Program-made: the position numbers and the translations under genes
The notes under the pieces: generated by a model
Told to the model about the DNA's origin: nothing
Seen by the model: only the letters and a program-made list of their open reading frames with translations
Database searches by the model: none
Source: Methanobacteriota archaeon
Lineage (GTDB): Archaea > Thermoplasmatota > Thermoplasmata > RBG-16-68-12
Length of the DNA: 34,537 bases
Direction of reading: 5' to 3'
Assembly: GCA_005878515.1 (NCBI GenBank)
Contig: VBLZ01000100.1
Location: 1-34,537, forward strand
In this document: positions 1-34,537 of the stretch, one piece after another
How positions within the stretch are numbered: the stretch's first letter is position 1
How the letters are laid out: each line of letters opens with the position of its first letter

Positions 1-89
1 ATTCCACTCCGAATCTTACGCACACGATTTCATCCTGGCGGGAGCCCGATAAACGTGCCGACCTGAGAATCAGGCACGAAATCGAATGC

Positions 90-428
90 TCACGCGAGTT
101 CGGGTTGGAGCCGGCGGACGAACTCGTCGACCATCTTCTGGTCGATCCCGTAGCCGAGGATTCCGTCCAGTCGGTCGACGACCTTCCCGCCGCGGAACAG
201 CGCGAGGGTGGGGACGACGTCGACCGCGTAGTCCTCCCAGAGTGGATTGTCCTCGTCGTCCAGGTACACGGCCGCGAAGCGCCAAGGTCGCGCGGCGGCG
301 AGCTTCTCGAACTCCTGTTTGAACCGCCGACAGAACGGGCACCACGTTGCCCAAAACATGACCACGGTCGGTTCGGCGGCTTGCACGACCGACTCTTGGA
401 ATGCGTCGGGATTCCGGACCTGCAACAT
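90..428 (-). CDS. Thioredoxin-like protein
   Basis: A small thioredoxin-fold protein, probably a cytoplasmic thiol-disulfide oxidoreductase. The redox motif WCPFC follows a hydrophobic strand (VVMFWATWCPFC), and the cis-proline region VDVVPTLALF comes at the usual distance, so the fold is complete at about 112 residues. CPFC differs from the canonical CGPC, so its redox potential and partner cannot be inferred. The track ORF starts at a GTG (443). I prefer the in-frame ATG at 428 because the TATA-like element on the minus strand (CTTTATC, 457-463) would put transcription start near 434, inside the longer version. It is divergent from polC and shares an intergenic region of about 135 bp with it. 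No signal peptide is visible. The thioredoxin assignment is firm; substrate unknown. Confidence 0.85.
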   Translation of the reverse strand: MLQVRNPDAFQESVVQAAEPTVVMFWATWCPFCRRFKQEFEKLAAARPWRFAAVYLDDEDNPLWEDYAVDVVPTLALFRGGKVVDRLDGILGYGIDQKMVDEFVRRLQPELA

Positions 429-456
429 CGCCGTTGCGTTCACGACATTCGAGAGC

Positions 457-518
457 GATAAAGCTTCACACGTGAAGATTCGCGCGTCCGCGCGTCACGC
501 GGCCCAAAGACATATACG
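457..518. promoter_or_regulatory. Divergent TATA boxes for the thioredoxin-like gene and polC
   Basis: On the minus strand CTTTATC (457-463) lies about 32 nt upstream of the thioredoxin-like ATG at 428. On the plus strand CATATACG (511-518) lies about 50 nt upstream of the polC ATG and predicts a leader of about 24 nt carrying AAGGGA close to the start. Assignments rest on position and A/T-richness in a GC-rich background only. Confidence 0.5.
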
Positions 519-564
519 AGATACCCCGGATACGACCCGCCGCTCGCGCGCTCGAAGGGATGGA

Positions 565-3500
565 ATGGGTTCACCGATCGTGTCCGAGGAGGTCCGCGGC
601 TACTTCGCGGGCTTGCTGAAGCAGGTCGAGGCGACGTACGCGGTCGCCCGGGCCGCGCGGACGCGGGGTTTCGATCCGGAACTGGACGTGGAGATCCCGC
701 TGACGGACGACCTCGCTTCCCGCGTCGAACGGCTCCTCGAGCACTACGAGGTCGAAGGCGTCGCGCGTCGGATCCGGGAGCTGGCGAAGACCCACGACCG
801 GGAAGAGCTGGCGATCCTCGTCGCGAAGGAAATGGCCGTGCGGCCCGCGACGAGCAAGGAGAAGGCGGTCGACCGCGCCGTCCGAGTCGGACTCGCGATC
901 CTGACGGAAGGGATCCTCGTCGCGCCGCTCGAAGGCCTCGCCGGCGTCAAGATCAAGCGCAACCGGGACGGCACCTCGTACGTCGACCTGTCGTACGCCG
1001 GTCCGATCCGCTCGGCGGGCGGGACCGGCCAGGCGCTGAGCGTCCTGATCGCCGACATCGTGCGGCGGGAACTCGGCCTGGGACGGTATATGCCGACGCG
1101 AGAGGAGGTCGAGCGTTTCAAGGAGGAAATCCCGCTGTACCGCCAGGCGCAACATCTCCAGTACACGCCGTCCGACGAGGAGATCTCGCTCATCGTCTCC
1201 AACTGTCCCGTCGCGATCGACGGAGAAGGCACCGAGGACGCGGAGATCAGCGGGCATCGCGACCTCCCGCGGATCGAGACGAACCGCATCCGCGGAGGCG
1301 CGTGCCTCGTCATCGCGGACGGGATGTGCCTGAAGGCGCCGAAGATCCAGAAGCACGTGAAGAAACTCCGGATCGACGGATGGGAGTTCATCGACGAATA
1401 CCTCGCGCGGAAGGAGTCGCGGCCCGAGGACACGAAAGACGAATTGGGCGTCGAGCCGAGCGAGGCGTTCATCCAGAACATCGTCGCGGGCCGTCCGGTC
1501 CTCTGCCATCCGAGTCGGCCCGGCGGCCTGCGGCTCCGATACGGTCGGACGCGCGCCACGGGTCTTGCCGCCCTCGCCCTCCATCCCGCGACGATGCACA
1601 TCCTCGACGACTTCATCGCGGTCGGAACGCAGATCAAGACGGAACGCCCGGGAAAGGCCGGCGCCGTCACGCCATGCGACCGGATCGAGGGACCGCTCGT
1701 CGTCCTCGACTCCGGAGATTTCGTCGAGGTCACGGACGCGGAAGCCGCGAAACGTCTCACGCCGCGCGTCCGGGTCATCGCGGATCTGGGGGAGATCCTC
1801 GTGCCCTTCGGAGAGTTCCTGGAGAACAACCACGTCTTGATGCCCGGCGCATTCTCCCTCGAGTGGTACGGTGCGCTCTTGCGCGAGAAGCTCGGCCGCC
1901 TTCCGGACGGATGGGAGGACGTCGACGGACCCCAGGCGCTCGCCTGGTCTCGGGACCTCAGCATCCCGCTCCACCCACGACACAACTTATTCTTCCACGA
2001 TCTGACCGTCGAGGAATTGACACGCCTCCGCGAACTCATCGCGGCCCACGGGCGAATCGACGACGGCCGCCTGATCGTGCCCGGCGACGAGGAACCGCGG
2101 GAGTGGCTCGTCCGGCTCGGCGCGACGTACCGGGTCCGAGGAGACGAGGTCGTCGTGGAGCGTCATACCGCCGCACTGCTCGCGACGCTCGGGATCGAGA
2201 TGGGACCGGTGCTGCGTCTCGCCCCGGCTCCAGCGAGCGACGATCCGCTCGCCTTCGTGTCAGCGCTCGCGGGTCTCCCCGTGAAAGCCCGCGGGCCCAC
2301 TCGAATCGGCGCGCGGATGGCCCGCCCGGAGAAGTCGGCCCCTCGAAAAATGCAACCGGCACCCCACTCGCTCTTCCCGATTGGCCACGAGGGAGGGGCC
2401 CAGCGACTCCTGCTCGAGGCGGCCTCGAAGGAGACGATCGAGGTCGAGGTGGGCCTCCGAATCTGCGCGTCGTGCGGCAAGCGGTGGTTCCTCCCGAAGT
2501 GTTCGTGCGGCGGACACACGGTTTCCCGGAACGGGCCGACGCGGCAGCGCATCCCCTTGGCCGACGTCCTGCGGACGGCGCTCGAACGGATGGGCGAGAC
2601 GAAACCGGCGGAGATCAAGGCCGTCCAGGGGATGATCTCGCGGACGAAGACGCCGGAGCCGATCGAGAAAGGTGTCCTCCGGGCGAAGCACGACGTCTAC
2701 GTGTTCAAGGACGGCACGACACGGTTCGACATGACGAACCTGCCGCTCACGCATTTCACGCCGCACGAAGTGGGCATCTCGGTCGAGACCGCCCGACAGC
2801 TCGGGTACACGCGGGATCGCAGCGGCCGTCCCCTGGAGCGTGACGATCAGACCGTCGAGCTGCGGGCGCAAGACATCGTCGTCGCGCGCTCGTGCGGGGA
2901 ATACCTGGTCCGCGTGGCGGGGTTCGTCGACGACCTGCTCGAGCGGCTCTACGGCCTCGGCCGATTCTACGGCGCGAAGTCGCCCGAGGACTTGCTCGGC
3001 CACCTCGTCGTCACGCTCGCCCCGCACACGAGCGGCGGCGTCTTGGCGCGCATTGTCGGATTCACGAACGCAAACGCGTGTTTCGCGCATCCCTACCTCA
3101 TCGCGGCGAGACGGCGGAACTGTGACGGCGACGAAGATTCCGTGATCCTGCTCCTGGACTGCCTGGTCAACTTCTCCCGCGCGTTCCTGCCCGACAAACG
3201 CGGCGGGCTGATGGACGCGCCGCTGGTCTTGACGTCCCGCATCGATCCGAACGAGATCGACAAGGAGGCCCACAACCTCGACGTCATGTCGGCGTATCCG
3301 ACGTCGCTGTACGAGGCCGCAGAACGCTTCGCGCATCCGAAAGAGATCGAGCCGCAGATCGACACAGTGAGCAAACGGATCGGGAGCGTCTTGCAGTACG
3401 AAGGGTTCGCGTTCACGCACGAGACGACCGACGTCGCGCAAGGCCCGCTCGCGTCCGCGTACGGCGAAGGCTCGATGGCGGAGAAGATCGACAAGCAGCT

Positions 3501-3870
3501 CGAGCTCGCTCTCCGAATCCGTGCGGTCGACCCGAACGACGTCGTCGCGCGGATCGTCGTCCACCACTTCCTGCCGGACCTGATCGGAAACCTGAAGGCC
3601 TTCTCGAGCCAGCAGGTCCGTTGCACGAAATGCGGGGAGAAGTACCGCCGGATCCCGCTCCGGGGGAAATGTCTCGCGTGCGGGGGGAACCTCACCCTGA
3701 CGGTCCACGAGAGCTCGGTGAAGAAGTACCTCGAAATCTCAAAGCGGATCAGCCAGCAGTTCGAGGTCTCGAACTATCTACGCCAGCGAATCGACTTGAT
3801 CGAGGATGCGATCACGTCGTTATTCACGAACGACAAGACGCAAGATCTGAAGCTCGACGATTTCTTCTAG
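565..3870 (+). CDS. polC: DNA polymerase II (PolD) large subunit DP2
   Basis: Catalytic large subunit of the archaeal replicative D-family polymerase, which works with the small DP1 exonuclease subunit (not in this window). The product is 1101 aa, within the usual DP2 range. The active-site motif NCDGDED (about residues 852-858) supplies the two catalytic aspartates. Zinc-binding cysteine clusters appear at CASCGKRW with a following CSCGG (from about residue 634) and near the C-terminus at CTKCGEKY with CLACGG (about residues 1020-1045). The C-terminus (KTQDLKLDDFF) resembles a PCNA/DP1-contact tail. Many archaeal DP2 genes carry an intein inside the NC/DGD motif; here it is uninterrupted. 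The track ORF opens at 247, but residues before MGSPIVSEE are non-conserved and overlap the divergent gene, so I chose ATG 565, preceded by AAGGGA. An ATG at 560 is out of frame. Its stop overlaps the convergent downstream stop by two bases. Confidence 0.97.
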   Translation: MGSPIVSEEVRGYFAGLLKQVEATYAVARAARTRGFDPELDVEIPLTDDLASRVERLLEHYEVEGVARRIRELAKTHDREELAILVAKEMAVRPATSKEKAVDRAVRVGLAILTEGILVAPLEGLAGVKIKRNRDGTSYVDLSYAGPIRSAGGTGQALSVLIADIVRRELGLGRYMPTREEVERFKEEIPLYRQAQHLQYTPSDEEISLIVSNCPVAIDGEGTEDAEISGHRDLPRIETNRIRGGACLVIADGMCLKAPKIQKHVKKLRIDGWEFIDEYLARKESRPEDTKDELGVEPSEAFIQNIVAGRPVLCHPSRPGGLRLRYGRTRATGLAALALHPATMHILDDFIAVGTQIKTERPGKAGAVTPCDRIEGPLVVLDSGDFVEVTDAEAAKRLTPRVRVIADLGEILVPFGEFLENNHVLMPGAFSLEWYGALLREKLGRLPDGWEDVDGPQALAWSRDLSIPLHPRHNLFFHDLTVEELTRLRELIAAHGRIDDGRLIVPGDEEPREWLVRLGATYRVRGDEVVVERHTAALLATLGIEMGPVLRLAPAPASDDPLAFVSALAGLPVKARGPTRIGARMARPEKSAPRKMQPAPHSLFPIGHEGGAQRLLLEAASKETIEVEVGLRICASCGKRWFLPKCSCGGHTVSRNGPTRQRIPLADVLRTALERMGETKPAEIKAVQGMISRTKTPEPIEKGVLRAKHDVYVFKDGTTRFDMTNLPLTHFTPHEVGISVETARQLGYTRDRSGRPLERDDQTVELRAQDIVVARSCGEYLVRVAGFVDDLLERLYGLGRFYGAKSPEDLLGHLVVTLAPHTSGGVLARIVGFTNANACFAHPYLIAARRRNCDGDEDSVILLLDCLVNFSRAFLPDKRGGLMDAPLVLTSRIDPNEIDKEAHNLDVMSAYPTSLYEAAERFAHPKEIEPQIDTVSKRIGSVLQYEGFAFTHETTDVAQGPLASAYGEGSMAEKIDKQLELALRIRAVDPNDVVARIVVHHFLPDLIGNLKAFSSQQVRCTKCGEKYRRIPLRGKCLACGGNLTLTVHESSVKKYLEISKRISQQFEVSNYLRQRIDLIEDAITSLFTNDKTQDLKLDDFF

Positions 3871-4193
3871 GCGGCCAAGACCTTCGCCTGCTCGGATCGG
3901 ATTTTCAGGGCGGCGGTAGCGACGAGGAAGGCGCCGACCCCGAACGCGCCGAGGACGAGTAGCGGGAAGTTCGCGATTGTCACGTTAGCGAGGTCCGTCG
4001 GCACCAGGCCCGACCTCAGACCGATCTGGTCTGGACCATACACGAATGCGCCCAGGAGGGCCAAGCCAAGGACCATGAACACGATGCCGGCCTTTGCGGC
4101 GGCAGGAGTGCGGAGCGTGTACTTGCAGGTCGGGCACACCCATACCGCGTCTTCCGGGAGTTCGGCGTAACACTCGGGGCAGCGGCGCGCCAT
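3867..4193 (-). CDS. Small zinc-ribbon membrane protein
   Basis: A 108-residue protein of unknown function. The N-terminus holds one zinc ribbon (CPEC at residues 5-8 and CPTC at 20-23). Two hydrophobic segments follow, about 34-54 and 74-95, so it is an integral membrane protein with the ribbon probably cytoplasmic. The track ORF runs upstream to 5024, but that part is antisense to the glycosyltransferase gene. ATG 4193 opens directly on MARRCPEC and has a TATA-like AACTATTT on the minus strand (around 4219-4228) about 30 nt upstream, consistent with an almost leaderless mRNA. It converges on polC with overlapping stop codons. Zinc-ribbon plus two-TM proteins are common uncharacterised archaeal proteins; no specific role can be assigned. 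Confidence 0.8.
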   Translation of the reverse strand: MARRCPECYAELPEDAVWVCPTCKYTLRTPAAAKAGIVFMVLGLALLGAFVYGPDQIGLRSGLVPTDLANVTIANFPLLVLGAFGVGAFLVATAALKIRSEQAKVLAA

Positions 4194-4267
4194 CGCGCGG
4201 GACAGAAAGGCCGCGGAGAAATAGTTTGCGTCGATGTTTTCTGGACGCGCGACGGACCGCGGATAAC

Positions 4268-4277
4268 CCTTTAGTAG
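4268..4277 (+). promoter_or_regulatory. TATA-like element of the GT-C gene
   Basis: CCTTTAGTAG centred near 4272 is about 27 nt upstream of ATG 4299, so transcription would start at or next to the start codon. There is no Shine-Dalgarno sequence, consistent with leaderless translation. Confidence 0.45.
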
Positions 4278-4298
4278 CGGGGGCCGGTTCGCGAGCGA

Positions 4299-5996
4299 AT
4301 GAGGAAGTCGACCGCCATCGCGCTGGCCGCGGTCACGCTCATCGCGATCGCGGTGCGGCTCTCGCCTCTCTTGTCCTTCCTCTACTGGGGCTCCGATACC
4401 GGCGAGTACCTCTCGATCCTGCGAGCGCTCGTCCGCGGAGGACGCGTCTCGACCCCGTACTACGGTTGGGGCGTGACGTATCCGTACTTCCCTGGGATGT
4501 TCTTCGCTCAAGCCGGAGTGGTCGACCTCAGCGGCCTCGACGTGCCGACGACGATCAACCTGCTCGTCCCCGTCCTCGGCGCGCTCGCGGTCCTCCCGAT
4601 GTTCCTCATCGGTCGTCGGATGACCGGCGACGATCGTTTCGCCCTCTTCGCGGCCGCGTTCCTCGCCGGCGCAATCCCGGTCGCATATACGACGGCGCAT
4701 ACGGCGCCGGCAACCGTCGGGGAGCTCCTCGCCGTCGCGGGCCTCCTTTGTTTCGTGCGTCTTCGGACGGACGGTCGAGCAATGGTGCCGCTCCTCCTCG
4801 TCACGGCGACGCTCATCGCGACGCACCACCTCTCTCTCTACTTCTTTCTCATCATGGTCCTGGGGACGATCGTTGTCGAAGGGCTCGCGCGTCCGTGGCG
4901 GTGGACGCCTGGCGCGAAGCGGGAGGTGGCGTTCGCGACCGTCCTCATGGCCGGCACGTTCGTCTACTGGCTCGGCTACGCGACGACGTTCCGGGAGTCG
5001 ATCCTTCCGGATGTGAACATCCAACCGTGGTGGGCGTTGCTCGCATTGTTCCCGGCAGGCGTCGTTCTCCTGGCGGCAATCATCTTCACCCGCTCACGTC
5101 TTGGCTGGAGGTACCAGCCGCGGTATCCGAGCCTGCGCCGGCCCTCAACCGCGTACGCGGCGGCGGCGGGGGCGATCTTGGTGATCGGCGTCGTCTCGGT
5201 CGTCGTCGGAGTGCCAGGGACCACATTTCAGGTGCCTGCGAGCGGCCTCCTCTACTTCGTCCCGCTGGTCCTCCTCTTGTCCTTCTCGTCCTCGGGCCGG
5301 CCATTTGGCGATTTCCTCGCGGACGGGCTTCAGGTGAATGGCTGGCTCGTTGCGCTCCTCGGTTCCGCGGTCGTCGGGATCGTCGCGGCCCCGCGCGTCC
5401 TGATTCCGTACCGACACACGGAGTACCTGATGATCCCCCTCGCGATCTTCGCGGGAATCGGGTTCTTCCGCCTACTGGACCTCGCAGGCCTTCGCGGCGG
5501 AAAGCGCACCCTGGCCCTCGGGGTGTGCGGTCTCCTCCTCGCCGCTAACGCGGTCGCCGGCATCCCGCCTCCATCGACCCTCGCGGGGTGGAGAGAGGGC
5601 ACGATCCCCGCGGCCTTGGACCCGGCGTATTGGGCGAGGGACTACGCGAGCGGGCTCGTCGTGTCGGATCACCAGGGGTCGACCACGGTCTTCGGATTCG
5701 GCGGATTGAACGCCACATGGGACCGGACCCGAGCTCCGTTTCTGCCCGACTCCCTCGCGGATCCGTTCGCAGGACTCGTCGGGATCGACTCGCCGTCGGG
5801 CCGGAAGAACGGCACGTACATCTGGATCGACCGCGACATGGAGGCCGGCGTCCGTCTCACGCCGTGGGAAACCGCCGCACCCATGAACACGACGGTCATC
5901 GAGAGATTCGACGCGTCCCCGTTCGTCAAGGTCTTCGACAACGGATACGCTCGACTCTACTGGATCGCCTGGGGCTGCACGCCGTCGACGTGTTGA
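4299..5996 (+). CDS. Polytopic membrane protein, probable GT-C glycosyltransferase
   Basis: A 565-residue protein with roughly ten or more hydrophobic helices. The first helix is followed by a loop with SDTGEY (residues 32-37), the type of acidic loop motif found just after TM1 in GT-C enzymes that use lipid-phosphate sugar donors. The last 130 or so residues form a soluble, probably extracytoplasmic domain. I infer an oligosaccharyl- or dolichyl-phosphate-sugar transferase-like role in surface glycosylation, supported by two GT4 genes and gmd downstream. Start ATG 4299 has a TATA-like CCTTTAGTAG about 30 nt upstream, implying a leaderless transcript. It is divergent from the zinc-ribbon gene and ends 41 bp before the next GT. 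It could alternatively be a polymerase- or ligase-type glycan membrane enzyme. Confidence 0.65.
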   Translation: MRKSTAIALAAVTLIAIAVRLSPLLSFLYWGSDTGEYLSILRALVRGGRVSTPYYGWGVTYPYFPGMFFAQAGVVDLSGLDVPTTINLLVPVLGALAVLPMFLIGRRMTGDDRFALFAAAFLAGAIPVAYTTAHTAPATVGELLAVAGLLCFVRLRTDGRAMVPLLLVTATLIATHHLSLYFFLIMVLGTIVVEGLARPWRWTPGAKREVAFATVLMAGTFVYWLGYATTFRESILPDVNIQPWWALLALFPAGVVLLAAIIFTRSRLGWRYQPRYPSLRRPSTAYAAAAGAILVIGVVSVVVGVPGTTFQVPASGLLYFVPLVLLLSFSSSGRPFGDFLADGLQVNGWLVALLGSAVVGIVAAPRVLIPYRHTEYLMIPLAIFAGIGFFRLLDLAGLRGGKRTLALGVCGLLLAANAVAGIPPPSTLAGWREGTIPAALDPAYWARDYASGLVVSDHQGSTTVFGFGGLNATWDRTRAPFLPDSLADPFAGLVGIDSPSGRKNGTYIWIDRDMEAGVRLTPWETAAPMNTTVIERFDASPFVKVFDNGYARLYWIAWGCTPSTC

Positions 5997-6037
5997 GCCG
6001 AACGCTTTTATCCGGGTTCACCGCATCCGCGGCGGCG

Positions 6038-7123
6038 ATGCGCGTCGCCGTCCTCCACGACCACCTTCGCTTCATCGGCGGTGGAGAGCGCGTCGCACTC
6101 ACTCTCGCCGCGGCATTCGACGCCGACCTGTACGTGACCGACCTGGATCCGACATTGCCTGAGCGCGCCGGCATGCCGAAGGTCCGGGTGACGGAAATCG
6201 CGCGGGTCCCGCAGACGCCTCCGATGCGTCAAGACCGCCAAGCGCGCGCATTTCGTGAGTACCCGATCCCCGATCACGACGTCTACCTCCTCTCGGGGAA
6301 CTGGGCGGTGTTCGCCGCCCCGAGGCTGCGCCCAAACACATGGTATTGCCACACTCCCGTACGGGTGTTCTACGATCTCCACGACTCGTTCCTTTCCTCG
6401 CTCCATCGCGTTCGGCGCTGGGCCGCGCAGCGGTGGATCGAACGGAGACGTCCCGAGTACGAGGCCGCCGCGGCGGCCGTCCAGACAATCGTCGCGAACA
6501 GCCGCAACGTCGAAGCGAGAATCGAGCGCTTCCTTCACCGGAAGGCCTCGGTGGTTCACCCTCCCGTGGATACGTCGCGGTACCGATTCGATCGCGTTGG
6601 CGACACGTGGCTTGCGGTGGGCCGCTTGTCCCACGAGAAGCGGGTGGGTCTCCTCGTCGAAACGTTCCGGCGGCTCCCTCGAGAGCGTCTCATCGTGGTG
6701 GGCGGAGCCCAGATGGGCATCGATGCGGACCGGTTCATCCGCAGACTCGCGCCCCCGCCCAACGTCGAGTTCCTCGGGGAGATTGCGGAGCCGCAGCTCC
6801 TGGACCTCTACGCGACCTGCCGCGGGCTCGTGGCCGTCTCCGTCGACGAGGACTTCGGGCTGACGCCGGTCGAGGCGATGTCCTCCGGGAAGGCAGTCAT
6901 CGCGGTGAACGACGGAGGTTACAAGGAGACGGTTATCGACGGCACGACCGGATGGCTGGTCCCACCGGACTCGGCATCCCTCGCCCTGGCCATTCGGGAC
7001 ACAGATCCGGCACGACTCGCCGCGATGAGAGAGGCGTGCGGGGCGAGGGCGCGATCGTTCGATCGATCCGTGTTCGTCGCTCGGATGCAGGAGCTCGTCG
7101 AGAGAGTTCTCGTTCTCCGCTGA
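6038..7123 (+). CDS. GT4 glycosyltransferase, WbaZ-like
   Basis: A 361-residue GT-B fold retaining glycosyltransferase, probably transferring a nucleotide-activated hexose (mannose in characterised WbaZ-type relatives) to a growing lipid-linked glycan on the cytoplasmic face. The N-terminus LHDHLRFIGGGERV matches the glycine-rich acceptor-side start of the WbaZ-like group. NTWYCHTPVRVFYD lies mid-protein, and the donor-binding EX7E motif is in VDEDFGLTPVEAMSSG. The track ORF begins at 5588 in frame with the upstream gene's antisense-like reading. ATG 6038 is chosen because the family begins here and CTTTTATCC (about 6005) lies 30 nt upstream. It is clearly paralogous to the gene at 7730, sharing motif order and length, with the methyltransferase gene inverted between them. 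Sugar specificity is not readable from the sequence. Confidence 0.88.
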   Translation: MRVAVLHDHLRFIGGGERVALTLAAAFDADLYVTDLDPTLPERAGMPKVRVTEIARVPQTPPMRQDRQARAFREYPIPDHDVYLLSGNWAVFAAPRLRPNTWYCHTPVRVFYDLHDSFLSSLHRVRRWAAQRWIERRRPEYEAAAAAVQTIVANSRNVEARIERFLHRKASVVHPPVDTSRYRFDRVGDTWLAVGRLSHEKRVGLLVETFRRLPRERLIVVGGAQMGIDADRFIRRLAPPPNVEFLGEIAEPQLLDLYATCRGLVAVSVDEDFGLTPVEAMSSGKAVIAVNDGGYKETVIDGTTGWLVPPDSASLALAIRDTDPARLAAMREACGARARSFDRSVFVARMQELVERVLVLR

Positions 7124-7125
7124 AT

Positions 7126-7638
7126 TCACTTCTCGCTCACGAGTGTGAAGACGAGCTTCTCAACCGTGTTGTCGAGGTACCGTTCGATCCATGGGAGAAT
7201 CCGAGGGAACGGGCGCCGAATGTAGCGATCCACGTGGTATTCATAGACCTTCTGAACGTTCGCCACGCGGAAGCGGGCGTGGGTGTAGTATGACCGCTCG
7301 TCCGCCCCGAAATAGTCGAACGATCCCTCCGTGAAGAACCGGACGTGGGTCGGATCCTTGTATGCGTTCGAGTGTTTGTAATGCGGGACCTCGATTGTGA
7401 CCGTCGCCCGGTCCCGAGTGATGCGGTGAAGCTCCTCCATCACCCGGATCGTGTCCGGGAGATGTTCGAGCAGATGAATCGCGACGACCTCCTCGATCGC
7501 GTTGTCCTTGAAGGGCCAGGGGAACCGGGAGAAATCGACGATCAACTCGACACCCGGAAGGCGGATCCGGTCGACGTTCACGTACCCCGCTCGGATGTCA
7601 CGCCCACATCCCAGATTCAACCTCCGGGGAACCGGCAC
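7126..7638 (-). CDS. Class I SAM-dependent methyltransferase
   Basis: A 170-residue protein with the SAM-binding motif RLNLGCGRD at its N-terminus, an acidic residue after the next strand (VNVDR), and a conserved HLLEHLPD segment followed by the aromatic/basic VPHYKHSNAYKDPTHVRFF. That combination is typical of small methyltransferases found in polysaccharide loci, sometimes fused to glycosyltransferases. It sits inverted between two GT4 genes: its stop is two bases past the end of the first GT and its start is about 90 bp from the second. I infer modification of a glycan or its precursor, but a protein or lipid target is equally possible. The track start is used; an N-terminal MPVPRR precedes the first strand. 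Confidence 0.8.
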   Translation of the reverse strand: MPVPRRLNLGCGRDIRAGYVNVDRIRLPGVELIVDFSRFPWPFKDNAIEEVVAIHLLEHLPDTIRVMEELHRITRDRATVTIEVPHYKHSNAYKDPTHVRFFTEGSFDYFGADERSYYTHARFRVANVQKVYEYHVDRYIRRPFPRILPWIERYLDNTVEKLVFTLVSEK

Positions 7639-7670
7639 GCGAACACCGTCCCGGCGTCAGGCGGCGAGGC

Positions 7671-7682
7671 GATATATAAAAG
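7671..7682 (+). promoter_or_regulatory. Strong TATA box of the second GT4 gene
   Basis: GATATATAAAAG is the best consensus TATA element in the window. It predicts initiation near 7702 and a leader of about 28 nt that includes CAGGAGA. It lies just upstream of, and divergent to, the methyltransferase start. Confidence 0.75.
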
Positions 7683-7729
7683 CGGTGCGGCGTTGCAGGA
7701 GATGGCGACTTGGCACCCCGGGTACCGCG

Positions 7730-8800
7730 ATGCGTCTCGCGATCTTCCACGACTACATGGAGACGATCGGCGGCGCGGAGCGCCTCGTCCTGACCCTTGC
7801 GCGCCATTTCGATGCGGACCTCATCACGACGTCGTACGACCCCGAGTTGCCCGCTCGGGCAGGGTTCGGGGACGTCAACGTCATCTCGCTCGGCACTCTC
7901 CACCCGGGTCCGCCGTTCAAGCAGATTGACGCGAGCTGGAAGTTCTCGCGGGCGCGGTTCCCGGGCTACGCGAAATACATACTCTCGGGGAACTGGGCTC
8001 ATTACTCCGCGCGTCGCCACCATCCGAACCTCTACTATTGCCACACGCCGACCCGGATGTTCTACGACCAGCGCGATGCGGTGCAGGCACGTCTCCCACT
8101 CGGCCGCCGGCTCTTTGCGAGCACATGGACCACCGTCCACGGAACATGGGACCGTCGTGCGGTGCGATCTTGCGACCGCATCGTCGTGAACAGCGAGAAC
8201 GTCAAGGCACGCGTTCGACGATATTACCATCGCGAGGCAGACGTCATCCATCCTCCCGTCGAGTCGTCGCGCTTTCGATTCGATGGACTCGGTGACGCAT
8301 GGCTGTCCGTGAATCGGCTCTATCCGGAGAAGCGGATCGAGCTCCAGCTCGAGATCTTTCGACGTCTTCCGAGAGAGAGACTGACGATCGTTGGCGGATT
8401 CTCGAAGGGGGACCGCGCGGAACGATACGTAGCGTCGCTGAATCCCACAGAGAACGTGACGATGGCCGGCGAGATGCCAGAGGCGACCCTGCGGGACCTG
8501 TATGCACGCTGTCGGGGCGTCATTAGTACGGCCGTGGACGAGGACTTCGGCATGACCCCCGTCGAAGCGATGGCCTCGGGGAAGTGCGTTCTCGCGACGG
8601 ATGAAGGCGGTCATCGCGAAACGATCGTCGACGGAAAGACCGGTTTCTTACTCCCGCCGACCGCGGACGCATTCGCATCGCGCATCGCGTCCCTGGACGA
8701 TGCGGGCTTGCAGTCCATGCGGGATGCATGCATCGACCGCGCCCGACAGTTCGACGTTGCCATTTTCCTGGCAAAGATGGAAACCGCACTCGGGACGTAG
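7730..8800 (+). CDS. GT4 glycosyltransferase, WbaZ-like (second paralog)
   Basis: A 356-residue GT-B glycosyltransferase closely similar in layout to the gene at 6038. The start FHDYMETIGGAERL, the central LYYCHTPTRMFYD and the donor-site EX7E motif in VDEDFGMTPVEAMASG all align. The chosen ATG 7730 begins at the family start. The longer track ORF adds upstream residues antisense to the methyltransferase. An ATG at 7702 is out of frame. The paralog pair suggests two successive linkages with related donors or acceptors, a common result of duplication in glycan loci. Strong promoter at 7671-7682. Downstream lie about 180 bp without a convincing gene before gmd. Donor sugar unknown; the nearby gmd makes GDP-mannose-derived sugars plausible. 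Confidence 0.88.
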   Translation: MRLAIFHDYMETIGGAERLVLTLARHFDADLITTSYDPELPARAGFGDVNVISLGTLHPGPPFKQIDASWKFSRARFPGYAKYILSGNWAHYSARRHHPNLYYCHTPTRMFYDQRDAVQARLPLGRRLFASTWTTVHGTWDRRAVRSCDRIVVNSENVKARVRRYYHREADVIHPPVESSRFRFDGLGDAWLSVNRLYPEKRIELQLEIFRRLPRERLTIVGGFSKGDRAERYVASLNPTENVTMAGEMPEATLRDLYARCRGVISTAVDEDFGMTPVEAMASGKCVLATDEGGHRETIVDGKTGFLLPPTADAFASRIASLDDAGLQSMRDACIDRARQFDVAIFLAKMETALGT

Positions 8801-8981
8801 GGCCACGATCTCCGCGCCGAGGGCATCTGAAGAGGACGACATGGCTGGGGCCTCGCGGTTCGTTGAGACTCTCGTTTTGGAGAACATGAAAGGCCTCGTC
8901 AATGCGCTCAGGTAGGTCTCGCAGAACTCTCTCGCGTGTTGCGCCGATACGATAAAGAGCGGAAGACGGGTTCGCCGCGCG
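8801..8981. other. Intergenic region between the second GT4 gene and gmd
   Basis: About 180 bp. It contains a 24-codon ATG ORF (8841-8915) that resembles nothing I recognise, and the TATA-like CGATAAAG (about 8950-8957), which is correctly spaced for a leaderless gmd transcript. No repeat, tRNA or strong hairpin was seen. Confidence 0.4.
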
Positions 8982-9962
8982 ATGGCAAAGTCCGCTCTTG
9001 TCACCGGCGCCACGGGCCAAGACGGCTCGTTCCTCATGGAACTCCTCCTGAAGAAAGGCTACGAAGTCCATGGGCTCGTCCGCCGCTTGAGCATCCCCAA
9101 TATCGGCAACATCCAGCACCTCGTGGACCGCGTCTCGCTCCTGGATGGCGATCTCATCGACCAATCGTCTTTGAACGCCGCGGTGAGAGAGAGTCAGCCG
9201 GACGAGGTATACAATCTCGCCGCGCAGTCGTTCGTTGCGACGTCCTTCGTCCAACCGGTCCTCACGGGCGAGATCACCGGCATCGGCGCGGTACGCGTGC
9301 TCGAGGCGGTTCGCGCCTATGCGCCGGATGCCAAGGTGTACCAAGCCTCGTCGAGCGAGATGTTCGGCAAGGTGGACCGGGAGCCGCAGGACGAGAGCAC
9401 GCCGTTCCATCCGCGAAGTCCGTACGGGGTCGCGAAGGTCTACGCGTACTGGGCCTGCGTGAACTACCGGGAAGCCCACGGCTTGTTTGTTTCCAACGGG
9501 ATCCTGTTCAACCACGAATCCGAACGACGCGGCCTCGAGTTCCTGACCCGCAAGGTGAGCAGCGGCGTGGCGAAGATCCATCACGGCCTCGCGAAGACGG
9601 TCACCCTCGGAAACCTCGACGCGAGGCGGGATTGGGGGTACGCCCCGGAATTTGTCGACCTGATGTGGCGGGTCCTCCAGCACAAAGAGCCGGACGACTT
9701 CGTCGGAGCGACGGGCGAGGCCCATTCGGTGCGCGAATTCGTGGAGGAAGCGTTCCGCGTCGCCGGCATCTCGGATTGGGAGGCGCATGTGACGATCGAC
9801 GAGAAGAACTTCCGACCTTCGGAGATCTACAACCTGCGCGGGGACGCGGGGAAGGCCAAGCGGATCCTCGGATGGCAGGCGAAGACCAAGTTCAAGCAGC
9901 TCGCGAAGATCATGGTCGAAGCGGACATCGAGAGCCTGAAAGGATCCCGCAAGCCGAAGTGA
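8982..9962 (+). CDS. gmd: GDP-mannose 4,6-dehydratase
   Basis: An extended SDR enzyme that converts GDP-D-mannose to GDP-4-dehydro-6-deoxy-D-mannose, the precursor of GDP-fucose, GDP-rhamnose or GDP-perosamine. Visible signatures are the NAD(P) motif GATGQDG (residues 9-15), the catalytic SSSEMFG (123-129), YGVAK (148-152, YxxxK) and NHESERRG, a GMD hallmark. The 326-aa length is slightly short for the family but nothing essential appears missing. The partner reductase or aminotransferase that would fix the final sugar is not in this window. ATG 8982 lies about 28 nt after TATA-like CGATAAAG, so the mRNA is probably leaderless. It converges on the HTH regulator gene, with only four bases between the stops. 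Other sugar-nucleotide epimerases are less likely because of the NHESxRRG motif. Confidence 0.9.
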   Translation: MAKSALVTGATGQDGSFLMELLLKKGYEVHGLVRRLSIPNIGNIQHLVDRVSLLDGDLIDQSSLNAAVRESQPDEVYNLAAQSFVATSFVQPVLTGEITGIGAVRVLEAVRAYAPDAKVYQASSSEMFGKVDREPQDESTPFHPRSPYGVAKVYAYWACVNYREAHGLFVSNGILFNHESERRGLEFLTRKVSSGVAKIHHGLAKTVTLGNLDARRDWGYAPEFVDLMWRVLQHKEPDDFVGATGEAHSVREFVEEAFRVAGISDWEAHVTIDEKNFRPSEIYNLRGDAGKAKRILGWQAKTKFKQLAKIMVEADIESLKGSRKPK

Positions 9963-9966
9963 TCCG

Positions 9967-10353
9967 CTACGGTCGAGGCGGCGACGGGAAGCAGGCTGTG
10001 CAGTGGGGATCGATGTCCCCCAGGCTCTTGTGGTACTCGCAGAACCGGGCCGTGAGCATGAGCCCGGAGCAGAACCCGTTCACGCTCGCGATCTGGTCCG
10101 AGAGCGTCATCCCGTGGGCGATTTGGGAGGAGAGTTCGTGCACATACGGTTTGATCTCCGGGAAGAGTCGGAGCATCTCCTGGTCCACGCCGCGGCTCTG
10201 CGTGTTGTAGTGGCTCACGGCCGCTTGCGTGATCCCCATCGAATGGGCGACGTCGACCTGCTTCATCTTGTACGTATGTAGGAGTTCACGGGCCAACCGC
10301 GCGCGGATCGTGGGCAGGAGTCGAGCGACCACGAGTTCTTGGGGTTGGAGCAT
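9967..10353 (-). CDS. HTH transcriptional regulator with C-terminal cysteine cluster
   Basis: A 128-residue predicted transcription factor. The helix-turn-helix is MKQVDVAHSMGITQAAVSHY (about residues 30-49), an XRE/Trp-repressor-like HTH resembling the archaeal COG2522 group. The C-terminus carries four cysteines (95, 105, 118, 121; FCEYHK and HCTAC), a possible metal or Fe-S site. The track ORF starts at a GTG (10401) lying inside the predicted TATA/palindrome. ATG 10353 leaves a leader of about 25 nt after the expected start site and is preferred. A perfect 7-bp inverted repeat overlaps its TATA box, suggesting autoregulation. It is convergent with gmd. No ligand can be named; gmd proximity alone does not prove it controls the glycan locus. 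Confidence 0.75.
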   Translation of the reverse strand: MLQPQELVVARLLPTIRARLARELLHTYKMKQVDVAHSMGITQAAVSHYNTQSRGVDQEMLRLFPEIKPYVHELSSQIAHGMTLSDQIASVNGFCSGLMLTARFCEYHKSLGDIDPHCTACFPSPPRP

Positions 10354-10397
10354 CCGGCGCGCCTCGTCCCTCCGGGGACCGGACTGAATACAGTATA

Positions 10398-10416
10398 ACA
10401 CGGTATTTAACCGTGT
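10398..10416 (-). promoter_or_regulatory. Palindromic operator overlapping the TATA box
   Basis: ACACGGT-ATTTA-ACCGTGT is a perfect 7+5+7 inverted repeat whose centre contains the TATA-like TTAAATA (minus strand). Binding of a dimeric HTH protein here would block TBP, so this is a candidate auto-operator. A further half-site-like CACGGTAA lies at about 10433-10440. Confidence 0.65.
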
Positions 10417-10502
10417 CCCTTTTCCTCGTTGTCACGGTAATTTCAGGTTTGCATCGGTTCACATTTTCTATGGAGGGAACGGTTCCGCAGCGGGGACTCG
10501 AC

Positions 10503-11288
10503 TCACATCACGCAGCAGCGCGGACTCTCCCAATAGTCCAACCCAAGCCGGACCAACGTCGGGTCGGTCGAGGTGATCGCATACGCGTCACCGTCCGCGG
10601 TCCGGGACATCGTAAGGACCTGCTGGCCATCGACGAGCACGAGGACGCACTCACACACGATCGAGCGGATCTCCGCGGCCTTCTCGAGGTCTTTCGTGAC
10701 GGGGATCTCGGGCACCGCGAGCCGCACGCGAATTCGCCGCCGGGCCGCACGGGCGAGATCGTCTTCGAGCTTCCGGAAAATCCCTTCATCGGCGGCGAGC
10801 ACGACGATCTCCTTTCGCGCCGATGAGATCAGGGCCTTTGCTCGAGCGACGACGTTCGGGAGGCCTTTCACGATGTACGCCACATCGGTGTCGGGAGACT
10901 TTGTCGCCGCACGGAGCGGCTCGAGGAGGGAGCCAAGGCGCGCTGTGGCCGCCCGTCGCTTCTCGTATTCGGCCTCGACGAGACGACTCAGTCGGATCTC
11001 GACCTCTTTCGCCGGCACGACCCGAAACGTCTTTGGCTTGCCGTCCTGGACCTCGACGAGCCCTTTCTCGGCCAGCTCGTCGAGGGCATAGTAGATCTTC
11101 GAATCGGCGACACCGGTCTTCAGAACCAGATCGCCCGCGGTCGCATGGCTCACCCGAACCAGTGCGCAAAACGCCTCGGCAGCGTGTCCGCTGAATCCGA
11201 GGTCCCGCAAGGTGCCGCGGATCCGTTCCGCGGAAGGCCCGAACGATTCTTGGAGGAGCGCGTTCGCCCGCGCCTTGACTTCCGACAT
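10503..11288 (-). CDS. TrmB-family regulator, candidate arsenic-responsive
   Basis: A 261-residue transcription factor. The N-terminal winged HTH (about residues 25-95) contains FCALVRVSHATAGDLVLKTGVADSKIYYALDEL and the wing GLVEVQDGKPKTFRV, typical of TrmB-type DNA-binding domains. A short coiled region (about 96-125) leads to a C-terminal effector-like domain with strand KEIVVLAAD. Unusually it has the cysteine pairs CEC (212-214) and a C-terminal CCVM (258-261), plus C41. It is divergent from arsM, with 61 bp between starts containing a perfect inverted repeat. I infer an arsenite- or metal-sensing repressor of arsM; TrmB proteins normally sense sugars, so this is a hypothesis. ATG 11288 was preferred over the TTG at 11300, which would shift the gene nearer the operator. 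Confidence 0.75.
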   Translation of the reverse strand: MSEVKARANALLQESFGPSAERIRGTLRDLGFSGHAAEAFCALVRVSHATAGDLVLKTGVADSKIYYALDELAEKGLVEVQDGKPKTFRVVPAKEVEIRLSRLVEAEYEKRRAATARLGSLLEPLRAATKSPDTDVAYIVKGLPNVVARAKALISSARKEIVVLAADEGIFRKLEDDLARAARRRIRVRLAVPEIPVTKDLEKAAEIRSIVCECVLVLVDGQQVLTMSRTADGDAYAITSTDPTLVRLGLDYWESPRCCVM

Positions 11289-11310
11289 CCGGTAGGCCAA
11301 GGGAGGGAAG

Positions 11311-11344
11311 GTATTTAATGTTAGCTACTACTGATTGGTAGTAG
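11311..11344. promoter_or_regulatory. Divergent promoter and inverted repeat between the regulator and arsM
   Basis: TATTTAAT (11312-11319) is an AT-rich TATA candidate readable on both strands. CTACTAC-TGATTG-GTAGTAG (11325-11344) is a perfect 7-bp inverted repeat ending six bases before the arsM ATG. It would cover the likely arsM transcription start, a position suited to a repressor site. Confidence 0.6.
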
Positions 11345-11349
11345 AGACC

Positions 11350-12078
11350 ATGGAAGCAACCGCGGAGGAAGTCCGTGCGAAAGTGCGGGAACGGTATTCG
11401 ATCGCAGCGAGCAGGCGGGGTGGTTGCGAGGACGACGGCTGTTGCGCGATCGGCTATTCGCCGGTGGAGCTCGAAGGGATTCCTGCCGAATCCGTCCTCG
11501 GATTGGGCAGTGGAAATCCGGTCCGGCATGCGGAGCTGCGCCCCGGCGAGACCGTCGTCGACCTCGGGAGCGGCGCCGGAATCGACGTGTTCCTCGCGAG
11601 CCGCCTCGTCGGCCCGGCGGGGCACGCGACCGGGATCGACATGACGCCAACCATGGTCACACGCGCCACGACCGCATCGGTGGCTCACGATATCCGGAAC
11701 GCATCGTTTGTCCTCGCGCCGATCGAGAAACTGCCGCTTCCGGATGGGCATGCGGACGTGGTCCTGAGCAATTGCGTCATCAACCTGAGCCCCGACAAAC
11801 CGGCCGTGTTCGCCGAGGCCTTCCGAATCCTGAAGCCGGGCGGACGACTCGTGATCTCGGACGTGGTCCAAGAACGGGACCTGGGCCGGATCGAAGACGA
11901 CTGCGGCTGTGTCGGAAACGCGATGGTCCGTGGCGAGTATTTGGAGACGATCCGGCGTGCTGGATTTGCGGAACTCCGAATTGTGGAAGACCGGCCCTGG
12001 CGGACGGGCCCGAGCGGAATCGAGGCGTCCGCCGTCACCCTCATCGCGCGAAAGCCGGGACGGGAGGTGAAGATGTGA
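11350..12078 (+). CDS. arsM: Arsenite S-adenosylmethionine methyltransferase
   Basis: A 242-residue ArsM-type enzyme that methylates As(III) using SAM in the cytoplasm. The N-terminal cysteine group GGCEDDGCC (C26, C31, C32) is followed by the SAM motif [16 protein letters not shown]. The conserved [12 protein letters not shown] and DDCGCVGN cysteines correspond to the As-binding cysteines of characterised ArsM proteins. ATG 11350 is preferred over the in-frame GTG at 11335 inside the inverted repeat. Its stop (ATGTGA) overlaps the GTG start of a 37-aa Cys-rich ORF, implying translational coupling. The divergent TrmB-like regulator and shared inverted repeat suggest induction by arsenic. No ArsR, ArsB or ArsA gene is present in the window. 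Confidence 0.92.
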
Positions 12079-12188
12079 TACCCATCGAGATCATGCTGGC
12101 GAAGGCGCTCGCGGAGGAACTCCGCGCAGAAGGCTGCTGCGGGAGCGGGCCGTGTTGCGCGGACTCCCGTTGTGGCTGCTGCGCCTGA
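12075..12188 (+). CDS. 37-residue Cys-rich peptide coupled to arsM
   Basis: This small ORF is missing from the track as its own entry (it is the tail of a longer shadow frame). GTG 12075 overlaps the arsM stop (GTGA) and is preceded by GGGAGGTGA, the strongest ribosome-binding sequence nearby. The N-terminal half is an amphipathic helix-like [20 protein letters not shown]. The C-terminal half packs seven cysteines into 16 residues (CC-x4-CC-x4-C-x-CC). An alternative ATG lies at codon 7. I do not recognise a family. The position and cysteine pattern suggest As(III) or soft-metal binding, or delivery to ArsM, which is inference. Metallothionein-like function is an alternative. That it is translated is supported by the ribosome-binding site, overlap and non-random composition, not proven. 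Confidence 0.65.
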
Positions 12189-12267
12189 GGCCGCACCCTA
12201 CTTTCGACGGCGATGGGCGGCCGATCTCACTGCGCCGTCCCGCTTGACGAGGTCCGGACGCTCGAGC

Positions 12268-12510
12268 TCAGCCGTGAGCGACAACCGAAGGGACCGAGTG
12301 CAGACTCCGGTAGATCGCGGTGAGTTCCGCCTTCTCCGCATCCCCCAGCCGAGAGTCCTGGATGTACTCCTCGTAGAGTGGGGTGACATCCTCGTCCCCA
12401 AGGCACGTGACGGACATATGGAGGATGTATTCCGTTAGAATATGCAGCGAATCGGAGGTGGGGGCTCGAGTCAACGCGTCGTCTTTGATCTTCCGCCACT
12501 GGAATCGCAT
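12268..12510 (-). CDS. Small hypothetical protein
   Basis: An 80-residue soluble, acidic, probably all-helical protein (RFQWRKIKDDALTRAP at the N-terminus, then LHILTEYILHMS and TPLYEEYIQD). I do not recognise the family. ATG 12510 is used; the track start at 12537 lies closer to a 12-bp palindrome shared with the divergent RNase HI-like gene. A single cysteine makes metal binding unlikely despite the neighbouring ars genes. Its stop faces the Cys-rich peptide stop about 80 bp away, a short stretch with nothing recognisable. Coding status is supported by composition and a plausible start only. Confidence 0.55.
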   Translation of the reverse strand: MRFQWRKIKDDALTRAPTSDSLHILTEYILHMSVTCLGDEDVTPLYEEYIQDSRLGDAEKAELTAIYRSLHSVPSVVAHG

Positions 12511-12533
12511 GGGTGGGCCTGCCGAAGAGCGTA

Positions 12534-12545
12534 CCACCGCGGTGG
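12534..12545. promoter_or_regulatory. 12-bp palindrome between divergent genes
   Basis: CCACCGCGGTGG is a perfect palindrome, extended imperfectly by flanking GTAC sequences. It lies between the 80-aa hypothetical gene and the RNase HI-like gene. A candidate operator; GC-rich palindromes can also occur by chance in this genome. Confidence 0.35.
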
Positions 12546-12615
12546 GTACGTAACCCTTTTCGGCCGGTTATCGCGGCGCGAACTGTGAGGACGACATGCG
12601 CAATGTGTCCTTTGC

Positions 12616-13092
12616 TTGAGTCGTCCCGCCAATCCTCAAGAGCCCGCCCGCATTCCGGGCGACACGGCCGCATCTCGCGACGGTTCGCGCACGGTGTGCT
12701 TCTTCGATGGCGCCTGTCCCGGCAATCAGTTCGCGCAGAAAGGGCCCATGAAAGCGGCCTTCGTGATTGGAGAGAAGGAATCTGTTCGCGACGTACCGGA
12801 CCTGCAGACGCCCGACGGCCCGATGCGGAGCAGCAACATCGCGGAATATCACGGTCTCATTTTCCTTCTGCGGCACTTGCGAGACCTGGATCGCGGACGA
12901 GGGTCCGACGGGGCGTATCTAATCTGCGGCGATTCTCAACTCGTCATCCGCCAGATGCGCGGGGAGTATCGGGTGCGGACGGCCCATCTAGTTCCCCTAC
13001 GCGCGGAAGCTTCACGCCTGTCGTCCGAGCTCGATGTCGAATTCCGCGCGGTCCCGCGCGCGAAGAACCGCGCCGGATTCCTCCTGGAATAG
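12616..13092 (+). CDS. RNase HI-like protein with atypical C-terminus
   Basis: RNase H-fold protein of up to 158 aa. Three of the four expected carboxylates are visible: D31 in FFDGACPGN, E77 in SNIAEYHGL and D106 in ICGDSQLV. The final motif VPRAKNRAG resembles the family's last helix start, but the usual aspartate after N is absent and the protein stops five residues later. Reading one base differently would give NRADSSW, so either a frameshift or real loss of the fourth carboxylate is possible. The start is uncertain: TTG 12616 opens the ORF, and a GTG at 12694 sits immediately before the first strand. Likely role, if active: cleavage of RNA in RNA-DNA hybrids. It could be a catalytically weakened homolog. 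Confidence 0.7.
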   Translation: MSRPANPQEPARIPGDTAASRDGSRTVCFFDGACPGNQFAQKGPMKAAFVIGEKESVRDVPDLQTPDGPMRSSNIAEYHGLIFLLRHLRDLDRGRGSDGAYLICGDSQLVIRQMRGEYRVRTAHLVPLRAEASRLSSELDVEFRAVPRAKNRAGFLLE

Positions 13093-13203
13093 AGAGTGAT
13101 GTCGGGAGTGGTCGATATTATACCGCTCGGTTACACTGGTACACAATCGAACACCATGTTTTCGGAAAATTCTTGAGGGGGGAGAGAAATCGTCGCCCGG
13201 CCA

Positions 13204-15360
13204 ATGCGTCATGAGGGGCTTTCGCAGGACTTTCGCAAGCATTCCGTGCTTGTCCTCGTCTTGCTGCTGATGGCATCAGCGTTAGTTGCGCTGAGTCCAA
13301 CGGCTCCGTGGGCCGGCTTGAGTGTCGACGCCCATGCCGCGGGCCTGGCCAATCCCGCGGCCCTTGAGCCGCACGCGCCCATCCACATCACGGGCGACGA
13401 CGGGTTCAACACCTCAAACGGGGTTCGCGGTGGGACCGGCACTGCTGCGGCCCCTTACCTCATCTCCGACTGGCTGGTCGACGCCGCCCTCTATCCGAAC
13501 TCCAGTGCGATGATCTGGCTCGAAAACACCGACAGGCACGTGGTCGTGCAGAATTGCCAAGTCATCCACCTGGACACCGTCGGAGAACAGTTCCAGGCAT
13601 TCTACGTGGGCAAGTATCCGGGTGAAAACATGACGCCGATCATCGGGCCGCCAACGATCGACCTGACGAGCAACGTGACGTTCCTGGACAACGACATCGA
13701 GAGTCGCTACGGATACGGGATTCAGATTGCGGAGGGCTCCTCGAACATCCTCGCGAAGGGGAATCATGTGGCGGTCCATCCGGACAACGTCAGCGGCCGT
13801 GACTGGATCTACGGGATCAACGTGGCCCGGGGTACCCACAACGTCACGATCGAGGACAATGTGGTCAACGCCGGGAGCAGCCTGTACATCACGATCGGCA
13901 TCCACTTGAGCGACTATTACGTGAGCGAGCAGCGCCGCGCGTCCCGGCTCGTCGCCCGGAACAATACCGTGATCGATGCGGCCGGTGGGATCCACGTCGA
14001 GTCTTCCCGATTTACGTTGGTCCAGGACAATACCATCTATCGGACCAACCTCAACAGCCTGGCCTACGGCTGGCCACGCGCCATCACGGTCCGCGAGAGC
14101 GCGCTGAACGCAAGCCTGGTTCACAACACGATCCGAGTCGAACTTACCGGGATCATCATTGGGGCGTCGACGGGTCGATGGGACACGTATGGATCGGTGA
14201 CCAGCGCAAACAATACAACGATCCGTGACAACGTCATCTCGAATGTGACCAGCGGCATTCAAATCGGGAACGTGAGCGGCACTCAGGTCATCGACACGAC
14301 CTTTGCAAATGTTGGACTTCAGGAGTTGAACCTGAATGGAGAGGGAGGTGCCCCCCGGAACCTGACCCTGACGGACTTGGCGTTTCCGGTCCGTATTCGA
14401 GCGCCAACCGAGGCGATACCGATCCACTGGTCTTGGACACATCTGACGCCATCGGCGGAATACAATCTCAGCGCGACCAACGGTACGACCACCGTGAACG
14501 TGTCTTTCGCGACGACGGCTGCCGGAGTCGGTTTCGTCGACGTCGAGCAGCCGCGTACCAATGCCACCAACCTCACTGTGTACCGTCTCGCGGGGCCGCT
14601 GCCTCCGCCGAATGCCCCGCCCACCGCGGACTTCGTTTGGGCGCCGACATTAGGCAACACGAGCACCATGTTCGTGTTCACCGCACAAGCAAGTGACGAC
14701 CACGATCTGCCCAGCTCGATTCAAGTCCGCTGGGACTGGACCGGAGACGGGACGTGGGATACCGCGTGGTCCACGAACAAGACCGCGACGCATTCCTATT
14801 CCTCGATAGGAAACAAAACGGTCGTCGTGCAGGCGATCGATTCCGGAGGTCTGACCGCGACCCAGTCCCACGTGGTCCAGGTGACGGCACCGCCCCCGCC
14901 ACCGCCGCCCCCGCCTCCGCCGAACGCGCCGCCCACGGTGGACTTCACATGGACGCCGAACTCCGGCGACACGACCACCGTCTTCACGTTCACGGCGCAG
15001 GCGAGCGACGATCACGATCAACCGAGCGCCATTCAGGTCCGGTGGGACTGGAACGGCGATGGGACTTGGGACACGCCTTGGTCGACCACGAAGACCGCCA
15101 CGCACACGTTCAGCGCTCCGGGCGATTACACGGTGGCGGTGCGAGCAATCGACTCGGGAGGCCTTACCACGAGCAAGTCGCACCTGGTTTCAGTAACCGC
15201 CCTCCCACCGCCGCCGAACAGGACGAACCCGGTCTCCACGCAAACGCAGATACTCCTTCTCCTCGCGAGCGTTTCGACTCCGATCATGATCGTGACGGCC
15301 ATTGGCGTAATCGTTTATGCGGTGAGTCGCGTGCGACGCAGACGGGGCCGCCGCGACTGA
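13204..15360 (+). CDS. Secreted beta-helix protein with two PKD domains and C-terminal anchor
   Basis: A 718-residue extracellular or cell-surface protein. A basic N-terminus and hydrophobic core (LVLVLLLMASALVAL) form a signal peptide. Residues about 60-400 contain repeated N-rich, NosD/pectate-lyase-like right-handed beta-helix coils (for example NVTFLDNDIES and NTTIRDNVISN). Two PKD domains follow (VRWDWTGDGTWD and VRWDWNGDGTWD), separated by an 11-proline linker. A C-terminal TM segment precedes the basic tail RVRRRRGRRD, a membrane anchor. Many N-x-S/T sequons suit N-glycosylation, agreeing with the glycan locus nearby. A TATA-like GATATTATAC lies about 85 nt upstream and GGGGGGAGAG precedes the ATG. 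Probable role: surface adhesion or polysaccharide interaction. No enzyme active site was identified. Confidence 0.82.
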   Translation: MRHEGLSQDFRKHSVLVLVLLLMASALVALSPTAPWAGLSVDAHAAGLANPAALEPHAPIHITGDDGFNTSNGVRGGTGTAAAPYLISDWLVDAALYPNSSAMIWLENTDRHVVVQNCQVIHLDTVGEQFQAFYVGKYPGENMTPIIGPPTIDLTSNVTFLDNDIESRYGYGIQIAEGSSNILAKGNHVAVHPDNVSGRDWIYGINVARGTHNVTIEDNVVNAGSSLYITIGIHLSDYYVSEQRRASRLVARNNTVIDAAGGIHVESSRFTLVQDNTIYRTNLNSLAYGWPRAITVRESALNASLVHNTIRVELTGIIIGASTGRWDTYGSVTSANNTTIRDNVISNVTSGIQIGNVSGTQVIDTTFANVGLQELNLNGEGGAPRNLTLTDLAFPVRIRAPTEAIPIHWSWTHLTPSAEYNLSATNGTTTVNVSFATTAAGVGFVDVEQPRTNATNLTVYRLAGPLPPPNAPPTADFVWAPTLGNTSTMFVFTAQASDDHDLPSSIQVRWDWTGDGTWDTAWSTNKTATHSYSSIGNKTVVVQAIDSGGLTATQSHVVQVTAPPPPPPPPPPPNAPPTVDFTWTPNSGDTTTVFTFTAQASDDHDQPSAIQVRWDWNGDGTWDTPWSTTKTATHTFSAPGDYTVAVRAIDSGGLTTSKSHLVSVTALPPPPNRTNPVSTQTQILLLLASVSTPIMIVTAIGVIVYAVSRVRRRRGRRD
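14602..14892 (+). repeat. PKD-encoding tandem repeat, copy 1
   Basis: Encodes the first PKD domain. It aligns without gaps to copy 2 at an exact offset of 312 bp (104 codons), with scattered mostly synonymous differences. Confidence 0.75.
14914..15204 (+). repeat. PKD-encoding tandem repeat, copy 2
   Basis: Second copy of the PKD domain, directly after a run of CCG/CCC/CCT codons encoding polyproline. The gap-free match to copy 1 indicates an intragenic duplication. Confidence 0.75.
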
Positions 15361-15407
15361 GTCAGTCGGAAGTTGCCACAGTTGCCTTGACCTCAAGTTC
15401 GTGACAG

Positions 15408-15480
15408 AGCCACCAGGGAGAATTGAACTCCCGACCTGCCGCTTACAAGGCGGCTGCTCTACCGACTGAGCTATGGTGGC
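15408..15480 (-). tRNA. tRNA-Thr (anticodon UGU)
   Basis: A full cloverleaf is visible on the minus strand: acceptor GCCACCA/TGGTGGC, D-stem GCTC/GAGC, anticodon stem GCCGC/GCGGC with loop CTTGTAA (anticodon TGT), T-stem GGGAG/CTCCC with loop TTCAATT, and discriminator T. No intron and no encoded CCA. A TATA-like CTTTTACC is about 25-30 nt upstream on that strand. It reads threonine ACA codons and probably others by wobble. Confidence 0.97.
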
Positions 15481-15601
15481 GTACCGAGTCCATCGACCCT
15501 TTCGGTAAAAGGGTTTCCGCGTGGTCAGGCTGCACAACAACTCGAAGAGTCTCATTTTTGGAAATCATGGAAAAGCCTTTATTCGCCGCACCCGGCCTCC
15601 G

Positions 15602-17077
15602 ATGCGCTGCGTGATCAGTCTTCCTTGTCCAACCTGCGGTAGCGAACTCGCCTTCCTCGAGCAGTATCAGCGGCACTACTGCTACGCGTGCGGAAACTAC
15701 GCGCCCGAAGGCTATGGCGATCGGGGCGCGAAAATCTGTCCGACCTGCCGGGGAATCTTGTCGTACGTGGCCCAATACGACCGCCACTACTGCTACCGGT
15801 GCAATGCGTACCCCGCGGACGGCGTGGTCTTGCAATCGTTGGAGGCCACGATGCCCGTCGATGTGCGGCCCGTCGACGTTCAGCCCGTCGCCGAAGCGAC
15901 CGAGCCCGCCCCGATCGTGACGGAACCCGAGACCGCGGTGGACGTGTCGGAGGCACCCGAGGTGGCGAAGCCGACGGACGTCGAACCGACCGCAGAGGCC
16001 GAGACGACGGAAGTGCCCACCACCCCGACGACCCCCGCGCCCGCCGAAGCCTCGCCCCAGCCTGAAGAAATCGTGGAAGAAGAACTTCCCCGCGAGGAAC
16101 CGAAGGAGCCAGGACCGAGACCCCCGATCGTTCGCCTCAGAGTATTCCAGGCAAAGAAGCCGGCGCTCATGGATCTGTGCAAGGCCTACGACCTCGATCC
16201 GACCGGGACGAAAGAGCAGCTCCGCGAACGGCTCCTGAGCTATCTCGACACCTTGGAGGCGGAGGCCGAACCGGAGCCGATAGCCAAGAGTGAGGCGCCG
16301 GCCGGACCGGCTCCAATCGAACGACCCGAAGTCGAGGGTGAGTCCGTACACACGCCCGACGACGTCGCGGAAACCCCGTCAGTCGTGGAGGAACTGGAAA
16401 GCGAACAGCCCGGCAGCGCTAGTCCCGTGGTGGAGACACCGGTCGAAACGCATGCCACTCAGGAGGCCGTCGCGGAACGAATCGAAGTGCCCTCGTTCGT
16501 CTCGATCCCCGAATCCCAGCCCGCGGTCTCGGTCGCCCCCGCCGTCGAGCCGATGCGCGCGCTCCATCCATGTCCGACGTGCGGCCGGGAGCTCACATAC
16601 ATTGCCCGGTACCGGAGGTGGTACTGCTATCACTGCCGGGCGTACGCGCCGGCGAGCGAGTCGAGGTTCGCCTGTCCGACCTGCGGCGCGGCATTGCGCT
16701 GGATCGGTCAATACGAACGGTGGTGGTGCGATTCCTGCCGACGGTACGCGCCCGCGGACCTCCCGAAACCCGAGTCCGCCGCTGTCGTGACCGCGATGCC
16801 CGCGGAAGCCGTGAAACCGCTCTCTTATGCGACTGCACTCCCGGCCACCAGCGTCACACATCGACATCGAAGCCCCGGTAGCGGGATCGGCCTCGTCGGA
16901 TTCGGGGTGATCCTCTTCGTCTTGTACGAGATGCTCGTGGACCTTCCGGGCGCCCTCTCCTACAGCACAGGGATCGCCGTCCCTCAGGACCTCGCCTTCG
17001 GCCTCCGGTTCTTCGCCTTCGTTTTCGTCGCCCTCGGCGCCATCACGGGCCTGTCGGCCGTTCGCGATCGACGCTGA
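15602..17077 (+). CDS. Four-zinc-ribbon, SAP-domain membrane protein
   Basis: A 491-residue protein with an unusual layout. Four zinc ribbons of identical CxxC-x14-CxxC spacing occur as an N-terminal pair (C9-C30, C46-C67) and a second pair (C324-C345, C358-C379), each with aromatic YxRxYCYxC-type flanks. Between them are two long Pro/Glu/Ala/Thr-rich disordered linkers framing a SAP-like helix-extended-helix (about residues 183-216, LMDLCKAYDLDPTGTKEQLRERLLSYL), a motif usually binding DNA or RNA. Two C-terminal TM segments follow (about 428-446 and 465-485). I infer a membrane-tethered nucleic-acid- or protein-binding scaffold with the ribbons in the cytoplasm. ATG 15602 has TATA-like CCTTTATTC about 22-25 nt upstream, so the mRNA is probably leaderless. 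Specific function unknown. Confidence 0.8.
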   Translation: MRCVISLPCPTCGSELAFLEQYQRHYCYACGNYAPEGYGDRGAKICPTCRGILSYVAQYDRHYCYRCNAYPADGVVLQSLEATMPVDVRPVDVQPVAEATEPAPIVTEPETAVDVSEAPEVAKPTDVEPTAEAETTEVPTTPTTPAPAEASPQPEEIVEEELPREEPKEPGPRPPIVRLRVFQAKKPALMDLCKAYDLDPTGTKEQLRERLLSYLDTLEAEAEPEPIAKSEAPAGPAPIERPEVEGESVHTPDDVAETPSVVEELESEQPGSASPVVETPVETHATQEAVAERIEVPSFVSIPESQPAVSVAPAVEPMRALHPCPTCGRELTYIARYRRWYCYHCRAYAPASESRFACPTCGAALRWIGQYERWWCDSCRRYAPADLPKPESAAVVTAMPAEAVKPLSYATALPATSVTHRHRSPGSGIGLVGFGVILFVLYEMLVDLPGALSYSTGIAVPQDLAFGLRFFAFVFVALGAITGLSAVRDRR

Positions 17078-17119
17078 GCCGCAAAGGTTTTTCCCGGCCT
17101 CCACGTTCGACGCCGGGCC

Positions 17120-18136
17120 ATGCGGCTTCAGCAGGTGGTGAAGGACGAGCGACGTCCGCGCGAATTCGACCCGCGGGAATACATCTCCACCTGGACCGAG
17201 AAGGACCTGCTCCACGGGAAGATCGTGGACGCGTGGGTCATCATCTTCCGGACCCGCGGCTGCTACTGGGCGCGCTCAAGCGGCTGCTCGATGTGCGGAT
17301 ACGTGAACGACGTGGCCCAGGAAGTGAGTCCCGCGGACATCGGCCACCAGCTCGACGTGGTCCTGAAGAAGCATCAAGGACAGCCCCTCGTCAAGGTGTA
17401 TACTTCCGGGAACTTCTTCGACGACCACGAAGTGTCTCTAGATGTCCGAGAGCGAATCCTCACAGAACTCGGAGACCGCTGCGACAAGGTCATCGTCGAG
17501 ACGCTCGCCCACCTGTTGCGCCGCGACCAGCTCGAGCACGCCCTGCGTTTCGTCGACGAACTCGAGATTGCCTTGGGGCTCGAGTCGACGAACGAGAACG
17601 TCCTGCGGTACGCCGTCAACAAAGTCTGGGGCCTGAACGAACATGCGCGGGCCGCGACCGTCGCGCGCGAGGCCGGCGCGACCGTTAAGACGTATCTGTT
17701 GATCAAGCCGCCCTTCCTGACGGAACGGGAGGCGATCGAAGATGCCGTCCGATCGGGACACGAGGCGGATCCGCACAGCGACACGGTCTCCTTCAACCCG
17801 GTGAACGTCCAGAGCCGCACGATCGTCGACCGGCTCTTCCGCCGGGGCGAGTACCGCCCCCCGTGGCTCTGGTCCGTCGTCGAGGTCCTCGAGCGCACCC
17901 GCGACTTGAAGGCCCACGTGAAAAGCCACCCGACCGCGGGCGGCCTGGTCCGCGGGGCCCACAACTGCGGAACCTGCGATCGACGTGTCGTGAACGCGAT
18001 CGAAGAATTCTCGCTCGGCCTCCGCGCGGACTTCGGCGACCTGTCGTGCGCCTGCCAGGAGGTGTGGCGGGCCTACGGTGAGACGCAACCGTTCATGATG
18101 ACGTCCGCTGATCCACTGGCGGTCCTTGAAGCGTAA
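17120..18136 (+). CDS. raSEA: Archaeosine biosynthesis radical SAM protein RaSEA
   Basis: A 338-residue radical SAM enzyme. With ArcS, RaSEA converts the lysine-modified preQ0 at tRNA position 15 to archaeosine. The cluster-binding cysteines lie in FRTRGCYWARSSGCSMCGY (C48, C56, C59), the elongated Cys spacing characteristic of this family and of Elp3-like radical SAM proteins. LESTNENVLRYAVNK and FNPVNVQS are conserved core segments. A C-terminal cysteine set (CGTCD and CACQEVW) may bind another metal. ATG 17120 has an AT-rich AAAGGTTTTT about 30 nt upstream. A small conserved gene follows 39 bp downstream and could be cotranscribed. Its partners ArcS and TGT are outside the window. Elp3 is excluded by size and lack of an acetyltransferase domain. 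Confidence 0.9.
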   Translation: MRLQQVVKDERRPREFDPREYISTWTEKDLLHGKIVDAWVIIFRTRGCYWARSSGCSMCGYVNDVAQEVSPADIGHQLDVVLKKHQGQPLVKVYTSGNFFDDHEVSLDVRERILTELGDRCDKVIVETLAHLLRRDQLEHALRFVDELEIALGLESTNENVLRYAVNKVWGLNEHARAATVAREAGATVKTYLLIKPPFLTEREAIEDAVRSGHEADPHSDTVSFNPVNVQSRTIVDRLFRRGEYRPPWLWSVVEVLERTRDLKAHVKSHPTAGGLVRGAHNCGTCDRRVVNAIEEFSLGLRADFGDLSCACQEVWRAYGETQPFMMTSADPLAVLEA

Positions 18137-18175
18137 CGTTCATCCGAGGTCCGAGAATCGGGAATCGCGATTCGG

Positions 18176-18496
18176 ATGCGCGAATACGAGTTGAAACGGG
18201 GCACGGGGAAGAACCTCGAGGGCGACGGCCTGCGGAAGATCGCCGCGGAGGTGTTCGGCGACGTCGGAACGGATGGGGCGAAGGTCATCGTCTCTCACGG
18301 CGCCCTCGAGAAGATGGTCGTGTGGACCGACGGGAAGAAGCTGTTCGTCGACACCACGATGAAGTCCGGCGTCCCGGATCATGTCGCCACGGACACGATC
18401 AAGGCGTACAACGCATTCCTCGAGCGGGCGACCGGGCTGACCGCGAAGGAGCGAGGCAAGCGGGCGCAGCAAGCGGCGAAAAAAGGCTCTGCCTGA
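18176..18496 (+). CDS. Small conserved archaeal protein (DUF5611-like)
   Basis: A 106-residue soluble alpha/beta protein. The opening MREYELKRGTGKNLE and the central strand pattern (KVIVSHGALEKMVVWTDGKKLFVDTTMK) resemble the uncharacterised archaeal family I recall as DUF5611; this is from memory. The C-terminus is Lys/Arg/Ala-rich (KERGKRAQQAAKKGSA), which could contact nucleic acid. The gene lies 39 bp downstream of raSEA in the same direction, so a link to tRNA modification or translation is conceivable but unproven. It converges on rpl12 with about 55 bp between stops. Function unknown. Confidence 0.65.
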   Translation: MREYELKRGTGKNLEGDGLRKIAAEVFGDVGTDGAKVIVSHGALEKMVVWTDGKKLFVDTTMKSGVPDHVATDTIKAYNAFLERATGLTAKERGKRAQQAAKKGSA

Positions 18497-18551
18497 CGAT
18501 CGCTCCCGCTCGGCCTCCAGGAAATGGAAAAGGGTGCGGGCGGCCCTCGGC

Positions 18552-18860
18552 CTAGCCGAAGAGCGCACCCAGGCCCGCAGCCGCCTCTTCCTCGGAGACC
18601 TTCTCTTCTTCCTTCTTCTCCTCTTTCTTCTTCTCTTCCTTCTTCTCGGCGGGCGGCGCTGCCGCGGGAGCGGCGGTCGGCATCGCGACGGCGGCCTTCA
18701 GGGCCTCGTCGATGTTCACGCCTTCCAGCGCGGCGGTCAGAGCCTTCACGCGGGTCTCGTCGACCTTCACCCCGGCCGCGGTGAGGACCTTCTTCAGGTT
18801 CTCCTCGCTCACGGGCTTGCCGGCCGCATGCAGGACCAACGCCCCGTACACATATTCCAT
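18552..18860 (-). CDS. rpl12: Ribosomal protein P1 (L12e)
   Basis: A 102-residue archaeal stalk protein that dimerises on the uL10 helices and recruits translation GTPases. The N-terminal helical domain [22 protein letters not shown] is followed by an Ala/Pro hinge, a Lys/Glu-rich acidic stretch and the canonical factor-binding tail [10 protein letters not shown]. Strong Shine-Dalgarno GGAGGTGA lies between the rpl10 stop and this ATG, 25 bp apart. Last gene of the ribosomal block. Confidence 0.97.
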
Positions 18861-18885
18861 TCGTCGTCACCTCCTTGTTGTTTGA

Positions 18886-19767
18886 TCATCCGGTCATCGT
18901 GCGAAGCGCCTCGTCGGCGGCACCGGGCGCGCGGGCGACGAGGGCGAGCATCTGAGTGTGGGCTTTCGCCAAGAGAAACTTGATCGATTCTTTCGTCGGG
19001 AACTCGGACTCGACGGCAAGCTCCAGCGCCTGCGCGTGGGCCTTCGCCAGGAGCGGGCGGATCGTCTCCTTGGTCGGGTAGGCAATCGTGAGTGCGAGGG
19101 CGAGCGCCTCCCGCCAGGCCTGGGCGATCTGTCCGCGGACGACCGTGTCGTCGACCGCCAGCGCATCCCGTCGGAACACGGTGCCGGCCTCGTAGGCGCC
19201 TCGCAAATCGAGGCCGACGACCAGGGGGAAGATCTCGAGCCGCGCGAGCTGCTGGGCGACGTCCCTCGGGATTCGCTGGCCTGCCTTCACCATGAGCTTG
19301 TCTTGGCGGATCATGACCTTGCCCCGTTCGATTGCTGCCGGAATCCCGGCCTTCTGGAGTTCGCCCACGACGGGGCCGGGTTTGAACGGCGTCTCCCCGG
19401 CGCGGACCCAGAGGTCTTCCGGCGCGACCTCGCCCCCTCGGGCCGGAGCGCGCGTCTTCGTCGCCTCGAGTTCCTTGAAGAGTCGGAACGGATTGATGTC
19501 CGCCGTCACGACGGCCGTCTGCCCCTCGATCGTGTCACTGAGCTTCACTAGGTCCGGCTTCTTCTCGCTCGCCTGCTCCAACGCGAGGCGCAGTAGGTTG
19601 TTCTTCGCGACCGTGATTGTCGCGCGCCCGGAGAGCTTCTTCCGGATCGCCTGGAACTGCGGCGCGGGGATCCCGTGGATGTTGGCGATGCCGACTACAC
19701 GGGCCTGGGCGCAGCGCGTCGCGAGGCTCTCGACGAGTTGCTTCTTGTAGGGAGCGACGTGCGCCAA
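18886..19767 (-). CDS. rpl10: Ribosomal protein uL10 (P0), tail-less
   Basis: A 293-residue uL10, base of the ribosomal stalk. It has the rRNA-binding N-domain (VVGIANIHGIPAPQFQAIRKKL and TVAKNNLLRLAL), the archaeal insertion domain, and the P1-binding C-terminal helices including the repeats YPTKETIRPLLAKAHAQAL and FPTKESIKFLLAKAHTQML. It ends at ADEALRTMTG, without the acidic Glu/Lys linker and GLGALFG-type tail seen in many archaeal P0 proteins and present here in P1. The reading frame ends cleanly and the next gene follows, so this is not an obvious frameshift. The start is TTG 19767 (MAHVAPYKK) with GAGGTGGTC overlapping the rpl1 stop. Confidence 0.93.
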   Translation of the reverse strand: MAHVAPYKKQLVESLATRCAQARVVGIANIHGIPAPQFQAIRKKLSGRATITVAKNNLLRLALEQASEKKPDLVKLSDTIEGQTAVVTADINPFRLFKELEATKTRAPARGGEVAPEDLWVRAGETPFKPGPVVGELQKAGIPAAIERGKVMIRQDKLMVKAGQRIPRDVAQQLARLEIFPLVVGLDLRGAYEAGTVFRRDALAVDDTVVRGQIAQAWREALALALTIAYPTKETIRPLLAKAHAQALELAVESEFPTKESIKFLLAKAHTQMLALVARAPGAADEALRTMTG

Positions 19768-19776
19768 GGGACCACC

Positions 19777-20415
19777 TCAGAGGTACTTCACCGCGGGGCC
19801 CATCGTGGTCTTCACGTAGGCGGACTGGATGTTGAATCGTCCCCGTTCCAGCTTGCCAACGACGCGGCGCATCAAGGCGTCCAGATTCTCGGCGAGATCC
19901 TCGGGGGGCATGTCCCGCGTCCCGATCGCCGCATGGAACGTCCGCTTGTCGCGGCTCCGGACCCGGACCGTGTTCCGCAATGAGTTGATCAGGTTCGTCG
20001 GGTCCGCCGTGGGCGGGACGGGACGAGGCATCCTCCCTCGGGGTCCGAGGACGACGCCGAGACGCTTCCCAATTACCGGCATGAGCGGGGCCTCTGCAAT
20101 GAAGAAGTCGTACGATGTCGCGAGGGTCCTCGCCTTCCGCTTGTCGCTCGCGTATTCCTCGATCTCTTGCGGCTGAATCACGAGGTCCGCGGCGTTCCGC
20201 GCCTTCAAGGCGAGCTCTCCCGACGCGAAGACGCAGACGCGGATCGGCTTCCCCCGTCCTTTGGGCAGGACGACGTCCTCTTCGACGCGATTCTTCGGAA
20301 CCGAAAGATCAACATCGCGAAGGTTCACGGCGACCTCAACGGATTCCTTGAACGCACGGGGCTTGGCGGCCTCGAGGAGCTTCTTGATCGTCTCGACCGA
20401 ATGCTTGTCCGCCAA
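19777..20415 (-). CDS. rpl1: Ribosomal protein uL1
   Basis: A 212-residue uL1, the mobile stalk protein at the E site and a known translational autoregulator in archaea. Characteristic segments are LPKGRGKPIRVCVFASGELA, the domain-II core and GKRLGVVLGPRGRMPRP, plus the C-terminal FNIQSAYVKTTMGPAVKYL. The start codon is TTG 20415, preceded by GGAGGCGATC. The mRNA leader contains a near-perfect 17-nt direct repeat of that ribosome-binding region. TATA-like CCTTATTAGG on the minus strand (20488-20497) predicts a leader of about 50 nt. Stop to rpl10 start is nine bases, indicating cotranscription. Confidence 0.96.
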   Translation of the reverse strand: MADKHSVETIKKLLEAAKPRAFKESVEVAVNLRDVDLSVPKNRVEEDVVLPKGRGKPIRVCVFASGELALKARNAADLVIQPQEIEEYASDKRKARTLATSYDFFIAEAPLMPVIGKRLGVVLGPRGRMPRPVPPTADPTNLINSLRNTVRVRSRDKRTFHAAIGTRDMPPEDLAENLDALMRRVVGKLERGRFNIQSAYVKTTMGPAVKYL

Positions 20416-20417
20416 GG

Positions 20418-20462
20418 GAGATCGCCTCCTGCAGTGCGTGCAGCCGAGATGGCCTCCTGCAG
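20418..20462 (-). promoter_or_regulatory. Duplicated ribosome-binding segment in the rpl1 leader
   Basis: Minus-strand CTGCAGGAGGCGATCTC (20418-20434) and CTGCAGGAGGCCATCTC (20446-20462) are 17-nt direct repeats with one mismatch, 28 nt apart. Each contains GGAGGC, but only the proximal one is placed for the TTG start. The distal one can pair in a short CTCCT-GCAG-AGGAG hairpin. Possible translational control element. Confidence 0.55.
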
Positions 20463-20487
20463 AGGAGAGGCGGCCAAAGAGCGTGGC

Positions 20488-20497
20488 CCTAATAAGG
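20488..20497 (-). promoter_or_regulatory. TATA-like element of the rpl1-rpl10-rpl12 operon
   Basis: CCTTATTAGG on the minus strand, about 75 nt upstream of the rpl1 TTG, gives a predicted start site near 20466. It lies in the 254-bp region shared with the divergent regulator gene, which otherwise holds a ribosome-binding repeat and an inverted repeat. Confidence 0.5.
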
Positions 20498-20608
20498 CTT
20501 TGCGGACGCGCGACGCCGGGTCCGTCTTCGGCGAACTACGGACGGGACTAGACGCATCTCCATCGTCCGTCGCGCGGAATCGACGATCCGAACGGCATCG
20601 CCGAGGAA

Positions 20609-20629
20609 TTATCAGTCGGCCGATGATAA
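20609..20629 (+). promoter_or_regulatory. Inverted repeat upstream of the second TrmB-like regulator
   Basis: TTATCA-N9-TGATAA, a perfect 6-bp inverted repeat about 40 nt upstream of the regulator's GTG start and beside the AT-rich ATAACCCTTTTG. It suits autoregulation by a dimer. Confidence 0.5.
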
Positions 20630-20669
20630 CTGCATAACCCTTTTGTAGCCATCGCCCCTAGCCCGATCC

Positions 20670-21488
20670 GTGCGGGAGGAGGACGTCGAGCGGGCCCTCG
20701 AGACCCTCGGTCTCACCGGCAAGGAATCGCGCGCGTACCTGAGCCTCCTCCAGAATGGGGTGGCGACCGCCCAGCACATCAGCCAACTCCTTGGCGTGCA
20801 ATATCCGGCCGTCTATCGGATCCTACAGTCCCTGCAAACGAAAGGCTGGATCGAGGTGTCGCGGGAGCGCCCGAACCGATATCGGGCCCGTGCGCCTCGA
20901 ATCGTCGCGGAAGAAGCCCATCAGTCGAGAGGGGACGATCTCGTCGCCGCGGCCGAAATGGTCGGCGGGTTGAAGGAGAGCGTCCCCCCGAAGGCACGGG
21001 AGAGTGAGACGGACCTCTGGATCTACAAGGGGACGGAGTCGATCGGTCGCAAGCTCCGCGAGGTGGTCCTCTCCAGCAGCGGACAGATCCTTTGCGTGAG
21101 TCCGTTCCCCGTCGCCCCCGAGATCCTGCGGCTCCTCTTCGACGCCCTCGGCCGGTCCCGACGAGTCGTGCGGGTCGTCTTGAACGAGGCGAACCGCCCG
21201 GACCTCGCGGAACTCGGAAGCCTCCTCGGACGGAACATGCGCGTGCAGTTCCACTTCCCGGCTCGGCCGCTGTCCGCCACCCGGCTCGCGCACACGTACG
21301 TGTTCCCGAGCGACCAGGAAGTGTTCATCCTGAATTCCTTCTACCGCGAGGGAGAGCTCGCGGCGGACAAACTCCAGGGGCTCTGGGTCGGCGACATGGA
21401 CTTCGTGAGGATCCAGCTCGAGGCGATGCTCCTCGACTTGTCGCAACCGACCGCCCGGGAGCGCAAGGCGTTCCCGAAAGCCCGCTGA
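20670..21488 (+). CDS. TrmB-family regulator inside the ribosomal protein block
   Basis: A 272-residue TrmB-type transcription factor. The N-terminal winged HTH (residues about 1-75) reads VERALETLGLTGKESRAYLSLLQNGVATAQHISQLLGVQYPAVYRILQSL with wing GWIEVSRERPNRYRA. The C-terminal half is a PLD-like effector domain (DLWIYKGTESIGRKLREVVLSS, QILCVSPFPVAPEIL). The start is GTG 20670 (MREEDVERAL), with an upstream inverted repeat. It is divergent from rpl1 and convergent with rpl11 (2 bp between stops), interrupting the usual rpl11-rpl1 adjacency. Ligand and targets unknown; control of the neighbouring ribosomal operon is possible but only suggested by position. Confidence 0.85.
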   Translation: MREEDVERALETLGLTGKESRAYLSLLQNGVATAQHISQLLGVQYPAVYRILQSLQTKGWIEVSRERPNRYRARAPRIVAEEAHQSRGDDLVAAAEMVGGLKESVPPKARESETDLWIYKGTESIGRKLREVVLSSSGQILCVSPFPVAPEILRLLFDALGRSRRVVRVVLNEANRPDLAELGSLLGRNMRVQFHFPARPLSATRLAHTYVFPSDQEVFILNSFYREGELAADKLQGLWVGDMDFVRIQLEAMLLDLSQPTARERKAFPKAR

Positions 21489-21490
21489 CC

Positions 21491-21970
21491 TCAGCCGGCG
21501 AGTTGCTTGTCGTACTTGCCCGACTGGATCTCCTTCGAGAACTCTTTCGCGGGCTTCCCTTCCACGGTCACCCCATTCGAGACGCAGGTGCCGACCACCT
21601 CGAGGACCCGCGCCTTCAGGGATTTCGCTTGCATCGCGTCCGCTTTCATGCCCGCAATCTTGATCGCCTGCGCAAGGGACAGGTTCCCGACCCGTGTCTT
21701 GCCCGGGTCGCCGGAGCCTTTCTCAATCTTCAACTCTTTCGCAATGAGTGCGGACGTCGGGGGGGTCCCGACCTCGATCGTGAAGGCTTTCGACTTCGGG
21801 TCGACGATCAGGGTGACGGGGACTTTCATCCCTTCGAAACTCTTCGTCTTCTCGTTGATCGCTTTGATGATCTCAACGATGTTCAGGCCGAGCGGACCGA
21901 GCGCCGGTCCCAGGGGAGGTCCGGGGGTCGCCTTGCCTCCATCGACGAGGACGTTCAGCTTCTCCACCAT
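21491..21970 (-). CDS. rpl11: Ribosomal protein uL11
   Basis: A 159-residue uL11 that binds the GTPase-associated centre of 23S rRNA beside the uL10/P1 stalk. The proline-rich N-domain VDGGKATPGPPLGPALGPLGLN and the C-domain (SLAQAIKIAGMKADAMQAKSLKARVLEVVGTCVSNGVTVEG) are intact. ATG 21970 is preceded by CGAGGT. A TATA-like CGTTTATG on the minus strand (22011-22018) lies about 45 nt upstream, so it can be transcribed separately from spt5. The 214-bp gap to spt5 also has an AACCTT-AAAC-AAGGTT hairpin. Confidence 0.97.
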   Translation of the reverse strand: MVEKLNVLVDGGKATPGPPLGPALGPLGLNIVEIIKAINEKTKSFEGMKVPVTLIVDPKSKAFTIEVGTPPTSALIAKELKIEKGSGDPGKTRVGNLSLAQAIKIAGMKADAMQAKSLKARVLEVVGTCVSNGVTVEGKPAKEFSKEIQSGKYDKQLAG

Positions 21971-22129
21971 CGTCCGAAACCTCGGTAGGGCGGCCGAGAG
22001 ACCGAGCCGGCATAAACGTTTCGACCGGGCTCATCGAATCATCGTTCGACCATCGAGGGGGTGACGGCGGAAGGCGCAACTCGGGCAGAAGCGCCACAAT
22101 GATGAGGATCACGGGGAGATGACGAAAGC

Positions 22130-22145
22130 AACCTTAAACAAGGTT
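22130..22145 (-). other. Small inverted repeat downstream of spt5
   Basis: AACCTT-AAAC-AAGGTT, a perfect 6-bp stem with 4-nt loop, 40 bp past the spt5 stop in the 214-bp gap before rpl11. It has no clear T-tract, so terminator function is uncertain; its AT-rich core could instead be a TATA element. Confidence 0.35.
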
Positions 22146-22184
22146 AACCGAGCGGTATCGGCCAACCATGTCGGATGGCCCGAT

Positions 22185-23111
22185 TCACTTTTCCTCTTCC
22201 TTCTGGAGGACCCGGACGCTGTCGCCGCGGACCGTTACCGGGATGCGGACCATGGCCTCGAACAGCTCGACGGTGATCTCTTCCTTGGTCTCGTCGATCT
22301 TCATGACGCGGGCCTTTTCTCCCTTGAACGGGCCGGCGACCAGTTCGACAATGTCGCCTTCCATGATCCCGCTGACGATCGGTTTCGGGGTGAGGTACGC
22401 CTCGATTTCCGAGAAGGCGATTCCCGTCGACTCCCCCTCGCCCTTCACGACGCCGCGAGCCCGTCGCAGACCGCGGACGACTTCCTCCAGGCGATCCGGG
22501 TTCATGCTCTCGACGTAGACGTAACCGCGGAAGTTCGCGGGGACGAGGACCGAAAACACGCCGACGTCCTTTGCCTTGGCCCGGGCGTAGATGGCGTCCG
22601 CCACGGCGCGCTCATGACCGATCGAGGACTTGACCGCAAGGACCGCCTGTCGCGCGCTGAAGCTGAGGGTCTTCGCGTCGAACGCCCCGGGGTCGCCCTT
22701 TGAGATCGCATTCACGACGACGTTCAACCGGTCCCCGTACCGAGCGCCCTTCGGACATGTGACGGTCAAGGTGATCTCACGCTGGCCGTCCGCGATCAAT
22801 CGGAACTCCTTCTCCGTGACCTTCGTGAACGTGACGTCCCAGACCTTGTCCTCGACGCCGTACAGTTTGACGGTCCACTCGGGCGGATCGGGAAGCTCGG
22901 AATTGTAGACGAGGTCCACCTTGATCCGGATCGTGTCGTCCTCGGTTCCCGTGTTCGTGACGACGACAGCGTATTCTTTCGTCTGCCCGGCCGTGAGGGA
23001 GACTTTCTCTTCCTTCAGGTCCAATTTGACGGCGTAGTGGCCGACGGCGGGCGGTTCTGGCTTGGACTCCGACTTCGCCTCGCGCTTCGAGAGATCGTCG
23101 AGCAATCCCAT
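22185..23111 (-). CDS. spt5: Transcription elongation factor Spt5 (NusG) with N-terminal Ig-like domain
   Basis: A 308-residue Spt5/NusG, about twice the common archaeal length of roughly 150. The NGN domain (about residues 155-242; AVLAVKSSIGHERAVADAIYARA and FRGYVYVES) binds the RNA polymerase clamp with Spt4. The KOW domain follows (248-305; MEGDIVELVAGPFKGEKARVMKID). Ahead of these is a charged leader and a beta-sandwich-like domain (about 24-152) with KVSLTAGQTKEYAVVVTNTGTEDDTI and LIADGQREITLTVTCP, resembling CARDB/NEW3-type Ig-like modules. No signal peptide, so it is cytoplasmic. It lies four bases after secE, the classical secE-nusG pair. The fusion is continuous in frame. The role of the extra domain is unknown; a protein-contact surface on the elongation complex is my inference. 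Confidence 0.93.
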   Translation of the reverse strand: MGLLDDLSKREAKSESKPEPPAVGHYAVKLDLKEEKVSLTAGQTKEYAVVVTNTGTEDDTIRIKVDLVYNSELPDPPEWTVKLYGVEDKVWDVTFTKVTEKEFRLIADGQREITLTVTCPKGARYGDRLNVVVNAISKGDPGAFDAKTLSFSARQAVLAVKSSIGHERAVADAIYARAKAKDVGVFSVLVPANFRGYVYVESMNPDRLEEVVRGLRRARGVVKGEGESTGIAFSEIEAYLTPKPIVSGIMEGDIVELVAGPFKGEKARVMKIDETKEEITVELFEAMVRIPVTVRGDSVRVLQKEEEK

Positions 23112-23115
23112 TCCA

Positions 23116-23367
23116 TCACAGCCCCAGGTAACCGAAAATCCCGTGGAAAACGCCGGGTCCGTATCGCATGATCAGGTAGATGACGAAGCCCAGGGCGCCG
23201 ATCGCGGCGATCCCGACGCCCGTGATCAGCACGACCTTGGAGTACTCGTCCGACGTGGGCCGGCGCGCCATCTTCAGGACACGGCCGTAGCGGCCCTTCC
23301 CGAGGCGCTTCGCACGCTCCTCAATCCGCCGTTGAACCTCCCAGCTCCGATCCACGATGTCCGCCAT
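23116..23367 (-). CDS. secE: Preprotein translocase subunit SecE (Sec61 gamma)
   Basis: An 83-residue single-pass membrane protein that clamps SecY. The amphipathic VQRRIEERAKRLGKGRYGRVLKMARRPTSDEYSKV segment followed by one TM helix (VVLITGVGIAAIGALGFVIYLI) is the SecE signature. ATG 23367 was chosen over the longer track start, which runs into ftsZ. It lies four bases after the ftsZ stop and four before spt5, indicating one operon. Confidence 0.93.
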   Translation of the reverse strand: MADIVDRSWEVQRRIEERAKRLGKGRYGRVLKMARRPTSDEYSKVVLITGVGIAAIGALGFVIYLIMRYGPGVFHGIFGYLGL

Positions 23368-23371
23368 GGCA

Positions 23372-24478
23372 TCACCGTACGATGTCGACCCCGCCGTGGG
23401 CGCGCACGTGCTCCCCCGGGCCAAGGATCTGCTTCGATCGCACGCCGGTCAGGATGAGCATGACCCGCAGCTTGTGCTCCAAGCTCGGGTCGACCGCCGC
23501 GCCCCAGATGATTCGCGCGTTCGGCGCAATGCGACCCTGGACGATTTCGGCGACCTTCTCGGCCTCGGCGACGCTCATGTCGTTCCCGCCCGTGACGTTC
23601 ACGAGGGCTCCGGTCGCGGCGCTGATGTCGACGTCGATCAGGGGCGAATTGATCGCCTCTTCGATCGCCTCTTCCGAGCGGTTGTCACGATCGGATTCGC
23701 CCAGGCCGATCATCGCGACCCCGCCGCCCTTCATGATCGTCTTGATGTCGTTGAAGTCCAGGTTAACGAGGCCGGGCTTCGTGATGATTTCCGTGATTCC
23801 TTTGATCGCCCGCATCAGCACATCGTCCGCGACCTTGAACGCCGCATTCAGCGCCAGACGCGGGACGAGTTCAAGGAGTTTGTCATTCGGGATCACGACG
23901 ACCGTGTCCGCGAAGTTGCGGAGTTTCTCGAGGCCATACTCGGCGTTCTCGGCTCGGATCGCTCCCTCGGCCCGGAAGGGGAACGTGCAGATCGCGATCG
24001 TGAGGGCGCCCGCCTCCTTCGACAGCTGCGCGAGGACCGGGGCGCCGCCTGTGCCGGTGCCGCCTCCGAGGCCGCACGTGATGAAGACCATGTCCGCCCC
24101 CTGGACGACGGACCGGAGTTCGTCCGCCGCTTCGCGGGCGGACTCCTCGCCGACTTGGGGGAGTGCCCCGGCCCCGAGGCCCCGCGTGACGCGGCGTCCC
24201 AGGAGGAGCTTGTGAGGCGACCGGATGATCAGGAGATGCTGGGCGTCCGTGTTCGCGGCGAAGAGCTCCGCCCCGACGATGCCGGACTCGACGAGCCGGT
24301 CGATCGTGTTGCAGCCGCCCCCTCCAATGCCGACGATCTTGATGTTCGTCCTCAGGCTGGCGAGGATCCGCTCGAGTTCGGCGTCCTCCGCGCCGACGCC
24401 CATCGACTGCGTGGGGGATTCAGGGAGCCGCGGCTGAACGCCCGAACGACTCACGACTTCCCTGACAATGGAATCCAT
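23372..24478 (-). CDS. ftsZ: Cell division GTPase FtsZ (downstream copy)
   Basis: A 368-residue tubulin-like GTPase forming the division ring. The nucleotide-binding segments are IVGIGGGGCNTIDRL, the tubulin signature GGGTGTG (138-144, followed by GAP) and VVVIPNDKLLEL. The catalytic T7 loop NLDFNDIKTIM retains both aspartates. The protein ends at GVDIVR with no long C-terminal tail, as in many archaeal FtsZ. ATG 24478 is preferred over the longer ORF start. A TATA-like TTATTAAT (about 24544-24553, minus strand) lies about 70 nt upstream. It is the first gene of the ftsZ-secE-spt5 run and 128 bp from a second ftsZ. Confidence 0.96.
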   Translation of the reverse strand: MDSIVREVVSRSGVQPRLPESPTQSMGVGAEDAELERILASLRTNIKIVGIGGGGCNTIDRLVESGIVGAELFAANTDAQHLLIIRSPHKLLLGRRVTRGLGAGALPQVGEESAREAADELRSVVQGADMVFITCGLGGGTGTGGAPVLAQLSKEAGALTIAICTFPFRAEGAIRAENAEYGLEKLRNFADTVVVIPNDKLLELVPRLALNAAFKVADDVLMRAIKGITEIITKPGLVNLDFNDIKTIMKGGGVAMIGLGESDRDNRSEEAIEEAINSPLIDVDISAATGALVNVTGGNDMSVAEAEKVAEIVQGRIAPNARIIWGAAVDPSLEHKLRVMLILTGVRSKQILGPGEHVRAHGGVDIVR

Positions 24479-24606
24479 TTTTCGGCCTCCGGCTGCCCGA
24501 GGAAGCGAATGAAGCAACCGCGACATTCACGTAAAGGAGGACGATTAATAAATGTTTCCGGGTTCGCGCCGTCCTCCTCGCCTCCCGTGGATCGCCACGG
24601 GGCAAT

Positions 24607-25701
24607 TCAGCGGATGACGTCGACGCCGACGCGGGCCTTCTCCTCCGAGGGATCCCGTCGCCCGACAATCTGCTTCGACTTGACGCCGGTCGCGACGAGC
24701 ATGACGCGCAACGTGTGTTCGAGCGACGCGTCGACGGTCGCGCCCCAGATGATCCGCGCGGTCGGAGAGACCTTCGATTGGACGACCTCGGCAACGCGCT
24801 CCGCCTCGGAAATCGTCATGTCGTTCCCGCCCGTAACGTTGATCAGCACGCCGTGGGCGGTCGACACATCGACCTCGAGGAGCGGCGAGTTGATCGCCTC
24901 TTCGATTGCCTCGACGGCGCGGTTGTCACCGACGGCCTGGCTCTCGCCGAGGCCAATCATCGCGACCCCGCCGCCTTTCATGATCGTCTTCACGTCGTTG
25001 AAGTCGAGGTTCACGAGGCCGGGCTTCGTGATGATTTCCGTGAGTCCTTTGATCGACCGCATGAGGACCTCGTCCGCGAACTTGAACGCGAGGTTCAACG
25101 ACTGCCGCGGCACTAGGTCGAGCAGTTTGTCGTTCGGGATCGTGATCACCGTGTCGGCCGCGTCGCGGAGCCGCTCGAGCCCCCATTCCGCGCTCTCCAT
25201 CCGGAGCTTCCCTTCGCCCCGGAAAGGCAAGGTCACGACCGCGATCGTCAGCGCGCCCATCTCCTTCGCCAGCCGGGCGACGTAGCCGCAGCTGCCGGTG
25301 CCCGTCCCGCCACCCAGGCCGCACGTCACGAACACGATGTCCGCGCCTTGCACGATCGCGCGCAGCTCCTCTTCGGCCTCCCGCGCGGCTTCCTCGCCGA
25401 TCTGCGGCAGCGCGCCGGCCCCGAGGCCCTTCGTGATCCGACGGCCGAGCAGGACCTTCTTCGGGGAAGCGATATGGAGCAGGTGTTGCGCGTCCGTGTT
25501 GCATGCGTACAGCTCGGCCCCGACAATCCCCTCGTTGTAAACGCGGCCGATCGTGTTGCAGCCTCCACCACCGAGGCCGATGATCTTGATGTTCGTCCGC
25601 ATCTTGCTGAGCATCTCTTCGAGCTCGGCGTCGACCCGGCTGTCTTCAAATGCGGGGGCACTCCCTTCCCGGGCGAGAACGTCCTCTAACATCGAATTCA
25701 T
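24607..25701 (-). CDS. ftsZ: Cell division GTPase FtsZ (upstream paralog)
   Basis: A 364-residue FtsZ closely similar along its length to the adjacent copy. It has IIGLGGGGCNTIGRV, the signature GGGTGTG (130-136), TITIPNDKLLDLVPR and the catalytic NLDFNDVKTIM, so it is probably a GTPase. Directly after the signature it has SCGYVARLA where most FtsZ have an A/G-A-P helix start, a difference near the phosphate-binding loop. It has a linker insertion near the C-terminus (GRRDPSEEKARVGVDVIR). ATG 25701 follows AGGTGC and a TATA-like TTTTAAATAG (around 25766-25776) lies about 70 nt upstream. The pair is a tandem duplication; functional specialisation like that of haloarchaeal FtsZ1 and FtsZ2 is possible. 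Confidence 0.95.
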   Translation of the reverse strand: MNSMLEDVLAREGSAPAFEDSRVDAELEEMLSKMRTNIKIIGLGGGGCNTIGRVYNEGIVGAELYACNTDAQHLLHIASPKKVLLGRRITKGLGAGALPQIGEEAAREAEEELRAIVQGADIVFVTCGLGGGTGTGSCGYVARLAKEMGALTIAVVTLPFRGEGKLRMESAEWGLERLRDAADTVITIPNDKLLDLVPRQSLNLAFKFADEVLMRSIKGLTEIITKPGLVNLDFNDVKTIMKGGGVAMIGLGESQAVGDNRAVEAIEEAINSPLLEVDVSTAHGVLINVTGGNDMTISEAERVAEVVQSKVSPTARIIWGATVDASLEHTLRVMLVATGVKSKQIVGRRDPSEEKARVGVDVIR

Positions 25702-25765
25702 TGCAGCACCTGCAGAGCCTGCGAGTTCATCCCATCCCGCAAGATGGCCGCGTATCCGGCGGACG

Positions 25766-25776
25766 CTATTTAAAAG
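25766..25776 (-). promoter_or_regulatory. TATA box of the upstream ftsZ
   Basis: CTTTTAAATAG on the minus strand, about 70 nt upstream of ATG 25701, implies a leader of roughly 45 nt that contains the Shine-Dalgarno-like AGGTGC. Confidence 0.6.
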
Positions 25777-25849
25777 TTGTCGGACGAACGTCCGCCGCGT
25801 TGACAAACACGCGCGAATCGTCCTCGATTCGCGTGCCGATCCGCGTGCG

Positions 25850-27142
25850 TTACTCGGAGAGCGCGGCCTTCGATGCCTTGCGAACGGCGTCGACCGCTTC
25901 CGCCGGTGCGGCGACCATGACGACCCAGTCGACGACCTGACGGACCTGGAGCGCGCGGCCGAGCGGACTCACCTTCGAGAACGGTTTCACGTCGCCGTCG
26001 TCGAGGATGGGGACCTCCGTCTTTGCGATGCGAGGCTCGCTCAACAGTAATTCAGGAAGCGGGACATCGACGATGACCTGGCCCGGCTTCACGCCGGCCC
26101 GCCGCGCGATGCGGTCCTCCACGCGCCGGCGCTCGTCTGGATCTTTGAACGATGCGAGCACCGCCCGCGTGGCGTCGGTGAGATCGTCCCGGTCCGACGC
26201 GAGGACGCGCTTGTAGAGCTTGCGATATTTCAGCCGCAGCGCGATCTCCCGCTGGAGCGGCCCCTGATGGACGAGCCAGTTCAGGAGCTCATGGTCCACC
26301 ATCTTCTGGATGTCGGCGATCGGTGCGTCGGACCGTTCCACGGCGCGCGCGAGCATCTCCTCGGCGATGCGGACGGTCTTGTGGAAGTACACCGAGGAGT
26401 ACATCAGGCCCCGCGCAACGAGCATCCCCTCCAGGGCCGGAAGGCCCTTGCGATCCAGGGCGAGCTCGCCCCGGTGGGTCCGGAGCGTTTGCAGGAGGCG
26501 GGAGAAGTCGATCGTCCCGTGGGAGGCGCCCGTATAATGCGCGTCCCGCATGAGGTAGTCGATCTGGTCCGCATCCATCGGGCTATGGATGATCTGCGCG
26601 AGGTACCGTTTCAACTCCTTCCGGCCTCCGGGCACGAGCAGGCCAGCGCCCCTCTCCGAAGGCCCGCGGATTAGGTCGGCGACGGCCGCGGGATTCACCC
26701 CGTGCGCTTCGAGCACTTCGTGAATCCGCTTGACGTCCGGGAAGGCGCGCCGATCTTCCGGGGACACGTTGTCGTCGTGGCCCGTGATGATCCGCTGCGT
26801 CAGGTGCATGTGGTCCACCGCGAGCTCGCGGCTTAGGACGTGCTCCAAGGTATGGGAGAACGGACCGTGCCCGACGTCGTGGAGAAGGCCCGCCGCCTGG
26901 ACGAGCTTTCGTTCGTCGTCCGGCAGGCCGAGTGCGCGCGCCATCTCCCCCGCGACGTGGCCTACGCCGAGGCAATGCTCGACTCGAGAATGATTCGCCC
27001 CCGGGAACACGAGATACGTCAGGCCGAGCTGCCGAATCGAATTGAGTCGCTGCAGCTCGAGCGTTTCGAGGAGGTCGAGGGTGAGCGGATCGAGGCGGAT
27101 CGTCCCGTGGACTGTGTCCGTGATCGTCTTCAGATCCGCCAT
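25850..27142 (-). CDS. HD-domain phosphohydrolase, SAMHD1/dNTPase-like
   Basis: A 430-residue metal-dependent phosphohydrolase. The HD signature is present: HSRVEHCLGVGHVA (H51, H56), LLHDVGHGPFSH (H88, D89) and SPMDADQIDYLMRDA (about 187-201), the layout of SAMHD1 and related dNTP triphosphohydrolases. The N-terminal DTVHGTIRLDPLTLDLLETLELQRL is typical of that group. Substrate could be dNTPs or another nucleotide; a housekeeping role in pool control is inferred. TATA-like CTATATATGG on the minus strand is centred about 27 nt upstream of ATG 27142, so the mRNA should be leaderless. It lies downstream of and parallel to the substrate-binding protein gene. Confidence 0.88.
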   Translation of the reverse strand: MADLKTITDTVHGTIRLDPLTLDLLETLELQRLNSIRQLGLTYLVFPGANHSRVEHCLGVGHVAGEMARALGLPDDERKLVQAAGLLHDVGHGPFSHTLEHVLSRELAVDHMHLTQRIITGHDDNVSPEDRRAFPDVKRIHEVLEAHGVNPAAVADLIRGPSERGAGLLVPGGRKELKRYLAQIIHSPMDADQIDYLMRDAHYTGASHGTIDFSRLLQTLRTHRGELALDRKGLPALEGMLVARGLMYSSVYFHKTVRIAEEMLARAVERSDAPIADIQKMVDHELLNWLVHQGPLQREIALRLKYRKLYKRVLASDRDDLTDATRAVLASFKDPDERRRVEDRIARRAGVKPGQVIVDVPLPELLLSEPRIAKTEVPILDDGDVKPFSKVSPLGRALQVRQVVDWVVMVAAPAEAVDAVRKASKAALSE

Positions 27143-27162
27143 CCGACGCGCCAGCCCATGCG

Positions 27163-27174
27163 TCCATATATAGA
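27163..27174 (-). promoter_or_regulatory. TATA box of the HD phosphohydrolase gene
   Basis: ATCTATATATGGA on the minus strand, centred about 27 nt before ATG 27142, which places transcription start at the initiation codon. Confidence 0.65.
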
Positions 27175-27258
27175 TTCGGCGAGACCGTTCGATGCATCAT
27201 CTGCCGGATAGAGCGGCGATGAATCGTCGCGATCCGGAGCCTCGACTGAAACTCCGTC

Positions 27259-29817
27259 TTACGCTTTCGACAGTTGAGAGTAGTCAAGGCCCCTCAGCAT
27301 CGGGTTGAAGTAGTAGCCGCTGACCCATGCTCGCTCGACATGGAAACTCGTCGCCTGGAAGACCCACAGGTACGGCACGTCGTCGAGGACCGCGCGGGCC
27401 GTGAGGTCGAGGAATTCCAGCAGCCGTGTCGTCTCGTTCAACTCGCTCGCGGCGGCGTCGATGCGGGCATCGAGGGTTACGTTGCTATATCCAATCCACG
27501 TGGAATACGCGCTCCCGGTTCGAAGGAACGGCACAACGGAATCCAGCGGATCGGCGAAACGAGGCGCCCACGACAGGAGGGCGAGCGGGAGACCGCCGTC
27601 ATGCAACGCCCGATTATACACGGCCGAGTCGAGGGATCGGACGGCGACCAGGATGACACCCGGAGAACCTTCGCGCGCGTGCAGCGCCTCGAGGCCCTGG
27701 GCCAAGAGGCGGCACCCCTGTTCCTCGTACGCACTCCCCGCCCGGTAGTACAGCGTGAGGTTGAACCCCGACGTCCAGTACGGCGTCGCGTTCAGTTCGG
27801 TCGCGGCTCGAGCCAAATCGAAGGGGAAGAGGGGGATGCTCGCGTTGTATCCCGGAAGGCCGAGCGGGATCGGTCCGCGGGGTTGGAGTCCCGCATCGTG
27901 GGTCACGTTCACGAGGAAGGCGCTGTAATCGAATGCGTAGGTGAACGTCCTGCGAATGTGGACGTCCGCAAAGAAGGTCGCCAGCACCGTACTCGGATCC
28001 GGCGTCGCGGTGAGGTTGATCCTCTGGTTGTAGCCGAAAAACGACATGTCGAACGCGGGGCGGTCTTTCGCGATCCGCAAGGTCGGGGACTTCGGCGTCC
28101 CGTCCGCGTTCATCACGTCCCACTGGTGGTCCCGATCGATCGCGGCCGTATCCACGTCCCCGGCGAGGAGCAGGAACTTGCGGCTCACGACGTCGCGCAC
28201 CGGAAGGAGGTGGACGGCCGGGGCCTTGGCGGGGCCTCGCCAAGACTGATTGAACCGCGTCAGCACAATGGCTTGGTTCGGCGACCAAGTCGTCAGGGTG
28301 AACGGTCCGCTCCCGCAGTCCGCACCCCGAGCTAAGATGGAATTCGGGACGCCCCATCGGACGCTTCCGTTTTTTCCAACGCAGGCCTGTGACAGGATGG
28401 ATCCGACAGTCGAAGCGAGGATCGGCAGGAAGGCGGAATATGAGCGCAGGAGATGGAAGACGACGGTATAGTTCCCGGTTGGCTCGACCGTGGAGTTGCT
28501 CACAGCCCAGGCGGTCGAGACATTCAGCGCCGTCGTATCCCACGATGGTTCCGGTGGCAAGGCGGCGCTCATGTGCGCCGGGACCGCGGACCGCACCGGG
28601 AAGGTCACGTTGGCCCAGTCTCCGATCGTGCAGTTCTGCTTTCCCGCGACCGACGGATTGCAGTCCGCGTTCGTGAACGTGCTGATGCGATTGGTCATGA
28701 GACCTTCGAGGATCCGCGAAGGTCCGTCGGCCGGGTGGATGGCGAGCAGCCGCCGGAACGAGCTCGAGACATCCGTCGCCGTCATGTGCGTCTGATCGTG
28801 GAACATCACGTCGGTCCGCAGCTGGAAGGTGTAGTTCTTCCCGTCGGGCGACGTGCCGTTGTTGGCCATCGACGGCAAGTCTGTGGCGAGGCGAGGCACG
28901 AGCGAATCGACGCTTTCGATCCCGGACGGAACCGCGATGAGCGTTTCGTACACGTTCTGGAGGACCTCGCCGCCCGCGGAGTCGTTATCGATCGCGGACT
29001 CGAGCGAGTCCGGTTCCCGCGCGGTCGCCGCCGCGAAAATGTTGGGATACTTCACCTGGGCCAGCGGAGCGCCGGAGACAACGCGCACGGTGTAGCCCGC
29101 GGACTTCGCGAACGCCCCCGACGACAAGATCAATCGGACGAAGTAGGTCCCCGGCGAGGAGAACCGGTGTACCGTCTCACCGACCTCGAGGGCCGTGCCG
29201 GTCGTATTCGCGGTCCCGTCTCCCCACGAGTAGCTGAACGAGAACAAGGATGCGTTCTCGGCGGCGCTCACGACCGAGTACGCTCCGCCGCGGGAGACGT
29301 TCGATGCGTTGTTCCACGACCATACGTACGCCCATGAGGCATTTCCGCTGAACCGGATCTCGGAGCCGACCGTCGCGGCGGACCGGTTCGCCGTGAGCGC
29401 CGCGAGACCGTTCGCTCCGACGCACGTCACCGCGCAACCGGAGGGCGACGGCGGGCTTGCGGGGACCGTGCCGTCAGACGGAGCTGAGCGCACGTGAATG
29501 AACAGGAGCCGGTCATCGTTCGTCGCGATGCCACCCTTGCCGTCGCTCACGGTCAGGACCGCGGTGTACCAGCCGGGCACGGCATAGGCGTGGGGCTCCT
29601 GGGCCCCCGATCCGGTTCCGCCGTCGCCGAACTCCCAAAAGTAGCTCAGCGCATCGCCGTCGGGGTCGGTCGCGTGCGCGGTGAATGCGAGCTTCGTGGG
29701 AGACGCGCTCGCGATGGCAATGTCATCGCTCACCGAGACGTCGGTGATGGCCGGCGGGCGGTTGGGCTGACGAACCGCGATGGCGAATGCGGTGATCGTG
29801 ATCAGGGCCACGACCAC
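27259..29817 (-). CDS. PKD-containing oligopeptide/solute-binding protein (SBP family 5)
   Basis: An extracytoplasmic solute-binding protein of ABC importers, 852 residues as called. After an N-terminal hydrophobic anchor come two PKD-like domains (about 24-110 with FWEFGDGG, and 145-247 with YSWGDGTANT), then an OppA/DppA-like domain from about residue 253 (AREPDSLESAIDNDSAGGEVLQNVYETL, YTFQLRTDVMFHDQTHMTATDV). Sequons are abundant. The called GTG 29817 cuts into the hydrophobic segment and leaves no basic n-region. The frame is open upstream to a TAG at 29959 and encodes a plausible Pro/Glu-rich N-tail with TRWPWGRIT before the anchor, but no ATG, GTG or TTG is present there. A non-canonical start or a sequence error is likely. 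No permease genes are adjacent. Confidence 0.85.
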   Translation of the reverse strand: MVVALITITAFAIAVRQPNRPPAITDVSVSDDIAIASASPTKLAFTAHATDPDGDALSYFWEFGDGGTGSGAQEPHAYAVPGWYTAVLTVSDGKGGIATNDDRLLFIHVRSAPSDGTVPASPPSPSGCAVTCVGANGLAALTANRSAATVGSEIRFSGNASWAYVWSWNNASNVSRGGAYSVVSAAENASLFSFSYSWGDGTANTTGTALEVGETVHRFSSPGTYFVRLILSSGAFAKSAGYTVRVVSGAPLAQVKYPNIFAAATAREPDSLESAIDNDSAGGEVLQNVYETLIAVPSGIESVDSLVPRLATDLPSMANNGTSPDGKNYTFQLRTDVMFHDQTHMTATDVSSSFRRLLAIHPADGPSRILEGLMTNRISTFTNADCNPSVAGKQNCTIGDWANVTFPVRSAVPAHMSAALPPEPSWDTTALNVSTAWAVSNSTVEPTGNYTVVFHLLRSYSAFLPILASTVGSILSQACVGKNGSVRWGVPNSILARGADCGSGPFTLTTWSPNQAIVLTRFNQSWRGPAKAPAVHLLPVRDVVSRKFLLLAGDVDTAAIDRDHQWDVMNADGTPKSPTLRIAKDRPAFDMSFFGYNQRINLTATPDPSTVLATFFADVHIRRTFTYAFDYSAFLVNVTHDAGLQPRGPIPLGLPGYNASIPLFPFDLARAATELNATPYWTSGFNLTLYYRAGSAYEEQGCRLLAQGLEALHAREGSPGVILVAVRSLDSAVYNRALHDGGLPLALLSWAPRFADPLDSVVPFLRTGSAYSTWIGYSNVTLDARIDAAASELNETTRLLEFLDLTARAVLDDVPYLWVFQATSFHVERAWVSGYYFNPMLRGLDYSQLSKA

Positions 29818-30126
29818 GACCGCGGTGATTCGACCCCAGGGCCAACGCGTGGGAGCTTCGGGCCCTGGGGGAACGGGAACGCGTCCTCCCTCCGCGTCCG
29901 TTTCGGGCTCCGTATAGGTTCCCTCCGGGCCGGAAGTCGTGGAAAGGGGGAGTCGACTCTAATAGTTTATCTGACGAAACTCGAACTCGGATGCGCGACC
30001 AAGTGCGATCGACACGCAATCCGGGAGACAGGGAGCGATTGCGCGCTCTTCGTCTCGCACCGGGCGCGCTTCAACGCCAGCGCTTCTCCAAAGTTTCAAT
30101 TACGCTGCGTCGGTTGGGCGGGCGAC
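29818..30126. other. Region between the binding-protein gene and tRNA-Cys
   Basis: About 309 bp. The first 140 bp look like in-frame N-terminal coding sequence of the binding protein. GATAAACTA (minus strand, about 29963-29972) is a TATA candidate for it. The remainder before the tRNA holds an AT-richer stretch AAAGTTTCAATTACG that may belong to the tRNA promoter. No other gene is evident. Confidence 0.4.
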
Positions 30127-30199
30127 GCCGGGGTGACAGAGCGGCTAATGTGACCGACTGCAGATCGGTTTCCAGAGGGTTCGACTCCCTCCCCCGGCA
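30127..30199 (+). tRNA. tRNA-Cys (anticodon GCA)
   Basis: Cloverleaf: acceptor GCCGGGG/CCCCGGC, D-arm ACA/TGT, anticodon stem ACCGA/TCGGT with loop CTGCAGA (anticodon GCA), T-stem GAGGG/CCCTC with loop TTCGACT. The discriminator base 73 is A (30199), whereas tRNA-Cys almost always has U73, the main identity element for CysRS. No intron or encoded CCA. It is followed by cysteine-synthesis genes. Confidence 0.94.
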
Positions 30200-30364
30200 T
30201 CTTCGCATCCCGCGGCTCCGGACCGTTCCGACTCGTCGCGAGACCGATTTCGTAAGCGGAGCAAACCGAATCTGTTCGGGAGGACATCAGAGGTAACCGA
30301 CCCGCGCACGTTCTTATAGCGACCATCCTTTTCATCGAGTGTCGGTGACGGAGTCGGCCTAGCA

Positions 30365-31735
30365 ATGCGGGTCTTCGAGAGCATCCTCGACACAATCGGG
30401 AACACGCCCTTGGTCAAACTGCCGAAGATCATGGCGGGCGTCCCTTGCCTCGCGCTGGCCAAGCTCGAGATGATGAATCCCGGCGGGAGCGTCAAAGACC
30501 GAATCGGGGAGAAGATGATCGAGGATGCGGAGGCGAAGGGGCTGTTGAAACCCGGGGGAACGATCATCGAGCCCACGAGCGGCAACACCGGCCTGGGCCT
30601 CGCGATGGTCGCCGCGATCAAAGGCTACCGCGCGGTCTTCACGATGCCGGACAAGATGAGTCGGGAGAAGATCGACCTCCTGAAGGCCCTCGGGGCTCGC
30701 GTCGTCGTGACGCCCACGGCGGTTCCGCCGGAGCACCCGGATTCCTACTACCGCGTCGCGGAACGGATCCACCGCGACACTCCAAACTCCATTCTGCCCA
30801 ACCAGTATGCGAATCAGGCGAACCCCCGAGCCCACTATGAGACGACGGGCCCGGAAATCTGGCGGGACACCGACGGGACCGTCACGCACTTCGTCTGCGG
30901 GATGGGGACCGGGGGCACGATTAGCGGCGTGGGCAAGTTCCTCAAGGAGAAGAATCCGAAAGTCCAGGTCATCGGGGTCGACCCGCTCGGATCGATCTTG
31001 AAGGATTTCTTCTACAAGAAGGAACCCATGAAGGCCCACACCTACAAGATCGAAGGAATCGGGGAGGACTTCGTGCCGGAGTCCACCTGGTTCGACACGA
31101 TTGACGAGATCGTCAAGGTGGGCGACAAGGAGGCGTACCTGATGACGCGCCGCCTCGCCCGGGAGGAAGGCGTCCTCGCGGGGAGTTCGAGCGGCGCCGC
31201 CGTCGTTGCGGCCCGGCGAATTGCCGAGACGCTCGACCGGGCCGACGTGATGGTCGTCCTCTTGCCCGACACCGGCGAGCGCTACCTCTCGAAGGCCCAC
31301 AACGAGGAGTGGCTGAAGGAGCAAGGCTACCTCGAGGAACCGGTCGCGCCCCTCATGACGATCCTCCGGGCGAAGGAGCGAACGATTCCCGGCGTCGTAA
31401 CGGTCGACATCGCGGCGAAGGTCCGTGAGGCCGCCGACATGATGCGCCAGTACAACGTGTCCCAGCTCCCCGTCATGGACACGGGCATCCTCGTCGGCAG
31501 CCTGCGGGAGGAGATCCTGATGAAGGCCCTCCTCCAGAACCCGAAGCTCTACGACGATTACGTCGCCAAGGTGATGGAGAAACCGTTCCCCATCGTCGAG
31601 CCGGGTGCGGACCTCGAGCAGGTCTACAAACTCCTGTTGCGCGGCAGTCCCGCCGTCGTCGTTGGCAAGGAGAACCGACTCGAGGGGATCATCACCCGCA
31701 TCGACGTCATCGAGTACCTCGCGGGCCGCGCGTAG
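30365..31735 (+). CDS. cbs: Cystathionine beta-synthase (PLP fold II + CBS pair)
   Basis: A 456-residue PLP enzyme. The cysteine-synthase-type domain (residues 1-330) has the PLP lysine in NPGGSVKDR (K44), the substrate loop PTSGNTG (70-76) and the phosphate cradle GMGTGGT. The C-terminal region (about 340-456) forms two CBS motifs (AADMMRQYNVSQLPVMD and LLLRGSPAVVVGKENRLEGIITRIDVIEYL), which in relatives bind adenosyl ligands. It condenses serine and homocysteine to cystathionine; O-acetylserine sulfhydrylase activity cannot be excluded. TATA-like CTTATAG (30313-30319) lies about 50 nt upstream. It is followed 45 bp later by the PLP enzyme that would split cystathionine, so the pair encodes reverse transsulfuration from methionine to cysteine. 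Confidence 0.92.
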   Translation: MRVFESILDTIGNTPLVKLPKIMAGVPCLALAKLEMMNPGGSVKDRIGEKMIEDAEAKGLLKPGGTIIEPTSGNTGLGLAMVAAIKGYRAVFTMPDKMSREKIDLLKALGARVVVTPTAVPPEHPDSYYRVAERIHRDTPNSILPNQYANQANPRAHYETTGPEIWRDTDGTVTHFVCGMGTGGTISGVGKFLKEKNPKVQVIGVDPLGSILKDFFYKKEPMKAHTYKIEGIGEDFVPESTWFDTIDEIVKVGDKEAYLMTRRLAREEGVLAGSSSGAAVVAARRIAETLDRADVMVVLLPDTGERYLSKAHNEEWLKEQGYLEEPVAPLMTILRAKERTIPGVVTVDIAAKVREAADMMRQYNVSQLPVMDTGILVGSLREEILMKALLQNPKLYDDYVAKVMEKPFPIVEPGADLEQVYKLLLRGSPAVVVGKENRLEGIITRIDVIEYLAGRA

Positions 31736-31780
31736 CAAGCCTATTTACGGAGGACCCGCGACTCCGTCCCCGGCGATTCG

Positions 31781-32905
31781 ATGCGTTTTGCCACGAAGGC
31801 CATCCACGTCGGGCAGGAACCGGATCCGCGGACCGGCGCGGTGACACCGCCGCTCTACCTGACCTCGACGTATTCCCGGAAGACACAGGACGAGTACGCG
31901 TACGCGCGCTCCTCGAACCCGACGCGCGAGGCGCTGCAAAAGAGCCTCGCGGGCCTCGAGGGGGCCAAGTATGCCCTCTCGTTCTCGAGCGGCATGGGGG
32001 CCATCACGACCTCCCTCACGCTACTCAAGAAGGGAGACCACGTCGTCGTGACGGACGACTGCTACGGCGGTGTCTACCGGATCTTCACGCGGATCATGAG
32101 CAACTACGGGATCGAATCGAGCTTCGTCGACCTGCGCGACCTCGTCGACGCGGAGGACGCCTTCCGGCCGGAGACTCGGATGCTGTGGACCGAATCGCCG
32201 ACGAACCCCTTGATGAAGGTCGTCGACCTCCGCGAGCTCGCGGTCATCGCGAAGGCGCACGATGCGATCAGCGTGTGCGACAACACGTTCGCGTCCCCGG
32301 CCCTGCAGAATCCGCTGGCCCTCGGGATCGACCTCGTCGTCCACAGCACGACGAAGTATCTGGGCGGCCATGCGGATCTCCTCGGCGGAGCCCTCGTGAT
32401 GGACCGAGACGACCTACACGAGAAGCTCAAGTTCTCCCAGAACGCGCTGGGCGCGATCCCGAGCGCCTTCGATTGTTGGCTCACGCTGCGCGGGATCAAG
32501 ACCCTCGCGGTCCGCATGGAAACGCACTGCGACAACGCGGAAGCGCTCGCGAAATTCTTGAAGGCCCACAAGGCGATCGCGAAGGTCCACTACCCCGGTC
32601 TCCCCGACGACCCCGGCCACGCCATCGCGAAGAAACAGATGCGCCGCTTCGGGGGCATGCTGAGCTTCGAAGCCCGCGATCCGTCTCGGATCGTCGAGCG
32701 GCTCAAACGCCTCGAGGTCATCGTGCCGGCGGAGAGCCTGGGCGGCGTAGAATCCCTCATCGAGCACCCGGCCTCGATGACCCACGCCAGCGTGCCGAAG
32801 GAACAGCGGGAGAAGCAGGGCATCACGGACGGCCTCGTACGCTTCTCGATCGGACTCGAGGACGTCCACGACCTAACGGAAGACCTCGAACGGGCGCTCG
32901 GCTGA
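31781..32905 (+). CDS. Cystathionine gamma-lyase/gamma-synthase family enzyme
   Basis: A 374-residue Cys/Met-metabolism PLP enzyme. The PLP lysine is K192 in HSTTKYLGGHAD; YARSSNPTREALQ, SFSSGMGAITT and ESPTNPLMKVVD are family landmarks, and SLGGVESLIEHPASMTHAS closes the active site. Next to CBS, cystathionine gamma-lyase (cystathionine to cysteine, 2-oxobutyrate and ammonia) is the likeliest activity; gamma-synthase cannot be ruled out by sequence. TATA-like CTATTTACG (31741-31749) about 36 nt upstream gives it its own promoter possibility as well as readthrough from cbs. Its 3' end overlaps the convergent membrane-protein gene by 33 bp. Confidence 0.92.
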   Translation: MRFATKAIHVGQEPDPRTGAVTPPLYLTSTYSRKTQDEYAYARSSNPTREALQKSLAGLEGAKYALSFSSGMGAITTSLTLLKKGDHVVVTDDCYGGVYRIFTRIMSNYGIESSFVDLRDLVDAEDAFRPETRMLWTESPTNPLMKVVDLRELAVIAKAHDAISVCDNTFASPALQNPLALGIDLVVHSTTKYLGGHADLLGGALVMDRDDLHEKLKFSQNALGAIPSAFDCWLTLRGIKTLAVRMETHCDNAEALAKFLKAHKAIAKVHYPGLPDDPGHAIAKKQMRRFGGMLSFEARDPSRIVERLKRLEVIVPAESLGGVESLIEHPASMTHASVPKEQREKQGITDGLVRFSIGLEDVHDLTEDLERALG

Positions 32906-33631
32906 GGCCCGGAGCGACCCAGGCTGCGTTGTCGCGATCGGCGCTTTCACGGTCGCCGATTGAGCGGTCATCCCGAAAGCGATTAGCCCGTAGCCGACCG
33001 CAGCGGCAGCAGGCAGCACCCCAAGTCCCAGGCTCCATGCTTGAACGAAGGCGCTGGCCCCGGGACTCTGGAGGATGATCACGGTCGTTGCAGCGGCGAC
33101 GGCGAAGAGGATGAGCGCTCCGAGGTCCGTGAGATATTGGAAAGGGGGTTCGAGGGAACGAGCGACGCGGCCAAAGATAATTCCATGGAGGGCAAGGGTC
33201 GGCACGAGCGACCAGCCGGCGAAGCGCATGATGGGCCAAGACACGATGAAGATCCACACGTCGGCCGAAGCGAGTGCATGGTACTGGAGCAGAAGAACGA
33301 CGACAGTGGCGACCGCCACGAGGAGGGAAAGCGAGAACGCCCGCCATGCAACGACGCCGTTGGAATCCGTAGGCTGCCGGGCCTGGAGGTCCCGCAACCC
33401 TGCCCAGAGGTTCGGCCAAGCCGAGACATAGGCGACCATCCCGATCCACGCGAGGAGAACGTCTCCGTAGATGAACTCGGAGCCTGGAAGGGAAACAGTC
33501 CATCGACCGACGGCGAGCGAGGACCCGAAGAGGGCGACGCTCGCGGCGAGTAGGAGCGCGGCTCGTTGGAGGGCGCGGGCCCAGGAGGGGCGAACCGCGG
33601 ACGCACGCCTCGAGAGAAAGGAATCCCGCAT
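32873..33631 (-). CDS. Polytopic membrane protein of unknown function
   Basis: A 252-residue protein with about six hydrophobic segments (for example ALLLAASVALFGSSLAV, VLLAWIGMVAYVSAW, LSLLVAVATVVVLLLQY, ALILFAVAAATTVIIL and LGLGVLPAAAAVGYGLIAF). No catalytic or transport motif is recognised. The basic N-terminus (SRRASAVRPSWARALQR) predicts a cytoplasmic N-terminus. ATG 33631 has TATA-like CTTATTGAC on the minus strand about 30 nt upstream, so a leaderless transcript is likely. It is inverted between the cystathionine enzymes and cysS, and its end overlaps the lyase gene. Cysteine-related transport is conceivable by location only. Confidence 0.65.
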   Translation of the reverse strand: MRDSFLSRRASAVRPSWARALQRAALLLAASVALFGSSLAVGRWTVSLPGSEFIYGDVLLAWIGMVAYVSAWPNLWAGLRDLQARQPTDSNGVVAWRAFSLSLLVAVATVVVLLLQYHALASADVWIFIVSWPIMRFAGWSLVPTLALHGIIFGRVARSLEPPFQYLTDLGALILFAVAAATTVIILQSPGASAFVQAWSLGLGVLPAAAAVGYGLIAFGMTAQSATVKAPIATTQPGSLRASAERPFEVFR

Positions 33632-33740
33632 GATCGTCCCAACATGGCGGACCGAGGGTCAATAAGACTTGCGCGTCAAATGTACCCACGACTTGACAAA
33701 CGGAGCATCCGACCGCGGTGGCGTCGTCGACCTTCAAGAA

Positions 33741-33750
33741 CCTTAATACC
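33741..33750 (+). promoter_or_regulatory. TATA-like element of cysS
   Basis: CCTTAATACC is centred about 28 nt before ATG 33774, predicting a leaderless cysS transcript. Confidence 0.5.
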
Positions 33751-33773
33751 CGACGCCTAGATGCGACCGCGCG

Positions 33774-34537
33774 ATGCCCATCCGAGTGTACAACACCCTG
33801 TCGAGGACGAAAGAGGAGTTCGTTCCCCTCCAGGCGAACCGCGTATCCATGTTCGTCTGCGGCCTCACCCCACAAGACGAGACGCACATGGGCCATGCGA
33901 AGACGTACGTCGCGTTCGACGTCGTCGCACGGTTCCTTCGACACAAGGGATACCATGTGTTCTACCTCCAGAATGTCACGGACATCGAGGACCGGATCAT
34001 CGAGAAAATGCAGAAGACCGGACGGGAGTGGAAGGACATCGTCAACCAGTATTTCGCCGAATACCTCGAGGTCATGGATGCCCTCCGCTGCAATTCGGTC
34101 GACGTGTACGCGTTCGCAACCGATTATATCGACGACATCATCGCGCAGATCCTGGGGCTAGTCAAGAAGGGCCACGCATACGTCGCCGAAGACGGAAGCG
34201 TCTACTACGACACGACGACGTTCTCCGGCTGGGGCAAGCTGAGCGGACAGAAGGTCGAATCGCTCCGGCCTGGGGCCCGAGTCGCCATCGAGGAACGGAA
34301 ACGGCATCCCGCCGATTTCGTCCTGTGGAGGGCCCGGAAGCCGGGGGAGCCCGCGTGGGACAGCCCGTGGGGCAAAGGCCGGCCCGGATGGCACATCGAG
34401 GACACGGCGATCACGATCCGACACTTCGGGCCACAGTACGACCTCCACGGAGGGGCGACGGAACTGATGTTCCCTCATCACGAGGCAGAGATCGCCCAGG
34501 CCGAAGCGTACACCGGGATCACGCCCTTCGTGAAGTA
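33774..34537 (+). CDS. cysS: Cysteinyl-tRNA synthetase (3'-truncated by window end)
   Basis: The first 254 residues of a class I synthetase, missing from the track because it runs off the window. MFVCGLTPQDETHMGHAKT contains the zinc-ligand Cys29 and the HIGH motif as HMGH (38-41). DFVLWRARKPGEPAWDSPWGKGRPGWHIEDTAI and LMFPHHEAEIAQAEA are CysRS-specific. The position of E. coli zinc ligand Cys209 (GWHIECSAM) is Asp here (GWHIEDTAI), a variant I recall in other euryarchaeal CysRS; His and Glu ligands in PHHEAEIAQ remain. The KMSKS motif and anticodon domain lie beyond the window. It charges tRNA-Cys, whose gene is 3.6 kb upstream beyond the cysteine-synthesis genes. ATG 33774 fits the TATA spacing. 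Confidence 0.95.
   Translation, partial: MPIRVYNTLSRTKEEFVPLQANRVSMFVCGLTPQDETHMGHAKTYVAFDVVARFLRHKGYHVFYLQNVTDIEDRIIEKMQKTGREWKDIVNQYFAEYLEVMDALRCNSVDVYAFATDYIDDIIAQILGLVKKGHAYVAEDGSVYYDTTTFSGWGKLSGQKVESLRPGARVAIEERKRHPADFVLWRARKPGEPAWDSPWGKGRPGWHIEDTAITIRHFGPQYDLHGGATELMFPHHEAEIAQAEAYTGITPFVK

What the first reader, a model, noticed from the sequence alone, without database searches (positions are those of the whole stretch)
15602..17077. Four identical-spacing zinc ribbons around a SAP domain with a membrane anchor
Two pairs of CxxC-x14-CxxC ribbons with a shared aromatic pattern flank a SAP-like helix pair and long disordered linkers, ending in two TM helices. I know of no described protein with this layout. 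It could tether DNA or ribonucleoprotein to the membrane.
Basis: partly seen in the sequence, partly recalled or inferred. Interest (0 to 1): 0.6.

Follow-up and report, generated by a model that had tools for sequence, protein, structure and literature searches.

The report
Membrane-anchored SAP and zinc-ribbon archaeal protein
An uncharacterised protein, conserved throughout one order of archaea, hangs nucleic-acid-type domains (four zinc ribbons and a SAP domain) from the inner face of the cell membrane; the closest relatives of its SAP domain sit on ribosomal proteins of the same archaea, which hints that it holds ribosomes or RNA (or, less likely, DNA) at the membrane.

Summary
It has four C-x2-C-x14-C-x2-C ribbons, a SAP domain (Pfam; AlphaFold pLDDT 82-94; Foldseek to solved SAP domains, probability up to 0.99), acidic disordered linkers and a C-terminal two-helix membrane hairpin. 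It is an order-wide family: 34 of 37 genomes have it (the other three are 65-78% complete), with 4-7 ribbons, one SAP and two TM helices. The archaeosine gene RaSEA lies directly downstream in 31 of 33 testable genomes. No database family covers the whole protein. New here: the nearest relatives of its SAP domain are extensions of ribosomal proteins eL32, uL4 and uS3. Best reading: a cytoplasm-facing membrane tether for ribosome/RNA (0.4); DNA tether and protein scaffold remain open. A pilin-regulator role, suggested by divergent pilin genes in other families, is disfavoured because the window's genus lacks those pilins. Nucleic-acid binding, zinc binding and topology are all inferred. Same-locus proteins in other orders keep ribbons but lack SAP and TM, so the anchor is lineage-specific.

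The parts
15545..15585 (+). Conserved upstream block including a TATA-like TTTATT at 15578-15583; near-leaderless promoter
   Evidence: Near-invariant in ten orthologs although the reading frame through it shifts; the core occurs essentially once per genome, at this gene, in 11 of 19 genomes of the genus
15611..17077 (+). Whole gene, 488 aa, conserved GTG start
   Evidence: Orthologs 52-86% identical over the full length; codon-position-biased substitution
15626..15691 (+). Zinc ribbon 1 (CPTCGSELAFLEQYQRHYCYAC)
   Evidence: Cysteines invariant in ten orthologs, identity 0.85
15737..15802 (+). Zinc ribbon 2 (CPTCRGILSYVAQYDRHYCYRC)
   Evidence: Identity 0.79; last Cys replaced by Glu/Asp in some relatives
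15830..16105 (+). Acidic, Pro-rich disordered linker 1
   Evidence: pLDDT mostly below 50; net -19 over residues 74-170; identity 0.33
16133..16267 (+). SAP domain (residues 175-219)
   Evidence: SAP_new25 above cut-off, three helices at pLDDT 82-94, separate model pTM 0.64, Foldseek to SAP structures
16280..16552 (+). Acidic disordered linker 2
   Evidence: pLDDT below 50; net -15; identity 0.29
16571..16636 (+). Zinc ribbon 3 (CPTCGRELTYIARYRRWYCYHC)
   Evidence: Cysteines invariant, identity 0.87
16673..16738 (+). Zinc ribbon 4 (CPTCGAALRWIGQYERWWCDSC); ribbon pair 3-4 has net charge +5
   Evidence: Cysteines invariant, identity 0.89, charge
16880..16969 (+). TM helix 1
   Evidence: Hydropathy, model helix 424-453, identity 0.85
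16985..17071 (+). TM helix 2, ending RDRR; positive flanks on both sides of the hairpin imply both termini are cytoplasmic (inference)
   Evidence: Hydropathy, model helix 459-487, identity 0.87; charges read from the sequence
17120..18136 (+). RaSEA, archaeosine biosynthesis radical SAM protein (neighbour with conserved synteny; not part of the protein)
   Evidence: TIGR01210 E 1.9e-98; directly downstream in 31 of 33 testable genomes

Best explanation
A membrane-anchored adaptor whose whole soluble part faces the cytoplasm. The C-terminal two-helix hairpin fixes it in the cell membrane; long acidic disordered linkers act as a flexible leash; the SAP domain and the zinc ribbons along the leash bind a nucleic-acid-containing partner, most likely RNA in the form of the ribosome or a translation-associated ribonucleoprotein, and hold it near the membrane. 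Shown here: sequence features, predicted SAP fold, conservation, restriction to the order, kinship of the SAP with ribosomal-protein extensions, translation-related neighbours. Inferred: topology (positive-inside rule), zinc binding, nucleic-acid or ribosome binding, tethering.
For: SAP fold. Ribbons, SAP and TM hairpin are conserved (0.78-0.89 identity) while linkers drift (0.29-0.40). One SAP and two TM helices in every order member read in full, in 34 of 37 genomes. Closest relatives of this SAP in the class are N-terminal extensions of eL32 and uL4 and a C-terminal extension of uS3, mostly closer than other SAP proteins of these genomes. Neighbours are RaSEA (tRNA modification) in 31 of 33 testable genomes and a converging L12-L10-L1-L11-Spt5/NusG cluster. 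Ribbon pair 3-4 is net positive, linkers strongly negative.
Against: The SAP region is not net basic (-2 over 52 residues). SAP domains are best known for DNA binding (1h1j among the hits). RaSEA has its own TATA-like motif in the short gap in most genomes, so the pairing may be only gene order. In other orders the same-locus relatives (L046-L050) have ribbons but no SAP and no TM, so ribbons have a role that needs neither. The comparison set was collected with a profile of this family, a possible bias.
Confidence: 0.4

Rival explanations
1. Nucleoid-membrane tether: SAP and ribbons bind chromosomal DNA and hold it to the membrane, in the way HeH/SAP-type inner nuclear membrane proteins do in eukaryotes (analogy from general knowledge).
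For: SAP is typically a DNA-binding domain; structural matches include DEK on nucleosomes, FAN1-DNA, Ku70 SAP and the S/MAR-binding SAP 1h1j. A second group with one ribbon and SAP, with two TM helices in L091, exists in the family (L091, L148).
Against: Nearest SAP relatives sit on ribosomal proteins; neighbours are translation-related; no basic charge excess in SAP.
Confidence: 0.2
2. Protein scaffold: ribbons and SAP bind proteins, not nucleic acid, and assemble a complex at the membrane.
For: Multi-ribbon relatives without SAP or TM exist at the same locus in other orders (L046-L050); the TM helices are unusually conserved within the genus for a mere anchor (0.85-0.87), suggesting specific contacts; SAP not basic.
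Against: SAP present in every order member read in full, with its nearest relatives on ribosomal proteins; ribbon pair 3-4 is net positive.
Confidence: 0.25
3. Membrane-bound one-component regulator of adjacent type IV pilin genes, working like Sulfolobus ArnR (N-terminal DNA-binding domain, two C-terminal TM helices; PMC6396743).
For: Divergent pilin-like gene pair upstream in f1 g2, f2, f5 and, with soluble relatives, in f8/f23; two C-terminal TM helices.
Against: None of the 19 genomes of the window's genus has the pilin, yet nearly all keep the gene; in f3 and f6 the pilin is elsewhere; no HTH domain; SAP is not usually sequence-specific.
Confidence: 0.08
4. Membrane platform for the archaeosine enzyme RaSEA or for tRNA modification.
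For: RaSEA directly downstream in 31 of 33 testable genomes.
Against: Separate TATA-like motif before RaSEA in most genomes; two genomes have both genes but not adjacent (G083, G207); RaSEA occurs far outside this order without this gene (controls).
Confidence: 0.07

Closest known systems
SAP domain (Pfam PF02037 / PF18953)
   Same: Profile match and predicted helix-extension-helix fold; conserved Gly and Leu positions
   Different: Here embedded between zinc ribbons in a membrane protein; not net basic
SAP-bearing ribosomal proteins eL32 and uL4 of the same order, uS3 of another family
   Same: Closest SAP sequences by profile score; SAP joined by a charged linker
   Different: Those are soluble ribosomal proteins without ribbons or TM helices
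Heh1/Src1/LEM2-type inner nuclear membrane proteins (from memory)
   Same: Works alike if it tethers DNA: SAP-like HeH domain, disordered linker, two TM helices
   Different: No MAN1/Src1 C-terminal domain or lumenal domain; zinc ribbons instead; no sequence kinship shown
ArnR membrane-bound regulator of Sulfolobus (PMC6396743)
   Same: Cytoplasmic N-terminal part and two C-terminal TM helices; pilin genes nearby in some families
   Different: No HTH, HAMP or sensor domain; pilins absent in the window's genus
Multi-ribbon proteins at the same locus in other orders (L046-L050)
   Same: Same x14 aromatic ribbons; divergent pilin genes as in f2
   Different: No SAP, no TM helices

Membership tests
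SAP domain | Profile match above curated cut-off | tested here: met
   SAP_new25 28.7 bits vs 26.3; PF02037 22.3 vs 23.9 in the protein scan but 26.7 bits, over cut-off, in the genome search, and above it in L036, L040, L041
SAP domain | Helix-extension-helix fold | tested here: met
   Three helices, pLDDT 82-94; Foldseek probability up to 0.99 and TM-score up to 0.70 to solved SAP domains, E-values above 0.1 because the domain is short
SAP domain | Nucleic-acid binding | not testable with these tools
   Charge of the region is -2; needs a binding assay
Zinc ribbon | Two CxxC knuckles on a beta hairpin | tested here: met
   Four C-x2-C-x14-C-x2-C; strands predicted at each, pLDDT about 65-85; several Pfam ribbon models match weakly
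Zinc ribbon | Binds zinc | not testable with these tools
   Needs metal analysis
LEM2/Heh1-type membrane proteins | MAN1/Src1 C-terminal domain after the TM helices | tested here: not met
   Protein ends with RDRR right after TM2; no such Pfam match
ArnR-type membrane regulator | N-terminal HTH domain | tested here: not met
   No HTH match in Pfam
Any described whole-protein family | Model covering the full length | tested here: not met
   None in Pfam, NCBIfam or PDB sequences

The most novel reading that the evidence does not exclude
A dedicated archaeal ribosome or mRNA receptor: a membrane-anchored protein that recruits ribosomes to the membrane using a SAP module shared with ribosomal-protein extensions (eL32, uL4) of the same lineage.
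Probability: 0.18. Interest if true: 0.75.

Novelty: new variant of a known kind. Interest (0 to 1): 0.5.

Why it matters
How archaea position ribosomes and chromosomes at their membrane is poorly known. A single-copy, order-wide protein that puts nucleic-acid-type domains on a membrane leash, with its SAP module shared with ribosomal proteins of the same cells, is a concrete candidate that can be tested with one purified protein. It also reveals SAP as a recurrent add-on of ribosomal proteins in this group.

Tried and rejected
PDB sequence search with the family profile: no hit. Literature searches for a SAP plus zinc-ribbon membrane protein in archaea, or a SAP-bearing L32e: none in the open papers held. 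Antisense ORF 15443-16351 (302 aa): rejected, substitutions follow the + strand frame. ATG start at 15602 and an extended N-terminus up to 15521: rejected, not conserved and frame shifts between orthologs. Operon with RaSEA: doubtful, own TATA-like motif. Pilin regulator: disfavoured. Phylum-wide search: only ribbon-level matches outside the order.

Full report
Observation. Comparison of the window protein with nine soil euryarchaeal orthologs (MAGs titled 'Euryarchaeota archaeon isolate EA_n') moves the start to the GTG at 15611: the ATG at 15602 is missing in most, the GTG is in all, and the sequence upstream is a conserved promoter block with a TATA-like TTTATT whose distance to the GTG implies a near-leaderless message (the leaderless reading is inference). 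The frame through that block shifts between orthologs, so it is non-coding. Its 18-base core occurs essentially once per genome, at this gene.

Domains. The four ribbons all have the x14 spacing, and 141 of 142 aromatic ribbons in the family loci share it; they are diverged repeats (11-16 of 27 identical). Foldseek E-values are above 0.1, as expected for some 45 residues. Linkers are disordered and acidic. The two C-terminal helices form a hairpin flanked by positive residues (HRHR before, RDRR after), so both termini should be cytoplasmic (inference).

Conservation. Among the ten orthologs, ribbons, SAP and TM helices keep 0.78-0.89 pairwise identity while linkers keep 0.29-0.40. In the order, all 37 genomes give some match and 34 have the gene itself; the three without it (G179, G199, G215) are 65-78% complete. 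Architecture varies: ribbons-SAP-four ribbons-TM (f2), SAP first, then four ribbons and TM (f3), two ribbons, SAP and four ribbons (f1 g2), but one SAP and two TM helices are constant in members read in full. In several members the fourth ligand of a ribbon is Asp or Glu instead of Cys (L005, L031-L035). Outside the order, loci with the same divergent pilin genes carry soluble multi-ribbon proteins without SAP or TM (L046-L050), and a phylum sample shows only ribbon-level matches.

Neighbours. RaSEA (TIGR01210) lies directly downstream in 31 of 33 genomes where it can be judged (in G083 it is 2.4 kb away, in G207 on another contig; in G183 the contig ends, my tabulation of the two lists). The gap is about 33-55 nt in most, with a TATA-like motif in most, so co-transcription is doubtful. 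Beyond it are DUF5611 and a converging L12-L10-L1-L11-Spt5 cluster. A pair of pilin-like genes is divergent upstream in f1 g2, f2, f5 and in f8/f23 of other orders but the pilin is absent from all 19 genomes of the window's genus, which disfavours a pilin-specific regulator.

SAP kinship. A search for this SAP across 250 genomes of the class finds, after the family itself, mainly proteins that turn out to be ribosomal: eL32 with an N-terminal SAP (L082, L083, L085, L090, and L145 in the window's own genome), uL4 with an N-terminal SAP (L093, L094, family f4) and uS3 with a C-terminal SAP (L147). Profile scores run both ways: the membrane-family SAP profile scores these at 37-56 bits against 26-34 for the other SAP proteins except one close membrane paralog (L091, 54 bits), and the eL32 SAP profile ranks uL4, uS3 and most of the membrane family ahead of the rest. 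The comparison set was collected with the family's own profile, so this is suggestive, not proof. Other SAP proteins with TM helices also occur (L091, L140, L142, L149), so tethered SAP domains are a theme in this group.

Explanation. The best-supported reading is a cytoplasm-facing membrane tether for a nucleic-acid-containing partner, with RNA/ribosome preferred over DNA because of the SAP kinship and the translation neighbours (0.40). Protein scaffold 0.25, DNA tether 0.20, pilin regulator 0.08, RaSEA platform 0.07. None of the binding steps is shown.

Novelty. Known domains in an architecture for which no whole-protein family exists in the libraries searched, and no paper describing it was found in the open library. 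I rate it a new variant of a known kind.

Noticed in passing
L082:1992-2738 (-), L085:2362-3102 (-), L090:2333-3040 (-), L145:1913-2701 (+) (window's own genome): Ribosomal protein eL32 carries an N-terminal SAP domain and a charged linker across the order.
   Followed up: partly
L093:600-1571 (-), L094:9859-10872 (-); L147:809-1768 (+): SAP domains are also fused to uL4 (N-terminal, family f4) and uS3 (C-terminal, f13): repeated SAP attachment to ribosomal proteins.
   Followed up: partly
window 22185-23111 (-): Spt5/NusG (NGN plus KOW) with about 130 extra N-terminal residues that weakly resemble an Ig-like NEW3/NPCBM-associated domain (E 1.9e-4; sequence); unusual fusion.
   Followed up: no
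window 15545-15585; orthologs L001-L009: Near-invariant block of about 40 nt up to and including the TATA box of the gene, essentially unique per genome; suggests gene-specific or auto-regulation.
   Followed up: partly
L005, L031-L035: Fourth zinc ligand of some ribbons is Asp or Glu (CYRE, CYKD, CYAE) instead of Cys.
   Followed up: no
L036:7459-8442 (+), L046:5377-6421 (+), L048:2926-4116 (-): Conserved pair of type IV pilin-like genes with the motif IEGLPLQL, divergent from the ribbon gene in several families and orders.
   Followed up: partly
L142:792-1493 (-), L140:2444-5089 (+), L149:1241-2053 (-), L148:1216-2163 (+), L091:2577-3860 (+): Other SAP proteins, most with TM helices: 2TM-SAP-ribbon, 2TM-SAP-coiled coil, RDD-SAP, ribbon-SAP-2TM (L091); L148 shows ribbon-SAP but is cut at the contig end.
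   Followed up: partly
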